This document shows, in pieces, positions 1 through 64,000 of a stretch of 64,000 nucleotides of DNA. The translations under genes and the position numbers were made by a program. How positions within the stretch are numbered: position 1 is the first letter of the stretch; each line of letters begins with the position of its first letter. The DNA is from Enterovibrio norvegicus DSM 15893. GTDB taxonomy: Bacteria > Pseudomonadota > Gammaproteobacteria > Enterobacterales > Vibrionaceae. The notes beneath the pieces were generated by a model. The model was given only the letters and a program-made list of their open reading frames with translations. It was not told the origin of the DNA and searched no databases. Location of the stretch: NCBI RefSeq assembly GCF_900115495.1, contig NZ_FOWR01000003.1, positions 1-64,000 of the forward strand, read 5' to 3'.

Positions 1-1
1 A

Positions 2-64
2 AGACGTTGTCCACACTGTGGTGAGCACTTGATGGTCTGCGTGGGCGTCTCGCGACCGAGGTAG
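2..64 (+). CDS. C-terminal tail of a probable transposase (partial)
   Basis: Frame 2 is open from the window edge and reads RRCPHCGEHLMVCVGVSRPR before a TAG at 62-64. The CPHCG knuckle with a basic tail resembles the zinc-ribbon end of some transposases, for example IS91-like ones. Only 20 residues are visible, so the family cannot be fixed. It sits beside integron-like cassettes, a usual place for mobile DNA. Confidence 0.35.
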   Translation, partial: RRCPHCGEHLMVCVGVSRPR

Positions 65-192
65 CCGAAAGGCGAACAGAATAAGGAGAATGGCATTCAT
101 GTAAACACAGGAGGACTGACCGACAAAAAAACACATCGTTAACGTAACATCTTGAAGTGAGTGGCTATCAGCTCACTTCTTGGCTGTGCTCG

Positions 193-322
193 TCCTAACA
201 AAAGTGACGGGCATAGATCCATCTTCTGCTCATCCGAGCAATTTACTCAATAAAGAGGCGTCGGGCTTGTTCAACACCCGAATAAAGTGTCGGCTGCGCG
301 ACACTTATTCTTATTTGTTATA
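193..322 (-). other. attC-like cassette recombination site (candidate)
   Basis: Read on the minus strand, this stretch starts with TATAACAA just after the stop of the gene at 328-756 and ends with TTTTGTTAGGA. The two ends pair imperfectly: AACAA..AAGTGTCGCGC faces the complement of GCCCGTCACTTTTGTT. Inside is a strong hairpin at 281-309 (AATAAGTGTCG against CGACACTTTATT). Length of about 130 bp, imperfect end complementarity and position at the 3' end of a small gene fit a Vibrio-type attC site, but the core bases are not a clean consensus. Confidence 0.4.
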
Positions 323-327
323 AAGTT

Positions 328-756
328 TCACCTCATTTCATGCAGTATCGCTAAAACGACACATACACCCCCTTGAAGTAGAAGATTATACAAAGTGGCT
401 TTATGTATTTTAGAAATTAGAACTAAGAGTTTACTTGGTACTTCAGGAGAGTGATATTTTTCAAAAGACATAACAAATGCCTTGTCTACCGCATCCAACA
501 GTCCAATTAAGACATTAGAGGAAGAGTTTGAAATTTCTCTTACTTCTATATACTCATCGTAATTAAGCACATTTTTCCGCATGTAAAATATTGCAATATA
601 AGAAGTTACTATCAGGTACCCATAACTGCCAAAAACAATAGATGCATATACTATTGGGAGATTTCCACTCAAAGCTGATTGGAATATGACTAACGGCATA
701 AAAATTGCGGAAAAGACACCGCTAACTGCCATCACAATCTTCAACGGTGTTACCAA
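328..756 (-). CDS. Small membrane protein of unknown function, probable gene cassette
   Basis: This encodes up to 142 residues; the family is not recognised. Three hydrophobic stretches are visible (about residues 7-30, 33-55 and a C-terminal one ending in LLLQGGVCVVLAIL), so it is probably an inner-membrane protein. The longest frame starts at a TTG; an ATG at 732 (MAVSGVF) is an alternative, and neither has a strong Shine-Dalgarno sequence. The gene is AT-rich compared with the chemosensory and sulfonate genes. It lies between two attC-like sites in the same orientation, as expected of an integron cassette. Confidence 0.55.
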   Translation of the reverse strand: MVTPLKIVMAVSGVFSAIFMPLVIFQSALSGNLPIVYASIVFGSYGYLIVTSYIAIFYMRKNVLNYDEYIEVREISNSSSNVLIGLLDAVDKAFVMSFEKYHSPEVPSKLLVLISKIHKATLYNLLLQGGVCVVLAILHEMR

Positions 757-792
757 AATTAAGTTAAGGATTCTTTGGATGCTTCCTCCAAT

Positions 793-908
793 TTTATAAC
801 GTCAGCATAACGGGCGTTTACTAGCCCAAACCGATTGAAACGGCTAAATCACCACTTTTGAAAAATGCGCCACGAGTAAACGTCCCGTTCATGCTCTTGT
901 TATGGCGG
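793..908 (-). other. attC-like cassette recombination site
   Basis: On the minus strand this begins CCATAACAAGAGCATGAACG and ends TAAACGCCCGTTATGCTGAC followed by GTTATAA. The inner arms pair over about 20 bases with mismatches (GCATGAACGGGACGTTTACT against the complement of AGTAAACGCCCGTTATGC), leaving a central loop of about 45 bases. It follows the stop of the RidA-like gene by 6 bases and abuts the leader of the next gene. Imperfect palindromy with AAC/GTT cores at both ends is typical of Vibrio attC repeats. Confidence 0.65.
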
Positions 909-914
909 GCGAAA

Positions 915-1298
915 TTATCTTTTTGCCACAACACGCATTTCCACCAAGGCATTTTCTGGAATGAAATCAGATACTCCTATAGCAGACCACGCTGGATATG
1001 GAGCTTTCACATACTCATCTTTAACTTTTGAAAACACCTCAATGTGCGCCTTTAAGTCAATGTGGAATGTGGTCATTTCAAGAATGTCATCGTAAGTTAG
1101 CCCTGCGGCATCGAGATATACACCAAGTTTATAAAACGCATCGTGGAACTGCTCTTGGGGATCAATGCTGATTGGTTTATCTTTTCTAGCAGCAGTAACG
1201 CCGGATAGATAAACCGTTCCATCTGCTTCAATTACTGGTGAAAAGTGCCAATCGTCGTAGTAGTGTTTGAATTTCTCAGGGACAATAGACTTCTTCAT
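915..1298 (-). CDS. RidA/YjgF-family enamine/imine deaminase-like protein, cassette-borne
   Basis: The protein has 127 residues, the usual size for the family, and shows its layout: DGTVYLSG near the N-terminus, the central DILEMTTFHIDL and a C-terminal VEMRVVAKR. RidA proteins hydrolyse reactive 2-aminoacrylate-type enamines in the cytoplasm; many paralogues have other or unknown roles. The ATG at 1298 is preceded by AAGAGGAA, so a longer frame beginning at 1352 is not needed. Directly upstream on the minus strand is GTTATGG, a cassette-junction-like core, and an attC-like site follows the stop. This makes a complete cassette: core, RBS, gene, attC. Confidence 0.8.
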   Translation of the reverse strand: MKKSIVPEKFKHYYDDWHFSPVIEADGTVYLSGVTAARKDKPISIDPQEQFHDAFYKLGVYLDAAGLTYDDILEMTTFHIDLKAHIEVFSKVKDEYVKAPYPAWSAIGVSDFIPENALVEMRVVAKR

Positions 1299-1331
1299 AT
1301 TTCCTCTTAGCCATAACAGTGTATTCAACCC

Positions 1332-1361
1332 CAAAATGGGGTGATTAAACACCCCATTTTG
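1332..1361. repeat. Perfect 12-bp inverted repeat (hairpin)
   Basis: CAAAATGGGGTG at 1332-1343 and its exact complement CACCCCATTTTG at 1350-1361 flank a 6-base loop. It lies upstream of the RidA-like gene, just outside the putative cassette core at 1311-1317. It could end transcription entering or leaving the cassette region, or mark the structure into which the cassettes were inserted. Confidence 0.7.
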
Positions 1362-1558
1362 TCCAATAATAACAATACGTCAAAATCATATATAACTAAC
1401 GTACTAATTCTAATGCATTTTTATAGTGAATTTTCGAGATGCTTGTAGAAATACCCCAAAACGGTGTGCGTCGGTATTATGCACCATCAAAGTAAAGCCT
1501 GTATGTATAACCAGAGGAACGTTAAGAACGTAATGGGGAAAAGTACCTTTTACTCGCG

Positions 1559-2521
1559 CTAGATCAATCCATATGCTTTGAGAATGATAATGCCAACCGT
1601 GCATGTCACTGCGGAAAGCACGGTGGTGAAGGCAATGATGTTGGCAGCAAGCACGGCATTCCCGCCCATTGAGCGAACCATGACATAACTGGCAGCGGCA
1701 ACAGGAGAGGCATTCATGAAGAACAAGATACCTAATTCTATACCTCTAAACCCAACCAAATAAGCACCCATAGTGATAAGCAGCGGCGCGACGATGAGTT
1801 TATAGCTGCCGGCAAACCACGAAGGTCCTTTCTCTTTCTTCATCAAACTAAAATTTAGGGATGCTCCCGTACATAAGAGCGCAAGAGGAAGCGTCATTTT
1901 CGCCAAGTAATTGCCCGCATCAACCACCACATTTGGTACCGGAATCGACAGCATGTAAAACACCATGCCCGAAAGAATCGAAATAATGAGAGGGTTTTTG
2001 GTCAGGGTTCGAAACATCAGTTTCGCCGTTTGCGCGCCAGATGCAGCCCCTTTTGGGGAAAGGCAGATAACCGCTTGGACGTTATAAATGAACGTTGTTA
2101 CTGCGACGTATAAGGCCGCTAACGCGACCCCTTGCGAACCGTAGGCATTGGCGACAAAAGCGATACCAATGATGCCCGTGTTAGCGCGGTAACTCCCTTG
2201 AATAATCACGCCTTGGTTGGGTGAGTCTTTGAAGAGTAATTTAACGGAGATGTACGCGAAGATAAAAAATAGGATACTGGCGATGCCGCCAAAATTCACA
2301 AACCCGCTTGCAGCAGAAAAGTCATGTTCGGAGACAACAATACTCAAGAACAACATGGTTGGTAGGGTGACTTGAAAGACGAGTTTTGAACCGACATCGA
2401 TGAAGTTGTCGTTAATTAAGCCAATGCGCTTAAACACCACCCCAAGCACCAGCATCAAGCAAATGGGGCCTGTAATAGACAACGAGAATTGAAGTTGTTG
2501 TAAAACGTCTCCCATGAACAT
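1559..2521 (-). CDS. AEC (auxin efflux carrier) family transporter
   Basis: This 320-residue inner-membrane protein has about ten hydrophobic segments. The N-terminal GPICLMLVLGVVFKRIGLI and the central inverted repeat with NTGIIGIAF and LLCTGASL follow the AEC/membrane transport fold. Bacterial members export or exchange organic acids such as malate or malonate; the substrate cannot be read from sequence. It stands alone, with the chemosensory operon ending upstream of it and the cassette region downstream. No dedicated regulator is adjacent. Confidence 0.8.
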   Translation of the reverse strand: MFMGDVLQQLQFSLSITGPICLMLVLGVVFKRIGLINDNFIDVGSKLVFQVTLPTMLFLSIVVSEHDFSAASGFVNFGGIASILFFIFAYISVKLLFKDSPNQGVIIQGSYRANTGIIGIAFVANAYGSQGVALAALYVAVTTFIYNVQAVICLSPKGAASGAQTAKLMFRTLTKNPLIISILSGMVFYMLSIPVPNVVVDAGNYLAKMTLPLALLCTGASLNFSLMKKEKGPSWFAGSYKLIVAPLLITMGAYLVGFRGIELGILFFMNASPVAAASYVMVRSMGGNAVLAANIIAFTTVLSAVTCTVGIIILKAYGLI

Positions 2522-2745
2522 ACCTGTAATGAAAGAAAAGCGAGCTTTGTATCATCATACAGTGAAATCACAGCCTGTTCTCGGGATGCTGTTCAACAGT
2601 ATGGATTTTTGTTTGTTCCTTAACTGTCTTTGTCAGCATAGTGAGGAACGTGCTGAAACGCTTTACTTCATTGTCGTAAACGGCTCTCAATCATCAATCG
2701 GTCGACTGAGCGTTGGCGGAATGGAGAGAGAGGACCAACGATGCG

Positions 2746-3699
2746 TTAAAATAGTTCCTGCACGTCTTCAAGGTTCACTTCAAAGCCACGGTTTTCCATG
2801 TCCTCGTTGAAGCGCTTAATGTCACCCAGTGTTTTGAGGTATTTCTCTCTCGATTCAGCGTGTGCCCAGTAGTGTTCTTCTGCGCCTGATGAAATCATCT
2901 CGTTTCTCAAATTGCTGAGCACATCCAACACCTTCAAGTTGATCGCGGCAAGCGCAGCAAAATCTGCGTTGTTGATCTTGTGGAGGAAGCGTTTAAAAAA
3001 GGTGAGCAAATCTTCGGATTCATGAATCAAGTTTTCTGTCAGCAATGCACCCGCCGTTCTCGCCGTGCCTTTTAGGGAATGGTAATCAGTGAAAAACTGA
3101 TTCAACAATTCTTCGGGATCAGCTTCGTTCTTATCACTGCCTAGCGCTTCGATAGCCAAAATCACTAGCTCAAGCTCGATCTCTTTCTCTTCAGAGAAAA
3201 GGTCAATATAGTCGGAGAAATCATTGGACTGTATGAGGGAGAAGTCAGGGTCGAAATGCACGTTTGGCGCAGTTTCTTCTGCTTCACTTTCATTGAGGTC
3301 TAACAGCGTGTTCTCGGAAAATAGCGCAAAATCATTGTTGTTTTCTGCACGATAGACGTGATATTGCTTGAGTATTGGTAGCAACACGTGTGGCTCTATC
3401 AAGCCTTTTTCAACCAGCAAACGTCCCAATGTTGATCTGCGCTTTCCCACCTCTTCGTTAATGACGTCGAAGAAGTCGTTACGCCAAATGTCTAATCGAA
3501 TACACGCTGAACACAGATCGAGATGCTCGTCGTTTTGCAGCGACACGATGGACAAAAATTGTTCCGGCGTGATCAAGGCTTTTTCATAGAGGATATCCAA
3601 ACTGTTCGGAGTTTGACGAATTTGCTCGACCATCACATCTGCCAAATCTTTCGGCGAAATGATATCGAAATCCAACAAAAAACTGCCTAAGAGTTTCAT
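2746..3699 (-). CDS. HPt phosphotransfer protein of the chemosensory operon, with MshEN-like N-terminal repeats
   Basis: The protein has about 317 residues. Around residue 207 it carries HSLKGTAR, the HxxKG histidine motif of HPt domains, within a helical stretch (about 165-300). This supplies the phosphorylatable histidine that the adjacent CheA lacks. The N-terminal 120 residues hold two similar segments, LGSFLLDFDIISPKDLADVM and LGRLLVEKGLIEPHVLLPIL, each followed by a Gln a few residues on, which resembles the LGxxLxxxGxIxxxxLxxxLxxQ pattern of MshEN domains. Some MshEN domains bind cyclic di-GMP; binding here is inference. The ATG at 3699 is favoured over a GTG three codons upstream because CAGGTGG is correctly spaced. 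It is last in the operon, 64 bases after cheA. Confidence 0.75.
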   Translation of the reverse strand: MKLLGSFLLDFDIISPKDLADVMVEQIRQTPNSLDILYEKALITPEQFLSIVSLQNDEHLDLCSACIRLDIWRNDFFDVINEEVGKRRSTLGRLLVEKGLIEPHVLLPILKQYHVYRAENNNDFALFSENTLLDLNESEAEETAPNVHFDPDFSLIQSNDFSDYIDLFSEEKEIELELVILAIEALGSDKNEADPEELLNQFFTDYHSLKGTARTAGALLTENLIHESEDLLTFFKRFLHKINNADFAALAAINLKVLDVLSNLRNEMISSGAEEHYWAHAESREKYLKTLGDIKRFNEDMENRGFEVNLEDVQELF

Positions 3700-3763
3700 C
3701 CTAACCACCTGTTCCTGATGATGTTATTCATACTATAAAGAAAGACCACGAGACCAAACACTG

Positions 3764-5539
3764 TTAGTGATAGGCCTGCGCAAACTGAATGACTTTCTTC
3801 AGGTTGATCACCAAAGCCAAATCCCCATTACCTAGCACTGCTGCGCCAGCAAACACATCTTTCCCGTTCATTGAACGATCTAGCGGCTTAATCACGATAT
3901 CCAAGAATGCGCGAACATGATCGACAGGCAGCCCCCATTGCTGCCCACGATGCGTAAACACGATCACGCTGTGTCGCGTACCTTGTTGATAGGTTTGACG
4001 AAAAGCGTACTGTTCTGCCAGTTCACCCAGATATTCATGAGGCTCAACCAAGGGGATCACGTTGTTGTTTTGAAAAAGAAGTGCATGCCCGCTATCGAAC
4101 CTGACGCTTGAATTGTCTTCTTGGTTGCTAATGGCAACAATGTTGGCGATATCCGATGAGGGAATCGCATACGTCACATCCCCAATATCAAACAAGGCCA
4201 CTTTCAACGTCGCCATGGTGAGTGGGAAAATCAATGAGATTTCAGTGCCGACACCTTTCTCGGAGTGAATATCAATGGTGCCCTTGATGTCTTCCACTTT
4301 ACGTTTCACCGCGTCCATTCCTACGCCTCGACCAGAGAGCGCACTCACGTTTTCTGACGTCGATAAACCAGGATGGAAGATCAGCTCCAATATTTCTTTA
4401 TCCGTGAGTTGATGCCGATTTTCAAGCATGACTAATCCATTCGACACAGCCTTGCTCAATACTTTTTTTCTGTCGATGCCTTTCCCATCATCACAAATAT
4501 TAATAACAACTTTCCCGGCTTCGTTGTAGGCATGGATCAGGAGCCTTCCCACCATGGATTTGCCAGAAACTGCGCGCGCTTCTTGGGTTTCGAAGCCATG
4601 GTCTAATGCGTTTCTAACAAGATGTGTCAGCGGTTCATTAATGGCATCAATAACATTGCTGTCGAGTTCAATGTTTTCGCCAATGATTTCTACATCGACT
4701 TTCTTATCAAGCTCTTTTGAAAGATCCCGAACGATACGACGGTATTTACTCAGCAGATTGCCAATGGGCCGCATCTGCGTTTTCAGTAGATCATTGAGCA
4801 TGCCATCAGACACGGTCTTTAATTTGTTCGAGAGTTCTGTCAGTGCGAGGCTCTCTTGCTTCTCTGCAAAGTCAGCCAGGGTATTTCTGATCTGCACTAA
4901 TTCTTCGGAATAACTCATGAGATGTTCAAGCAGGTGCGATTTAACGCGGGTCGTTGGCTCAAATTTTGTCTGCGCCTCTGCGTCTTTGGTTTCTTTCACG
5001 CGTTTTTGGGTCAGCATTTGCGTGTGAGTGCGTGAGTCTCTACTTTCCCCATTGCCCTGAATCAACGAGCTAAGGTAATCAAGCTCACTCGATACGTCAT
5101 CATCAAAAACGGGGGCGTCTTCCATTAACGTTACGTCAATGCCCAGTGCATCTAATGCATAAATGGCTAGCGCATTTAACTCGTTCGTCATGTTCTCACG
5201 GCGTTCGGCAATGCCTGCCTCGCCGTCGTCCCCGCCAGCAAATAGCGCAGTTTCAGCGCGTGCCACTTCAATGATGCCATCCAACAACGCCAGCACATTT
5301 TCATCCGCGTCTTTTGATTCAACGCCCAAGAAATCCAGTAACGACACCGTTTGTTGAATCAGAAAATCAAGTTCGCTAAAGCGCGGATCATCCTTAGCAA
5401 CGTATGACAGTTTGTGGCTGAGGCCTGAAAAGTCTTGCTTGAGATGGCTGAGAGCAATGGGGAGCGATAGCAAATTTTCCACGCCCGACAAATCGTTAGC
5501 CACCTCACTCATAAGGGTATGCAAATCAGATTGAGGCAT
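3764..5539 (-). CDS. cheA: CheA-type histidine kinase with a degenerate P1 domain
   Basis: The 591 residues include a dimerisation region (about 200-275), a CheA-type ATPase with N-box HLVRNALDHGFE, G1 DDGKGID and G2 GRGVGMD, and a C-terminal CheW-like P5 domain. The N-terminal 130 residues are helical like a P1 domain but contain no HxxKG motif; the nearest text is LSHKLSYVAK. Phosphate is therefore predicted to pass to the separate HPt protein encoded next, an arrangement comparable to split CheA pairs such as Rhodobacter CheA3/CheA4. The ATG overlaps the TAA of the cheD-cheB gene by one base, implying translational coupling. No P2 domain is evident. Confidence 0.88.
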   Translation of the reverse strand: MPQSDLHTLMSEVANDLSGVENLLSLPIALSHLKQDFSGLSHKLSYVAKDDPRFSELDFLIQQTVSLLDFLGVESKDADENVLALLDGIIEVARAETALFAGGDDGEAGIAERRENMTNELNALAIYALDALGIDVTLMEDAPVFDDDVSSELDYLSSLIQGNGESRDSRTHTQMLTQKRVKETKDAEAQTKFEPTTRVKSHLLEHLMSYSEELVQIRNTLADFAEKQESLALTELSNKLKTVSDGMLNDLLKTQMRPIGNLLSKYRRIVRDLSKELDKKVDVEIIGENIELDSNVIDAINEPLTHLVRNALDHGFETQEARAVSGKSMVGRLLIHAYNEAGKVVINICDDGKGIDRKKVLSKAVSNGLVMLENRHQLTDKEILELIFHPGLSTSENVSALSGRGVGMDAVKRKVEDIKGTIDIHSEKGVGTEISLIFPLTMATLKVALFDIGDVTYAIPSSDIANIVAISNQEDNSSVRFDSGHALLFQNNNVIPLVEPHEYLGELAEQYAFRQTYQQGTRHSVIVFTHRGQQWGLPVDHVRAFLDIVIKPLDRSMNGKDVFAGAAVLGNGDLALVINLKKVIQFAQAYH

Positions 5540-7251
5540 TAACGCAGCTCCTTACTGACTATATCCTTACGACTGCGAGACAATTCGGGAATAGGTGTCA
5601 GGTACGCATCAAGGATGGCCTGTGCCATGTCTTGAATAGGCACCGTTTTGCAGACAGCGCCTAACTCGTTCGCAACACGCCCCATGCCGAACACCACGCA
5701 GCTTTTTTCATCTTGTACCAAGGTAAATGCGCCCTGTTCTTTTAAGCGTTGAAGCCCTTTTGCGCCGTCACTCCCCATCCCCGTTAGCAAGGCAGCGACA
5801 ATATGCCATCCCTGAATTTTGGCGGCGGAATTGAACAGGTAGTCCACGGAAGGTCGAAAACTATTGATGGGCAGATCTTGCGTGGTACGTACAACCACTT
5901 TGTCATCAGTCAACTGAACCAGCTTAATGTGATGGTTACCGGGCGCAAAATACACATGAGATCGTTCTAATATCTCCCCATCCACGGCTTCTTTGACGGT
6001 CAACCGACTTTTGGCGTTCAACCGTTGCACCAACGCTAGGGAATACTCTTCGGGAATATGTTGTGCAATGCAAATGGGCGGCATATTGCTTGGAAATTGC
6101 GTTAGCAGCACATCGAGTGCATCGACACCGCCCGTAGATGAACCCACGAGCACAACACCATCAAGCGCGTCCTTCCCACCAAGTACTCCTTCATGCTTGC
6201 CCTCTTTGCACTTGTTCTCTTTAGACGTGTTTACGTGAACTTTTTCGCCACTGAACTGAACTGCAGAGCGGGTCGGCATGTCAGTGTTTGAATCCTGAGC
6301 ATGCCGAGAAAGTGGTGCAGACAACGTGTTAAGGCCAATCGCAGAGGCGACCACCTTAGAAAGGTGCTGGTACGTCGACACAAGAATTCGATGTCCCACC
6401 GTTTGAGCCAAGGCACGATATTGTCCATCGAGCAGTGGCGTTACGCTGTCCGCCACCACCACCGTCGGTAACGGATGTTGTTCAACGGCTAACGCGAGTG
6501 AGGTTGGCGCTAACGATGCAGGAAGTGATGGTTCTGAAAGAGACGACGCTGAAAGAAACATGGCAGAAGAGAGGTATTGAGCGTCAACGATCAGTGCGTG
6601 TGGTGCTTGATGGAAAAAATAACGCCCGACACTCTCCAAGTCTGGCAACACATGAATATGAATACTGGGATCGTTGCCGAATGCCTTTTCGATCGTGGTA
6701 GTAAACACCTGACGAGCAGAAACGACATACACCCAACAAGGCGAATATTCTTGCACCGAACGCCGGTTTTCAGCCTCATGGGGAGCGTCATCAACAAACC
6801 GAAAATCAACATCGCCAATTTTTGGATTGAATCGAATCTGCCTACCTGAGTTGCCCCCGACGGAGAGTCCAACAATGGGGATGCCAAAGTGCGCGAGCGT
6901 CGCCAATGCCACCAGCACATTGCGATCGCCGATTTGTTGAGATTGCATGTATTCGCCATCATGGACTTGGCCGCCACCAATCACCCAAGCTCTCAGGTTT
7001 TCGGGGGTTGAAGAGGTATGTTTGAATTTTTTTAGCAAATTAGGGATCGCACAGGAACCATAATCATCGGCATGCTCACCCAAGGCGATAGCCTCTGGCA
7101 TAAGGGGCAGACGGTAGTGACACATTCCCCCGCTCTGTTTCTCTTGATCCCAAATGCACACGGTCACACACGTCCCCACCACAGCATGCAGCCAGATAGA
7201 TTCACGAAACACGAAGTGGAATTCCCCCGATCGAACCTGCACATCATTCAT
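5539..7251 (-). CDS. CheD-CheB fusion: receptor deamidase plus methylesterase with a degenerate receiver
   Basis: Residues 1-155 form a CheD domain with the catalytic pair Cys28 (GTCVTV) and His45 (CHYRLP). Residues about 170-310 have a receiver-like alternation (VYVVSA.., ALIVDAQYL, PTVVVAD) but lack the acidic DD pair. Residues 360-550 are a CheB methylesterase with Ser in GSSTGG (about 370), His in AQHIP (about 397) and Asp in GMGSDGAKG (about 494). CheD deamidates receptor glutamines and CheB demethylates receptor glutamates; here both act from one chain. The ATG at 7251 overlaps the cheR stop by 8 bases; a longer frame from 7314 would run far into cheR. A Ser/Thr/Lys-rich linker precedes CheB. 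Confidence 0.85.
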   Translation of the reverse strand: MNDVQVRSGEFHFVFRESIWLHAVVGTCVTVCIWDQEKQSGGMCHYRLPLMPEAIALGEHADDYGSCAIPNLLKKFKHTSSTPENLRAWVIGGGQVHDGEYMQSQQIGDRNVLVALATLAHFGIPIVGLSVGGNSGRQIRFNPKIGDVDFRFVDDAPHEAENRRSVQEYSPCWVYVVSARQVFTTTIEKAFGNDPSIHIHVLPDLESVGRYFFHQAPHALIVDAQYLSSAMFLSASSLSEPSLPASLAPTSLALAVEQHPLPTVVVADSVTPLLDGQYRALAQTVGHRILVSTYQHLSKVVASAIGLNTLSAPLSRHAQDSNTDMPTRSAVQFSGEKVHVNTSKENKCKEGKHEGVLGGKDALDGVVLVGSSTGGVDALDVLLTQFPSNMPPICIAQHIPEEYSLALVQRLNAKSRLTVKEAVDGEILERSHVYFAPGNHHIKLVQLTDDKVVVRTTQDLPINSFRPSVDYLFNSAAKIQGWHIVAALLTGMGSDGAKGLQRLKEQGAFTLVQDEKSCVVFGMGRVANELGAVCKTVPIQDMAQAILDAYLTPIPELSRSRKDIVSKELR

Positions 7252-8137
7252 CAACGGCTCTCCCTGATTTGGGCTTCCGATAGACAGAGACATCAACCAA
7301 CTCCAAGCCAACATCCATGTGCTGCAATGATTCCGTTAGCCCAACAAAGAAAAGGCCACCCGGTTGCAATTGGCTTACTAACGCACGAACCACTTTTTCG
7401 CCCGTGCTAGGAGGGAAATAGAACAACACATTTCGTAGGAAAATATAGTGAAACTGAATGCCGAATTTTTCCGGATAGTGGATGAGATTATGCTGCCTAA
7501 ACTTGATATTACGCTTCAGCTGTTCCGCCAGCGTAAACGTGTTCCCATTGCGTTTTTCACGTTCAATAAACTGATATTGAAACAGCGTTGGAATATCTTC
7601 TCTTAGCTCATCGGCGTATTCCGCTCGGGCACACATTTCAAGACGCTGAGTATCAACGTCGGTTGCCAGAATGCGATAGTCAAAATGAGGGTGTTCACTT
7701 TTTATGGCTTCGCATTGCATCGCTAAAGAGAAGGCTTCTTCCCCACTGGAACATGCTGCTGACCAAATGAAGGTTTTTTCGGTTCGCGGCTGAGTGAGAA
7801 TGTCATGTTTCAGCACATTGAAGTGGCGTTGTTCGCGAAAAAAAGAGGTTTTGTTTGTTGTGACAACATTGGTAAAGGCACCCAGTTCGCTGCCATTGTC
7901 TTGCTGTAACACCTGCATGTATTGGCGGAATGAACGCAACTGAAGCGCGCTCAAGCGCTTATATAAACGCATTTCCAACATACTACGTTTTTCGTTTTCC
8001 AGCTTTATACCAACATGCTGTGAGATCAACGCCGAGAAATACTCGAATTCCTGTTGGGTCATCTCTTCCATGTTGCCGGCAGAAAGCGGCTCGACAAAAG
8101 AAGGCGTCGTGTGATCATGACTGTCGGAATGCATCAT
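7244..8137 (-). CDS. cheR: Chemoreceptor methyltransferase CheR
   Basis: CheR transfers methyl groups from S-adenosylmethionine to receptor glutamates. The protein shows the N-terminal helical domain (about 30-90, with GIKLENEKRSMLEMRLYKR), the Rossmann core beginning WSAACSSGEEAFSLAM, and the late motif HYIFLRNVLFYF. It has about 297 residues, slightly longer than usual because of a polar N-terminal extension. The start at 8137 (MMHSDS) is preferred because GGGGG lies 5 bases upstream; 8149 is an alternative ATG without one. It sits between the receptor and cheD-cheB genes, so all adaptation enzymes are co-transcribed. Confidence 0.9.
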   Translation of the reverse strand: MMHSDSHDHTTPSFVEPLSAGNMEEMTQQEFEYFSALISQHVGIKLENEKRSMLEMRLYKRLSALQLRSFRQYMQVLQQDNGSELGAFTNVVTTNKTSFFREQRHFNVLKHDILTQPRTEKTFIWSAACSSGEEAFSLAMQCEAIKSEHPHFDYRILATDVDTQRLEMCARAEYADELREDIPTLFQYQFIEREKRNGNTFTLAEQLKRNIKFRQHNLIHYPEKFGIQFHYIFLRNVLFYFPPSTGEKVVRALVSQLQPGGLFFVGLTESLQHMDVGLELVDVSVYRKPKSGRAVDE

Positions 8138-8158
8138 ACGCGCCCCCATAGCAACACG

Positions 8159-10321
8159 TTAAAGCCGATTCCAAGCGGCCTGATTATCGTTGCCTTCTTT
8201 TTCTTTCGGCACGTCAGGAGCCAAATGACTCGCGTTATCTATTTCACTGCGAATGCTTGCCAAAGATTGCACTTCATAGTGCTCTCGAAGGTCATCACTC
8301 ACCGTGTTCTCAGGTTCATCGGTTGATGGGGTGTCATGCCCCTGAAGAAAGCTATTCAGGTTGAGCACCATGCGGTTGAGATCTTCAGCTTGCCTGTTCA
8401 GTTCAGAGCTGGAACTCGACGCCTGGTCTGCAATGGACGCCGCATGTTGTGTCGCTTTATTGATTGATTCAACCGCATTGCTGATTTCTTGAATGCCTCG
8501 CGCTTGCTCGTTAGAGGCATCAAATATTTTAGAGGCTCCCTCAAGCACTAAATTCGATTGTTTTTTGGTTTCTTCAACAATGATCGAACCTTTCTCAACA
8601 CGGCAGGTGTTCTCTTTCGCAATGCTTTCCGCTTCGCAAATACTCTTTTTCACAATGGCAGAAATATCCGTGGCTGCTTTGCCACTCATTTGAGCGAGAT
8701 TGCCGACTTCCTGAGCCACGACGGCAAACCCACGTCCATGTTCACCAGCGCGTTCCGCTTCTACTGATGCATTAAAGGAGAGCAATTTCGTTTGAAAGAC
8801 GATTTCATCAATGATGGTAGTTTTAGCGCCAATTTCTCCGATGATCTTCACCAATTCGGTAATTTTATGGTTAGACTCAGAAATCTTCTGCATAGCGTCA
8901 TCCAAGCCCGTCATTTTCTCACCCACTTCTTTTGACAAGTCTTTGGATTCTTCGGCGTATTGCACGTTGATACGCACCATGCCGGAGATTTCTTCTGTGC
9001 TCGCCGAGGTTTCTTCAACGGAACTTGCTTGGCGATTAGATATTTGAGACAAGTTCTGTGACACGTTATCGATGTTGTTTGCCACCGTCGCCACTCGCCC
9101 TGCACTCTCTGCCATCCGTTTCACGACACTGCTGAACGCCACACTCAACTCAGACAACTCCTTCGAGCTGAAAGATTTCAGACCACCAAAAATAAGTTGG
9201 AAAGGACCCATAATGGAGCGACTTAACCAAAAGGCGATGGGAATAGAAATCAGGACAGCCGCCAACACCACCAAGATCAGTGTATTTTTCTTCGACGCGA
9301 TCGCCGTATCAAGTGCGGCCTGACGCTCTATCAAAAGCGCTTCTTCATGTTCAACGAACGCGCGCATTTGATCCCTGAATGCGTCAAAGAACATCTTCCC
9401 TCGTTCCTGCGCGACCAAGTTCGAAATATCGTCCATCGTTTTCGATCCAGCAATGCGTCGACGTAATTCGATATTTTTATCTGACACTTGCACGCGCCAC
9501 GCGGACACTGCCGTTCCAATTTCACTTAGCCTTTGTAACTGCGCCGGGCTGCTGCTCACTTTTGCTTTCAGATCATTGAGCAGAAAATCAATGTGATTCC
9601 GACCGTCTGTGTAAGGAATGAGATAAGCTTCTTTCCCCGTCAGCAAGTAGCCTTGCATCCCGGTTTCCATGTCTAACACGGTCTTTTCTATTGCGGTAAT
9701 TTGTTCACGTATCTTGTAGGTCTGTTGCAGAGCGAAGAACACTTCAGTGGTGCCGTCACCGTCTTGCGAATTCTCAAGGGCGGCTTCTTTTCGAACAAGT
9801 TCGGCGTCCTCTTCGGTGCTAAAAGCACCCAGTAATGACCGTATGCGATCTAGGTAGACCCTGCCTTTGTCCTCACCCACTTCCACAGCCAAATCGTTCA
9901 TGGTCTGTGCATTGCCAATATCGCGCCGGAGCGCAATGGCATTTTCTGTTACCGAGCGCTGCCAATCGCCAATCGTTGTTTCTGCCTGCTCCAATAACGC
10001 CACTTGAGGTGGGTTATCACTGACGGATACTTTTAACGCCTTGATTAAGCTATCAAAGCGTACTTTTCCATCATTATAAGGCGCGAGAAAGGATTCGTTA
10101 CCCGCAAGCAAATAACCGCGCATGCCTGTTTCCATATCAACGGCGGCTTTCTCTATATTCAGTGCGTTATGAATAACGCGGTGGGTGTGGTCGACCCAAT
10201 CGTCGGTTTCATTGAGGTGTTGAATGCTACGAACACTCAGCACACCTAACGTGACCAAAAAAACGAGGCTTACCGTGTTTCCTAGTGTGATTTTTGCGCG
10301 AAGTGAGAGGTTCTCAAACAT
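8159..10321 (-). CDS. Methyl-accepting chemotaxis protein with tandem CHASE3 domains
   Basis: The 720 residues comprise a first membrane helix (about 10-30), two CHASE3-like modules in tandem and a second helix near 345-365, then a cytoplasmic signalling domain. The modules share the signatures [14 protein letters not shown] and [14 protein letters not shown], each with a following PY.DG. The hairpin tip reads [20 protein letters not shown] and [15 protein letters not shown]. The HAMP region is short or degenerate. CHASE3 is an extracytoplasmic sensor of unknown ligand; tandem copies suggest a single long helical sensor. There is no C-terminal NWETF-type tether. It is the only receptor in the operon, 4 bases from cheW, and is probably the cognate input. 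Confidence 0.88.
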
Positions 10322-10324
10322 GGT

Positions 10325-10894
10325 TTATCCCTCTCTACTGTCTTGTTGAGGGGCTATTGCAACATGATGACCAATGATGTCTAAGTCATCAGGGTCGAGC
10401 ACTTTGTTGATATCCAGCAGCAACACCAAGTTATCTTTGGCTTTCGCGACACCGGTAATGTAATCGCGCTTTATGCTATGTGATATCTCCAATTCCCGTT
10501 CGATTTGCTCTTCATCAAAACCAATCACTTCATTCACATCATCAACAATGCTACCTATGGTCAATGCGTTCACATCGCTGATAACAATAGAGGTTCTTTT
10601 GGCTTCATATTCTGTTTCTTCTAGGCCCAACTTCAGCCTCAAATCAATGACTGAAATGATGCGACCACGAAGATTAATCAACCCCTTAAAGAAAGGCGGC
10701 ACATGGGGAATGGGCGTGACTTTCACCAAGCCAATCACTTCTTTTACCGAAGAGAGAGGAATGCCGTATTGCTCGTCCGCCAATGAAAAAATGAGATTTT
10801 TCTGGGCGACGCGTTTTAACGCGTTGGGATCTGATGCAGCATGGCTAGCATAGTGCGGTATCCGCGAGGCTTGCTGCTCCAATACCTTACTCAT
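10325..10894 (-). CDS. cheW: CheW coupling protein
   Basis: CheW links receptors to CheA at the membrane array. The protein has the CheW fold signatures LIFSLADEQYGIPLSSVKEVI, PFFKGLINLRGRIISVIDLR and DNLVLLLDINKVL, with about 30 extra residues at the N-terminus. The ATG at 10894 follows GAGGTG at good spacing; the GTG at 10903 overlaps that site and is less likely. It lies between the response regulator and the receptor in the same operon. Confidence 0.9.
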   Translation of the reverse strand: MSKVLEQQASRIPHYASHAASDPNALKRVAQKNLIFSLADEQYGIPLSSVKEVIGLVKVTPIPHVPPFFKGLINLRGRIISVIDLRLKLGLEETEYEAKRTSIVISDVNALTIGSIVDDVNEVIGFDEEQIERELEISHSIKRDYITGVAKAKDNLVLLLDINKVLDPDDLDIIGHHVAIAPQQDSREG

Positions 10895-10991
10895 TGATTG
10901 CACCTCAAATCAGAAGTTCAATGCACGCCTACACAATCATGGATCTCACGGATTAAAATAACAGGCGCATTATGTCATGTTGAGCGCGCCC

Positions 10992-11546
10992 TCAGACGAG
11001 CCCAATATTGACAAAGCCTTGAGAGTTCGACATTCCCTCAAATATGCTGGCGACTTTTCGACTGGATATCGGCTTTCTCATGTAACCGGATGCGCCGTAA
11101 TATTCCGCCACTTTGATGGGATCAAGTCTTAGCTTTTCACACCCTGTCAAAATGGAATTGATTTTTCCTTCCACCACTTCGTTATCAATCACGCGATGTG
11201 CGATCTTATCCAACAACCCCATCTTCTCTTCAATGTCAGCCTCGATTTTGCGTTTCTCTGCCTGACTGATGGAGACGATGCTTTCACTGGATATCACAAA
11301 GATATTTTTTACTTTCACATTCGCTTTCAGATACACCAACGCGGACAAACCATCCATGTTTGGCATTCTCAGGTCCGTTAAAACAAGGTCAACGTCTGGG
11401 TATCGTTCCACTAACGCAATGAGTTCTTGTCCATCTTTCGCTTGACCAAGAATTTCAAATGGCCCGAATTGGTCTTCAACCGCTGCGAGCGATTTGATGA
11501 TGCTATCGCGCATATCCGCCATGTCGTCTGCAAAAATAATTTTCAT
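10992..11546 (-). CDS. CheY-like response regulator with a helical insertion
   Basis: This is a single receiver domain of 184 residues, where about 125 is usual. The acidic pair is D7/D8, the phosphoacceptor D58 (DLVLTDLRMPNMDG), the switch Ser is in FVISSES (about 86) and the conserved Lys is in YMRKP (158). Between strand 4 and the Lys-bearing strand 5 lies an insertion of about 55 charged helical residues (roughly 92-148). There is no output domain. It heads the chemosensory operon and is the probable CheA/HPt target. The insertion alters the face that normally docks to targets, so its output may not be the flagellar motor. Confidence 0.85.
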   Translation of the reverse strand: MKIIFADDMADMRDSIIKSLAAVEDQFGPFEILGQAKDGQELIALVERYPDVDLVLTDLRMPNMDGLSALVYLKANVKVKNIFVISSESIVSISQAEKRKIEADIEEKMGLLDKIAHRVIDNEVVEGKINSILTGCEKLRLDPIKVAEYYGASGYMRKPISSRKVASIFEGMSNSQGFVNIGLV

Positions 11547-11768
11547 GTTTACCCTTTTAATTCAACGCACCCAAAGGGTGTATCAAATGTGAAACACAAT
11601 TTTTAATATAGCGTGGAATAGCAGGACTTGCTGAACAAGCACCTTGAGGCGGCCTAGGTGGAGAAGATGAAGGCAATTGAAGGTGGTTTAGATCACATTT
11701 ATAAATAAAAACGAAACACTTACTGATATACTCCCCCCATCAAAAGAAAGACAGATCCCCGCCCTCAA

Positions 11769-11796
11769 ACAGGCCTTTGCGTTAAAAGGCACCTGT
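11769..11796 (+). promoter_or_regulatory. Leader hairpin upstream of yibL
   Basis: ACAGG-CCTTT (769-778 in the window's 11 kb block) pairs with AAAGG..CCTGT ending at 11796. It forms a 10-pair stem with a short internal loop, 28 bases before the yibL ATG. It could affect initiation of this ribosome-associated protein. There is no poly-T, so it is not a terminator. Confidence 0.4.
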
Positions 11797-11823
11797 AAAG
11801 GCTGGCTTATAAAAGGCAAGACC

Positions 11824-12180
11824 ATGAATTTGAAAAACACACTGCAAGAAGACAACGAGCAACTAGATGCTTGTCGCCGCCAGCTAGAGATTGCTAACGC
11901 GACAAAAAATCACGAAGACATTGCGCGTTTAACGAATGAGATCAATCAGCTGAATACAAAGATCTCCGCGCTCAAAGAGCAGCAAAAGAAGCAACTGAGT
12001 TCAAAGGCGCAACAGATCGTCGCATTGAAGTTCAATCGCGCGCTGACAAAAGCAGAACAAGCAGACATGGGTAAATTGAAAAAATCCGTCCGTGGCTTGA
12101 TGGTTGTTCACCCTACGACTGCATTGGGCAAAGAAATTGGTGTAACAGAAGTAACAGGCTACGCACTCAAGCCTTTCTGA
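11824..12180 (+). CDS. yibL: YibL family ribosome-associated protein
   Basis: The protein has 118 residues, the family length. The first 65 form a charged coiled coil. The second half carries the family hallmark, KFNRALTKAEQADMGKLKKS followed by VRGLMVVHPTTALGKEIG. E. coli YibL associates with ribosomal subunits; its function is not well defined. The gene is monocistronic, with a long leader containing a hairpin and followed by a terminator-like structure. TATACT near 11730 may be the promoter -10. Confidence 0.88.
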   Translation: MNLKNTLQEDNEQLDACRRQLEIANATKNHEDIARLTNEINQLNTKISALKEQQKKQLSSKAQQIVALKFNRALTKAEQADMGKLKKSVRGLMVVHPTTALGKEIGVTEVTGYALKPF

Positions 12181-12190
12181 TTACTCTCCA

Positions 12191-12236
12191 CCAGCAGTGA
12201 AAAGCCATCGATTCGCGGTGGCTTTCTTGCTGCTGG
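12191..12236 (+). terminator. Terminator-like stem after yibL
   Basis: The outer arms CCAGCAG and CTGCTGG enclose an inner stem AAAGCCA/TGGCTTT. The T content after the inner stem is modest (TTTCTT), so it may act through the inner hairpin alone. Confidence 0.55.
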
Positions 12237-12266
12237 TACGCCCTTTATCGTACACCCCCCTCTAAA

Positions 12267-12321
12267 TTTCTCATTTTGATAAAAACCCTTTCCCTTCTGT
12301 TTTTTTGATTGTCATTCTGAC
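12267..12321 (+). promoter_or_regulatory. Paired palindromes upstream of the first lruC gene (candidate activator sites)
   Basis: TTTCTCATTTTGATAAA at 12267-12283 and GTCATTCTGAC at 12311-12321 share a TCA-N3-TGA core. The first begins 118 bases before the TGGCAC element at 12385, the same spacing as in the second copy of the locus. This is the usual location of enhancer sites for a sigma-54 activator. Confidence 0.5.
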
Positions 12322-12384
12322 TAATTCACTGTTCTCAAAACAAGCATCCCCAGAATAATCACAACTATTTCAATCAATTAAAAA

Positions 12385-12400
12385 TGGCACATTCCTTGAA
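12385..12400 (+). promoter_or_regulatory. Sigma-54-like promoter of the first lruC gene
   Basis: TGGCAC-N5-TTGAA matches the -24/-12 layout of RpoN promoters (consensus TGGCAC-N5-TTGCA) except for one base in the -12 element. It lies 36 bases before the preferred start codon. The second gene of the duplicated pair has the equivalent element. Confidence 0.55.
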
Positions 12401-12435
12401 GGAGACATCTTAGGCTCACACTCTAGGAAATGTCT

Positions 12436-14574
12436 ATGTCTCGCCTTTTAACAGCGGCTCTACTCACAACGTTGTCGCCTCTTGCGTTCTCGACACCGTT
12501 CGACACATGTCCAAGTAAAGCCTACTTGTTTCAATCGAAACCGGTGCAGGTGCACAGCGTTAACCTAGCTACAGGTTTGACAACGCTCATCACCAACGAC
12601 GTTGGTTTAACGAACGAAGGCATTAATGCTGTCGGCTTTGATAATGGTACGGGTGACGGCGAAGGCTTCGAGCACAAATACATTTATGGCTTTGAGAAAA
12701 GCCGTAAGAAAGTGGTTCGTCTAGACAAAGACTTTAATGCAGATGTGATTGAGGTGACGGGTCTTCCGAACTTCAGCTTCTACGTGGGTGATGTATACGA
12801 CCGTTACTACTACCTTTATGGCCCAGGCACCGGTTTCTATAAAATCGATTTAACACCGTTAGACACCGATCCAGATGCCACATTAGAGGCAGAAACCATT
12901 TCGACAGATGCCCCATTAGGTATTACTGATTTTGCATTTCATCCAGGCAACAACAAACTTTATGCAGTGAAAAATACCAACGGCAAGTTGTTCGAAATAG
13001 ATACCGACACAGGTACGGCAACCGTAATTGGTAATACGGGAAAAACAGGCACATTTGGTGCCGGTTACTTCGATGTAAACGGTTACTACTACATATCCCG
13101 CAATAGTAACGGAGACATATTCCGTATCGACCTTTCTGATACCGACAATATCAATAGCCAAAATGTCGAAGCGGAGCACTTTGCATACGGCCCGAATTCA
13201 AACCAAAACGACGGCGCGCGTTGTGAAGATGCTCCCGTCATCGATGAAGATTCAACGATAGATTTCGGTGACGCGCCAGACAGCTACAAAACCCTCCTTG
13301 ATTCAAACGGCCCACGCCATGAAATCAACACAGGTTTCTACCTAGGGTCAGTGGCGCCAGACAGCGAGGGCGATGGTTTTGTATCGCCACTGGACGACAA
13401 CAAGGCGGGCCTTGCCGATGAAGACGGTGTGGGGTTTGTTACCGCATTAGAAATTGGCAAAACAGCGCTCATTTCTGTTCAAGCATCTCAGGCTGGTCGT
13501 CTTTCTGCATGGATTGACTGGAACGGCGATGGCGATTTTGAAGACAGCAACGAAAGAATCGTGAACAACAGCCTGTTGTCTGCAGGCACAAACACTGTTT
13601 CCGTCTCCGTTCCTTCCGGTGCAACCGCAGGTTCAAGCTGGTCTCGTTTCCGCTTTTCAGAGGATGGCGGGTTAAGCTTCGATGGCGGTGCAACCACCGG
13701 TGAAGTGGAAGACCATCCTGTCACCATCATGGAAGACGGCTCCTCACTTCGCCATTATCCAAGCGAAAGTGGCTATGCCACTGTGGCCTTTGAAGATAAC
13801 TGGCCGAAAGAAGGTGACTACGACATGAATGACGTGGTTATTCGCTTCCGCATCACCGAAACCTTAAACGAAGACGATGAAATCACACGTATTCTCATCA
13901 AAGGCTACCTCGCAGCCTATGGTGCGGGCTATCACAATGGTTTTGCGTTCCGTCTTCCGGGCTTAAATCGAGACGACATCAACGCCGCAACCACACAAAG
14001 CCACAATATGGTACTTCAAGAAACCAATGGCCTAGAGTCCATTTCTAACGACGCCATTTTCATCGTATCGGATGACTTAAAACAGAAACTGCCTGCAGGC
14101 TGCATGTACTACCGCACGGCGCAACACTGCCAAGAAGCCATCTCATTTGAGTTTGAAATTGATGTCTACTTCAACGAAGGCGTCGACACCAGCAGCCTTG
14201 TCGCCATGCCCTATGACCCGTTCATGTTCGCCACACCTGGCGCCTATGTGCGCGATGGACTTTGGTATAACCCTGGTCGTGGCCTAGAAATACACTTGGC
14301 TGACCAAGCCCCTACCGAGCAATTTGATACCTACTGGTATGGATGGTGGTCAGATGACAGTAACCCTGGTGCAGATCGTTACTTCAAAACAAGTGATAAC
14401 CACCCTTGGGCATTGTTAATCAACGATGCGTGGAGCTGGCCCCGTGAGCATGTCGACTTGGTTGATGCCTACTCGGAATTCGCAGGCTATGCAGAATCCA
14501 GCGGTGACAACAACCAACTTTGGTATCTCTTAGAGAAAGCCACGGCTGACAAAACCTATTCTTCTGAGGAGTGA
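12436..14574 (+). CDS. Secreted LruC-domain protein with propeller-like N-terminus and GEVED domain (copy 1)
   Basis: A signal peptide ends near the TLSPLAFS|TPFD stretch. Residues about 25-270 contain repeats of the type IYGF, VNLATG, FHPGNNKLYAV and DTGTATVIG, typical of a beta-propeller. Residues about 275-430 are a GEVED domain: DFGDAPDSY, DWNGDGDFED, TTGEVEDHPV. From about 435 to the end is a LruC domain, with YATVAFEDNWPKEGDYDMND and the aromatic DTYWYGWWSDD. These are exported proteins of unknown function, probably on the surface or in a matrix; acidic DG motifs suggest calcium binding. AGGA at 12425 favours the ATG at 12436 over 12430. The stop is 5 bases before the lipoprotein gene. 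Confidence 0.82.
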   Translation: MSRLLTAALLTTLSPLAFSTPFDTCPSKAYLFQSKPVQVHSVNLATGLTTLITNDVGLTNEGINAVGFDNGTGDGEGFEHKYIYGFEKSRKKVVRLDKDFNADVIEVTGLPNFSFYVGDVYDRYYYLYGPGTGFYKIDLTPLDTDPDATLEAETISTDAPLGITDFAFHPGNNKLYAVKNTNGKLFEIDTDTGTATVIGNTGKTGTFGAGYFDVNGYYYISRNSNGDIFRIDLSDTDNINSQNVEAEHFAYGPNSNQNDGARCEDAPVIDEDSTIDFGDAPDSYKTLLDSNGPRHEINTGFYLGSVAPDSEGDGFVSPLDDNKAGLADEDGVGFVTALEIGKTALISVQASQAGRLSAWIDWNGDGDFEDSNERIVNNSLLSAGTNTVSVSVPSGATAGSSWSRFRFSEDGGLSFDGGATTGEVEDHPVTIMEDGSSLRHYPSESGYATVAFEDNWPKEGDYDMNDVVIRFRITETLNEDDEITRILIKGYLAAYGAGYHNGFAFRLPGLNRDDINAATTQSHNMVLQETNGLESISNDAIFIVSDDLKQKLPAGCMYYRTAQHCQEAISFEFEIDVYFNEGVDTSSLVAMPYDPFMFATPGAYVRDGLWYNPGRGLEIHLADQAPTEQFDTYWYGWWSDDSNPGADRYFKTSDNHPWALLINDAWSWPREHVDLVDAYSEFAGYAESSGDNNQLWYLLEKATADKTYSSEE

Positions 14575-14907
14575 GCACCATGAATAAGCATATGACGATT
14601 ATCGCTATGATTACCCTGCTCACAGCGTGTGGCGGAGACGGTGGCGACGTAGCCAGTGTGACGGCATCTGATACAGGCAACGGTTCGGCGAGCACCAGCA
14701 GCGCACCAAGCATGTTGGTCGATACTTCGGGTGGTGTGGCTGATATTCCAGAAACCATCACCAGCTCTGCGACTTCGATGAGCGAGACGGTGGTGTCGGA
14801 TGACTTCTCTTACAACCCTGTGCTTGAACAACAGTTCGATGTGGATATTCGCGGCTATTCGGTCTCACCCGCTTATATCTCGATTTATGGGGCATTTGCG
14901 GAAAATG
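13684..14907 (+). repeat. Direct repeat, first copy: nearly identical 1.2-kb segment
   Basis: This segment matches 16601-17824 almost base for base. It covers the end of the GEVED domain, the whole LruC domain, the junction and the first two thirds of the lipoprotein gene. Sequence on both sides diverges strongly, including many synonymous differences downstream, so the edges are sharp. The offset is constant at 2917 bases. Confidence 0.9.
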
Positions 14908-15095
14908 ATGATGGCACATTCACCGCCGACTATAACAGTCGCATAACCTCTGCGCCCGTTGAAGACGGTGAAGCAACGCTGGATTATGTCTCATCGGACT
15001 CACAATACTATGTGCTTGCAGAAGTGTGGTTCTATGACGGCACAAGCCCCGTCCAGAAACGCATTCCAAATACTGAATCAAGCTGGGTGTGGTAA
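14580..15095 (+). CDS. Small lipoprotein paired with the LruC protein (copy 1)
   Basis: The protein has 171 residues. The signal peptide MNKHMTIIAMITLLTACGGD ends in the lipobox LTAC, so Cys17 should be lipidated. A Ser/Thr/Gly-rich linker (about 20-60) follows, then a beta-rich domain (about 75-170) with YISIYGAFAENDDGTF and YYVLAEVWFYDG. The family is not recognised. The ATG at 14580 follows GAGGAG at 8 bases; a GTG at 14571 lies on top of the upstream stop. Co-transcription with the LruC gene, conserved in both copies, suggests a complex or anchoring role. Confidence 0.75.
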   Translation: MNKHMTIIAMITLLTACGGDGGDVASVTASDTGNGSASTSSAPSMLVDTSGGVADIPETITSSATSMSETVVSDDFSYNPVLEQQFDVDIRGYSVSPAYISIYGAFAENDDGTFTADYNSRITSAPVEDGEATLDYVSSDSQYYVLAEVWFYDGTSPVQKRIPNTESSWVW

Positions 15096-15133
15096 CTAGC
15101 ACACCATACAAGCCCTACATAGACTCACCCCAT

Positions 15134-15159
15134 GAAAGCAGGCTCCGGCCTGCTTTTTT
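15134..15159 (+). terminator. Rho-independent terminator after lipoprotein copy 1
   Basis: AAAGCAGGC-TCC-GGCCTGC followed by TTTTTT makes a compact GC-rich stem with a T run. It separates the two copies of the lruC-lipoprotein unit into independent transcripts. Confidence 0.85.
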
Positions 15160-15183
15160 GCGCAAAATGATCATCACTCACTA

Positions 15184-15240
15184 TTTCTCATATTGAGAAA
15201 AACGCCTTTCTTCCTTCATTACGACTTTCATATTAAGAAA
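15184..15240 (+). promoter_or_regulatory. Paired palindromes upstream of the second lruC gene (candidate activator sites)
   Basis: TTTCTCA-TAT-TGAGAAA at 15184-15200 is a perfect 7-bp palindrome with a 3-base spacer, and TTTCATATTAAGAAA at 15226-15240 is a weaker copy. The first begins 118 bases before TGGCAC at 15302, exactly the spacing found upstream of copy 1. Confidence 0.55.
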
Positions 15241-15301
15241 TGTCGCCCTGCACCCAACAAGGTAAAAATCATATCCTCATGAATAGTAATGAGATAAATA
15301 G

Positions 15302-15317
15302 TGGCACAGTTATTGTA
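15302..15317 (+). promoter_or_regulatory. Sigma-54-like promoter of the second lruC gene
   Basis: TGGCAC-N5-TTGTA has the RpoN -24/-12 geometry with one mismatch at -12, 36 bases before the ATG. Conservation of the element while the surrounding DNA has diverged from copy 1 supports function. Confidence 0.55.
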
Positions 15318-15352
15318 ATCCAACAGTTAAGTCCTCATTAAGGGAAACACTT

Positions 15353-17491
15353 ATGCGCACCTATTTGAAGCTTCTGTCACTCGCCATGCTTTTCCCTACG
15401 GCGGTTATCGCCGATGAGCCATTTGACACTTGCCCTAGCAAGGGATTCTTGTTTCAAAGCTCGCCAAGTAAAGTGTTTGGCATAAACCTTGCCACAGGCG
15501 GTTATTCAGAATTGGCCGCAACCACAGGATTAAACTCGCACATCAACGCAGTGGGCTTTAACGATCCTGACCGCTACATTTATGGCTTCGATCACGACAA
15601 TGCAAATGTTGTTCGTATTGGCAAGAATTACACGGGTGAACAGGTGGCTGTTTCTGGGTTACCGGAAGGTATAAATTTCATCAGTGGTGACGTTCAAGAC
15701 AACATCTATTACCTCCACCGACGTGAATTGGGATTGTTTAAGATCGACCTGTCGCCGCTCGCCACAGACCCTTCCACCACATTGACGGCGGAGGCTATGA
15801 CTTCAAACATGGGAGTCATACGGGCGTCTGACGTCGCAATAAGCCCCATTGATAATAAGATGTACCTTGTCGATAACAATGACTATGACCTCTACCAAGT
15901 CGACCTAACCACAGGTGACACCAACCTGGTCACCAGTATGATCCCACAGATTGGTGTCCCCGCAGGTGGTTTTGGGGCGATCTATTTTGATGTGAATGGC
16001 AACCTTTACCTTTCCCGAAATTCCGATGGCAGCATTTTTCGCGCTAACCTGTCAGATACTGACGACATCGCACTAGGTGACATTGGCATAGAGTTCTTCG
16101 CGACCGGTCCAGCCTCTAATCAAAACGATGGAGCGCGCTGCGCAAATGCACCAGTGATTGATGAAGATTCCACGATTGATTTTGGCGATGCACCAGACAG
16201 TTACAAAACCTTGCTGGCATCAAACGGTCCTCGACATGAAATCAATACCGGTTTCTACCTTGGTACAATCGCACCAGACAGCGAAGGCGATGGTTTTGTT
16301 TCGCCATTAGATGACAACAAAGCAGGCCTTAGCGATGAAGACGGTGTAGGGTTTGTTACGGCATTGGAGGCAGGAAAAACATCACTGATATCTGTAAATG
16401 CATCGCAATCCGGTTATCTCTCCGCATGGATAGACTGGAATGGTGATGGCGATTTTGAAGACAGTGGTGAAAATATCATCGACAATAACCTGCTTTCATC
16501 AGGTGCGAACACGTTAAGTGTTGCTGTGCCTGCCGATGCTGAAATAGGGTCATCTTGGTCACGATTCCGCTTTTCAGAGGATGGTGGTCTCGACTTCTTT
16601 GGCGGTGCAACCACCGGTGAAGTGGAAGACCACCCTGTCACCATCATGGAAGACGGCTCCTCACTTCGCCATTATCCAAGCGAAAGTGGCTATGCCACTG
16701 TGGCCTTTGAAGATAACTGGCCGAAAGAAGGTGACTACGACATGAATGATGCGGTTATTCGCTTCCGTATCACCGAAACCCTAAACGAAGATGATGAAAT
16801 CACGCGTATTCTCATCAAAGGCTACCTCGCAGCCTACGGGGCGGGCTACCACAATGGTTTTGCCTTCCGTCTACCGGGCTTAAACCGAAACGACATCAAC
16901 GCCGCAACCACACAAAGCCACAACATGGTACTGCAAGAAACCAACGGCCTAGAATCCATTTCTAACGAAGCCATTTTCATCGTATCGGATGACTTAAAAC
17001 AGAAACTGCCTGCAGGCTGTATGTACTACCGCACGGCGCAACACTGCCAAGAAGCCATCTCCTTTGAATTTGAAATTGATGTGTACTTCAACGAAGGCGT
17101 CGACACCAGCAGCCTCGTCACCATGCCCTATGACCCCTTCATGTTCGCCACACCCGGCGCCTATGTGCGCGATGGACTTTGGTATAACCCTGGTCGTGGC
17201 CTAGAAATACACTTGGCTGACCAAGCCCCTACCGAGCAATTTGATACCTATTGGTATGGATGGTGGTCAGATGACAGTAACCCTGGTGCAGATCGTTACT
17301 TCAAAACAAGTGATAACCACCCTTGGGCATTGTTAATCAACGATGCATGGAGCTGGCCCCGTGAGCATGTCGACTTGGTTGATGCCTATTCGGAATTCGC
17401 AGGCTATGCAGAATCCAGCGGTGACAACAACCAACTTTGGTATCTCTTAGAGAAAGCCACGGCTGACAAAACCTATTCTTCTGAGGAGTGA
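15353..17491 (+). CDS. Secreted LruC-domain protein (copy 2)
   Basis: The protein has 712 residues with the same plan as copy 1. The signal peptide ends near AVIA|DEPFD, followed by a propeller-like region (about 25-265), a GEVED domain (about 268-428) and a LruC domain to the end. The propeller part has diverged substantially from copy 1 (for example DKMYLVDNNDYDLYQVDLTT here), while the LruC part is almost identical. The two copies probably differ in what they bind but keep a shared C-terminal module. AGGGA precedes the ATG by 8 bases. The last four bases overlap the frame of the lipoprotein leader. Confidence 0.82.
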   Translation: MRTYLKLLSLAMLFPTAVIADEPFDTCPSKGFLFQSSPSKVFGINLATGGYSELAATTGLNSHINAVGFNDPDRYIYGFDHDNANVVRIGKNYTGEQVAVSGLPEGINFISGDVQDNIYYLHRRELGLFKIDLSPLATDPSTTLTAEAMTSNMGVIRASDVAISPIDNKMYLVDNNDYDLYQVDLTTGDTNLVTSMIPQIGVPAGGFGAIYFDVNGNLYLSRNSDGSIFRANLSDTDDIALGDIGIEFFATGPASNQNDGARCANAPVIDEDSTIDFGDAPDSYKTLLASNGPRHEINTGFYLGTIAPDSEGDGFVSPLDDNKAGLSDEDGVGFVTALEAGKTSLISVNASQSGYLSAWIDWNGDGDFEDSGENIIDNNLLSSGANTLSVAVPADAEIGSSWSRFRFSEDGGLDFFGGATTGEVEDHPVTIMEDGSSLRHYPSESGYATVAFEDNWPKEGDYDMNDAVIRFRITETLNEDDEITRILIKGYLAAYGAGYHNGFAFRLPGLNRNDINAATTQSHNMVLQETNGLESISNEAIFIVSDDLKQKLPAGCMYYRTAQHCQEAISFEFEIDVYFNEGVDTSSLVTMPYDPFMFATPGAYVRDGLWYNPGRGLEIHLADQAPTEQFDTYWYGWWSDDSNPGADRYFKTSDNHPWALLINDAWSWPREHVDLVDAYSEFAGYAESSGDNNQLWYLLEKATADKTYSSEE

Positions 17492-17824
17492 GCACCATGA
17501 ATAAGCATATGACGATTATCGCTATGATTACCCTGCTCACTGCGTGTGGCGGAGACGGTGGCGACGTAGCCAGTGTGACGGCATCTGATACAGGCAACGG
17601 TTCGGCGAGCACCAGCAGCGCGCCAAGCATGTTGGTCGATACTTCGGGTGGTGTAGCTGATATTCCAGAAACCATCACCAGCTCTGCGACTTCGATGAGC
17701 GAGACGGTGGTGTCGGATGACTTCTCTTACAACCCTGTGCTTGAACAACAGTTCGATGTGGATATTCGCGGCTATTCGGTCTCACCCGCTTATATCTCGA
17801 TTTATGGGGCATTTGCGGAAAATG
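16601..17824 (+). repeat. Direct repeat, second copy
   Basis: This is the partner of 13684-14907. The last 600 bases differ at only a handful of positions. The match ends at GAAAATGATGA within the lipoprotein gene, after which third-codon-position differences become frequent although the protein stays the same. Confidence 0.9.
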
Positions 17825-18012
17825 ATGACGGTACGTTTACCGCTGACTACAACAGCCGCATTACCTCAGCGCCGGTTGAAGACGGTGAAGTCACCTTAGA
17901 TTATGTCTCGTCAGATTCACAATACTATGTGCTCGCAGAAGTGTGGTTCTATGACGGCACCAGCCCCGTTCAGAAACGCATTCCGAACACAGAATCAAGC
18001 TGGACGTGGTAA
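17497..18012 (+). CDS. Small lipoprotein paired with the LruC protein (copy 2)
   Basis: This has the same length and lipobox (LTAC) as copy 1; the proteins differ at only a few residues (GEVTLDY for GEATLDY, SSWTW for SSWVW). The GAGGAG Shine-Dalgarno and junction with the upstream gene are identical to copy 1. The last 190 bases carry mostly silent changes, showing that protein sequence is under constraint beyond the recently homogenised segment. Confidence 0.75.
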   Translation: MNKHMTIIAMITLLTACGGDGGDVASVTASDTGNGSASTSSAPSMLVDTSGGVADIPETITSSATSMSETVVSDDFSYNPVLEQQFDVDIRGYSVSPAYISIYGAFAENDDGTFTADYNSRITSAPVEDGEVTLDYVSSDSQYYVLAEVWFYDGTSPVQKRIPNTESSWTW

Positions 18013-18055
18013 ACGCCCATCAACTAACCTCAAGCATTGAGGTGAATAGAAACGA

Positions 18056-18091
18056 AAAAGCAGGGCGATGAGCGCCCTGCTTTCTTTTTTT
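18056..18091 (+). terminator. Rho-independent terminator after lipoprotein copy 2
   Basis: AAAGCAGGGCG-ATGA-GCGCCCTGCTTT followed by CTTTTTTT. It lies between convergent genes and may serve both strands. Confidence 0.85.
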
Positions 18092-18123
18092 GGGGAGGGG
18101 GGGGATAAGGGTTAATCCAAATA

Positions 18124-19185
18124 TCAGCGCTGTTGGGGTGTTGCTGTGGTTTCTCTCACCACCAATTTCGCTTCCAACTCGATGGTGTCTGTCACCGCGT
18201 CTCCATCAAGTTTAGACACTAAATAGTCCGCCGCTTTGGTGCCCATTTCTTTTGAAGGCACCTGCATTGTGGTGAGTGACGGCTGGATATGTGACGACAT
18301 TGCCAAGTCATCAAACCCGACAATCGACAATTGTTGAGGAATTTTTATGCCGTGAACTTGGCTCTCTAGCAACGCACCATAGGCTAAAACATCATTACCG
18401 CAGACAATCACGGTCGGCAAAGGTGTTAACTCCATCAATTTTTTCAACGCTTGTCGGCTTTCAGCCAAATCATATCGGCACTCAATGATGTGAGAATCTG
18501 GGACATATATCCCGTTTTTTTCCAAGGTATCAACACAACCAGCCAGTCTATCGCGGGTACGGTCATTGGTACGGGTTATCCCCGGAATTAAGGCGAAATT
18601 CTCGTGGCCTAATTCCAACAAATATTGGGTTAAACGGGCGGAAGCTCGGTAGTTATCAAAGCCAATACAAGGGTGTGGCAAAGACGGATCGAACGACCAT
18701 GTGTACAAATAAGGAAGTTGTTTTTTCTTTAGAATATCAAACACATGAGGATGGTGTTCGGCCCCAACCAACATGATCCCTTCTACCCCTCGACTGACCA
18801 ATCTTTCAACTTCTGCAAGCTCTTCATCCAACGAATAATCCGAGCTCGCGATGAACAAGGTGTACCCCTTTTCTTGTAAGCGACGTTGGAAGGCTTGGAT
18901 ACCTTCGGCAAAGATCGCGTTATCCAGTGTTGGGACTATCACACCAATGGTTTTTGAGCGTTGAGAAGCAAGCGCTTGAGCAGCACCGTGAGGGATATAA
19001 CCCATTGATTCAATGGCAGAACGAATCAATTTTCCACGTTTCTCGCTCACCGAGTTTGGGTTGGAAAGATACCGCGAAACAGTGGCCGTAGACACCCCTG
19101 CAGCTTGTGCTACATCTTCCGCAGTGGGTGCGTCTGTCAGCTTTTTTTGTAAGCGCTTACGTTTTCCTGTGGGTTCTTTAGTCAT
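18124..19185 (-). CDS. LacI-family transcriptional repressor of the sulfonate operon
   Basis: The protein has 353 residues. The helix-turn-helix and hinge helix are VAQAAGVSTATVSRYLSNP and GYIPHGAAQALASQ, and a periplasmic-binding-protein-like effector domain begins IGVIVPTLDNAIF. A basic 12-residue extension precedes the DNA-binding domain. It is divergent from the DHPS operon, whose promoter carries a matching AAGCGCTT palindrome, so it is probably its repressor, relieved by a sulfonate or pathway intermediate. A second palindrome lies inside its own codons 8-13, pointing to autoregulation. The start lacks a good Shine-Dalgarno sequence. Confidence 0.85.
   Translation of the reverse strand: MTKEPTGKRKRLQKKLTDAPTAEDVAQAAGVSTATVSRYLSNPNSVSEKRGKLIRSAIESMGYIPHGAAQALASQRSKTIGVIVPTLDNAIFAEGIQAFQRRLQEKGYTLFIASSDYSLDEELAEVERLVSRGVEGIMLVGAEHHPHVFDILKKKQLPYLYTWSFDPSLPHPCIGFDNYRASARLTQYLLELGHENFALIPGITRTNDRTRDRLAGCVDTLEKNGIYVPDSHIIECRYDLAESRQALKKLMELTPLPTVIVCGNDVLAYGALLESQVHGIKIPQQLSIVGFDDLAMSSHIQPSLTTMQVPSKEMGTKAADYLVSKLDGDAVTDTIELEAKLVVRETTATPQQR
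19149..19160. promoter_or_regulatory. LacI-type operator inside the regulator gene
   Basis: GTAAGCGCTTAC is a perfect 12-bp palindrome with the LacI-family core AAGCGCTT, 25 bases into the regulator's coding region (codons for Arg-Lys-Arg-Leu). It is well placed to block early elongation of its own gene and to pair by looping with the operator at 19309, about 160 bases away. Confidence 0.65.
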
Positions 19186-19273
19186 GGTATTGATTTTATT
19201 TGACTCTTTTCTGGGCAGTTAACCTGCCGTTAATTCTATTATAGCTCGCTGTAAAAAATACAGCGCCAAAAAC

Positions 19274-19324
19274 TTGACAGCCCTAAACTCCCTCCTCTAA
19301 GGTTAGAAATGTAAGCGCTTTCAT
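19274..19324 (+). promoter_or_regulatory. Promoter and LacI operator of the sulfonate operon
   Basis: TTGACA at 19274-19279 is a consensus -35; TAAGGT 18 bases downstream is a weak -10. The palindrome ATGTAAGCGCTTTCAT at 19309-19324 covers the likely transcription start, the classical position for repression. Confidence 0.65.
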
Positions 19325-19405
19325 TTAACAACTCATTCACAACGTGAAAGCGAGATAAAAACAAAGGTGTCTTCACACCGTCTAAATACTGGTGAGGCTT
19401 CAGTT

Positions 19406-19633
19406 ATGAGCAATAAATTAAATGTTAAGAAAAGGTACATAGTACCTGCCGCGTTTTTTTCTCTGTATCTGCTTAATGTCGTCTACACCAAGATCCAACT
19501 TGTTTCGGGGGAAACGTCCATTATTCGTGTTAATGACGTTGGTGAGTTTATTTTACTCATACTGACTGCATTAACTTTCGTTGTCGCAATGCTACTTGCA
19601 GAAAAGGACGCAAGCGGGCATTCGGCAGAATAA
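19406..19633 (+). CDS. Small two-helix membrane protein at the head of the sulfonate operon
   Basis: The protein has 75 residues with two hydrophobic segments (about 12-28 and 46-64) joined by a polar loop. The family is not recognised. The ATG at 19406 follows GGTGAGG; a longer frame from 19367 has no such signal. As first gene before the TRAP binding protein it may be an accessory subunit of the transporter, but this is inferred from position only. Confidence 0.65.
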   Translation: MSNKLNVKKRYIVPAAFFSLYLLNVVYTKIQLVSGETSIIRVNDVGEFILLILTALTFVVAMLLAEKDASGHSAE

Positions 19634-19702
19634 GAGCACCCAACGTTCGCCGACGTATTCGACGTTGATTGGGTAAACAAAACGCAGGAAGGAAGTACAT
19701 TT

Positions 19703-20857
19703 ATGTCTGTTCACCATAAGGATGACTCCCCACAGAATGCAGAGCGTCGCCGTTTTCTAGAAATCGCTAAAAAAGCTGGTTTCACGGCCGCTGTTGTCGC
19801 AGGCGCTTCAGGAGCCCTGTTGACCTCGACACATGCGCAAGCTGCAGTAAATGAAGAGAGAGAACGACAGAAAAGAGCGAAATACACCATGACCATCGCC
19901 ACGGCGTATATCATCGGTGCCTCCCGTAGTTACCCTATCATGCAACTTGATTTCAAAGAGAACATCCAAAACATGACCCGTGGTCAGGTTTATGTGAAGC
20001 TCGCACCCGGTGGTCAACTTGGTGCAGGTGGCGCACTGGCTCAGAAAGTTCAAGCCGGCACCATTCAGGCAGCGCAGCACTCTCTTTCAAACTTTGCTCC
20101 TTTTGCGCCAGCCGTTGACTTGATCAACATTCCTTACTGGTGTGGTGAAAACCAAAAATTCATCAACCTCGTCACCTCAAAAGCATGGAAAGAAGAAATT
20201 CACCCGCGCGTTGCCGCTAAAGGTTTCAAACCACTTTGGTATGTTGTGATTGACCCTCGTGTTGTTGCCGTACGTAAAGGCCTTGATGGTCCAATCAAAA
20301 CGCCTGATCAACTTGAGGGCGTGAAATTCCGCGTACCGGGTTCGAAAATTCTTCAGCAAATGTACCGTCTACTTGGTGCAAACCCAACGCCAGTGGCATG
20401 GGGTGAAACACCGTCTGCCATCAAACAAGGCGTTGCAGATGCACTCGACCCATCGGTAGAAGCATTGAATGTGTTCGGCTTTAAAGACGTGCTTTCATCA
20501 GTAACGTTCAACCGTGCAGTGCCAGACTCACAAGTGTTCTCTTGTAACCTTGAATGGTTCAACAGCTTGCCGAAAGACATTCAAGAAGGCATCGAATTCG
20601 CGAGTGAAGTGACCTCTATTCAGAACCTGGCGAAAGTGCCCGCAGCCCGCGCATATGCAATGGCTGAACTGGGTGACGCAGGTGTTGAATTCTATGCGCC
20701 AAACTCTGATGAAATGCGCCAATGGGTCGAAAAAGCTGGCCATCAGCGCCCAGAGTGGGATGAGTTCAAACTGCAACTTGCAGGCTCAAAAGACACCTTC
20801 AACAAACTGCTTGATGCCGCAAACGGTAACAGCCGTTTCTATGTTCACGACGTGTAA
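19703..20857 (+). CDS. TRAP transporter solute-binding protein (DctP type), probably for a sulfonate
   Basis: The protein has 384 residues. The N-terminus RRRFLEIAKKAGF with a following hydrophobic stretch and AQA cleavage site is a twin-arginine signal, so it is likely exported folded. The mature part has the TRAP fold, including LAPGGQLGAGGALAQKVQAG and the substrate-arginine region GVKFRVPGSKI. It captures substrate in the periplasm for the DctQM pair encoded next. The downstream catabolic genes make DHPS the best guess, in the role of HpsK-type proteins. A strong GGAAGGAAG precedes the start. Confidence 0.85.
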   Translation: MSVHHKDDSPQNAERRRFLEIAKKAGFTAAVVAGASGALLTSTHAQAAVNEERERQKRAKYTMTIATAYIIGASRSYPIMQLDFKENIQNMTRGQVYVKLAPGGQLGAGGALAQKVQAGTIQAAQHSLSNFAPFAPAVDLINIPYWCGENQKFINLVTSKAWKEEIHPRVAAKGFKPLWYVVIDPRVVAVRKGLDGPIKTPDQLEGVKFRVPGSKILQQMYRLLGANPTPVAWGETPSAIKQGVADALDPSVEALNVFGFKDVLSSVTFNRAVPDSQVFSCNLEWFNSLPKDIQEGIEFASEVTSIQNLAKVPAARAYAMAELGDAGVEFYAPNSDEMRQWVEKAGHQRPEWDEFKLQLAGSKDTFNKLLDAANGNSRFYVHDV

Positions 20858-20936
20858 CACCTGAGTAACTTGGCCTCTTGGGTAGACGCTCAAGAGGCTG
20901 CTCACTCGATATTTACAACGTACGTGGACACAACCT

Positions 20937-21452
20937 ATGAAAGCATTACTAAAGAACATCGATGAAAATGGTGAACGCTGGTTGCTTCTCTTTTTCTACA
21001 GCACCATCGTTATTACCATCGCAATGGAAGTACTCAGACGGTTTGTATTCAGCTACTCCTCCATTTGGGGGGAAGAAGTCGCGCGCTATGCCTTCATCTA
21101 TCTCGCATGGATAGGCGCGTCAGCCGCAGTAAAAGAACGTGCACATATACGTATAGATGTATTGCTCCACTATTTGCCTCAACGCGGTAAAGCAGTGGTG
21201 TACTTGTTCGGTGATTTGATGACCACCATCGTTGCGCTATTCGCCTTCTATTGGTCAATTCACCCGATTGAAATATCGTTAAAATTCGGCTCAGTAACAC
21301 ATGGCTTAGGCATCAGCCAGGCATGGTTCATGGCGGCAGTGCCGCTGGGATTCTCCTTGATGTTGTTCCGACTGGCTCAATCGATCCGTCGTGATACACG
21401 CAGCCTGATACACGGCACCCCCGTGTTCGAAGGCAACAAGTTGTTCGATTAG
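20937..21452 (+). CDS. TRAP transporter small membrane subunit (DctQ type)
   Basis: The protein has 171 residues and four transmembrane helices. The family motif EEVARYAFIYLAWIGASAAV is followed by H.RIDVLLHYLP. It pairs with the large subunit encoded 9 bases downstream. The 79-base gap after the binding-protein gene contains no clear terminator. Confidence 0.88.
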   Translation: MKALLKNIDENGERWLLLFFYSTIVITIAMEVLRRFVFSYSSIWGEEVARYAFIYLAWIGASAAVKERAHIRIDVLLHYLPQRGKAVVYLFGDLMTTIVALFAFYWSIHPIEISLKFGSVTHGLGISQAWFMAAVPLGFSLMLFRLAQSIRRDTRSLIHGTPVFEGNKLFD

Positions 21453-21461
21453 GAGAATGTC

Positions 21462-22772
21462 ATGCTGAATTATTATCAAACAGAAGCGTTTGTCGACCTC
21501 GGCTGGGAGTTTTACGGCCCCGTGATTGGCATGCTGGTATTGATTGGCCTTGCCGTTCCCGTCTGGGTTTCCCTCGGCTTAGGCTCTATCGCCTTGCTCT
21601 ACATTACGGACGTTTTACCGTTATCTTTGTTTGGAGAATCGCTCTTTGATGGCATCGATGCATTCGCGCTGATTGCTGTCCCACTGTTCATCCTTACCGG
21701 TGACGTGCTGGTACGAACGGGCCTTTCAAACAAACTGCTCGATGTTGCGGAGGCCAGTGTAGGCGGAGCACGAGCTGGTTTTGGTAGCGCCACGGTACTG
21801 GGTTGTGGTTTCTTTGCTTGTATCTCAGGGTCTGACGCCGCGGGTGCCGCAGCAGTAGGTCGCATGACCATCGACAGATTGGTGAAACAGGGTTATCCGA
21901 AACCTTATGCGTGTGCGTTAGTCGCCGCGGGGGCATGTACAGGCATCCTGATCCCACCATCCATTGCATACATCATCATTGGTTTGGTACTCGGTATATC
22001 CGCTTCGACATTATTCCTTGCTGCCGCTGTGCCTGGGTTGATGGTCATGGGTGCCATCATGCTGACCAACGTCGTGATGAACCGCATTCATGGCTATGAG
22101 AACGCAGGACAAGGTTTCTCGTTCAAGCGCTGGATATCGGTGGTTATTGATGCACGCTATGCGCTCATGGTGCCATTCGTTATCTTGGGGGGTATCTACT
22201 CAGGTATTTTCACCCCAACAGAAGCGGCTGCAATTGCAGTGGTCACCACCATCATCATTGGCTTGTTCCAAGGCACGTTGAAGGTGAGTGATTTTCCAAA
22301 GATGTTAGAAAGCTCGGCAAAAGTGAATGGCGTTATCTTGCCTATCATTGCGCTAAGTCTTCCATTAGCACAAACACTGGCTGCGCTGAACGTTCCGCAG
22401 GCATTTGTTGAAAGCATGACCTCGATTACAGACAGTCACGTTGCCCTGACGCTCATTATGATCGGCATCTTGATTCTGGCAGGCTGCTTCATGGAAACGA
22501 CGCCGAACATTTTGATTCTGTCCCCTATCCTGCTGCCTTTGGCGCGTGAGATAGGCATGGATGATATCCAGTTCTGCATCATGATGGTGACATCTCTCGG
22601 TGTGGGTTTCATTACCCCCCCACTCGGTTTGAACCTCTTTGTCGTATCCGGACTGACAGGGACTTCAGTACTGAAAATCGCAGCACGATCCGGACCATAC
22701 GTACTATCAATGCTAACCGTCGTACTTATGTTGGCATTTATTCCTGAACTATCACTCTGGGCGCTGGATTAA
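21462..22772 (+). CDS. TRAP transporter large membrane subunit (DctM type)
   Basis: The protein has 436 residues and about twelve helices. Signatures include FALIAVPLFILTGDVLVRTG, GCGFFACISGSDAAGAAAVG and GACTGILIPPSIAYIIIG. It is the sodium-coupled permease of the tripartite system. AGGAGA precedes the ATG. A 121-base gap with a hairpin follows, before the catabolic genes. Confidence 0.9.
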   Translation: MLNYYQTEAFVDLGWEFYGPVIGMLVLIGLAVPVWVSLGLGSIALLYITDVLPLSLFGESLFDGIDAFALIAVPLFILTGDVLVRTGLSNKLLDVAEASVGGARAGFGSATVLGCGFFACISGSDAAGAAAVGRMTIDRLVKQGYPKPYACALVAAGACTGILIPPSIAYIIIGLVLGISASTLFLAAAVPGLMVMGAIMLTNVVMNRIHGYENAGQGFSFKRWISVVIDARYALMVPFVILGGIYSGIFTPTEAAAIAVVTTIIIGLFQGTLKVSDFPKMLESSAKVNGVILPIIALSLPLAQTLAALNVPQAFVESMTSITDSHVALTLIMIGILILAGCFMETTPNILILSPILLPLAREIGMDDIQFCIMMVTSLGVGFITPPLGLNLFVVSGLTGTSVLKIAARSGPYVLSMLTVVLMLAFIPELSLWALD

Positions 22773-22797
22773 CCCAACGCAACAGAACGGCCCTTAA

Positions 22798-24198
<1,401 letters not shown>

Positions 24199-24245
24199 GC
24201 CAATACACATTCGCCGACACAAGTTGTAGCCAAAAGGAAGATGAA

Positions 24246-25022
24246 ATGACAGGCAACACGTTAAACCGCTTATTTGACCTAACAGGACACGTCGCATTAG
24301 TGACAGGCGCAGGCTCGGGCATTGGACAACGCATGGCGTTTGCCCTTTCTCAAGCAGGAGCAAAGGTGTTATTGGCAGGTCGCCACGTAGAGACCTTGTC
24401 ACAAACCGCAGCGTTAATCGCTGGGTCTGGTGGGGATTCTGCAGTGGTTGTCGCGGATTTAACACGACGTGAGATGTTGCCTGACGTCATCGCAAATGCC
24501 TCGTCTCACTTCGGTGCGCCGGACATTTTGGTCAATGCAGCAGGCGTTAATTTGCGCGAGCCCGCAGAGGATATTTCCATCGAGAGTTGGGATAAAACCA
24601 TCAACCTCAATCTCTCAGTGCCCTTCTTCCTTGGCAAAGCCTGTTTACCGGGCATGCTGGAAAAAGGACGAGGAAAAATCATCAATATTGGCTCGCTGCA
24701 ATCGTACCGCGCCTTTGCCAACTCGATGCCTTACGGCGCGTCAAAAGGCGGTGTGGCGCAGTTAACCCGCGCCATGGCAGAAGCATGGTCAAGCCAAGGT
24801 GTCACCACCAACGCAATCGCACCAGGCTTTTTCCAAACACCGCTGACAGAACGGGTATTTACGGATGATGCCCTTGCGCAACATCACGCGAAGATGACAG
24901 CCATTGGGCGAAACGGTGAATTGGAAGACTTTGATGGCCTGACCGTGTTCTTGGCGTCACGCGCCTCGGATTACATCACAGGTCAAATGATCTCGCTGGA
25001 TGGCGGCTATACCGCGAAATAA
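24246..25022 (+). CDS. Short-chain dehydrogenase, probable DHPS 2-dehydrogenase role
   Basis: The protein has 258 residues, a classical SDR. It has the nucleotide-binding TGAGSGIG at residues 19-26, the NAA(G) motif in LVNAAGVN, a catalytic YGASKGG and a C-terminal GQMISLDGGYT. It is located between hpsN and a Zn-dehydrogenase gene. In Cupriavidus, HpsO and HpsP interconvert the DHPS enantiomers through a 2-keto intermediate; this protein and the next are the natural candidates for that role. AAGGAAG precedes the start. Confidence 0.75.
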   Translation: MTGNTLNRLFDLTGHVALVTGAGSGIGQRMAFALSQAGAKVLLAGRHVETLSQTAALIAGSGGDSAVVVADLTRREMLPDVIANASSHFGAPDILVNAAGVNLREPAEDISIESWDKTINLNLSVPFFLGKACLPGMLEKGRGKIINIGSLQSYRAFANSMPYGASKGGVAQLTRAMAEAWSSQGVTTNAIAPGFFQTPLTERVFTDDALAQHHAKMTAIGRNGELEDFDGLTVFLASRASDYITGQMISLDGGYTAK

Positions 25023-25092
25023 CAAGGTTAGCACGCCAACGTGTAAGAACACTCAGCGAGACAACACGCACACAGACCAAAAGGAAAGCACG

Positions 25093-26115
25093 ATGAAAGC
25101 ACTGGTGTATACCGGAGAACGATCACTGACCTATATCGAAGACGCGGCCATGCCAACCCTTCGTGATGACGAAGTCTTGGTGCAAATCAACGCCGTCGGC
25201 ATTTGTGGTTCAGATCTTCATGCTTACCTCGGTCACGATTCTCGCCGCCCTGCCCCACTGATTTTAGGGCATGAAGGCGCAGGCTTTGTTCGCGGCGCAG
25301 ACAACACCGGCAATCGCGATCTCGATGGTCAAGCCGTGGTGATCAACCCACTGGTGAGCTGCGGTCATTGCAGTTACTGCCGAACGGGTTTTGAAAACCA
25401 ATGTGGAAGCCGCGAAATCATTTCCATGCCACCAAGACAAGGCGCATTTGCCGAGTACGTTGCCATTCCAAAACGTAATTTGGTGCCGGTTCCTGAAGGC
25501 ATGTCGATGGCAACAGCATCATTGGCCGAACCTATTGCAACGGGCTGGCATGCGGTCACCAAGGGCGCGAACTTAGTGAATCGTCCTTTGGTAGAAAGCA
25601 AAGCATTAGTGTATGGCGGCGGTGCTGTCGGCCTCGCAGCCGCACTGTCTTTGTACGCACAAGGCTGTCGTCAAATCTTCTTGGCCGAAACCAATGAGCT
25701 GCGCCGAGAAACGGTAAAAACCACCAGCGTTTGCACCGTATTCGACCCACTTTCCAACCCGCTCGTTGCCAGTAACAGCATCGATTTGGTGGTGGATTGT
25801 GTGGGTAACAAACATACCCGCATGGGTTCATCAGACGCCGTGAAACCCGGTGGAGTGGTTGTTCATGTGGGCTTACAAGACAGCATTGAAGGGCTTGATG
25901 TACGCAAATTCACGTTGCAAGAAGTGACCTTCACAGGCAGCTACACCTACACCATGCAAGATTTCCACGCGACTGTGGAAGCCATGCATAACGGCGCGTT
26001 AGGCGCGCTGGACTGGATTCAAGAACGCCCGCTCAGTGAAGGTGCGGACGCTTTTGACGACTTACTTAACGGACGTATAGCCGCTGCCAAAGTCGTGCTG
26101 CGGCCCGAAAAGTAA
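25093..26115 (+). CDS. Zinc-dependent medium-chain dehydrogenase, probable DHPS 2-dehydrogenase role
   Basis: The protein has 340 residues of the sorbitol/threonine dehydrogenase type. The catalytic zinc region is GICGSDLHAYLGH and GHEGAGFV, the structural zinc cysteines lie in CGHCSYCRTGFENQC, and the Rossmann loop is YGGGAVGLAAALSL. A frame extending back into the SDR gene is discarded; the ATG at 25093 has AAGGAAAG before it. With the upstream SDR it could form the epimerising pair converting (S)- to (R)-DHPS. Confidence 0.78.
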   Translation: MKALVYTGERSLTYIEDAAMPTLRDDEVLVQINAVGICGSDLHAYLGHDSRRPAPLILGHEGAGFVRGADNTGNRDLDGQAVVINPLVSCGHCSYCRTGFENQCGSREIISMPPRQGAFAEYVAIPKRNLVPVPEGMSMATASLAEPIATGWHAVTKGANLVNRPLVESKALVYGGGAVGLAAALSLYAQGCRQIFLAETNELRRETVKTTSVCTVFDPLSNPLVASNSIDLVVDCVGNKHTRMGSSDAVKPGGVVVHVGLQDSIEGLDVRKFTLQEVTFTGSYTYTMQDFHATVEAMHNGALGALDWIQERPLSEGADAFDDLLNGRIAAAKVVLRPEK

Positions 26116-26156
26116 CCCAAGAAAAGAAAGATCGTTTTATTCAAAAGGAGATGAAA

Positions 26157-26444
26157 ATGCAAAAACCAGATTTTCTCGTCCACGATTCGACCGACTCCGT
26201 TGGCGTGATTGTGGTTGAGGGCTTAGAAGCTGGCCAAACGCTTGTTGGATGGGTGATGGACACGGATGCAACCATCGAAGTACTTGCACTAGATGCAATC
26301 CCTCTGGGGCACAAAGTCGCACTAAACGACATTAAGGATGGCGACACTATCCTGAAGTACGACAACGACATCGGTAAAGCAATCGCAGACATTGCCAAAG
26401 GCGGCCATGTTCACGTTCAAAACGTTAAAACGAAGAGGTGGTAA
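26157..26444 (+). CDS. suyA: (2R)-sulfolactate sulfo-lyase small subunit
   Basis: The protein has 95 residues, a stand-alone SAF domain like the N-terminal part of altronate dehydratase (UxaA), with DSVGVIVVEGLEAGQ and IPLGHKVALNDIKDGD. SuyA works with SuyB to split (R)-sulfolactate into pyruvate and sulfite. AAGGAG lies 6 bases before the ATG at 26157; the ATG at 26151 is too close to it. The gene is 3 bases from suyB. UxaA family members act on several acids, so specificity is inferred from the operon. Confidence 0.8.
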   Translation: MQKPDFLVHDSTDSVGVIVVEGLEAGQTLVGWVMDTDATIEVLALDAIPLGHKVALNDIKDGDTILKYDNDIGKAIADIAKGGHVHVQNVKTKRW

Positions 26445-26447
26445 GCC

Positions 26448-27617
26448 ATGAGCAACTATAAATTTATGGGCTATCGCCGCGAGAATGGCCGTGTTGGTGT
26501 ACGTAACCATGTCATCATTTTGCCATTAGACGATTTGTCGAACGCAGCATGTGAAGCCGTTGCTAACAACATTAAAGGCACATTGGCCATTCCACACCCA
26601 TACGGTCGCCTTCAGTTTGGTGAAGATTTAGAACTTCACTTCCGTACGTTGATTGGTACAGGTTGTAACCCGAACGTAGCCGCTGTGGTTGTTATCGGTA
26701 TTGAACCTGAGTGGACGGCACGCGTTGTTGAAGGTATTGCCGCATCAGGTAAGCCAGTGCAAGGCTTTGCAATCGAGCAAAACGGCGACATCAACACCAT
26801 TGCATCGGCTTCTCGCGTTGCAAAAGAGTATGTACAAGCAGCAAGTGAAATCACACGTGAAGAGTGTGATGTTAGCGAGCTATGGATTTCAATGAAGTGT
26901 GGCGAGTCTGATACCACATCTGGCCTAGCTGCTAACCCAACCGTGGGTAACCTGTGTGACAAGCTGTCTGCACAAGGTGCAACCCTGTGTTTCGGTGAAA
27001 CCTCAGAACTCACAGGTGCAGAGCAAATCTGTGCAACACGCGCTGTTTCTCCAGAGATTGGCGAGAAATTCTTGAACACATGGCAAGCGTACATGGACGA
27101 GGTTATCGAACCACACAAAACCTCTGACTTGTCTGACAGCCAACCAACCAAAGGTAACATCTTGGGCGGCTTGACCACCATCGAAGAGAAAGCGTTTGGT
27201 AACTATCAGAAAATTGGTAAGCACACCCAGTTCGTTGATGTGTTGACGCCCGCTGAGCGCCCAGCAGCAGGCCCTGGTCTGTACTTCATGGACACCTCTT
27301 CTGCAGCAGCAGAGTGTGTGACGTTGCAAGCCGCCGCGGGTTTTGCCGTTCACCTCTTCCCTACGGGTCAAGGTAACGTTATCGGTAACCCGATTGTGCC
27401 TGTTATCAAGATCACTGCGAACCCACGTACCGTGCGTACCATGGGCGAGCACATCGATGTTGATGTATCTGGCATTCTTGCTCGCGAATTGAACATGGAC
27501 TCAGCGGGTGATGCGCTGATCGACATGACACTTCGTACAGCAAACGGCCGTTACACGGCAGCGGAATCTCTTGGTCACCGTGAATTCGTACTGACCAAGC
27601 TATACCGCAGTGCATAA
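26448..27617 (+). CDS. suyB: (2R)-sulfolactate sulfo-lyase large subunit
   Basis: The protein has 389 residues of the UxaA C-terminal family, starting [19 protein letters not shown]. It has conserved cysteines in GTGCNPN and [11 protein letters not shown] and the motif [19 protein letters not shown]. SuyAB is an iron-dependent lyase releasing sulfite from 3-sulfolactate. The split small and large subunits and neighbouring hpsN, comC and exporter genes support SuyB over altronate dehydratase. It is followed by a 298-base structured gap. Confidence 0.82.
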
Positions 27618-27627
27618 GCACTAGCGT

Positions 27628-27812
27628 GGTTTTATGAACCAACCCTGTTTCTATGCGCCGACATAGCGCCAAGTGCTGCAGTTACTCGACGCGACTGAAG
27701 CGCATAGAAACAGGGGTCCAAGCCCATCGACGATGCTTAATGCCAGAAGCATCAGCGTTCGCCGAGAGGTCTTGGAACAAGATTTACGCCGAGGAAACTC
27801 GGCGTCTCTTTC
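27628..27812 (+). ncRNA. Structured intergenic RNA after suyB, ending in a terminator-like hairpin
   Basis: Four stems follow in order: GGTT/AACC (27628-27640); a perfect 15-bp long-range stem, CCCTGTTTCTATGCG (27643-27657) with CGCATAGAAACAGGG (27701-27715); GATGCTT/AAGCATC (27732-27753); and ACGCCGAG-GAAA-CTCGGCGT (27786-27805), which has a GNRA-like loop and is followed by CTCTTTCT. No credible coding frame crosses the region. It may be an attenuator, an mRNA-stabilising 3' end of suyB, or a small RNA processed from it. No known family was recognised. Confidence 0.45.
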
Positions 27813-27915
27813 TCCGCGTTGAGCGCAGGCTTTTCTCAGAGCGCCAAACTCAGCGTGACAACCCCATATACCCAAGCACGAACACCGCAATAGCGACAGG
27901 ACAAAGGATGTAGTC

Positions 27916-28929
27916 ATGACGATAACGGTTGACCCAAGCCACGCCAAAAACCTCGTAATTTCATCTCTTGAACAACACGGTGTTTCACACGTAAACGCCA
28001 CCTCCGTCGCCAACGCCCTGATCCAAGCAGAAATAGACGGCCAACCCGCGCACGGTTTGTCCCGCCTCGCTGCGTACATCGATCAGGTGAAGTGCGGAAA
28101 GGTTGTTGGGGATGCCACACCCAGAATCGACATACCCAAGCCCAGTGTGTGCCACGTTAATGCAGAGTTAGGCTTTGCCTTTCCCGCCATGGATAAGCTG
28201 GTGAGCCTGTTACCCGCAATGGCAAAAGCACAAGGCATTGCCCTTGCTACCGTGTATCGTTCTCATCACTTCGGCCAGGCTGGTTTTCACGCCGAGCGCA
28301 TTGCGAAACAAGGCTGCATTGCCCTGATCTTTTCCAATAGCCCGCAAGCTATCGCCCCTTGGGGTGGTTTCAAGCCTATTTTTGGCACCAACCCCATCGC
28401 ATTTTCTGTACCACGTGAAAATGCACCGCCGCTCGTGATAGACATGAGCTTGAGCAAAGTCGCGCGCGGAAAAGTGCTGCTTGCGCGAAAACAAGGCGAT
28501 TTGATTCCAGAGGATTGGGCCATTAATGACCAAGGTGTGCCCACCACAGATCCAAACAAAGCCCTAAAAGGGTCGATGCTGCCCATTGGTGACGCAAAAG
28601 GCGCGTCTTTAGCGCTCATGGTTGAAATCCTTTCCGCGACGTTAACTGGCGCTAATTATGCGTTTGAAGCCTCATCGTTCTTCTCAACCGACGGCGGCGC
28701 ACCCGCTATTGGTCATTCAGTGATTGCCATCGACCCAAGTCTTTCCGGCTCACATTTTGCTGAACGTCTAGAGCAACTCTTTATCGCGATGTGTGAACAA
28801 CAAGGGGTTCGGCTGCCCGGCACAAAGCGCATTGTGCGACGCGAACGAGTATTGAGAGAAGGTTTGCAGCTTACAAACGCGACAATGGATGAGCTAAATG
28901 CATTGGCTCATCCCAATAAAAATCAATAA
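27916..28929 (+). CDS. comC: ComC-like (R)-sulfolactate dehydrogenase (Ldh2/malate dehydrogenase family)
   Basis: The protein has 337 residues. Family motifs are DGQPAHGLSRL, the catalytic His region YRSHHFGQAGFHAERIA and GTNPIAFSVPR. NAD(P)-dependent members oxidise 2-hydroxy acids; ComC interconverts (R)-sulfolactate and sulfopyruvate. In bacteria that use racemic sulfolactate it works with a second dehydrogenase (SlcC) to feed SuyAB; no slcC is visible in this window. AAAGGA precedes the start. The symbol is based on operon context. Confidence 0.68.
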   Translation: MTITVDPSHAKNLVISSLEQHGVSHVNATSVANALIQAEIDGQPAHGLSRLAAYIDQVKCGKVVGDATPRIDIPKPSVCHVNAELGFAFPAMDKLVSLLPAMAKAQGIALATVYRSHHFGQAGFHAERIAKQGCIALIFSNSPQAIAPWGGFKPIFGTNPIAFSVPRENAPPLVIDMSLSKVARGKVLLARKQGDLIPEDWAINDQGVPTTDPNKALKGSMLPIGDAKGASLALMVEILSATLTGANYAFEASSFFSTDGGAPAIGHSVIAIDPSLSGSHFAERLEQLFIAMCEQQGVRLPGTKRIVRRERVLREGLQLTNATMDELNALAHPNKNQ

Positions 28930-28954
28930 TTACCAATAACACGGAGCGTTATTC

Positions 28955-29986
28955 ATGCTGCCAAAAACCCAACAACGTCTTCCTAGCTGGCAATCAATGC
29001 GACAGAGCGCTGGCTCTCTCGCCCCTGGCCTTCTGCTTTCTGTGACTGTCGCGGCTGCCGCGACGTTTCTCTCGGCGCATTATGGTGCGCCTCAAATGCT
29101 GTTTGCTCTCTTATTGGGCATTGCCTTTCACTTTCTTGCGAACGATTCCAAATGCCAGCCTGGCATTGAGTTTGCTGCAAAGAAAGTGCTCCGTTTTGGC
29201 GTCGCGCTGCTTGGCCTTCGTATCACCATGGAAGAAATGACATCACTGGGGTGGGAAATACTCATCTGGGTAGCCTGCGGGATCGCATTGACGATCAGCA
29301 TCGGCATGTTGGTAGCAAAAATACTGGGACGACGTATTCAATTTGGCTTGTTAACAGGCGGCTCAGTGGCCATTTGTGGCGCTTCCGCTGCACTGGCCAT
29401 TTCAGCAGTACTTCCTAAGCACCAATACAGTGAACGAAACACTCTTTTTACCGTTATTGCAGTCACGGCGTTCAGTACTATCGCCATGGTGATTTACCCG
29501 ATTTTCGTCAACGTGCTGGGGTTTGATGATCGACTGGCGGGCATCTTTATCGGCGGCACGATCCACGACGTCGCACAGGTGGTTGGCGCTGGGTATTCCA
29601 TCTCCCCACAAGCGGGCGAATTTGCCACCATCACCAAGCTACTTCGTGTTGCCCTGCTCGTTCCTGTGATTCTGGTAATTTCCCTGTATTTCCGTCGTCA
29701 TCCTGAACAGACTGGCGGGAAATCAGACATTCCGTTACTGCCATTCTTCGTCATCGGATTTTGTATTTGTGTTGCGATCAATAGCGCCCACATCCTGCCA
29801 GTCACGGTCACAGACACCTTATCGGGCTTGTCTTCTTGGTGTTTGGTCTCTGCAGTGGCTGCATTGGGCATCAAAACCTCGGTCAAGAAACTCTTTACCA
29901 TCGGCTATGAACCGATTCTCATGGTCGTCATTGAAACCTTGGCCATTGCGGCATGGGTGTTGTTGGGAATTTACCTGTTCGGATAA
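28955..29986 (+). CDS. suyZ: YeiH/UPF0324 family exporter, SuyZ-like sulfite or sulfate exporter
   Basis: The protein has 343 residues and about ten transmembrane helices. UPF0324 motifs include FGVALLGLRITMEEM, SVAICGASAALAISAVLP and GGTIHDVAQVVGAGYS. SuyZ of the same family is encoded with suyAB in Paracoccus and is proposed to remove the sulfonate-derived sulfur anion. As the last gene of the operon before a strong terminator, that role fits here. Confidence 0.75.
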   Translation: MLPKTQQRLPSWQSMRQSAGSLAPGLLLSVTVAAAATFLSAHYGAPQMLFALLLGIAFHFLANDSKCQPGIEFAAKKVLRFGVALLGLRITMEEMTSLGWEILIWVACGIALTISIGMLVAKILGRRIQFGLLTGGSVAICGASAALAISAVLPKHQYSERNTLFTVIAVTAFSTIAMVIYPIFVNVLGFDDRLAGIFIGGTIHDVAQVVGAGYSISPQAGEFATITKLLRVALLVPVILVISLYFRRHPEQTGGKSDIPLLPFFVIGFCICVAINSAHILPVTVTDTLSGLSSWCLVSAVAALGIKTSVKKLFTIGYEPILMVVIETLAIAAWVLLGIYLFG

Positions 29987-29999
29987 AACCCGCAAACAA

Positions 30000-30030
30000 A
30001 AAAGAGGCGCTCATACTGCGCCTCTTTTTA
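30000..30030. terminator. Bidirectional terminator between suyZ and the EIIC-EAL gene
   Basis: AAAAGAGGCGC-TCATACT-GCGCCTCTTTTT has an A run before and a T run after the stem. It lies between convergent genes, so it can serve both strands. Confidence 0.88.
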
Positions 30031-30031
30031 T

Positions 30032-32050
30032 TCAGATCAGGCTTTCTTTGGTCTCACTGTGAATATCATATCGGCGAAACTTCGGTTCAAAAACCTGTAT
30101 TTGTTTGAACGACATGGCCTTAGCGAAGTAATAGCCCTGAATGTATTTAAAGCCCATCTGCTTCAATTTAAGGTATTGAAGTTCGGTTTCAACGCCTTCC
30201 GCAACGCAGTCCATACCAAGGTCATTACACAACTCCAAAATGTTCTTACAAATATAGAACCCCTTCTCGCCATCAATTACATCGATCAAAGATTTGTCGA
30301 TTTTAACCGTATCAACCGGCAAAAATGTGATGGCTTCAAATGAGCAATACCCCACGCCAAAGTCATCAATGGAGATACCAAAACCATTGTCATGCAACCT
30401 CAGAATGTTCGAGAGCGATCTTGGATCTTTGATTGAATCCCGCTCAATGATCTCAAACTCCACGTTCATTCCCTTCAACTCTTCGATGATTTGGCCAATG
30501 GCATTGTTGTCAATCAGCGTATCAGGATGAATATTGACCGCAATTTTGGGCGAGAATGCGCCTAGCCGCCAAACATGAAAATGCCGGCGTACCTCTCGGC
30601 AAACCCATAGGTCGATAATGCTCGCGAGCCCAGCCAATTCGAGAGACTCTAAAAAGAAAGGGCCAGATATTGTTCCATCATCTCTCTTAATACGCAGTAA
30701 GGCTTCAAACGAAGAGCAGCGCTGTTTTTCCACATCCACTTTGGGCTGGTAGTGAACCATCAGTTTTTTCGCACTGATGTAATTCACTATTTTCTCAACC
30801 TCTTGATTTGATTTTATTATTCTCGACTCAGCTTGATTGGACTTTACGCCTTCATTTGCCTCTAAAAGCTCGATCATTTCAAGGTTATTCTTTAGTCGCT
30901 CCAAATGATTTGAAGAAGATTGCGTCAGTGAGTATTTCTTCATGAACGGTGAATAGATAAAAACACCGAGAAGAAGCAAAACAAATTGCAACAGTAATGC
31001 CCCTAAATCACCGCCAGTGGCCATAAATGCATTCACAAACACAGGGGTTACCCATGAGACGCCATTAGTCACAACGTTGATACCGAAGAAACCAACATAC
31101 AAGTAAGCGATAAATATATTCAGGATGGGCACGAGTACAAAAGGCAAAAGGAGGTAGCGATTTAAAACTATGGGTAGGCCATAAATTAGTATCTCGTTGA
31201 TGTTAAAGATAGAAAAAGGGAAAGACAGTCTAGCAACTTTTGAAATATGTTTATCTTTTGAGTAGATCAGCGCAGCCAAAATCAAAGATAAGCCCGACCC
31301 CGACCCACCATACACCACAAAAATATCGTAAAACGCTTTATATGAAATATTGTTAATGAAAATCGTTTCTAAATTGATATTAGGAATGACAATGGACAGC
31401 GTGTTTGGCCCATGCAATCCGATAAACCAAAGCAGTTGAGAAAACCCTGTTCTCAAAGTCATTTGAGTGAGGAGACCCAAATCTAGCTGCAAATCAATGA
31501 TCGCCACAGATCGGTCAATAACCCACAATAACGCTAAATACATGAAAAGAGAAAGGAAATAGATTAGGATAAACGATTTAAGGTGATAAAAGACATTCGA
31601 AAGCTGCGCGTTATTCAGTGACATTTTAGTTTCAAACTTTGGGATAAAGTTAAACAGCACCACTGAAAAAATGGGTATAACGAGGACAAAAAACGACACA
31701 CCCGCATCGTGAAGTAACCAACGACTATTGGCTGAATGGATAATCGACTCTACCGTAATAAAAATAGAAAAAGACAAGGTAATAATAAATATATTGTTGA
31801 TGTTATTACGCTTAGAAAAATGATAAGCAATTGATGTCATAAGCATCAAAGGAAAAAACTCATTCATATAATTGATAATGGTTGTTAGCATCGCACTATC
31901 AACAATGTAGAACTGTAGGCCTGTCAAAATAAAAAACTGATTAATCAATACGATGATCGAAGAAAGGACCACATAGGGAACCGTACTGATAAACGACTCT
32001 TTGATAGACAGAAAGAATATGTCTCTTTTTACTTTGCTTACATCATCCAT
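30032..32050 (-). CDS. PTS EIIC-like membrane sensor fused to an EAL cyclic-di-GMP phosphodiesterase
   Basis: The protein has 672 residues. About 1-370 form a polytopic membrane domain resembling the cellobiose-type EIIC permease, including FNINEILIYGLPIVLNRYL. About 410-660 is an EAL domain with its catalytic set intact: EALLR, VNIHP, EIIERD, IDDFGVGYCSF, KIDKSLI, AEGVE and QGYYFAKA. It should hydrolyse cyclic di-GMP at the membrane. The EIIC part lacks its EIIA/EIIB partners here and may sense a sugar or transport state. The gene is AT-rich and stands alone, divergent from hscC. Confidence 0.85.
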   Translation of the reverse strand: MDDVSKVKRDIFFLSIKESFISTVPYVVLSSIIVLINQFFILTGLQFYIVDSAMLTTIINYMNEFFPLMLMTSIAYHFSKRNNINNIFIITLSFSIFITVESIIHSANSRWLLHDAGVSFFVLVIPIFSVVLFNFIPKFETKMSLNNAQLSNVFYHLKSFILIYFLSLFMYLALLWVIDRSVAIIDLQLDLGLLTQMTLRTGFSQLLWFIGLHGPNTLSIVIPNINLETIFINNISYKAFYDIFVVYGGSGSGLSLILAALIYSKDKHISKVARLSFPFSIFNINEILIYGLPIVLNRYLLLPFVLVPILNIFIAYLYVGFFGINVVTNGVSWVTPVFVNAFMATGGDLGALLLQFVLLLLGVFIYSPFMKKYSLTQSSSNHLERLKNNLEMIELLEANEGVKSNQAESRIIKSNQEVEKIVNYISAKKLMVHYQPKVDVEKQRCSSFEALLRIKRDDGTISGPFFLESLELAGLASIIDLWVCREVRRHFHVWRLGAFSPKIAVNIHPDTLIDNNAIGQIIEELKGMNVEFEIIERDSIKDPRSLSNILRLHDNGFGISIDDFGVGYCSFEAITFLPVDTVKIDKSLIDVIDGEKGFYICKNILELCNDLGMDCVAEGVETELQYLKLKQMGFKYIQGYYFAKAMSFKQIQVFEPKFRRYDIHSETKESLI

Positions 32051-32466
32051 TTATGGGTTCCTGAAGAAATCCAAATTTACGTTAATATCCCACCGCCAAA
32101 CGCGTCGAATTCAGCGAAGAAAACCATTAAAATAATTACGTAGTAATAGAATGAGCGTTGACGATAAGATCATTTTTTTAAAGTCGCGAATAAATTTATT
32201 AATACAAATGATTCATATAAGAGTCATTACTGTCGTATTTTTTTACACTCTTGTTTATTTCTCTATAAAATCACACCATATTTCATTAAATGATGCTCGC
32301 GGGAATCCCCCCATGTTTCACTGAAAATCAGGCCTTCTGCGGCAACGCAATGTGTTGCTTTCATGCATTTCTTTGTCTGGCTCTGAAGTCTTGAAATAGG
32401 GCATTTCGTCAGTGAGTCTCAACTGTTATTCTCTCGAATTGAGAAGACTTACAATGGACGTAAAAG
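32051..32466. other. AT-rich divergent intergenic region
   Basis: No gene was found in these 416 bases. Part of the region next to the EIIC-EAL gene is strongly AT-rich. Close to hscC an imperfect inverted repeat AGTCTCAA..TTGAGAAGACT (32411-32451) could be an operator. CTTGAAA at about 32390 resembles a heat-shock -35, but no CCCCAT-type -10 follows at the right distance. Confidence 0.5.
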
Positions 32467-34146
32467 ATGACCAAAAAAGACACACTGGCCATCGGCATTG
32501 ATTTAGGCACGACGAACAGTGCCATTGCTGTCTGGCGGCAAGGAGAAGCCGAACTCATTCCGAACGTGTTAGGCAAATACCTCACCCCTTCCGTCGTGAG
32601 CATTGATGACAATGGGCAAGTTTTAGTGGGCGATGCAGCACATTCCCGCTTGATCACACGCCCGGCGGAAACCGTGGCTGCATTCAAACGCTACATGGGC
32701 ACCAATAAGACCTTTGAGCTTGGTGAGAACCGCTATACCCCAACGGAACTCTGCGCGCTGATCCTTGGCTCGCTAAAAGCCGATGCGGAAGCCTATCTGG
32801 GTGAGCCCATCAGCGAAGTGGTTATTTCTGTGCCTGCGTATTTCAGCGACCAGCAACGTAAGCAAGTCCACCTTGCTGCTGAGCTAGCGGATTTGATAGC
32901 AGTTCGTCTTATCAACGAGCCGACTGCCGCGTGCCTTGCCTACAGCCTTCATGAATCCCATGAACGTCGCTTTCTGGTGTTTGATTTGGGCGGCGGCACA
33001 TTTGATGTCACTGTGGTGGAACACCAAGATGGGTTCGTGGATGTGCGTGCTTCTGCTGGGGATAACCGTCTCGGCGGCGAAGATTTCACACAAAAACTTA
33101 CTGATCATGTCATTGATAACGTTAAAACAGACGACGGCGAATTGGCATTAGCTGACATTGCCAAAATCTTTAGTGCGTGCGAACAAGCAAAGAAATCCAA
33201 CGATGCCGATTTCGTCATTTCTCTTCCCGAACCTTTCGCAAAATCTGTTTCACTCACTCAACACCAGCTTGATGAGATCTGGAAAAGCACCCTATTACGT
33301 TTGTCGCAACCATTGCGCCAAGCATTAAGTGATGCGCGCATCAGCCCAAGCGACATTGATGAACTGATTTTTGTCGGCGGCGCAACCCGCCTGCGCCATG
33401 TTCAACAACTTGCCACACGTTTGATTGGTCGATTCGGTAAGATCACGCTCGACCCTGATTTGGTGGTTGCGATGGGCGCAGCAACACAAGCGGCATGTCG
33501 TTTACGTGACGAAGCCGTAGAAGAAATCGTATTGACGGATGTGTCGCCTTTCAGCTTAGGCATTGCGTCCAGCCGCAATGGTCAATCCGGAGTGTTCAGC
33601 CCTATCATTGAACGCAATACCGTGATCCCAACATCCCGCGAGGAACGGTTTTATACCACCAGCGACAAGCAAGATTCTGTTCGCATTGCGGTGTACCAAG
33701 GGGAGCGTTTTTGGGTACGTGAAAACATCTTCATCAATGAGTTTGAAGTCGAGGTGCCTGAGAACCACGCCGGGGAAGAAGCCATTGATGTGCGGTTTAG
33801 CTATGACATTAATGGTTTGCTTGAAGTGGATGTTACCGTGGTCTCAAACAAGCAAACCACGCAGAAAGTCATCGATCGGACGCCTATCGGCATGAGCGAC
33901 GACGACAAAGCCGCAAGCCGTGAGCGTTTGGCAAAGTTGAAGGTTCACCCTCGCGAAAAACTCCCCAACATTGCGTTGTCAGAAAAGCTCAACCGCCTCT
34001 ATGAAGAAAAGCTCGCGGAAGAACGTCACCTTGTAGAGCAACTGATCCTTCACTTTACACACGCACTCGATAGCCAAGATGAACGAGTGATCAACGAAGC
34101 GAGAAACGATGTGGATGCGCAGCTAAAGAGCCTTGGTTTTCAATAG
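32467..34146 (+). CDS. hscC: HscC-type Hsp70 chaperone
   Basis: The protein has 559 residues, close to E. coli HscC (556) and shorter than DnaK. The ATPase domain has AIGIDLGTTNSAIAVW, the phosphate loop VFDLGGGTFDVTVVEH and the adenosine motif FVGGATRLRHVQQL. The substrate domain (about 370-500) is short, the lid is truncated and there is no EEVD-like tail. HscC needs a dedicated J-protein; a J-domain protein and a DUF1266 protein encoded 5-11 kb away match the hscC-djlC-ybeU set of E. coli. Confidence 0.88.
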   Translation: MTKKDTLAIGIDLGTTNSAIAVWRQGEAELIPNVLGKYLTPSVVSIDDNGQVLVGDAAHSRLITRPAETVAAFKRYMGTNKTFELGENRYTPTELCALILGSLKADAEAYLGEPISEVVISVPAYFSDQQRKQVHLAAELADLIAVRLINEPTAACLAYSLHESHERRFLVFDLGGGTFDVTVVEHQDGFVDVRASAGDNRLGGEDFTQKLTDHVIDNVKTDDGELALADIAKIFSACEQAKKSNDADFVISLPEPFAKSVSLTQHQLDEIWKSTLLRLSQPLRQALSDARISPSDIDELIFVGGATRLRHVQQLATRLIGRFGKITLDPDLVVAMGAATQAACRLRDEAVEEIVLTDVSPFSLGIASSRNGQSGVFSPIIERNTVIPTSREERFYTTSDKQDSVRIAVYQGERFWVRENIFINEFEVEVPENHAGEEAIDVRFSYDINGLLEVDVTVVSNKQTTQKVIDRTPIGMSDDDKAASRERLAKLKVHPREKLPNIALSEKLNRLYEEKLAEERHLVEQLILHFTHALDSQDERVINEARNDVDAQLKSLGFQ

Positions 34147-34294
34147 CGGAGCTCAGCAACAAATAACATTCTCGGGTCACGCCAGCGAATAGCCATCGAG
34201 CATAATCAGGTTGAGAAGAGGTGAGCCATGCTTATCTTTTCTCAGTCTTACCCCGCCCCCAATGTTGTAATACTTCCTTTTTAACAGTCACAAA

Positions 34295-34720
34295 TTACGC
34301 ATATTCAGGGATCGCGTCGAGATCAGGCGCGATGAACGTATGACGCGCTTCCTCTGAGAATAAGCGCGCCTTAGTGTAATGCGTCATCATGATTTGACTA
34401 TCAAGTAGCTGTGGATTCAGATCAATGAACATATCGGCGTTGTCGCATGTGTCTGTGTGGTGCATGAAATGATTCACCGCAAGCAACCATGCCTTGGTCA
34501 GCGTTTCATGGTATTTCGCGGAAGGTGCGATATCGTTAAATTGCAAAAGACCAACAAGCGCTTTTCTTAACAAGTTGTTCGATGACTCGGTATCGTTATC
34601 CACAAAGTAGGCATAGGCCAATCGCACATGTGCGCGATGGTTGAAATCCTCCACTGGAAATGAACATTCTTCAACGCTTGCAACGAAAGCGATATCTGTG
34701 TGTAAGAGTGAATGTGTCAT
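34295..34720 (-). CDS. Hypothetical protein with a histidine-rich helical fold
   Basis: The protein has 141 residues and was not assigned to a named family. It is helical, with FNHRAHVRLAYAYF near the N-terminus and several later His residues (NHFMHHTDT, MMTHYTKA). The spaced HR.H motif resembles small proteins seen in many proteobacteria. AAGGAG lies 9 bases before the ATG at 34720, so a frame starting at 34765 is not preferred. It is convergent with hscC. Confidence 0.65.
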   Translation of the reverse strand: MTHSLLHTDIAFVASVEECSFPVEDFNHRAHVRLAYAYFVDNDTESSNNLLRKALVGLLQFNDIAPSAKYHETLTKAWLLAVNHFMHHTDTCDNADMFIDLNPQLLDSQIMMTHYTKARLFSEEARHTFIAPDLDAIPEYA

Positions 34721-34843
34721 GGGTATGTACTCCTTCCTACTGTTCATGACCTTGAATAACGTCACACAAGGTGTGAAAGCATTATCAACCCGTCACCTTT
34801 AGACGGGTCAATGGGGGAAGAGCAGGAAGAGCAGAAGAAGCAG

Positions 34844-34861
34844 AAACTAGAAACTAGAAAC
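34844..34861. repeat. Short heptamer repeat AAACTAG x2
   Basis: AAACTAGAAACTAGAAAC is two and a half units of the complement of CTAGTTT, the heptamer that begins the long array at 48262. It lies just before the stop of the gene at 34864. Confidence 0.7.
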
Positions 34862-34863
34862 GC

Positions 34864-35970
34864 TTATGCTTCTCCCGCCAGTTGCTTGAGGAACTCGAGC
34901 TTTTGCCGTTCTTGTTCTGATGGCTGGTAAGGATCGCTCGAGAGTGCGTCATTGTTTAGCTCGCCCAAATCCAAAACCGGTAAATCACTCATGCCGTAAC
35001 TCGCTTCTTCGCCGGGTCTGCCGGACATGCGCTCTAACTGAATATTTTTAAGCTGGTAGGTTTCTTTGCCGCTGTTCAATACCGACTTATGAACCTTGAG
35101 AATGATCTCACCATCCCCTTCCCCTAAACGGGTTTTCTGTGTGAGCACAGCAACGGGAGAGCCATCTTCTTTGAACAGATTCGCACGTAAACGGTAAACC
35201 CCTTTCTCAGTGGCATCAATATCAACAGGAATCACCCAATCCGTCCCATCGGCATAGGCAGGTTGGTGGCCGACGACTTTCGCCACAGGGTTTTGGTAAC
35301 CAAAGTCTGTGGTGAGTATTTCTTCACCGCCACTGGATGACCCTTTGTTTGAAAACAAGGCCGTCACCTTCAAACGCACTTGTTGTGGCCAATCAGTCTC
35401 ACCTTTAATTTGCGCTTGGTTGCTGTCGCTCTCTCCCGTTGCCAATACCTCTTTCGAGTCAATGTTAATCACCTCGTAACGGAGTGATTGCACGGGCAAC
35501 GAACTGCGCACTTTGAATGGCACTGCGTCTGGGTAGAAGAATCGATATTGGTCCAACACGATACTGGCAGAATGGTTGCCGCCGAGGATCGGCATTTCCA
35601 CTTCACTGAAAGCATTGGGTGTGAGGTATGGGCTACTCGCATCAGCAATCGGCTGAGAATAGCTTGGATAATACAATTCTTGCTCGAAAGTATGGGCAAT
35701 TTGGGAAAGCTGTGCCGTGATTGCTTGGGGCATGTCTACCCGCATTTCTTCTGCAGAAACCGCGATGGGCGGCTCAACGCGCTGCTCTACCGTCTTCTTT
35801 GGCACTGCAGCAACGAACATTGGCTCACTCGACGGGGATGCCATCGATGGTGCGTTGTCGACAGGCTTGTCTTTTGCGGCGCTAGGTGCATCGTCTGTCC
35901 AATAAACCACCGTGATAAAACCTGCCAACACGCATGCGCAAATCAACACGGGCAACACTTTTCTATCCAT
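34864..35970 (-). CDS. Membrane-anchored periplasmic protein encoded after the lipase
   Basis: The protein has 368 residues: an N-terminal anchor (about 6-24), an Ala/Pro/Ser/Lys linker (25-70) and a beta-rich periplasmic domain. It includes DQYRFFYPDAVPFKVRSSLP, GHQPAYADGTDWVIPVDI and a charged helical tail. It follows the lipase gene by about 115 bases on the same strand. Anchor-linker-domain architecture next to a secreted lipase recalls lipase foldases, but the foldase RxxFDY(F/C)L(S/T)A motif is not found. The start at 35970 (MDRKVL) puts the anchor at the N-terminus; the longer frame from 36054 adds an unrelated basic segment. Confidence 0.6.
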   Translation of the reverse strand: MDRKVLPVLICACVLAGFITVVYWTDDAPSAAKDKPVDNAPSMASPSSEPMFVAAVPKKTVEQRVEPPIAVSAEEMRVDMPQAITAQLSQIAHTFEQELYYPSYSQPIADASSPYLTPNAFSEVEMPILGGNHSASIVLDQYRFFYPDAVPFKVRSSLPVQSLRYEVINIDSKEVLATGESDSNQAQIKGETDWPQQVRLKVTALFSNKGSSSGGEEILTTDFGYQNPVAKVVGHQPAYADGTDWVIPVDIDATEKGVYRLRANLFKEDGSPVAVLTQKTRLGEGDGEIILKVHKSVLNSGKETYQLKNIQLERMSGRPGEEASYGMSDLPVLDLGELNNDALSSDPYQPSEQERQKLEFLKQLAGEA

Positions 35971-36084
35971 CGCATCTCGCCTGTATGTGTAGAAACCTGT
36001 AATGGCAAAAAAGAGCGGAAAGGCAGGAGGCACAGATCTCCTACCTTTACTCACCGCTCTCGGATTTCATTTAACCACAAACAC

Positions 36085-37134
36085 TCAGAGCAGATCTGAG
36101 ACCAGCTCCGACATGGTGGCGTTTTGTGAGCCATCTACGTAACGGAACGTCGCCCAGTTCCACCAAGACCAAGAGTCAGAGGTGTTAACTGACACCGTTT
36201 GTCCGTTGCCAAGTGAGATTGCGCTGTCTGCGGCCGTCACTTTACCTTGGTGACTGTTGCCAATCAGCTCACCATGTCCGTATCCATCACCCATCAACAT
36301 TGGGTAGTGCTGCGGCATAAAGCTCGACACACCGCGAGATTGGTTGGCGACCTTGCCATCAAACGCGACAGAACGAGAACAGCTGTTGAAATCTCCAGCA
36401 GTGCTCGCACCACACGATGAATGAGCTGAGACTACGCCATCATCATGCCCTGGTAAGAATGGCGAGGTCACACCAAAGTATTCGCTGTCATCCCCCACAA
36501 AGCGCACACGAGGAACGCGTGCATCAGGGAAAGGCGCTATTTGCCGAGCATTGGAGATTTTTAGATCGTTTAATACACCAGTGTTCTCACTGTTTGGTAT
36601 TTCTCCCATCCACAAAGAGAGGGCCAATCTTAGCGTTGCGTTTAAAACACCGCCGCCTTCTGCAACATTAACGGCTAAATCTGCCAATTCAGATCCACCA
36701 CCTGCTCCAGCAAAATCAAACGTGGAGATAATATTTAAAGGCTGTAAACCTTCGTTTAAAAGCCAGTTTTCTTGATTATCTAAAATATAACGTGTAACCA
36801 AGTCACCTGTTGAGTGCGTGACAAATATACAACCGTTCGCGCAAGTATTATTTTGAGAGAGTTGTTTTAATTTAGGCCAAATATAATCACTGGATATTTT
36901 ACCTGCAATCCGTTCCTGCGAAGGCCAATCAATTCGTTCATCCGCTCGGGCTAACCAGAACTCTTCCCAGTATGCTTCACCATCGGCACGAACGCCGTCC
37001 GCATTGGGTTGAGAGGCTAATTGCCCTGGCTGTAAGCCATGAACGAGTACCACGGGATGATTGCCAATTGCAGCAAAAGTAGAGAATGAAAAGGTCGCTG
37101 CCGCGAGTGACAACATGGGTAATAATTTACGCAT
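36085..37134 (-). CDS. Secreted lipase-like alpha/beta hydrolase
   Basis: The protein has 349 residues. A signal peptide ends near STFA|AIGN, the oxyanion loop is PVVLVHGLQPGQ and the nucleophile elbow is THSTGD with Ser108. Acid and base candidates lie in GHDDGVVSAHSSCG and MPQHYPMLMGDGYGHGEL. The Thr-His-Ser elbow departs from GxSxG, as in some lipase families. Cys99/Cys102 and Cys in HSSCG and NSCSRS suggest disulfides. AGGAGGTGG is an excellent ribosome-binding site. It probably acts on lipid esters outside the cell. Confidence 0.75.
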   Translation of the reverse strand: MRKLLPMLSLAAATFSFSTFAAIGNHPVVLVHGLQPGQLASQPNADGVRADGEAYWEEFWLARADERIDWPSQERIAGKISSDYIWPKLKQLSQNNTCANGCIFVTHSTGDLVTRYILDNQENWLLNEGLQPLNIISTFDFAGAGGGSELADLAVNVAEGGGVLNATLRLALSLWMGEIPNSENTGVLNDLKISNARQIAPFPDARVPRVRFVGDDSEYFGVTSPFLPGHDDGVVSAHSSCGASTAGDFNSCSRSVAFDGKVANQSRGVSSFMPQHYPMLMGDGYGHGELIGNSHQGKVTAADSAISLGNGQTVSVNTSDSWSWWNWATFRYVDGSQNATMSELVSDLL

Positions 37135-37509
37135 TTCAAACCACCTCCTTTATTGGGTTTAAATAGCGTAGTGGAGATGATTAACCGTAACAATCCGTTA
37201 ACATCGATCTCGCTCGCGTTAACAATTAAAAAACGACACCAAATTAGCATTCTTATGATTACTTATTATTCATTACCATTTGTGAGACGTTTTGATATCA
37301 AGATTGTAAATTGTCACAATGAAACTTATCTCGTAATAAATGGAGGTTGACACTCACTATTAATATTTCGATCAACACAATCAGTTATTAATACAGACAA
37401 CATTTGAAATAATGGACAAGACACATTTCACTGGGCATAAAAAAGCGCATGTGGTTTCCCGTCATGCGCTTTTTTAGCTGAGAGTTTGGCTCAGATCGGC
37501 AAGACCAAC
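37135..37509. other. AT-rich intergenic region between the lipase and IclR genes
   Basis: No gene was found in these 375 bases. Positions 37180-37400 are very AT-rich and should hold the lipase promoter; no clear -35/-10 pair stands out. The terminator of the IclR gene lies at the right-hand end. Confidence 0.5.
37439..37475 (-). terminator. Terminator of the IclR regulator gene
   Basis: On the minus strand, AAAAAAGCGCATG-loop-CATGCGCTTTTTT forms an 11-13 bp stem with a T run, 35 bases past the stop. The A run on the other side makes it effective in both directions. Confidence 0.85.
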
Positions 37510-38280
37510 CTACATGCCTTGGTTCATCAAGTCTTCCAACTTGGCCGCGGCTTCACGAAGTTGCGGTTCACATTGCAGCAAATCATCAAGGGATTTGCGA
37601 ATAACCGGCGCGTGTGTGAACAAGCAAGCCACTAACCCACCATCGCAATTATTGATGGGTACTGCCACCGCGACCATTCCATCCACAAACTCTTCGTTAT
37701 CCACCCCTAACCCACTTCGCTCAGTCTGTTTCAGATTTTTTTCAAGCTTCGCGGGGTCAATGATGGTGTTTCTCGTTAACGACGTCAGTTGAAGGTCATT
37801 GATCAACCGCTGGCGACGACGAGCAGGTAAAGAACTGAGGTACAACTTTCCACTTGCCGTGCACCACACAGGTGTATTGCTGCCAACAAGTAAGCTGATT
37901 TGAAGTGGCCAATTGGCTTGCACACGATCGTAGTAAATCATGTCTTTACCATTGGGAATGGAAATCCCGCAAGTTTCACCAACGAGATCAGAAAGGTGCT
38001 GCAAGATGGCTTGGCGATTCGCCTTAAAGCGCGTGCTGTGGAGTACACCCATCGCAACATCGTGCAAACGCGATCCGGGCACCAGCTGGCCACGCATATC
38101 CGTTTGCAGAAACCCATCACGCTCTAACTGCTGAAGTAAGCGATGAATACTTGGTTTAGGTATGTCTAGCTCAATGGCGAGCTCTGCGGGACTGGGGGGA
38201 CGCTCAGCACGAGAAACCGCTTCAACGATTTCTAATACCCGAAGAATCGATGATCCTTTTTCCCTTTTTTGATCCGTCAT
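37510..38280 (-). CDS. IclR-family transcriptional regulator
   Basis: The protein has 256 residues. The winged helix (about 10-70) contains SSILRVLEIVEAV and IPKPSIHRLLQQLERDGF, and the effector domain runs from about 85 with WCTASGKLYLSSLP and RGLGVDNEEFVDGMVAVAVP-like text. IclR proteins bind small acids and control adjacent catabolic genes. Directly upstream are decayed remnants of dehydrogenase genes, so the regulator may have lost its local target. The start at 38280 (MTDQKRE) is chosen because the upstream frame has no family similarity. Confidence 0.85.
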   Translation of the reverse strand: MTDQKREKGSSILRVLEIVEAVSRAERPPSPAELAIELDIPKPSIHRLLQQLERDGFLQTDMRGQLVPGSRLHDVAMGVLHSTRFKANRQAILQHLSDLVGETCGISIPNGKDMIYYDRVQANWPLQISLLVGSNTPVWCTASGKLYLSSLPARRRQRLINDLQLTSLTRNTIIDPAKLEKNLKQTERSGLGVDNEEFVDGMVAVAVPINNCDGGLVACLFTHAPVIRKSLDDLLQCEPQLREAAAKLEDLMNQGM

Positions 38281-38404
38281 CCTATGACCCGTGAGACCAA
38301 TTTCAATGCACGAATTATAGGCCAAGCATGCGGTAAACCGGAGCCTGTAGGCGCTCCAGACACGCAAATAGTGAAACGAATTACGGTTTTGTGCGAGCTA
38401 TCTA

Positions 38405-38852
38405 CTATTTCATCGTTGGCATAGAGAAAGTGATACTTTCTCTTACGGTCATAGAAGGCCAACGTTGTGTGATGGTTTTCCGGCGCGTATAGAAACGCAC
38501 ACCGTCAGGTCCATACGCACTCAAGTCACCAAAGAAGGAGCGTTTCCATCCGCCGAAGCTTTGATACGTCACGGGAACCGGCAGTGGTACGTTGATGCCC
38601 ACCACGTCTGCGCCATCGTCTTCCGCGCTGGTAATCAAACTGAGAATGCACTTTTGTGCGCCTCAGTGATCACTGGCCCGAAATCGTTGCTTTCATCTTC
38701 AAACGCACCCACTATCAGGAACGCGCGGGTTATTCCCCATGGCGCGTGTGCACTCGGTATAACGCTCTGCCGCGGCAGGAATGGAATAGGCTGAAGCATT
38801 TGAGAAGGCAATGCCTGCAAGGGTTGCGCCTAACACCATATCTTCACGGGCT
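38405..38852 (-). pseudogene. Decayed fragments of an Fe-alcohol dehydrogenase and a methylmalonate-semialdehyde dehydrogenase-like gene
   Basis: Reading on the minus strand, EDMVLGATLAGIAFSNAS (38790-38850) resembles iron-dependent alcohol dehydrogenases. In a shifted frame [18 protein letters not shown] (about 38645-38700) resembles MmsA-type aldehyde dehydrogenases. A further frameshift leads to [13 protein letters not shown], joined directly to [20 protein letters not shown] and the normal MmsA C-terminus. About 100 residues of MmsA are missing at this junction. These are deletion and frameshift relics of a catabolic operon that probably belonged to the neighbouring IclR regulator. Confidence 0.75.
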
Positions 38853-38903
38853 TTTCTGTTTTTTGGTTCCTTGCACACAGAAATCGCAAAAAAACAGAGA
38901 AAC

Positions 38904-38931
38904 AAAAAGCCCCGCATGATCGCGAGGCTTT
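38904..38931 (-). terminator. Terminator of the LysE-family gene
   Basis: On the minus strand AAAGCCTCGCG-ATCAT-GCGGGGCTTTTT forms a stem with one mismatch and a T run, about 60 bases beyond the stop. Confidence 0.8.
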
Positions 38932-38989
38932 GACGGTTCTTGACGCCAACTAAGACGTACCTTTTGACGTTATGGGAACAAACCTTGGC

Positions 38990-39616
38990 TTATTGGCGTT
39001 CCGTTAGGGCCAATTTAAGGCCCAACGCAGCAAAGCTACCGGCGAAGATTTTCTGCATCCAATCCATTTTCTTTTCAGAATGGATAACAAGATGCCGAAT
39101 GCTCGTCGCCAACAATCCGTAGGCTAAAAACACCACAAAGGTCATCACCATAAAGATTGCGCCAAGCAAAAGCATATTCAGCCCAGGGTTCGCCACACTT
39201 GCTGGCACAAATTGAGGAAGAAAGGCCAAAAAGAAAATGGTCAATTTAGGGTTCAATATGTTCACCAAACACCCTCTAACCGCGATACGCCACAAGCTCT
39301 TTTGATTGTCCTCCGATTGGCTTTCGTCAAAAGACAATGCACTGCTTGAACGCCACATTTGCCACGCAAGGAAAAGAAGATATGCAACCCCTGCATATTT
39401 AACAAACTGAAAAGCCAGCGCGCTGGTATGCATGACAATGGCGAGTCCCATGACACTCGCCAACATCGCGGGAACAATGCCGACAGTACAACCCATTGCA
39501 GCCATCAAACTGGCTCTTGACCCCATCATTAGGCCGGATGCGACGGTATATAACACACCAGTTCCGGGAATGAGCACCACAACAAAACAGGTGATGAGAA
39601 ACTCAAGACTGACCAT
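38990..39616 (-). CDS. LysE/RhtB-family amino acid exporter
   Basis: The protein has 208 residues and six hydrophobic segments, with the family signature PGTGVLYTVASGLMMGSRASL and internal NILNPKLTIFFLAFLPQF. Members export amino acids or homoserine lactone-like compounds. The ATG at 39616 is preceded by GGAGGAG and overlaps the J-protein stop by 14 bases, implying coupling to that operon. A longer frame starting at 39787 is a shadow of the J-protein tail. Confidence 0.85.
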   Translation of the reverse strand: MVSLEFLITCFVVVLIPGTGVLYTVASGLMMGSRASLMAAMGCTVGIVPAMLASVMGLAIVMHTSALAFQFVKYAGVAYLLFLAWQMWRSSSALSFDESQSEDNQKSLWRIAVRGCLVNILNPKLTIFFLAFLPQFVPASVANPGLNMLLLGAIFMVMTFVVFLAYGLLATSIRHLVIHSEKKMDWMQKIFAGSFAALGLKLALTERQ

Positions 39617-42569
39617 GGTTTTTCTCCTCCTTATCCATAGGCGTAGATGCTTTTCTTTCTTTGGTTTTTGGATCTTTAAAACCAAGAATGGCGCGCAAGT
39701 TAATGGCTTTTTCTTTAACCACTTTCTTCTCCCATTTGCCATTCGCATACAACTTAGAAAGCCCTGACGCGGAGAAAAAATGGGCAAAAATATTGACCGC
39801 AGCCAAGAACACTGACTTCAGAAAAAGCGCAGCGACAAACGTAAACATCGCATAGATCGCGTATTTTTTCTTGTTCGCGTTTGAGAGCATCGGGCGAGAA
39901 ATTTGCCACACCACTGACGCATTGATGGCAAACATCCCGATCATTAACAACTCCATCGCCATTTCTTGTTTCGTAGCAAACGATGAAAACTCGACATCCT
40001 GCAGGGTCGCAGGAAAGACAACAAGCCATGCTAACAAAAAGAAAAACACTAACCATTTCAGCTTGCCACGGCTAAAGGTAGGAATGTCTTTCCCTTTTTC
40101 GGCCAAGTCTTTGTCCAACTGCCGTTGATACATTGCATCCAGCTGTGCAATCGCAATGTCCGTGGTGTCTTGTTGAAGCGAGGTTTGCCCTTTTCGGGCA
40201 TCCGACAGCATTTTTACCGGCGATAAGTCATAGCCTTTCTCATCCAGGCCAAGGTGAAGTTGCGTCAACAAATTACACATAGGGTAATGAAAGGCTTTTG
40301 CTTCATCGATGGGTGAGTTTTCAGCGAGTTCTGCCGGCGACGTAAACCATTCCCTGTTATTGGTGAGCATTGCATGCAGAAACTCTGGGTTCGAATACTC
40401 GTAATAGTCTTTGGTGAGTTTCTTGTCTTCTCTGAGTTCCAACAAACGCTGTTGTTGCCAATCGACCACGGCGATAATCTGAGGGCGTCTAGGAATGGCA
40501 GCAGCGGCCAGATTCCAGAACACCACGGCTTCATCAAAATGTGCATGTCCAAGTATACGAGACAACGCAACCATCGCCGTCACATCACCGTCAAGTGCCA
40601 TCATCATCAACGCATCTTGTTCGAAGGTGCGCGTTAATAGCCCCACTTGATTGTCGACAATCATTCGAAAAACAAACTGATCCGGAAACGCATCTAATCC
40701 ATCCAATGACTCCGGTAAATAGGTCTCTGCATACGTTGCGAACGGCAGTAGCTGCGCCAACGGATTTTGTTGCTGGTGGTCAGGTAACGGTTGAATGGCA
40801 TTTGTTATCTGGTGTTTGTCTGCGCCCCCTCTTCCGAGATGAGAATAGAAGAACAACATCCAGTCAAACACACCTTCAAAGCGTTCCCGACCATAGCTTG
40901 ATGCCATCGAATAATCAGGGTTCACTGAACGGTAGAAACACAAAGAGTCGGCGAAAGCGGGATACACAGAGCGTTCGCGTATTTCATCTGACACCAAAAT
41001 CGCGGCTTCTTCTAATTGGCGAAACCATACATCTGAAATAAGTGGGTGGCGACGAACACACTCAAGCCACTCTTCTTTCGACAAAGAGCTGACCTCTTCA
41101 AGCGTTAACGCGTCGGTATTCAAGAAGGCATCGGTTTCGTAACTCGCAAGTTTTAGCCGCAAGGTATCGCACCCAGGCTGCGCCGCCAGTGTTTGCTCTA
41201 TCCATTTCGCGGTGAGGCGAAGTGCAAAGATTTCTCGATCATCGGTGTTTGTGTTGTACTCGCCGTGCTCAAGCACAGAATGCAGTTGTACTTTTAAAGA
41301 AGACATCCATGCATAACTGCCTGAGTTCGCAGCCCATAGCGCCTGAATCAATAACGCACTCAGCCCATCGGTTCCTGCAAAATCGAGACGATGATTGATG
41401 CTTGGGATATCGCGCCCCGTCAGCTGTCCGTATACCCAGTCAAACAAACGTTTCTCATTGCCCTCTTCAGGTGCTGGGAACAAACGTCGCTCTGTTCGCC
41501 AATACACCAATGGAAGTGGTTGCCATTGTTGTTGAAGAAAGGCAAAGCAAACCGCCAGCATGCTGTCTTGGCGAAGGGTGTTGAAATACTGTGTTTCTGC
41601 CGCATCGGCGTAAGCCCCTCGGCTGATAAATCGTTCAGTGACCTTGAGAACAACATCGGACCTGCCTAGCTTCAAGGCGATTTCTGCGATCACTTGCAGT
41701 TGCTCAATCCCGAGCTCATCCAATGATTGTTCCGACAAGGTGTCGAGCATCAACGCTGTGACCGATTCAGGGTATGCGCGACAAGCGATAAAGGCTTGCA
41801 GCAATGACACCATGAAAGCGGGTTTTGGGATCATATTGGTAACGGTTGGCTGACGCAGTAAATACTGCATCGCATCTGTCTGGGCGCGTCCAAACGCGAT
41901 GCTAAAGGGCCGCAGAAAACTCAGTGTCGCACGTTGTTCTGCATCGGAAAGATCGGCAATGTCTTCCATCGGGATCCAAAGCGCTTGTTGACGCCAATCA
42001 TCCAGGTACTCACCGATTTCAGTTTGTTTTTCCGTTCCCGTCAGTAAAAGGTTCCATCCCAGACCTTTCCAGAGCACGTCGATAATTTCACCCGGTATCC
42101 AGTGACGAGCAGCGACGACATTCACGACCGCATTGGAAATGATTTCTTGCTCATCAATCGGCAACAGTTGCGATTTTTCCACCCACGCTTCCCATACATT
42201 GGGCACGAAACGTGTTGAGGCATCGTCAAAGATTTGAAGGCATTCCGTGACAAGTGGATGTTCATCTTCCTCGCTGGTCGCCGTATCGTTGTTTGTTGCC
42301 GCGTCCACATTTTCTGGCGCATCTCCTTGTGCATTCCCAGATGCATTCCTCTGAGAATCGACAGGGTTATTCGCGGCGTCTTGATCACCACCATCAACAG
42401 AACCGCCCTCTTTAAGAAACGCCAACACACTTTCGTAGGCTTCACGAACCCGTTTAAACCCTTCAGGATCGTCCTCTGGGTGATGTTGACGTAACTTGAT
42501 GCGATACGCTTTTTTGATAGCAGGTTCATCATGGGTGGGTTCGATGCCCAAGGTTTCCCACATGCTCAT
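39603..42569 (-). CDS. Large J-domain protein (DjlB/DjlC-like), probable HscC co-chaperone
   Basis: The protein has 988 residues. The N-terminal J domain (about 2-55) reads WETLGIEPTHDEPAIKKAYR, then HHPEDDPEGFKRVREAYES; the usual HPD is HPE, as in the DjlB/DjlC group. A long helical middle region (100-830) has TPR-like character, and three or so hydrophobic helices near 845-945 anchor it in the inner membrane. The ATG overlaps the DUF1266 gene stop (ATGA) and GGAGG precedes it. E. coli encodes DjlC next to HscC and a DUF1266 protein; the same three families occur here within 11 kb. Confidence 0.8.
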   Translation of the reverse strand: MSMWETLGIEPTHDEPAIKKAYRIKLRQHHPEDDPEGFKRVREAYESVLAFLKEGGSVDGGDQDAANNPVDSQRNASGNAQGDAPENVDAATNNDTATSEEDEHPLVTECLQIFDDASTRFVPNVWEAWVEKSQLLPIDEQEIISNAVVNVVAARHWIPGEIIDVLWKGLGWNLLLTGTEKQTEIGEYLDDWRQQALWIPMEDIADLSDAEQRATLSFLRPFSIAFGRAQTDAMQYLLRQPTVTNMIPKPAFMVSLLQAFIACRAYPESVTALMLDTLSEQSLDELGIEQLQVIAEIALKLGRSDVVLKVTERFISRGAYADAAETQYFNTLRQDSMLAVCFAFLQQQWQPLPLVYWRTERRLFPAPEEGNEKRLFDWVYGQLTGRDIPSINHRLDFAGTDGLSALLIQALWAANSGSYAWMSSLKVQLHSVLEHGEYNTNTDDREIFALRLTAKWIEQTLAAQPGCDTLRLKLASYETDAFLNTDALTLEEVSSLSKEEWLECVRRHPLISDVWFRQLEEAAILVSDEIRERSVYPAFADSLCFYRSVNPDYSMASSYGRERFEGVFDWMLFFYSHLGRGGADKHQITNAIQPLPDHQQQNPLAQLLPFATYAETYLPESLDGLDAFPDQFVFRMIVDNQVGLLTRTFEQDALMMMALDGDVTAMVALSRILGHAHFDEAVVFWNLAAAAIPRRPQIIAVVDWQQQRLLELREDKKLTKDYYEYSNPEFLHAMLTNNREWFTSPAELAENSPIDEAKAFHYPMCNLLTQLHLGLDEKGYDLSPVKMLSDARKGQTSLQQDTTDIAIAQLDAMYQRQLDKDLAEKGKDIPTFSRGKLKWLVFFFLLAWLVVFPATLQDVEFSSFATKQEMAMELLMIGMFAINASVVWQISRPMLSNANKKKYAIYAMFTFVAALFLKSVFLAAVNIFAHFFSASGLSKLYANGKWEKKVVKEKAINLRAILGFKDPKTKERKASTPMDKEEKNHGQS

Positions 42570-43414
42570 TTCTCATCCTCCGCGATTTCATTCAAAATCG
42601 CCGTGAGGGATTCAGGTGGTTCCATCAATGGCAGTGCGGTATCCCATGCAAGCGCCGGAATAGGCGAATCAGGGTCATTGTCTAATGCTTCGAAAAAGGC
42701 ACTAAAACCCACGTGGAAGCCGTTACTCAGCAAATAGGGAATGTTGTCGATATCATCATCTTCATCATTGATGTATTCCCAATAATTTCGCCCGAAGATA
42801 AAGCTCTGCAAATAGTGATCCCAGCTCGAAAAATAACGCTGAGCTTGTTGGCTTAGATAGTTAAGCAAGAAGGCACACTCTTCCGCCGTGACTTTGCCCA
42901 CGGCATACCCTGCACGCACTAAAAACGACCCTCGACAGAAATCCCATGCTCGGAAACCGGCACTTCCCACGTGACGATACACCACGTCGAGATAACGCAT
43001 TTCACCTTGCGCGACCTCATTTCCGTTGTTGTTGAGCCTATCTTGCCACTGCTTGGCGGAAACAAAACCACGGCGGTTGAATTCGTATTCCCACATGTTG
43101 CCATGCACTTCCCCCATGGCGAGTCGATAGATCATTTGATGCCATTCACGGCGTGTTTCAATGCCCCACGAATCAACAAATTCTGCCGCCCACGCATTGG
43201 CGTCTTCGAGGCCGTGGCGCATTTCGAGAATGTCATAGTCCAACGCGCCGCGGTTATAACTGATTTGCGGTGATGTAATGGCAAGCCACCATTGGCAATG
43301 CGGCAGTGCCATATCAAATCGATAGAGGCTGGCCGTTCCTTTATTTGGGTTGGAATTGGGGGTGGTGAGATCGGGAGAAGCACCGTGCTGCGGTGAAGTG
43401 TGATTATCCGTCAT
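42566..43414 (-). CDS. DUF1266 (YbeU/YbeR-like) protein
   Basis: The protein has 282 residues. The DUF1266 core includes WGIETRREWHQMIYRL, FRAWDFCRGSFLVRAGYAVG and YFSSWDHYLQSFIFGRNYW. Function is unknown; E. coli homologues YbeU and YbeR are encoded with DjlB, DjlC and HscC. Here it is translationally coupled to the J-protein gene. The acidic C-terminal part (NDEDDDIDN) may be an interaction surface. The start at 43414 (MTDNHTS) is the best compromise: AAGGAG is 12 bases away. Confidence 0.78.
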   Translation of the reverse strand: MTDNHTSPQHGASPDLTTPNSNPNKGTASLYRFDMALPHCQWWLAITSPQISYNRGALDYDILEMRHGLEDANAWAAEFVDSWGIETRREWHQMIYRLAMGEVHGNMWEYEFNRRGFVSAKQWQDRLNNNGNEVAQGEMRYLDVVYRHVGSAGFRAWDFCRGSFLVRAGYAVGKVTAEECAFLLNYLSQQAQRYFSSWDHYLQSFIFGRNYWEYINDEDDDIDNIPYLLSNGFHVGFSAFFEALDNDPDSPIPALAWDTALPLMEPPESLTAILNEIAEDEK

Positions 43415-43909
43415 CGTTTCGCTAAGCTCCTTGCTGCGCATGTCTCTATGTTTTCGACGTAGAGCAACTATTTTTTCAATTCAGCGTTACACCTGCTAGC
43501 CAACAAACTCTCGCTGAAGAACTATCTTGACGTTGTTTGGCTATAGAATGACGTTTCTATTGGAAAATTCACAGAATTGTCCTTACGCCTGCGCCACTTT
43601 CCAACAATGGTTCTCATTCTTCAAGCAATTGCATCAGCTTGTCTCTTAGCGGTGCGACGTCATCGCAATACGCGACAACTGGGGAGGGAAATTCCGTCCA
43701 ATGGTGTTTTTACAAACAGTAAAAAAGGTAGGCAAAACGGCTGAAAAATTCTGTTGACTTCGCAATAGCCTTACGCCCTTCACACCATACTCAACATGTT
43801 GCGCTAAAAGAGAAATTTCTTTCTACACTTGTTAGGAGTATTTAGCCCTAAGCACACCGAAAACATAGGATTTTGCGTGTTTAGGCATACATCATTCGCG
43901 ATAAGGGAT
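43415..43909. other. Intergenic region upstream of the poly-HAMP receptor
   Basis: No gene or clear regulatory site was found in these 495 bases. TTGACG at about 43530 and TTGACT at about 43753 are possible -35 elements without good -10 partners. No sigma-28 motif typical of chemoreceptor genes was seen. Confidence 0.5.
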
Positions 43910-46900
43910 ATGACTGTGCTGGAAGATTGGAAACGCCAATTCGAAAATTTTGCATTGGTGAAAAAAATGACCATTATTTTGAGTCTGATTGGCCTTATTC
44001 CCACAGTGATCACGGCGTTAATCGGACTGTACAGCTCTTCCACATCGCTTGAAGAACAAAAGGTCGAGTCGTTAAAAGCGATTGCGCACCTGAAAAGCGA
44101 CACCTTAGAAAATTACTTTGAAAACACCGAAACCATCTTACTGAATATCGCCAAAAGCCCGCTCACCATGTCAGCAGCACCCTCGCTCATCAATGCCTTT
44201 AAGCTCTATCCTGTTGACGTAGAAGATGAAGCTAGCCGCGCAGAATCGAACGCACAACTCAAAGCATTTTATGACACTAAATTTCTCGCTAAATTGGAAA
44301 AAACCGGGGCCAATACCGTCGACACCGATGCGCTCGTTGACGCTATCAGCCAAAAAACAAAAAGCCTTCAACACGCCTATATTTCGGGAAATCATTACCC
44401 TCTCGGACAAAAAGACCAGCTAAGAAAAGCGGGCTCGACGGATTACGACTATGCGCACCGCCGCGTTCACGTTAACTTTCGGCAATACGTGAAAGATTTC
44501 AATTTGTACGATCTTTTCATTGTCGATCTTTCGTCAGGCGACATTGTTTATTCTGTCTTTAAAGAAATCGATTTTGCTACCAACTTAAAAACGGGGCCGT
44601 TTAAAGATTCAGGGTTAGGGGTGGCTTACAAACAATTGTCTGAGAGCATCATTCAAGGGAAACCCCTTGAAACCTTGTTTGTGGACTATCAAAAGTACCT
44701 TCCTTCCTACGATTTACCTGCCAGTTTTATTGCCACCCCCATTAACATCCACGGTGTACCCAAAGCCGCATTGATCGTCCAACTGCCCATTGAGAAAATC
44801 ACACAAGTGATGAGCCGCAATTATGGTTTAGGTGACACTGGAGAATCCTATCTCGTTGGACCAGACAAGCGCTTGCGCTCAGATACCTTCCATGAAGGTG
44901 GACTGACAGTCGTGTCGTCTTTCCGTAAGAATAAAACCATCAACACTGATGTGGTGAATAATGCGATTGCGAGTGATGAGAGAGAATCTGAGGTTGGGCT
45001 TCATGGTCACAACTATGCCAATGAATCTACGCTCTCCGTTTACCGTAAAGTGCCCGTCGGCAATGCGGAGTGGTTAATCGTTGTTGAGCAAAAAACCACG
45101 GAGGCACTCTCAGCAATTTATTCACTCGGTCTGATCTATTTGCTCGTGGTGATCGTGCTGCTTTCGTCGGTTTTGTTTGTTTCCAAGACGTTTGGTCGCC
45201 TTATTTCTCGCCCTATTCAAGATCTCTCCCATTTCATTCTTTCATTGCGTGAACATTGGCGTTTCTCTGAACGCGCGCAAGTGCACAGCAAAGATGAAAC
45301 AGGACAAGCTGCCGATGCGTTGAACACCATGCTAGGCTCACTGAATGATGCCGTTCGTGACATTTCATCCACCATGGACAGCCTGGCTAAGGGGGATTTC
45401 TCACAACGCGTCACCTCCGATCTCACTGGCGATTTGCAGGTAATTAAAACCAGTATCAATGAATCCGCGCAAGAACTCGACACCACGGTAAAAGACATTG
45501 GTGAGGTGATGTCCCATATCAAACAGGGGGATTTCAGACACCGTGTGACGTCCAACGCCAGCGGGCAATTAGAGGCACTAAAAGATCAAGTGAATGATTC
45601 CGCCCAAAGCACGGCAGATTTCATTGCCGACACCAAACAAGTGATGACAGCGTTGCAAGTGGGCAACTACAACACGCGCATTACCGCAAATGTGTCTGGT
45701 GAATTGGCCGAACTGAAAGCGGCTATCAACCAATCTATCGTGAACAGCGAATCGGTGATCAATAACATTTGTAGCGTAATGGCAGCCATGAGCGAAGGGC
45801 AATTTGGTCAAACCGTTCATGTAGAAGCCAGTGGTAAACTCAATGAAATGAAGTGCGCGGTGAACACGGCAAGTACATCAACCAACGCCGTCATCGCCAG
45901 TATTTCTTCCGTCATGAGCGAAGTATCGGTGGGTAACTTTAGTGCACGCTGTGATACCAACAGTAAAGGGGACTTACTGAACCTAGCCACCGAAGTGAAC
46001 CGAACCGCTGAAAACCTAGAAACCATTCTTTCGCATACCAGACAGGTACTCAATCACCTCTCTCGCGGTAATTTAACCGAATCTTTCACACTTGATGTCA
46101 CGGGTGATTACGACACGTTGAAAGAAGGCATCAATCAAACCATGTTGCACCTTGCTAGCATGCTGGAAGAAATTCAAACCTCGGCAACCACAGTGAACGA
46201 GCGTTCAGAAGAAACCTATGGCGAAGTGTCTAGTTTAAACACCCAACTCGACGCGCAAGTCAGAGGGCTGAAAGGCGTTTCTTCAATGATGGGAACCATG
46301 CAAGACACAATCAATGGCACCCTAACCCACGCCAACGAATCAGTGACAGTGTCACAAAAGGCGTTGGCACACACCAAAGAAAATGAAGTCTTAGTGAGGC
46401 AGATTGAAGATGCCATGGTGTCTATTACGGAGTCGAGTAATAAGATGCAGCAAATCATTGGCACCATTGAAGGCATTGCATTCCAAACCAACCTGCTCGC
46501 GCTCAATGCCTCTGTTGAAGCCGCGCGTGCTGGCGAACAGGGCAGAGGGTTCTCTGTGGTCGCAAGTGAAGTGCGCGAACTGGCTCAGCGTAGCGCCAAT
46601 GCCGCCAAGGAAATATCTCTGTTGATCAATGAATCTGATGAGCGTATTACGCGAGGGGCTGCGCAAGTCAATTTGTCTGGGGATTTGCTCAAGAAGATCA
46701 CGGCATCCAGCAATGAAGTGTGTGCGAACTTCGAAAACGTAAACCAATCGATCCGTACCCAGTTCAACCAGGTCAATGATGTGTCTGCGAGCATCAAAGC
46801 GGTTAACGACAACATTCATCAATGCGCACAAATCCTCAACCGTATTAACGACAATATGGACCAAGTTAATGGTCAGGCGGAGAATTTAAACACCATGATC

Positions 46901-46918
46901 GGGCGTTTTAACTACTGA
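43910..46918 (+). CDS. Chemoreceptor with a Cache sensor and a chain of seven HAMP units
   Basis: The protein has 1002 residues. It has an N-terminal membrane helix (about 20-40), a large periplasmic Cache-like sensor (to about 400) and a second helix near 415-440. One canonical HAMP (to DETGQAADALNTML) is followed by six repeats, each with a G[DNQ][FYL] turn and a hydrophobic heptad: GDFSQRV, GDFRHRV, GNYNTRI, GQFGQTV, GNFSARC, GNLTESF. The methyl-accepting tip reads [20 protein letters not shown]. The start at 43910 follows AAGGG closely; an internal ATG at MTIILSL is an alternative. No che genes adjoin it. Confidence 0.87.
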   Translation: MTVLEDWKRQFENFALVKKMTIILSLIGLIPTVITALIGLYSSSTSLEEQKVESLKAIAHLKSDTLENYFENTETILLNIAKSPLTMSAAPSLINAFKLYPVDVEDEASRAESNAQLKAFYDTKFLAKLEKTGANTVDTDALVDAISQKTKSLQHAYISGNHYPLGQKDQLRKAGSTDYDYAHRRVHVNFRQYVKDFNLYDLFIVDLSSGDIVYSVFKEIDFATNLKTGPFKDSGLGVAYKQLSESIIQGKPLETLFVDYQKYLPSYDLPASFIATPINIHGVPKAALIVQLPIEKITQVMSRNYGLGDTGESYLVGPDKRLRSDTFHEGGLTVVSSFRKNKTINTDVVNNAIASDERESEVGLHGHNYANESTLSVYRKVPVGNAEWLIVVEQKTTEALSAIYSLGLIYLLVVIVLLSSVLFVSKTFGRLISRPIQDLSHFILSLREHWRFSERAQVHSKDETGQAADALNTMLGSLNDAVRDISSTMDSLAKGDFSQRVTSDLTGDLQVIKTSINESAQELDTTVKDIGEVMSHIKQGDFRHRVTSNASGQLEALKDQVNDSAQSTADFIADTKQVMTALQVGNYNTRITANVSGELAELKAAINQSIVNSESVINNICSVMAAMSEGQFGQTVHVEASGKLNEMKCAVNTASTSTNAVIASISSVMSEVSVGNFSARCDTNSKGDLLNLATEVNRTAENLETILSHTRQVLNHLSRGNLTESFTLDVTGDYDTLKEGINQTMLHLASMLEEIQTSATTVNERSEETYGEVSSLNTQLDAQVRGLKGVSSMMGTMQDTINGTLTHANESVTVSQKALAHTKENEVLVRQIEDAMVSITESSNKMQQIIGTIEGIAFQTNLLALNASVEAARAGEQGRGFSVVASEVRELAQRSANAAKEISLLINESDERITRGAAQVNLSGDLLKKITASSNEVCANFENVNQSIRTQFNQVNDVSASIKAVNDNIHQCAQILNRINDNMDQVNGQAENLNTMIGRFNY

Positions 46919-47106
46919 TTTGGCAGGTACATGTGCGTCAATGAATGCGTTTGGATGAATGCGAGTGGATAAATGCGCGTCGCAAGCGCGTATTGCTGCA
47001 TCCGGAAAGATAAATCAACGAAGGCGCACGGAGATCAAAACGGCATTCATGCCGCGATGGTATGTTGCTTGCCATTCCTCGCGCCTAGAACGTCATAAGA
47101 CCCGCA

Positions 47107-47382
47107 ATGAGCACCACAGACATTCAACACACGTTATCGAGCTTCACTTGCATCGAGCAGGCACTCGACCATTTCGACATTGGTTACGACAGCCGTTTTA
47201 TCGACGAATACCGACTGCCGCTGATGAAGAAATTCAATGGGTATCTGATCCTGCAAAAACCTGATGATTGGTTTTAAGCACGCCGCGTATTAAAAAATGC
47301 GTACTGCAATATTCAACGCTCGCGATTAGATAAACACACACGCCAAGCGTGCAGAGGCTGCACCAGCTGTCAGCGTCGCTGA
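47107..47382 (+). pseudogene. NifW-like small protein gene interrupted by an in-frame TAA
   Basis: The frame reads 56 residues (MSTTDIQHTLSSFTCIEQAL.. to PDDWF), a TAA at 47275-47277, then 34 more residues in the same frame ending ACRGCTSCQRR before TGA. The first part has the NifW-type pattern SS..CIEQALDHFDIGYDSR, RLPLMKKFNGYL. The continuation is also protein-like, and its Cys-rich end suggests metal binding. The total of about 90 codons matches a small NifW-like protein with one nonsense change. It could be a pseudogene, a shortened protein, a readthrough case or a sequencing error. The Shine-Dalgarno sequence is weak. Confidence 0.55.
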
Positions 47383-47400
47383 TACTCAGCATAACCAGTA

Positions 47401-47823
47401 TTACTCCGTCTCTACTCCAATCTTTGCGCACAGTGTGATCATCAGATTGGCTTCTTCCGCCGTTAACCCTGTCATGCAGAATACTTTGTCCGTAATGTCT
47501 GCACTGTCGTAGGAAAGCTCACGTCCTTCTTGTGTCAATACCACGGACTTTTGACGATCATTGTCAGGCAAGGCTTCACGTCGGATAAGCCCTTTTTGTT
47601 CAAGCCGTTTGAGCAAAGGCGTCATTGTCGCTTTACTCAGCGCAGCGCGCTGTGCAAGTTGGCTAATGGACAATGCATCTTCCTTCCAAAGCACCATTAA
47701 GACGACAAATTGGGTATACGTCAGCCCCAATGGCTCCAATAACTGTCGATACATACTCGTGACTCTGTTTGACGTTGAATAAAGCGCAAAACACAGTTGT
47801 TTATCAATATCTGCAACCGCCAC
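47401..47823 (-). CDS. OhrR-like MarR-family redox-sensing repressor
   Basis: The protein has 140 residues. It begins VAVADIDKQLCFALYSTSNR: Cys11 in QLCFALYS is the peroxide-sensing cysteine of OhrR proteins. The winged helix contains LSISQLAQRAALSKATMTPL and LEQKGLIRRE. The GTG at 47823 follows GGGAG at 7 bases and gives the normal family length; upstream ATGs have no ribosome-binding site. No ohr peroxidase gene is adjacent, so the divergent small gene at 47947 is the likely target. Confidence 0.82.
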   Translation of the reverse strand: MAVADIDKQLCFALYSTSNRVTSMYRQLLEPLGLTYTQFVVLMVLWKEDALSISQLAQRAALSKATMTPLLKRLEQKGLIRREALPDNDRQKSVVLTQEGRELSYDSADITDKVFCMTGLTAEEANLMITLCAKIGVETE

Positions 47824-47891
47824 CAAAAAACTCCCAATCAATCGTTGCCGTCTCATTATGGACAAACACGCGATAAAGTCACTCCATTTCG

Positions 47892-47920
47892 TTGACATAT
47901 AGTTCGTACACGAACAATAT
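47892..47920 (+). promoter_or_regulatory. Promoter with palindromic operator for the small gene at 47947
   Basis: TTGACA (47892-47897) and CAATAT (47915-47920) are spaced 17 bases apart. Between and touching them lies GTTCGT-AC-ACGAAC (47902-47915), a perfect 6-bp inverted repeat and the probable binding site of the OhrR-like repressor. Confidence 0.65.
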
Positions 47921-47946
47921 GTGAGCAAACATAAAAAGGAGGCAAT

Positions 47947-48177
47947 ATGAGCAATACATGGTTACCAACATTGATCACTGACACCCCAGAAGAGGGATAT
48001 CAACTCGCGATTAAAATGTCGAGAATGGGCGTTAAGTACACTCAACCGTCTGATGAAGTGAGAGACAAGTTGCGACCTCAATATGCTGAGAGTGCGGACA
48101 GTCTCATCGCGGTTTCTCAGGTGGTGGCAACCAACTTTCAAACCGTTGCTGCTGCGAATAACTACTGGAAAGCCTAA
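47947..48177 (+). CDS. Small protein of unknown function under the OhrR-like regulator
   Basis: The protein has 76 residues, is soluble and mostly helical; the family is not recognised. It reads MSNTWLPTLITDTPEEGYQL, and later ADSLIAVSQVVATNFQTVAA. It has no cysteines, so it is not itself a thiol peroxidase. AAAGGAGG gives a strong ribosome-binding site. A regulated promoter upstream and a terminator downstream make it a monocistronic, probably stress-induced, unit. Confidence 0.75.
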   Translation: MSNTWLPTLITDTPEEGYQLAIKMSRMGVKYTQPSDEVRDKLRPQYAESADSLIAVSQVVATNFQTVAAANNYWKA

Positions 48178-48188
48178 ACCAAGTTTGT

Positions 48189-48221
48189 CGCACTGAACCT
48201 CTATGCTCAGTGCGCTTTTTT
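48189..48221 (+). terminator. Terminator after the small OhrR-associated gene
   Basis: CGCACTGA-loop-TCAGTGCG followed by CTTTTTT: an 8-bp stem with a T run just past the stop codon. Confidence 0.85.
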
Positions 48222-48261
48222 CCGTTATCCCCTCGCATCTTCGCATTACTCTCTCCTCCCT

Positions 48262-48387
48262 CTAGTTTCTAGTTTCTAGTCTCTAGTCTCTAGTCTCTAG
48301 TCTCTAGTCTCTAGTCTCTAGTCTCTAGTCTCTAGTCTCTAGTCTCTAGCCTCTAGCCTCTAGCCTCTAGCCTCTAGCCTCTAGTCT
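48262..48387 (+). repeat. Tandem heptamer array, 18 copies of CTAGNNN
   Basis: CTAG recurs every 7 bases from 48262 to 48381 with no slippage. Units run 2 x CTAGTTT, 10 x CTAGTCT, 5 x CTAGCCT and 1 x CTAGTCT. Blocks of identical variants point to expansion by slippage or unequal exchange. The array is non-coding, between a terminator and the oxygenase gene whose ATG is 131 bases downstream. The unit length is not a multiple of three. Confidence 0.95.
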
Positions 48388-48518
48388 CCCAATTATATAG
48401 AAAAGCTAAATTCTGAATCTAAACTCATCCTGTTTATCAACAATTAAAGCTGTAATAGAGTGCATTCGTCGACATCGCTAGCACAAACAATGATTAAAAA
48501 ATTGCCGGAGAAAGGAAG

Positions 48519-49460
48519 ATGACACATACAGTACTCGTAAAAGAACACACCCAAGGCAGTCAATTGCAGCGTGCTCGTGCATTAGATTTGCCTTCTCAAG
48601 AAGCCATGCTGCATCGCGATATGTCTGTGCAACGTTTCTGGGATGAAAACAGAATGCTACTTACCGATGCGTGGAAAGAGTGGGAAGCGTCAGAGAAAGA
48701 CCCATTGTTCACTATTGATGAAACATTACTCGATGCGAAATTGCGTAACGCCGTTGAACAAGCATGGGAAAACCCAACAACAGAAACGACGGTCGCAGAC
48801 CTGTGGGAACAAGTGTCGCCGGGCGTTTACCAAGCACAATTCTTCGACCCAGCGCGTCTTGCTGATTTGCGTGATTACTTAGCGCGTGTTGCGAATGCGA
48901 ACATCCCACTTCGTCCGCCTTACGGCATCGCGCTTAATCGCCACGGTGCAATGCTTGACCAACGCTCAGAAGGGTATTTGGCAGCGCCAAACTTTCAAGC
49001 ATTCTATAACGCGATCTTAGAGAAATACATGCGCCCTATTGCGCGTTTGCTATTCCCTGAAGTCATGGGGTTTGACACACAAACGTTCGGTTTTTCGATT
49101 CAGTATCAACCTGGCATGGACACATCACTGCGCTTACACACTGATGCATCCGCCGCGACAATGAACGTCAATCTGAACTTGCCAGGTGAAGAATACACGG
49201 GCTCTGAACTGGATTTGTATGACCCAGCAACACGCAATGTAAAACGTGTGCGTTTCGAGCCCGGTGTGGCGATGATTCACCGTGGCAGTGTTCCACACGC
49301 GGCCCATCCGATCACCAGTGGGACACGTACTAATCTTGTATTTTGGTTGTATGGCGATCGCATGAGCATTCCATCGCCAAGGCTACAAGTCCCTGCGATT
49401 GATGCACATGATCGTTGGACGGTGCCAGTCGCGGTCAGCGACGCCCTCGCGCCATTCTAA
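48519..49460 (+). CDS. 2-oxoglutarate/Fe(II)-dependent oxygenase-like protein
   Basis: The protein has 313 residues. The jelly-roll core (about 185-290) shows the iron-binding HxD in RLHTDAS, the distal His in HRGSVPHAAHP and an Arg in GTRTNLVFW for the 2-oxoglutarate carboxylate. The N-terminal 150 residues are helical. The substrate is unknown; related proteins hydroxylate amino acids or proteins. GAGAAAGGAAG precedes the ATG. The gene is monocistronic, between the heptamer array and a strong terminator. Confidence 0.8.
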   Translation: MTHTVLVKEHTQGSQLQRARALDLPSQEAMLHRDMSVQRFWDENRMLLTDAWKEWEASEKDPLFTIDETLLDAKLRNAVEQAWENPTTETTVADLWEQVSPGVYQAQFFDPARLADLRDYLARVANANIPLRPPYGIALNRHGAMLDQRSEGYLAAPNFQAFYNAILEKYMRPIARLLFPEVMGFDTQTFGFSIQYQPGMDTSLRLHTDASAATMNVNLNLPGEEYTGSELDLYDPATRNVKRVRFEPGVAMIHRGSVPHAAHPITSGTRTNLVFWLYGDRMSIPSPRLQVPAIDAHDRWTVPVAVSDALAPF

Positions 49461-49513
49461 ACGGTGAGCGCAAAGTGAATGCATGAGTACGTGAATATAA
49501 TCAACGGTTAAAA

Positions 49514-49553
49514 CAACACCTCCAACTGGCCGCATGGCAGTTGGAGGTGTTTT
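49514..49553 (+). terminator. Terminator after the oxygenase gene
   Basis: AACACCTCCAACTG and CAGTTGGAGGTGTT form a perfect 14-bp stem ending in TTTTA. It lies between convergent genes. Confidence 0.85.
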
Positions 49554-49619
49554 ATTGGATGGAGAAAAGTGCAAAGATTTAAGCGAGGTCATTTCGCTTT
49601 GATTGCCCTGCTCGATGCA

Positions 49620-50267
49620 TTATTTCCATTCCGAAGAGGGTCGCCATTCCTTGACCAAAGCATACGCATCAAGCACCTCTTTCGGGACGTCTTGTTCTAT
49701 CTGGAAGCCTTGGGCGGGGTACGTTTGGATGCGCTCGAAATCGGCAATCATGGCATCGACGACCATGTCGAAAGGTAAGTCTTCGTTAGGGTAATCAATC
49801 AAAGAAACCGCTTGTGATGTGACAAGCACTGATTGGACAGGCTCTGGCCACTGCTTCATAAACGTCGCGAACGCTCGGCGTTCCATGAACGGCTTTTGAA
49901 CCAACAACAAACGCTGAAAGCTAAGCCCTTTTTCTTTCATCAACGCATAAGACAGCGTGATGTTTTCGCCTGAATTGGTCGCTTTTTTTTCCAATAACAA
50001 CGCAGATGCTGGCACACCTTCGTCGATCAAAATCTCTGCAAAGGTTTCCGCTTCCGATTTTTCAAATGCGTCTTCCGTAAAGCGCCCTTTCCCGCCTGAA
50101 ATCATGACATAAGGCGCAAGCCCTTGGTGATAGAGCGCTGCGGCCTGCTCAGCCACGCGAACATCATTGCTGCCGAGCACAAAAATACAATCGCATTGTT
50201 CAGGGGTATGCCCAAGGCGATGATAATTCCAAATGGTTTCCAGATGTTGATAGAGGCGATGTGGCAT
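49620..50267 (-). CDS. ydcF: YdcF family (DUF218) protein
   Basis: The protein has 215 residues with CDCIFVLGSNDVRVAEQAAALY, VMISGGKGR, KATNSGENITLSY and LLLVQKPFMERRA in the family order. E. coli YdcF binds S-adenosylmethionine; the cellular role is uncertain. There is no signal peptide or membrane segment. AGGA lies 6 bases before the ATG. Confidence 0.85.
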   Translation of the reverse strand: MPHRLYQHLETIWNYHRLGHTPEQCDCIFVLGSNDVRVAEQAAALYHQGLAPYVMISGGKGRFTEDAFEKSEAETFAEILIDEGVPASALLLEKKATNSGENITLSYALMKEKGLSFQRLLLVQKPFMERRAFATFMKQWPEPVQSVLVTSQAVSLIDYPNEDLPFDMVVDAMIADFERIQTYPAQGFQIEQDVPKEVLDAYALVKEWRPSSEWK

Positions 50268-50410
50268 GTGAGATCCTATCGGTAAGCGTTAATATTCTTT
50301 CTACGCTTACCAAGGACTCATTTCAAAAGTATGACGATGAAACTTTGAGATTTAACCCGTAATTCTCCAACCAGCGATTTCAAGCTGTATATAAGGTAAC
50401 CGAATTGCAC

Positions 50411-51766
50411 TTATCCCGCGGCTTTTTGCTCATCTGCATTCAAAGCAACCGGTAAAAGAAACGGCGTAAACAAGCGACGAATATTAACGCGCGCATTCAA
50501 CCTCGCAGCAAGCAGATACAATCCGCCGATTTTACGGTGCAGGAACAACGCATCTGCTGGCGGGGTATGCCAATATCCCTGCTCCATGCTCAATGCCATG
50601 CCCGATTCGCGAATACGCACCGCGAGATCGCTGGTACCAAAGTCATAGTCACCATTGTATTTCAGTGGTTCACAAGCAATAGCAACTAGGTTGACCACCG
50701 CAGCGTGTTGTTCTGGCAATATGGTTTTGCTGAAAAAGCCAATTTGCTTCAACGCCTCTGACATTGCCTCTCGATCATCTTCCATCGCGGCACTGAGCAG
50801 CTTCTGGTATCCCTCACTGATGTTATCAGGATATTGCCGCGTCGCACCGAAATCCAACAACACGATTTTGCCTGTGTCGGTTTGGTACAAATAGTTAGCA
50901 AAATTCGGGTCGGTTTGGACAAGCTGAAACTCAAACACTTCTCGAAAAAGTAAATGGAACAAGTTTTCAATCAAGGTATCTCGCGCGTCTTGAGGCAAGT
51001 CCGATAGCGATTCAATCGGTTCACCATGCTCATAGGACATGGTGAGAATAGAAGGCGTCGTTAATGCTTCAACCGCTCGAGGCACCAAATAGCGCTCATC
51101 GTTTTTCAGGTGCGTAGCGAACGTTTGCAACATGTCTGATTCCAAGCAGTAATTCGCTTCATCGTGCAGTTGTTTTTTCGCCTCTTCGAGAAGTTCTTTG
51201 TAATCCACTTCTTTCGGTACAAGCCCAGTCAGGCGAAGCAAGGTCACGACGTTATCGACGTCGCTGCTGATGCTTTTTTTGATGCCGGGATACTGCACCT
51301 TGACCGCTAATTCAGCGCCATCGTCGCCATACGCAAAATGGACTTGGCCGATGGACGCTGCAGCAATCGGTTTGAAGTTAAATGACACGAAATGCTGTTG
51401 CCAATCGGCTCCCCACTCTTGCGCAAGCACATCCGCGAGTTGCTTTGCTGGCATGGGCGATGCGTTGGAGCGCAGCTTGGCAAGAATGTCCGTCAGCTCC
51501 TTGGGCAGTGCGTCGCCCGCATCCATGCTCAACAGCTGCCCCACTTTCATGGCTGCACCGCGAAGCTGCGCAAGTTGGTCAGTCACGCTGCTGATGTTCT
51601 TCGGTGTAAGTAAGAGGTCTTTCGCCTTTGGGCGCTTACCTGAGAGCATCTGTTTCGCCCCCTCCGCCGCCATGTTCGTTGCCACTTTCGTCACGACAGA
51701 ACCGAACATACCCACACGGCTCAAACGATTACTCGGAATTTTCTTACCATCATCAAACTCAGCCAC
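50411..51766 (-). CDS. ABC1/UbiB-family atypical kinase, COQ8-like
   Basis: The protein has 451 residues. It carries the COQ8-type KxGQ motif in RGAAMKVGQLLSMD, the Ala-rich loop AAASIGQVH in place of a P-loop, the lysine in LAVKVQYPG, QTDPNFANYLY for the catalytic segment and LLDFGATRQY for the metal loop. COQ8 proteins support ubiquinone synthesis by ATPase activity; this is a paralogue outside the ubi cluster. GTG is the start, with AAGGAAA upstream. No partner genes adjoin. Confidence 0.85.
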   Translation of the reverse strand: MAEFDDGKKIPSNRLSRVGMFGSVVTKVATNMAAEGAKQMLSGKRPKAKDLLLTPKNISSVTDQLAQLRGAAMKVGQLLSMDAGDALPKELTDILAKLRSNASPMPAKQLADVLAQEWGADWQQHFVSFNFKPIAAASIGQVHFAYGDDGAELAVKVQYPGIKKSISSDVDNVVTLLRLTGLVPKEVDYKELLEEAKKQLHDEANYCLESDMLQTFATHLKNDERYLVPRAVEALTTPSILTMSYEHGEPIESLSDLPQDARDTLIENLFHLLFREVFEFQLVQTDPNFANYLYQTDTGKIVLLDFGATRQYPDNISEGYQKLLSAAMEDDREAMSEALKQIGFFSKTILPEQHAAVVNLVAIACEPLKYNGDYDFGTSDLAVRIRESGMALSMEQGYWHTPPADALFLHRKIGGLYLLAARLNARVNIRRLFTPFLLPVALNADEQKAAG

Positions 51767-51927
51767 AATGCGTTTCCTTGTTGTTATCTGTACTCTATCA
51801 ATACGATAACCAATCAGATTCGTTCACTGAGTATGGAAGTATTTTTATAAAAGCGCTGAGCGAGAAAGGATGTTCGGGTTTCCACTGTTGATGCATTCCG
51901 CACCGACCGAGGTGGGGCATAATACTG

Positions 51928-52233
51928 ATGTGTGCTGTTTTGGTGTATTTCTACCAGCATTTGAAATACAAGCCTGCGGGTTTTGAGACGGAGGGCTTGG
52001 TGTTGGCTTCGTCAAATGGTCATTTCGCTCGCATTGAAATCATGAAATCCGCAAGAATGCGCGTTGATCCAACCAATGCATTCCCTATTACCTATTTCGG
52101 CGACGCTGAATGGGATGTCAGAGCTTGTGAGCAATTAGGGGTGAATTTGGTCTTGGTCGGAGAAAGAGGTGAACACCACCAGCGCATCAAGAATTTCACG
52201 TCATTGGATGATGCACTACGCTACGTCAAATAA
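51928..52233 (+). pseudogene. C-terminal fragment of a HAD-superfamily hydrolase
   Basis: The frame of up to 101 residues has the HAD motif III/IV region: GLVLASSNGHFARIEIMKSA then ITYFGDAEWDVRACEQLGVN and LVLVGERGEHH. The N-terminal catalytic DxD and cap are missing, and upstream text (51880-51930) gives no continuation in frame. It is most likely a 5'-deleted relic, although translation of the fragment from 51928 is possible. Confidence 0.6.
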
Positions 52234-52297
52234 GTGATATGGCTATGGGCTTGAACACTAAGATCCAAGCCCAACCATTCTCATCCTCTCTTCCGTG

Positions 52298-53329
52298 TTA
52301 AAGAGAGAGTTCTTTGCGGATAATCTCTGCGCCTGCGTTAAGTGCGTTTAACTTCGCGTTTGCGACATCATGAGATAAAGGCGCCATGCCGCAGTTGGTG
52401 CAAGGGTAAAGGTTTTCTGCATCAACAAACTTGAGGGCTTTTCGTAAGGTTTCCGCGACTTCTTCAGGTGTCTCGATGTCATTGGTGGCAACATCAATCG
52501 CCCCGACCATCACTTTCTTACCGCGAATAAGCTCAAGTAGCTCAATCGGCACATGGGAGTTGTGGCACTCGAGAGAAATAATATCGATGTTGGATTGCTG
52601 CAGCTTAGGGAAGATTTCTTCATATTGTCGCCACTCTGACCCCAAGGTCTTTTTCCAATCTGTGTTGGCTTTGATGCCATAGCCATAACAAATGTGGACG
52701 GCGGTTTCGCATTTCAGCCCTTCAATGGCGCGTTCTAAGGTAGCGATCCCCCATTCGTTAACCTCGTCAAAGAAAACATTAAATGCCGGCTCATCAAATT
52801 GAATGATATCGACGCCAGCAGCCTCTAACTCTTTTGCTTCTTGGTTGAGGATTTTGGCAAATTCCCATGCGAGTTTTTCACGGCTTTTATAGTGCGCATC
52901 ATAAAGTGTGTCGATCATGGTCATAGGGCCAGGGAGTGCCCACTTTATCGGTTGCTTGGTTTGTTGGCGTAAGAACTTAGCATCTTCGACAAAAATCGGC
53001 TTCTGGCGACTCACAGCGCCGACGACAGTGGGTACACTGGCATCATAACGATCACGAATTTTAACGGTTTCACGTTTTTCAAAATCAACGCCATTAAGGT
53101 GCTCAATGAACGTTGTGACGAAATGTTGGCGTGTTTGTTCGCCGTCACTGACAATATCAACCCCAGCGTGCTGTTGCTCTTGCAATGACAAACGTAACGC
53201 ATCGTGTTTGCCCTGCGCTAGCTCCTCATCTTGTAATTTCCAAGGAGACCAAAGTGTCTCAGGCTGTGCCAGCCATAAGGGTTTAGGCAAGCTGCCCGCT
53301 GTCGAGGTAGGTAATAATTTTTTCATCAT
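52298..53329 (-). CDS. mesD: MesD-type core methionine synthase
   Basis: The protein has 343 residues, equivalent to the C-terminal catalytic half of MetE without the folate-binding N-terminal domain. Zinc ligands are His/Cys in AVHICYGYG and Cys in PCTNCGMAPL; FDEPAFN and ALPGPMTMID are also typical. The adjacent DUF1852 gene identifies it as the MesD branch, described in Acinetobacter as a folate-independent methionine synthase that needs MesX and oxygen. The methyl donor is not established. It is the second gene of a two-gene operon, 24 bases after mesX. Confidence 0.85.
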   Translation of the reverse strand: MMKKLLPTSTAGSLPKPLWLAQPETLWSPWKLQDEELAQGKHDALRLSLQEQQHAGVDIVSDGEQTRQHFVTTFIEHLNGVDFEKRETVKIRDRYDASVPTVVGAVSRQKPIFVEDAKFLRQQTKQPIKWALPGPMTMIDTLYDAHYKSREKLAWEFAKILNQEAKELEAAGVDIIQFDEPAFNVFFDEVNEWGIATLERAIEGLKCETAVHICYGYGIKANTDWKKTLGSEWRQYEEIFPKLQQSNIDIISLECHNSHVPIELLELIRGKKVMVGAIDVATNDIETPEEVAETLRKALKFVDAENLYPCTNCGMAPLSHDVANAKLNALNAGAEIIRKELSL

Positions 53330-53353
53330 AAATTCTGCTATCTAATGGGTGGC

Positions 53354-54331
53354 TTACAACGCGTATTGCGCAGACCAATTTTCAAGAATTGATTGGTACG
53401 GCTTAATGAAGTGTTCTTCTGCAAACTTGCCTTGCTCAATGGCCAACTGACCACGCTCTTCACGGTCGTAAACAATTTGAGTCAGTGAATGATCTGAGTT
53501 TTTCAAATTGGGTTGGTAGCACTTCCCTGCGACAGCATTGGCATTGTAGATCTCAGGTCGGTAAATTTTCTGGAATGTTCCCATCGTGCTGATGGTGCTG
53601 ATTAGCTCAAGATTGGTGTAATCATTGAGTAAATCTCCCACAAAATAAAATGCCAAAGGCGCGACGCTGTTAGGCGGCATGAAATAGCGCACCTGCAACC
53701 CCATTTTTTTGAAATATTGCTCAGTCAAAGAAGAACCATTAGGTTGATATTCAAAACCCAAAACAGGGTGTTGATTTTCAGTACACTGGTACGTTTTGTT
53801 ATCAGACACACTGAGGCATATAACCGGTGCTTTACTGAAATTCTGTTTGTACACATTAGAATTCAAAAAGTACTTAAAAAGCTTTCCATGTAACTCGCCA
53901 AAATTGTCAGGAATGCTGAATGATTTTTTGTTTTTATTATGTTCCAACAAAAGCACGCTGAAATCGTAATCTCGTACGTAAGAGGAAAAATTATTTCCAA
54001 CAATGCCTTCAATACGCTCATTGGTTTTATGGTCGACAATATTTGTCTTCAATATTTCTATTGATGGAAAGGCTTGACCGCGGCTTTCAATGTCCATATC
54101 AACGGAAATGATTTCAAGCTCTACCGAGTAGCGATCACCTTTGGCGTTGTCCCAGTGCGCCAAGGCATTAAAGCTATTGTTTATCATCTTCAATGCGTTA
54201 CGCAGGTTCTCTTGACGACTATCCCCTCTTGCTAAGTTAGCAAAATTGGTTGTAATTCGGGTGTTATCCGAAGGATGGTAGTTCTCATCGAGACAAATGC
54301 TCTTAATCGTAAATGTAAATTCTTTTTTCAT
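53354..54331 (-). CDS. mesX: MesX (DUF1852) partner of methionine synthase MesD
   Basis: The protein has 325 residues of the DUF1852 family, starting KEFTFTIKSICLDENYHPSD and including FSSYVRDYDFSVLLLEHNKN and PNSVAPLAFYFVGDLLNDYT. MesX is required with MesD for oxygen-dependent methionine synthesis in Acinetobacter; its chemistry is unresolved. The fixed mesX-mesD order is the main support. It lacks a strong Shine-Dalgarno sequence close to the ATG. Confidence 0.82.
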   Translation of the reverse strand: MKKEFTFTIKSICLDENYHPSDNTRITTNFANLARGDSRQENLRNALKMINNSFNALAHWDNAKGDRYSVELEIISVDMDIESRGQAFPSIEILKTNIVDHKTNERIEGIVGNNFSSYVRDYDFSVLLLEHNKNKKSFSIPDNFGELHGKLFKYFLNSNVYKQNFSKAPVICLSVSDNKTYQCTENQHPVLGFEYQPNGSSLTEQYFKKMGLQVRYFMPPNSVAPLAFYFVGDLLNDYTNLELISTISTMGTFQKIYRPEIYNANAVAGKCYQPNLKNSDHSLTQIVYDREERGQLAIEQGKFAEEHFIKPYQSILENWSAQYAL

Positions 54332-54680
54332 TGTAATCTGACACCCTTTCTTTAACCAACAGCCTAAATTTGCTTGCTTCCGAGAGCACTGCTCTTTACG
54401 TCATTAGCGCTCGGAATGAAAAATTTTGCTGGGAGTTCAGCATAAAAACCCTCATAACCCATCGTTTAAGGTGGTTATATTTATCTAAATCCGAAGCACA
54501 ATTTAATTTATACGTGGTTAAAAATCAGATTAACAATGGTATTACTTCACCATCATCATGAGAAATATTCATGTTCTATTTCATTTGTAAATCTTACCAA
54601 CGGTCGGTTATATTCTCCACCCAAATACGGATGCACGGTATTTATTTTTAATTTTCCACACATATCAAAAAGTGAACTGA
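54332..54680. other. Divergent intergenic region between mesX and the TSUP exporter
   Basis: No gene was found in these 349 bases, which are AT-rich towards the exporter side. CCGAGAGC (54377) and GCGCTCGG (54408) form an imperfect inverted repeat upstream of mesX. No tandem AGACGTCT MetJ boxes or recognisable SAM riboswitch were seen. Confidence 0.5.
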
Positions 54681-55493
54681 ATGAGTGAATTACTATTGTT
54701 GTTTTTATACTGCGCGCTACTGGGCAGTGGTGTTGGTTTTTTAGCTGGGCTCTTAGGTATTGGTGGAGGCCTCGTTATTGTCCCTGTTCTCACCAGCATT
54801 TTACTCTCTTTCGGGAGTTTGCCTTCTCAGCACGTGGTTATCGTTGCGATCGCGACGTCTTTGGCGTCGATATTATTCACATCTACATCTTCCGCCATCG
54901 CACACCACAAGAATGGTAATGTGCCATGGGATTTAGCCCCCTGGATAATGACGGGTGTCGCCCTTGGTGCGCTGATCAGCGGGTTTATGGCTGCACTCCT
55001 GCCAGAGGATGTGGTGCGCTCAGTATTTGCCGTGAGCGTTGTGCTTATCGCATTGAAAATGTTTTACAGCAGCCGTAAGAATGATGCCGAGACAAATCGT
55101 CAATTGCCCAATAAAGGCGTGTTAACCCTACTTACGACTATCACGGGTGGATTGTCTGCCATGATCGGTATCGGTGGCGGTGCGCTTTTGGTTCCTCTAC
55201 TGACGTTTTTCTCACTTGATATGAAAAAGGCCATTGGGTGCGCCTCGGCATGCGGCATTGTTATCGCGTTATTTGGCTCGGTAGGTTACATCAGTTCAGG
55301 AAGTGCGCATTTTGCTTTAGCAGATGGTTTTTTGGGGTTTGTCTATCTTCCGGCTTTATTCGGCATTGTTTGTACGTCTTGGTTTACTGCCCCTTTGGGA
55401 GCCAAGGCGACACATCACCTGCCCGTTCCGACGATCAAAAAAGTCTTTGCCATATTATTGTTGGCCATGGCAGCCAACATGGTGATGAGCTAA
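54681..55493 (+). CDS. TSUP (TauE/SafE) family anion exporter
   Basis: The protein has 270 residues and eight or so helices, with the two family half-repeats GVGFLAGLLGIGGGLVIVPV and LSAMIGIGGGALLVPLL. Relatives export sulfite, sulfoacetate or other sulfur compounds. It is not linked to the DHPS operon 25 kb away but could share its waste anion. It is divergent from mesX-mesD, which may hint at sulfur metabolism. Confidence 0.85.
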   Translation: MSELLLLFLYCALLGSGVGFLAGLLGIGGGLVIVPVLTSILLSFGSLPSQHVVIVAIATSLASILFTSTSSAIAHHKNGNVPWDLAPWIMTGVALGALISGFMAALLPEDVVRSVFAVSVVLIALKMFYSSRKNDAETNRQLPNKGVLTLLTTITGGLSAMIGIGGGALLVPLLTFFSLDMKKAIGCASACGIVIALFGSVGYISSGSAHFALADGFLGFVYLPALFGIVCTSWFTAPLGAKATHHLPVPTIKKVFAILLLAMAANMVMS

Positions 55494-55518
55494 CACACGA
55501 TCTAAGAATGTTGCCCGT

Positions 55519-55550
55519 AAAAAAACCGCGCTCAACGGCGCGGTTTTTTT
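55519..55550. terminator. Bidirectional terminator between the TSUP and yjdM genes
   Basis: AAAAAACCGCG-CTCAACGG-CGCGGTTTTTTT, flanked by A and T runs, lies between convergent genes. Confidence 0.88.
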
Positions 55551-55589
55551 CATATCGTCAAAGCGACAACATGATGTGAGACAGGTGAA

Positions 55590-55925
55590 TTATACCTTCT
55601 TCACGAATTCCGATTTCAGTTTCATCGCACCAACGCCGTCGATTTTACAATCGATGTCGTGGTCGCCATCCACAAGGCGGATGTTTTTTACTTTGGTACC
55701 CACTTTTACAACCAGTGAAGAACCTTTCACTTTCAGGTCTTTGATAACCGTTACAGTGTCGCCATCTTGAAGAACGTTACCGTTCGAATCTTTGATGATT
55801 TTTACGTCGTCAGCATCTGCAGATGCATCTTGAGACCACTCGTGACCACACTCTGGGCATACGTATAACGCGCCATCTTCATAAGTGTATTCTGAGTTAC
55901 ACTGTGGGCAATTTGGTAAAGACAT
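55590..55925 (-). CDS. yjdM: YjdM/PhnA-type zinc-ribbon protein
   Basis: The protein has 111 residues. Zinc ribbon CPQC..YVCPEC occupies residues 6-27, and the second half is a small beta domain with [20 protein letters not shown] and [16 protein letters not shown]. The family was named PhnA from E. coli but is not needed for phosphonate use. GAGGT precedes the ATG. Confidence 0.9.
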
Positions 55926-56134
55926 GTTTTATTACCTCGGTTGGAATGGGTAAAGACGCGCTAGTCTAAACCAAAGGCTCACACTCGCATATAGCCAAAT
56001 GTGATATAGGCACACTTTTTAAGTGGAAACGCTTCTATCACTATCACCCATTAACCAAACCGGCCCCATCACGCAACCAGCAACACTGAAAACGGCAACA
56101 CAACTTACGATAAATTCACATCCATTCACCAAGT

Positions 56135-56401
56135 CTATTTGGCTTTGTCACCGTGATTTTCTCTGTACAAAGCCCATTCCTCAACGACCGTACCATCAGG
56201 CAGATGACACATACTCATCGCATTGCCCTCTTCATCTGTTAGCGTTTTTGATGTTCCGCCAACACTGTCGCAATACACTGAGGCAGGGTTAGCCATGTTC
56301 AGTGATGGCGTTGTGGATGCGCTATCTTCTGTCGTGCTACACCCAACCAACAAGGCACTAAAAGACATCGCAAGAAAGCCCGTCATTTTGTCATTCATCA
56401 T
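56135..56401 (-). CDS. DUF333 lipoprotein
   Basis: The protein has 88 residues. The signal peptide ends in the lipobox LLVGC, so Cys about 19 should be lipidated. The DUF333 core follows: NPASVYCDSVGG, MCHLPDGTVVEEWALYR. The family is of unknown function, resembling hslJ-associated lipoproteins. AGGA lies 7 bases before the ATG at 56401. A frame extending to 56500 would translate a hexamer repeat as (TF)n and is rejected. Confidence 0.8.
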   Translation of the reverse strand: MMNDKMTGFLAMSFSALLVGCSTTEDSASTTPSLNMANPASVYCDSVGGTSKTLTDEEGNAMSMCHLPDGTVVEEWALYRENHGDKAK

Positions 56402-56420
56402 TCTTCGTTCCTGTAGCAAT

Positions 56421-56444
56421 GTAAAAGTAAAAGTAAAAGTAAAA
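56421..56444. repeat. Hexamer repeat GTAAAA x4 in the leader of the DUF333 gene
   Basis: Four perfect GTAAAA units lie 20 bases upstream of the lipoprotein start, within the probable leader or promoter on the minus strand (TTTTAC units). Copy-number change would alter spacing between promoter and ribosome-binding site. Confidence 0.85.
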
Positions 56445-56627
56445 GTCGGTGTAAGCACGCTAATCATTTTGTCTATTTTTGCCAACAAAAAGCATTTCAT
56501 TCAACTGTCATGTCTCGTTATCAAACTATATGTATAAAAAACGAGCGAAGTGGCTCTTCATTGCTAGACTCAATACTGTATTTATTCACTATTTGAACCA
56601 TTTAAACGAAGATAGAGGACGAAATCC

Positions 56628-58262
56628 ATGAGAGCCCTTTCAATACGGCAACGGTTATCTCTGATCATTGTGATATCAGTACTGTCGTTAATTTCAGTCA
56701 CCATAGTATCTCTCATGCTCAAACACGAGAACATGTTGGATGAGAGAAAAAACCAAATTCAAGTGCTTGTTGAAACCGCCGAAACGCTGGTTACCAAACT
56801 CCACCAACAAGCACTAGCGGGTGACATCTCTATGGAAGAAGCCAAACAGCGCGCCATTAGTGCTTTAGATGCCATGCGCTACGGTGATAACGGCTATTTC
56901 ATGATTTATGACATGAACTCAATCATGGTTCATCATCCGATCACTGCCAGCCTTATCGGTAGAGACCTCACATCTCTTCAGGACGTCAATGGTGTTTACA
57001 TCATTCGTGAACAAGTCGATATGGCTAAAAACGGTGGCGGCTTTGTCACCTACCACTGGAAAAAGACAGGATCAGATGAAACGCCCTACCCTAAAATCGC
57101 GTATTCACTTCCTTTTACTCCGTGGGGCTGGGTACTAAACACAGGGTTATATGTCGATGACTTGGACGCGACATTTTATCAAGACGTACAACGTTTGCTG
57201 CTTCTGGTTGCCCTGATCGCACTGATGCTCATCGGTCTATCGATTACCATTGCCCGCAGTATCACTTCGCCGTTAAACCGTTTAAAAACGCTGTTACAAA
57301 CCGCAGAGGTAAACCTTGATTTGACGGTTCGTTCTCGTCTAAACGGAAATAATGAAATTACTGATTTGGGCCGTGCGTTTAACAATCTCATGAACGCATT
57401 TGAAGAAACGTTACGTGGCATATCACAAGGTGCGAATCAGCTTAATCAGGAGGTTTCTAAGCTCGAAAACCTTTCTAATCACATTGTTGGCGCTTCCACT
57501 CAACAATCGCAAGATACAGGTAGCATTGCTGCCTTGGTTGAACAGTTTGCTGAGAGCATCAACGTCATTTCTCACGATGCAGATAAGATGAAATCGCTGT
57601 CTAACGAAAGTGGTGTGCAAGCGAAGCAAGGTGCCTCCACCATGCGCGCAACCATTTCTAATATGGATCAGATGTCAGAAAAGTCTCAGCGTTCGAGTTC
57701 TGCCGTGTCTGAACTTGATCATCACTCTAAAGAGATTGAAGGCATAATCAGCGTGATTAACGATGTCGCAGAGCAAACCAACCTGCTGGCGCTAAACGCA
57801 GCCATTGAGGCCGCTCGCGCGGGCGACCAAGGGCGAGGATTTGCTGTCGTGGCGGATGAGGTAAGAAATCTCGCAGTAAGAACGTCAGATTCTACAAAAC
57901 AAATAGCCTCGACGATTCAGGAACTTCGAACGGGCATCGAAACCACCGTCGGTCATATTGAAGAAAGCGTGACCGTGGTGAACAGCAACATGTCACAAAC
58001 CCATGAAGCAGAACAACGCGTTCGCGAGATGCACCAAATGTCGCAGGATCTTATTCACATCATCGACGATGTTTCTGGTGCTTTGCATGAACAATCTAGC
58101 GCAAACCGCGAGCTTGCCAATCGTATCCAACATATCGCAGACATGGCATCAAATAACCACCGCTCCGCATCTGACGTGCAAGGGTCTGCGCGAGAGGTAA
58201 ATGGACTCGTCCGTAAATTCAACCAATCTGTGAGTCGATTTAAGATTTCACAAACGATTTAA
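56628..58262 (+). CDS. Chemoreceptor with a single Cache sensor
   Basis: The protein has 544 residues. Membrane helices lie at about 8-30 and 190-212, and the periplasmic part is an sCache_2 domain: [22 protein letters not shown]....[30 protein letters not shown] (about 210-265) and a signalling domain with [20 protein letters not shown] follow. sCache_2 receptors commonly sense small organic acids. There is no C-terminal methylation-enzyme tether. An ordinary sigma-70 promoter is assumed; no sigma-28 motif was found. Confidence 0.9.
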
Positions 58263-58273
58263 AACGAAACCTC

Positions 58274-58310
58274 ACAACAAAATAGCCCCTTCATGGGGCT
58301 TTTTTGTTGT
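58274..58310 (+). terminator. Terminator after the Cache chemoreceptor
   Basis: ACAACAAAATAGCCCC-TTCAT-GGGGCTTTTTTGTTGT, a GC core extended by A/T pairs, with a T run inside the stem. Confidence 0.85.
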
Positions 58311-58470
58311 AAGCGAAGTTATGTCTCTTATGTGTCGCAGCATGGTGTTCATTACATAAAGGGTTGCGCGATACCATGTGTTTCGATTCAATATTGACTG
58401 ATTCCTCTCATCGATGAGCCCCCTCAGGCAATACTCACGTTTATCTGACTTTAGACGTAACAGTATCGAC

Positions 58471-58495
58471 AAAAAAAGCCCCATACGGGGCTTTT
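58471..58495 (-). terminator. Terminator of the patatin gene
   Basis: On the minus strand AAAGCCCC-GTAT-GGGGCTTTTTTT, 22 bases beyond the stop. Confidence 0.85.
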
Positions 58496-58516
58496 GGCAT
58501 TTTCTCAACGGGCTAG

Positions 58517-59686
58517 CTACGACACTTTCTTCAACTTACTCTTGCTCGCTTTTAACCAACTTCCATCTTTAGCACGACGGTGGAAATTCGCGGGGAGACC
58601 TTCGTTTTCTTGCGTCCAAGGAGAGGCTCCTAACGCCTGTTTCATGTCCTCGTAACCTGCATCACTGCGTAAACGAATCGAACGGCGTGAAAACTCGGTA
58701 TCACTCATCGGGTTATGGCCCGCAAGTGGTTCAAATGTGATGTGCACAATATCGATTTTAGGGCCGTCTTTTAAACTGGTAATGTCTGGCACCTGCTTAC
58801 TGTCCACAACTTCTGGCGTGCGAGCAAGCAATTGGTCCAAGTTCTTCTGGGCAATTAAGGCTTCAATGTGCGCGCAGGTTCGGCTCGCGTACTGGATTTC
58901 TTTTTCTCGCCACAGCACTTCGCTCATGGTCTTAGGCAATTCACCCTTGGCGTTCCAAAGATCGACCATGAATATCAATAGATCATCGTCTTTCGCCAAA
59001 TCCAAAATGCCATTTAAAGGGGTATTTGATACCACTCCGCCATCCCAGTAATGGTCTTCTCCAATTTGTGTTGCAGGAAAACCTGGCGGTAAAGAGCCAC
59101 TGGCAACAGGGTGTGCGGCGGTGATCGTGTCGGATTCGCTGTCAAAGAAAACCAATTCGCCGTCCGTCACACGCGTTGCGCCAACCGTAAGCCGGACACC
59201 ACTACTATTGCTATTGCTATTGCTATTGCTATTTTTATTTTCATTGATCAGATCAAAATCCACCAACTCATTGAGCGTGGAAAACAACGGTGTTGTGTCG
59301 TAGAAACTTGTGGCTGCCTCACCCGGCGCTGCTACCCAAGGGCTAATAGCACGTGGGACGAAAAAATCAGGCTGACCGAAAGTAAGTGCTTGAGAAACAC
59401 TCACCATATTGAAGCTTGCAGCCATTGAAGGTAAAAGCAGCGCATCGGTGCCGGGTCGGGAAATTCGCTGCCAAAAGGCCTCCAGTTTCTCCAGACGTTG
59501 CTCTGGCGCATTGCCCGCTAACACCGCTGCATTCAACGCACCAATGGAAATGCCTGCAAACCAATCAGGTGTGTACCCGGCTTCCTCTAACGCTTTATAT
59601 GCGCCGATATGATACGCACCCAACGCGCCCCCGCCTTGCAACACTAAACATACCTTTGGCTTCTTCTTTGTTCGAGACCTTGCCAT
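58517..59686 (-). CDS. Patatin-like phospholipase with DUF3734 C-terminus
   Basis: The protein has 389 residues. The oxyanion loop QGGGALGAYHIGAY is followed by the nucleophile elbow GISIG with Ser47, and the Asp of the catalytic dyad lies in YWDGGVVSN. The C-terminal third (ASRTCAHIEALIA.., FSRRSIRLRSDAGYEDMKQ) matches DUF3734. There is no signal peptide, so it is a cytoplasmic or peripheral membrane lipid hydrolase. Between the two lobes a surface loop contains Asn-Ser dipeptides encoded by a hexamer microsatellite. GAGGGTG precedes the ATG. Confidence 0.87.
   Translation of the reverse strand: MARSRTKKKPKVCLVLQGGGALGAYHIGAYKALEEAGYTPDWFAGISIGALNAAVLAGNAPEQRLEKLEAFWQRISRPGTDALLLPSMAASFNMVSVSQALTFGQPDFFVPRAISPWVAAPGEAATSFYDTTPLFSTLNELVDFDLINENKNSNSNSNSNSSGVRLTVGATRVTDGELVFFDSESDTITAAHPVASGSLPPGFPATQIGEDHYWDGGVVSNTPLNGILDLAKDDDLLIFMVDLWNAKGELPKTMSEVLWREKEIQYASRTCAHIEALIAQKNLDQLLARTPEVVDSKQVPDITSLKDGPKIDIVHITFEPLAGHNPMSDTEFSRRSIRLRSDAGYEDMKQALGASPWTQENEGLPANFHRRAKDGSWLKASKSKLKKVS
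59202..59234. repeat. In-frame hexamer microsatellite in the patatin gene
   Basis: Four perfect CTATTG units (59205-59228) with imperfect flanking units encode alternating Asn-Ser in the loop ENKNSNSNSNSNSSG. Changes by whole units keep the frame and only alter loop length. Confidence 0.9.
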
Positions 59687-60049
59687 ATTTACACCCTCAA
59701 TTGTCGATAGTCGGAATAGATAACCTTTCCTGTATAGGCCAAAAATTAAGGCATTACTGTTAATTTATTCGGTCACATCAAAACAAGCCAACACCTATCA
59801 CATCTAAGGTTTAGACATTGCAAAATTCACGTCTCTCTTACATGTGATGCTGTTCTGCTGCATAGAAATGCCCTTCATCCTCAATCCATCTATTCATCGG
59901 TTAACGCCCGATAAGTAACGCTCCCTTCAACGCAGGTTCTTGAGAGTGTTTGCGTAAAGATCTTATTCTCGAAAAAATCATTGATAAAAATCTCAGCTAA
60001 AATCTTTGATTCACGATCAATGAAATGACAACACGCGAGAGTCATGGCT
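59687..60049. other. Intergenic region upstream of agmatinase
   Basis: No gene was found in these 363 bases between divergent genes. TTGAT-N5-ATCAA at 60007-60021 is a small inverted repeat about 30 bases before the start and a possible operator. No ArgR box was recognised. Confidence 0.5.
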
Positions 60050-60970
60050 ATGGAAAATATATTCGATCGAAAAGATGATTCCCTTTATTCGAATGCTTAC
60101 TCCTTTCTTCGCTTACCCATGGTGCAAGATCCGACAAAAGTAAACGCGGATGTTGTAGTGCTGGGCATGCCCTACGACATGGCCACAACGGGGCGTTCTG
60201 GCGCGCGTTTAGGTCCTGATGCTGTCCGTCGTGCCTCCGTCAATTTGGCATGGGAGGGTCATCGGTATCCGTGGCCGTTTGATTTACGTGAACGCTGCAA
60301 CATCGTCGATGCTGGCGACCTGATTTTTGCCTGTGGGGATAGCGAGGATTTTTGCAATACAGCAGCAAGCGCTGCCTCTAAAATATTGGCATCTGGCAAG
60401 ACGTTACTTTCACTCGGCGGAGACCATTTCATTACTCTCCCACTGCTTCGAGCGCATCATGATAAACACGGAGTGATGGCGTTGATTCATTTCGATGCGC
60501 ATACCGATACTTACAGCCAAGGCAGCAGATATGACCACGGCACCATGTTCTACCATGCCCCCAAAGAAGGGCTGATCGATGCAAACAAATCAGTCCAAAT
60601 TGGTATTCGTACAGACTATGAAAAAGACGGTCACGGTTTCAACGTAATTTGTGCAGAAGCCGCCAATGATATGACCCCTGATGACATTGCCATCCACATC
60701 AAAGCGATCGTGGGAGACATGCCAGTTTATATCACGTTTGACATTGATTGCCTCGACCCAGCACATGCCCCAGGAACGGGTACACCGGTGGTGGGCGGCA
60801 TTACGTCAGACAAAGCGCTGCGTATCTTGAGAGGGTTATTAGGCATTAACCTGGTGGGGATGGATGTGGTGGAAGTCAGCCCGCCGTTTGACAACTCAGA
60901 AATCACTGCGCTCGCAGGCGCAACGATTGCTACTGAACTGTTGCACCTTTGGGCCTCAAGCCAACACTGA
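60050..60970 (+). CDS. speB: Agmatinase (agmatine ureohydrolase)
   Basis: The protein has 306 residues of the arginase fold. Manganese-binding motifs are all present: [15 protein letters not shown] and [18 protein letters not shown]. The enzyme cleaves agmatine to putrescine and urea. No speA gene adjoins, so it may use imported agmatine or work with a distant decarboxylase; related ureohydrolases act on guanidino acids, so the substrate is not certain. The ATG at 60050 is 8 bases after GCGAGAG; the ATG at 60044 is too close to it. Confidence 0.83.
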
Positions 60971-60990
60971 GTTAATGAAAGAAACGTCGG

Positions 60991-61878
60991 TTAGCCCGCG
61001 TCTCGCTGCTCTTCCTGCATACCGATGATGGGATGTAAATCAATAAAATGCGTCACATCATGGCGGTACGATTTGAAGAACAAGTTCGGCGCATGCCCGC
61101 ACCCCAAGTAGTAATTGACAGACATGGTGGGCTGAGCTTCTCTCATATGTTTAACAATGTCTTTTGTGAGCACATCAGAGTGCAATCCGTGCATGAGCAT
61201 CAGCGGTTGCTTGAGCTTTCCGAATTGACGCCACAAGTTCATCGGCGGCGACGTCTCTGAATACGCATCCAATATTCTCGGATCGTAATGTGTTGTATAT
61301 GCACCATTGTCTAACCGACGGACAGACGCGCCGATCATAGTTTGCCATTGCTCTGTAGTGTGAGACCCAAAAGGGTGATAAAGGGTTTGCAGATATTGGT
61401 AGATCTCGCTGTAACGCCTAAACGTCATGGGCGTTTTCACGTAGTTTACGATGCGTTTCAAGGCATCAGCAGGCACTTCGGGGCCCACATCATTCAATAT
61501 CAAAGAGCTGATACGCGATTCGTGCGTCGGGTTTGAGGCAAGTAGCATACCGATGATGCCGCCCATGCTCGTGCCCACCCAGTGCGCTCGGTCACAGCAG
61601 TAAAAATCCATCAGCTTCACGGCCAAATCCACGTAATTCGCGTAGTTGTACTCTTTAGCAGGATCTTGCGCCCACTCAGAAAGGCCCCGTCCTAGCGTAT
61701 CCGGCACCAATACGCGATAGCCTTTGGCTGCCAAGTCTTCGCCCAACGCCATGAAATCAATACCGTTGCGCGCCAAACCATGCCAACAGATAACGGTTTC
61801 CCCACCTTCGGGATTCCATGCTCTCACATGAATTTCACGGCCATTGATAACTGGATACTGCTCTAGCATTTGAGACAT
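60991..61878 (-). CDS. Alpha/beta hydrolase
   Basis: The protein has 295 residues. The oxyanion segment is CWHGLARNG, the nucleophile Ser lies in GTSMGG, the acid is Asp in LHSDVL and the base is His in GCGHAPN. The cap between about 135 and 210 is helical. The fold is typical of esterases and C-C hydrolases; no substrate can be named. There is no signal peptide. GGAGGG is 9 bases before the ATG. It is convergent with speB. Confidence 0.8.
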   Translation of the reverse strand: MSQMLEQYPVINGREIHVRAWNPEGGETVICWHGLARNGIDFMALGEDLAAKGYRVLVPDTLGRGLSEWAQDPAKEYNYANYVDLAVKLMDFYCCDRAHWVGTSMGGIIGMLLASNPTHESRISSLILNDVGPEVPADALKRIVNYVKTPMTFRRYSEIYQYLQTLYHPFGSHTTEQWQTMIGASVRRLDNGAYTTHYDPRILDAYSETSPPMNLWRQFGKLKQPLMLMHGLHSDVLTKDIVKHMREAQPTMSVNYYLGCGHAPNLFFKSYRHDVTHFIDLHPIIGMQEEQRDAG

Positions 61879-62126
61879 AGACTGGTTCCCTCCGGGTGAG
61901 TCTTAAATTATTTGACCGTATTCACGTTTTCTCAACTTTCTGAGGCAAAAAAATTCCTAAAAATGCGCTCCAATTGCGTCCCCAACGGTAAACAAACCGC
62001 TGTAGGCCTTGATTTTCCTCATCTTTGTCTCAACTAAATTATCATTAATAAGATATTTTAGTCTGACGAAAATAAGCGGTGATGGTAGTATTCCCCCACC
62101 CCAATCTGCCTTAAAACACCTTATTC

Positions 62127-62609
62127 ATGGAAAAAGTGTTAATCAGTGCTTGTCTGCTTGGACAAAATGTTCGCTATGACGGAAACAACCTCGGTTTAGA
62201 TTCTCTTTCATTTCAACGATTGTCCGAACTGGTCGAATTCGTTGCCATTTGCCCAGAAGTGTCCGGCGGACTCCCAACGCCCCGAACACCCGCAGAAATC
62301 ATTCAGGGCGTTGGATTGGATGTTATTGAACAGCGCATCCAGGTCATCACTCAGACTGGCGAAGATGTTACCGATGCATTTATCCTTGGTGCACAGAACG
62401 CACTGGATTTGTGCAAAAGAAACAACATTCGCGCTGCAGTGTTAACGGATTCAAGCCCTTCTTGCGGTAGCAGTAAAATTTACAACGGTGAATTTGATGG
62501 TAAGAAAGTCGCAGGACACGGTGTAACAACAGCATTGCTAAGGCAACACGGCATTGCTGTATTTAGTCAATTCGAGTTAGAAAACATCATCGAATTCGTG
62601 AATAGCTAG
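62127..62609 (+). CDS. DUF523 protein, TudS-like thiouracil desulfurase family
   Basis: The protein has 160 residues. Three conserved cysteines are at residue 9 (SACLLG), about 42 (AICPEVSGGLP) and in DSSPSCGS, the set that holds a [4Fe-4S] cluster in TudS. TudS removes sulfur from 2-thiouracil, possibly recycling tRNA-derived thionucleobases. The E. coli-type longer fusion with DUF1722 is not present here. The Shine-Dalgarno sequence is weak. Confidence 0.82.
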   Translation: MEKVLISACLLGQNVRYDGNNLGLDSLSFQRLSELVEFVAICPEVSGGLPTPRTPAEIIQGVGLDVIEQRIQVITQTGEDVTDAFILGAQNALDLCKRNNIRAAVLTDSSPSCGSSKIYNGEFDGKKVAGHGVTTALLRQHGIAVFSQFELENIIEFVNS

Positions 62610-63130
62610 CTTGTTACATCACATAGCTAGTGCCAAAAGCATTAGCTACTCCCATTCAAAAAGCCCGACAGTCTGTACCATTTTTGAATCAAAACCCTTC
62701 ACCTTTATGTTCAGAATCTGCTTATTTCAGAAAGTCGCCTTTCTGGGACGACACATTTCGCTCAGATAGGTTAGAAACTATATGCATATTGAAACGGTTA
62801 TTTAGAGGCAATATAGGCAAAGCGCCTCACGTTTCACGACTTGGCTGACCCTAAATGCTTTCTATTTGCAGTAAGTCACGCCATCATTAGGCGACGATTA
62901 AAATCTCGCGTTTGTACCTTCCATTCATGGTTATGCTACAAACACGAGAACATAAAGAAACTTGGCAAGGGTTTTGCCTTTGTTTGTAACCGTACGTTAA
63001 ACAGTAACGTTGCCATGTTTCTTATGAAATCGAAGGACAATCAAACAGCCCGTCAGCGTAAGGGAAGAGAGCGCAATGAAAGCGCTTTCAGATGAAAATA
63101 GCGTGAATCCCAGGGTTGTTTAGACTAAAG
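62610..63130. other. Intergenic region upstream of the second LacI-type regulator
   Basis: No convincing gene was found in these 521 bases; two open frames of 72 and 84 codons lack ribosome-binding sites and protein-like composition. The only clear site is the palindrome listed at 63077-63090. Confidence 0.6.
63077..63090. promoter_or_regulatory. LacI-type operator
   Basis: TGAAAGCGCTTTCA is a perfect 14-bp palindrome with the AAGCGCTT core, 40 bases upstream of the regulator start. This position suits autorepression. Confidence 0.7.
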
Positions 63131-64000
63131 ATGAAGGAAAACACATTGATCACCATTAAAGAAGTTGCGGAGCTCGCGAAAGTCTCCCAATCGACGGTAT
63201 CTCGTGCCTTAAATGGTCACGAAACCGTGAAGGAGAAAAACCGCATTAAGGTGTTTGATGCCATCGAAAAGCTTGGTTATCAACCCAATGCATTTGCGCA
63301 GGCACTTGCTTCGAATCGCTCTCACAGTATCGGTATGCTGGTTGGTACGTTTGATGGTCCTTACTTTGGTCCTTTGATGCACTATGTCGAAAAGGTCGTA
63401 CGTCAACAGAACTACCACCTCATTATCACCAGTGGTCACGAGCAGTACCAAGAAGAGCAAGAGTCCATCCGCTTCTTAAACGCGAAGAAAATCGATGGCC
63501 TCGTACTGACCTCAGACATGCTCAGCGATGGCGATATCCTTGATATCATTGAAATTACGCCAGCCACCATGCTGATGAACCGCTATATTCCCGAAATCGC
63601 AGACCAATGTATTTGCATCGATAACGAACTTGGCGGCTTCCTCGCCACAGAGCATTTGCTGCTGAATGGTCACCGCCGCATTGGTTGTGTCACTGGCCAG
63701 TTAAGCAAAATTGATAGCCGGGAACGTTTGCAAGGCTACCGAAATGCATTGAAAGAATACGGCGTGGAATACGATCCGAATTTGGTCGTAGAAGGCCGTT
63801 TTGACCACGGTGGCAATGACACCGCTGTACGTCGATTACTCGACCGAGACAAAAGCATGACGGCAATATTCTGTTTGAACGACAGTATCGCGCTTGCCGC
63901 TTATGGCGTTTGTCATGAATTTGGTTACCGCGTGGGTGAAGACATGTCAATTGTGGGTTTCGATAACCACACATACAGCCAATACATGACACCAAGCCTG
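63131..64000 (+). CDS. GalR/LacI-family transcriptional regulator (partial, runs off the window)
   Basis: The frame is open to the window end, giving 290 residues. The helix-turn-helix and hinge are ITIKEVAELAKVSQSTVSRA and GYQPNAFAQALASN; the effector domain includes SIGMLVGTFDGPYFGPL, NGHRRIGCVTGQLSKIDSRE and DMSIVGFDNHTYS. It resembles AscG/GalR-type sugar regulators. A LacI-type palindrome lies just upstream. Target genes are probably beyond the window; about 45 residues are missing. Confidence 0.85.
   Translation, partial: MKENTLITIKEVAELAKVSQSTVSRALNGHETVKEKNRIKVFDAIEKLGYQPNAFAQALASNRSHSIGMLVGTFDGPYFGPLMHYVEKVVRQQNYHLIITSGHEQYQEEQESIRFLNAKKIDGLVLTSDMLSDGDILDIIEITPATMLMNRYIPEIADQCICIDNELGGFLATEHLLLNGHRRIGCVTGQLSKIDSRERLQGYRNALKEYGVEYDPNLVVEGRFDHGGNDTAVRRLLDRDKSMTAIFCLNDSIALAAYGVCHEFGYRVGEDMSIVGFDNHTYSQYMTPSL

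Follow-up and report, generated by a model that had tools for sequence, protein, structure and literature searches.

Introduction

How can a chemotaxis kinase pass on a signal when it has no phosphohistidine of its own? This question is raised by a locus of Enterovibrio norvegicus DSM 15893, in which a CheA with a probably decayed P1 domain lies next to the gene of a separate HPt-domain protein. The window is the whole stretch of DNA that was analysed, namely positions 1 to 64,000 of contig NZ_FOWR01000003.1 (assembly GCF_900115495.1), and the genome that carries it comprises 5.45 Mb on 99 contigs. A sequence-only reading of the window had proposed a split kinase, in which phosphate flows in trans from CheA to the HPt protein and adds a diffusible relay step to a single-receptor array.

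Split kinases of this kind have been described. Operons that pair a P1-less CheA core with an Hpt domain encoded by its own gene were reported by Berry 2023 (PMC10782961), whose authors infer a bipartite system, and an earlier survey quoted in PMC3591291 counted 11 split versus 470 complete CheAs. In the CheA3/CheA4 pair of R. sphaeroides, CheA4 lacks P1, its partner has the phospho-His and neither protein autophosphorylates alone (PMC3591291; PMC10782961). Here, we describe the Enterovibrio locus, which very probably encodes a split (bipartite) CheA, with the kinase in one protein, the phosphohistidine on that of the neighbouring gene and the receiver of the operon taking the phosphate.

Results

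Organization of the locus

Seven genes run on the minus strand from 11546 to 2746, in the order receiver protein, CheW, CHASE3 receptor, CheR, CheD-CheB fusion, CheA and HPt protein (Table 1). At four of the six junctions the genes overlap or are separated by at most 10 bases, the gap between the receiver and CheW genes is 88 bases and the CheA stop lies 64 bases from the likely HPt start (ATG at 3699); this spacing suggests one transcript. An ATG stands at the matching position in 12/12 relatives (starts were picked by a script favouring ATG), and the HPt protein is unlikely to begin with the GTG at 3708. Promoter-like sites (10 versus 12.7 expected) and terminator-like sites (13 versus 9.5, sd 2.8) are not clearly beyond chance. 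An Rfam scan of the window and a plasmid search gave no match.

Table 1. Features of the seven-gene locus, in window positions.
Feature	Position	Strand	Basis
Stand-alone receiver protein, likely phosphate acceptor	10992..11546	-	Pfam Response_reg
CheW adaptor	10325..10903	-	Pfam
Chemoreceptor, CHASE3 (2 stretches) and MCPsignal	8159..10321	-	Pfam
CheR methyltransferase	7244..8149	-	Pfam CheR, CheR_N
CheD-CheB fusion, middle part without recognisable receiver	5539..7314	-	Pfam CheD and CheB_methylest
CheA, 591 aa, P3-P4-P5 core without phosphorylatable P1	3764..5539	-	Pfam, motifs, solved cores
Probable decayed P1-like helical region, CheA residues 1-131, no conserved His	5147..5539	-	hhalign, AF2, motif count
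HPt-domain protein, 317 aa from ATG at 3699	2746..3708	-	Pfam Hpt; 12 other genus genomes
MshEN-like repeats, four helix pairs, HPt protein residues 3-118; c-di-GMP motif largely lost	3346..3693	-	NF053729, Foldseek, residue counts
HPt domain, residues 161-260; H207, K210, H226, E229 (numbered from MKLLG)	2920..3219	-	Pattern counts

The active-site residues of the receiver (D7, D8, D58, S86, Y155 and K158) are present in 13/13 copies, and the window copy is 97 percent identical to that of locus L028. About 50 extra residues, well conserved, lie between S86 and K158, as judged against the spacing in CheY. A receiver profile was searched in 369 genomes at E<=1e-8, with the 5 to 9 best candidates of each genome scored; outside its own genome all matches were partial, the longest covering 2-139 of 184.

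In the CheD-CheB fusion, no Response_reg was matched by Pfam at E<=1, and in the between-domain stretch at the receiver's place the usual acidic pair is absent by eye. Therefore, phosphorylation control of its methylesterase appears doubtful. In a relative (L038, genome G014), the CheD-CheB frame seems truncated or internally deleted at about 7352-7939, with the other operon genes kept.

The array was described as single-receptor by the sequence-only reading, which holds for the operon only. Two further chemoreceptor-like ORFs (named by inspection) lie on the plus strand of the window at 43829-46918 and 56628-58262, thus the receptor of the operon is not the sole one in the genome, and the second che cluster of the genome is also adjoined by receptor-like genes. 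Two plus-strand ORFs at 12430-14574 and 15353-17491 (714 and 712 aa) have, by eye, near-identical C-terminal parts and diverged N-terminal parts, and perhaps represent a duplication with gene conversion.

Distribution of the short CheA and the HPt protein

Of the 18 Enterovibrio genomes compared, 13 encode the short CheA together with the HPt protein, the two genes adjoining and in the same order. The order and orientation of all seven genes is the same in the 12 other HPt-bearing genomes, with only part of CheD-CheB matching in L038. Both proteins are missing from four good genomes (G004, G007, G012 and G017), whose CheA matches score like ordinary CheAs. The remaining genome, G006, is 87 percent complete with broken frames, has no HPt match and fragmentary CheA matches, and cannot be judged either way. 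Apart from these counts, the 2.1-Mb genus genome G004 carries one good CheA and a disrupted remnant of a CheA of uncertain type, interrupted by four in-frame stops (G004:C1:652006-652533), and G001 contains one short CheA frame of ordinary type (361 aa). Motif, start-codon, His-column and dN/dS counts use all 13 copies; the alignments A1 to A4 omit L030 (G011), and A3 and A4 also omit L035 and L036.

Outside the genus, the class, phylum and order samples were searched with only the 5 to 9 top-ranking candidates of each genome scored; these samples overlap in part and cover a fraction of each group. Within the wider order, CheA frames other than that of the window have at least 672 aa among the matches listed, except in G598 (396 aa) and G179 (455 aa). 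On the N-terminal side of these two frames the contig ends after 22 and 223 bases, and because the contig ends are so close by, they look like assembly cuts. No match over both halves of the HPt protein was found outside the genus in the class sample (369 genomes) or the phylum sample (388 genomes; own genome included in each), or with the single HPt protein as query in 181 relatives outside the genus. The matches obtained there are confined to one half of the protein, either Hpt or MshEN.

The window genome has two other CheAs with ordinary P1s, one at a flagellar locus on contig C25, with flhF-, fleN-, fliA- and cheZ-like neighbours (named by inspection), and one in the second che cluster on C79. 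The short-CheA locus is separate from the flagellar CheA locus of the genome.

An intact kinase core behind a probable P1 remnant

The kinase and CheW-like domains of the short CheA had been called intact from the sequence, and the searches bear this out. Pfam places H-kinase_dim at residues 196-247 (E 0.0016, under its cut-off), HATPase_c at 304-441 (8e-13) and CheW at 447-585 (4e-14), four kinase motifs are present in 13/13 copies, and the core resembles CheA cores of solved structure both in fold and in sequence, with E-values as low as 5e-90 for the latter. P4 is constrained, with a dN/dS of 0.027 between the window and L028. Six close named relatives found in the CheA search are Enterovibrio, and the seventh match, from a planctomycete, is a weak kinase match. 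For L032 and L033 the script chose TTG as the CheA start codon, and these two starts are uncertain.

The N-terminus, previously described as P1-like and without HxxKG, agrees with that description. HxxKG occurs in residues 1-192 of 0/13 copies, no alignment column has His in more than 6/13 copies, and the full P1 active-site pattern is found in 0/13. At the position of the P1 histidine the window has Ser, and four of the 13 copies (L034 to L037) have His, without the K, H and E partners. Pfam gave no Hpt match at E<=1 in 12/12 aligned copies including that of the window, although HMMER filters can drop weak matches. Structure prediction, which the sequence-only reading had proposed as a check, gave five helices for residues 1-131 in an AF2 model of low confidence (mean pLDDT 59). 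An hhalign comparison of the 13 N-termini with 31 canonical P1 domains (all 31 loci tried, none dropped, including the two ordinary CheAs of the window genome) scored 30.0 with a probability of 35 percent, versus 17.0 for the reversed profile and a maximum of 20.6 among 150 column shuffles, 0/150 of which reached 30.0. A comparison of the N-terminus with the domain of the HPt protein itself gave 13.7, which is shuffle level. Thus, HxxKG and a conserved His are missing, yet the resemblance to P1 exceeds that of every shuffle, and for these reasons the N-terminus is most likely a lost, decayed P1. Between the window and L028, dN is 0.164 in the N-terminal region and 0.041 in P4. The N-terminal dN/dS is 0.17 in the sole pair with unsaturated dS; most pairs have a dS close to 1 or higher, and the resulting ratios are rough. 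By these rates the region appears weakly constrained, not free.

A P1-type active site on the HPt protein

The product of the next gene carries the canonical HSLKG that had been read from it, and Pfam Hpt matches 12/12 aligned copies. For the window protein this match scored just under the cut-off of 24.6 (E 1.3e-4, 22.6 bits) when searched singly and over it (25.2 bits) in the whole-genome search. The pattern of H, K at +3, G at +4, H at +19 and E at +22 is found in 13/13 HPt proteins and in 31/31 canonical P1s. Of the 20 Hpt matches in the window genome, 17 exceed the Pfam cut-off, and three of these 17 have the pattern, namely the HPt protein and the two ordinary CheA P1s; the HPt protein aside, it occurs in 0/14 non-CheA domains. 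We assume roles for the Lys and the second His of the pattern. Glu67 of CheA touches the phospho-acceptor His45 (PMC3904827).

Because the pattern is confined among these 17 domains to the HPt protein and the two CheA P1s, the HPt domain is, judged from its active-site residues, a displaced CheA P1-type domain. A relay-type HPt identity was considered and rejected on the same pattern. Against the P1 profile, hhalign scored 36.5 over 41 columns only, a score that 0/150 shuffles reach, and the best solved match of the HPt profile is a CheA P1 (1tqg), a weak one (E 0.067). The model of the HPt protein is of low confidence (mean pLDDT 51), and Foldseek returned 18 matches to it, most of them unrelated and none at E<=0.001.

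The MshEN-like front half

In the same low-confidence model, four helix pairs make up residues 1-118 of the HPt protein. The NCBIfam model NF053729 (MshE-related c-di-GMP motif) matches 12/12 copies with a best E of 4.4e-11; against its cut-off of 38 bits, L034 passes (42.4), and L032 (34.6), L038 (31.3) and the window copy (30.5) remain under it. Among the mostly unrelated Foldseek matches are 5htl (MshE with c-di-GMP; probability 0.75) and the GSPII-B domain of PilF (8pfa/8pdk), all without significance, at E-values of at least 3. The likeness to the MshEN domain (PMC5013675) extends to 24-residue repeats, a 5-residue linker and profile similarity to the 53-residue domain.

The MshEN motif consists of two RLGxx(L/V/I)(L/V/I)xxG...Q stretches, with R9/L10/G11/Q32 and R38/L39/G40/Q61 (PMC5013675). 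While the MshEN domain has both motif arginines and the second LG, the HPt protein has lost them in 13/13 copies (R9, R38, L39 and G40 each 0/13); kept are L10 (9/13), G11 (13/13), Q32 (12/13) and Q61 (13/13). Even the relaxed motif given in PMC5013675 is absent, with no R/K/P/N at position 3 and no Gly at 34. According to the same paper, a GspE with several key residues changed has lost c-di-GMP binding, and perfect conservation of the motif is possibly unneeded for binding (PMC5013675). A c-di-GMP receptor was considered as the main reading of this half and is disfavoured by the loss of most motif residues. A gammaproteobacterial locus (L098, 796-2340) has a receiver gene whose downstream neighbour encodes a protein with a comparable MshEN-like module at its N-terminus and a weak CheX match, which is a different receiver-linked use of these repeats.

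Discussion

In the proposed model, P4 sits in a CheA whose own P1 has most likely decayed and is without a conserved phospho-acceptor, and the phosphohistidine is located on the protein of the neighbouring gene, in a domain with CheA-P1 active-site residues. Given this decayed P1 and the intact P1-type HPt next door, P4 most likely phosphorylates the HPt protein in trans, at H207, from where the phosphate would pass to D58 of the stand-alone receiver. The split model is well supported, since the two proteins occur together, the P1 of CheA has decayed and the HPt protein has an active site of P1 type, and to this extent the sequence-only reading has been strengthened. Its diffusible relay and single-receptor array are unsupported. 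The conserved N-terminal module could equally dock the HPt protein to a partner and, because the HPt protein would replace P1, an added relay step is unneeded: phosphate would flow from ATP to His to Asp as in ordinary CheA.

Alternatively, the HPt protein might serve in a phosphorelay and receive its phosphate from some unrelated hybrid kinase, with CheA inactive or acting only through other CheAs. Donors for such a relay probably exist, as most of the 17 above-cut-off Hpt domains belong to long frames, which possibly encode hybrid kinases. However, none of the 14 non-CheA domains has the P1-type pattern, the HPt protein is present where the P1-less CheA is and adjoins it in 13/13 cases, and a CheA with four kinase motifs in 13/13 copies and so constrained a P4 does not look inactive, all of which makes this explanation unlikely. 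Potentially, the short CheA could instead phosphorylate the P1s of the two other CheAs and merge the receptor signal into the flagellar or the second cluster. Both CheAs have a canonical P1, and a liberated Hpt domain has been reported as fully functional (cited in PMC10782961), but such a route would leave the strictly conserved neighbouring HPt purposeless and would require co-localisation of the arrays, and we consider it very unlikely. That CheA autophosphorylates on another N-terminal residue, with the HPt protein as an added downstream step, is hardly credible: the N-terminus has persisted, probably as a helical domain and weakly constrained, and some copies have a His in it, but no His is shared by more than six of the 13 copies and neither HxxKG nor the active-site pattern occurs in any. 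Under the split model, the HPt protein may possibly also take phosphate from other kinases, which is compatible with its sequence.

The MshEN-like module most likely docks the HPt protein to CheA, to the array or to the receiver, and is not a c-di-GMP sensor. It is tempting to speculate that it gates the HPt domain, so that binding of a nucleotide or a protein decides whether the phosphohistidine is presented to CheA, but we hold this only as a tentative and rather improbable option. If it were true, the output would be a logical AND of the receptor signal and a second cytoplasmic input, and the latter would act on the phospho-acceptor itself, not on the kinase.

The split CheA arrangement is already documented, a point that the sequence-only reading left unmentioned, and the Enterovibrio locus is a clean case of it. 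It shares the P1-less CheA core and the separate Hpt gene in the operon with the cases of Berry 2023; section 10 of that article names no species for the split cases, 'Vibrio' and 'MshEN' are absent from its main text, and its tables may include Enterovibrio (PMC10782961). With CheA3/CheA4 it shares a P1-less kinase and a phospho-His on the partner protein. In contrast, CheA3 is also a phosphatase and includes a CheW-like domain (PMC3591291), and the Enterovibrio HPt protein has MshEN-like repeats instead; Pfam found no CheW (P5) domain in it (0/12 aligned copies). A P1 remnant is retained on the Enterovibrio CheA, whereas none is mentioned for CheA4 in the accounts of that pair cited here (PMC3591291; PMC10782961). 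MshEN has already been linked to CheA, CheX and receiver domains, and a separate Hpt protein is not mentioned in the parts of that paper on which we draw (PMC5013675). In the literature covered, including parts of PMC2829493, PMC3904827, PMC10333796 and PMC6773444, no report of the locus or of a separate Hpt-MshEN fusion was found. As far as we found, the new element is an Hpt domain on its own protein, joined there to MshEN-like repeats in which the c-di-GMP motif is largely lost, beside a retained and probably decayed P1.

Conclusions

The locus offers a small, naturally occurring system in which to ask why some CheAs are split. With a decayed P1 on the kinase, an intact displaced P1 adjoining it and 13 diverged copies, trans-phosphorylation is testable with few proteins. 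If the MshEN-like module does gate the HPt domain, a chemosensory array would take a second input at its phospho-acceptor.
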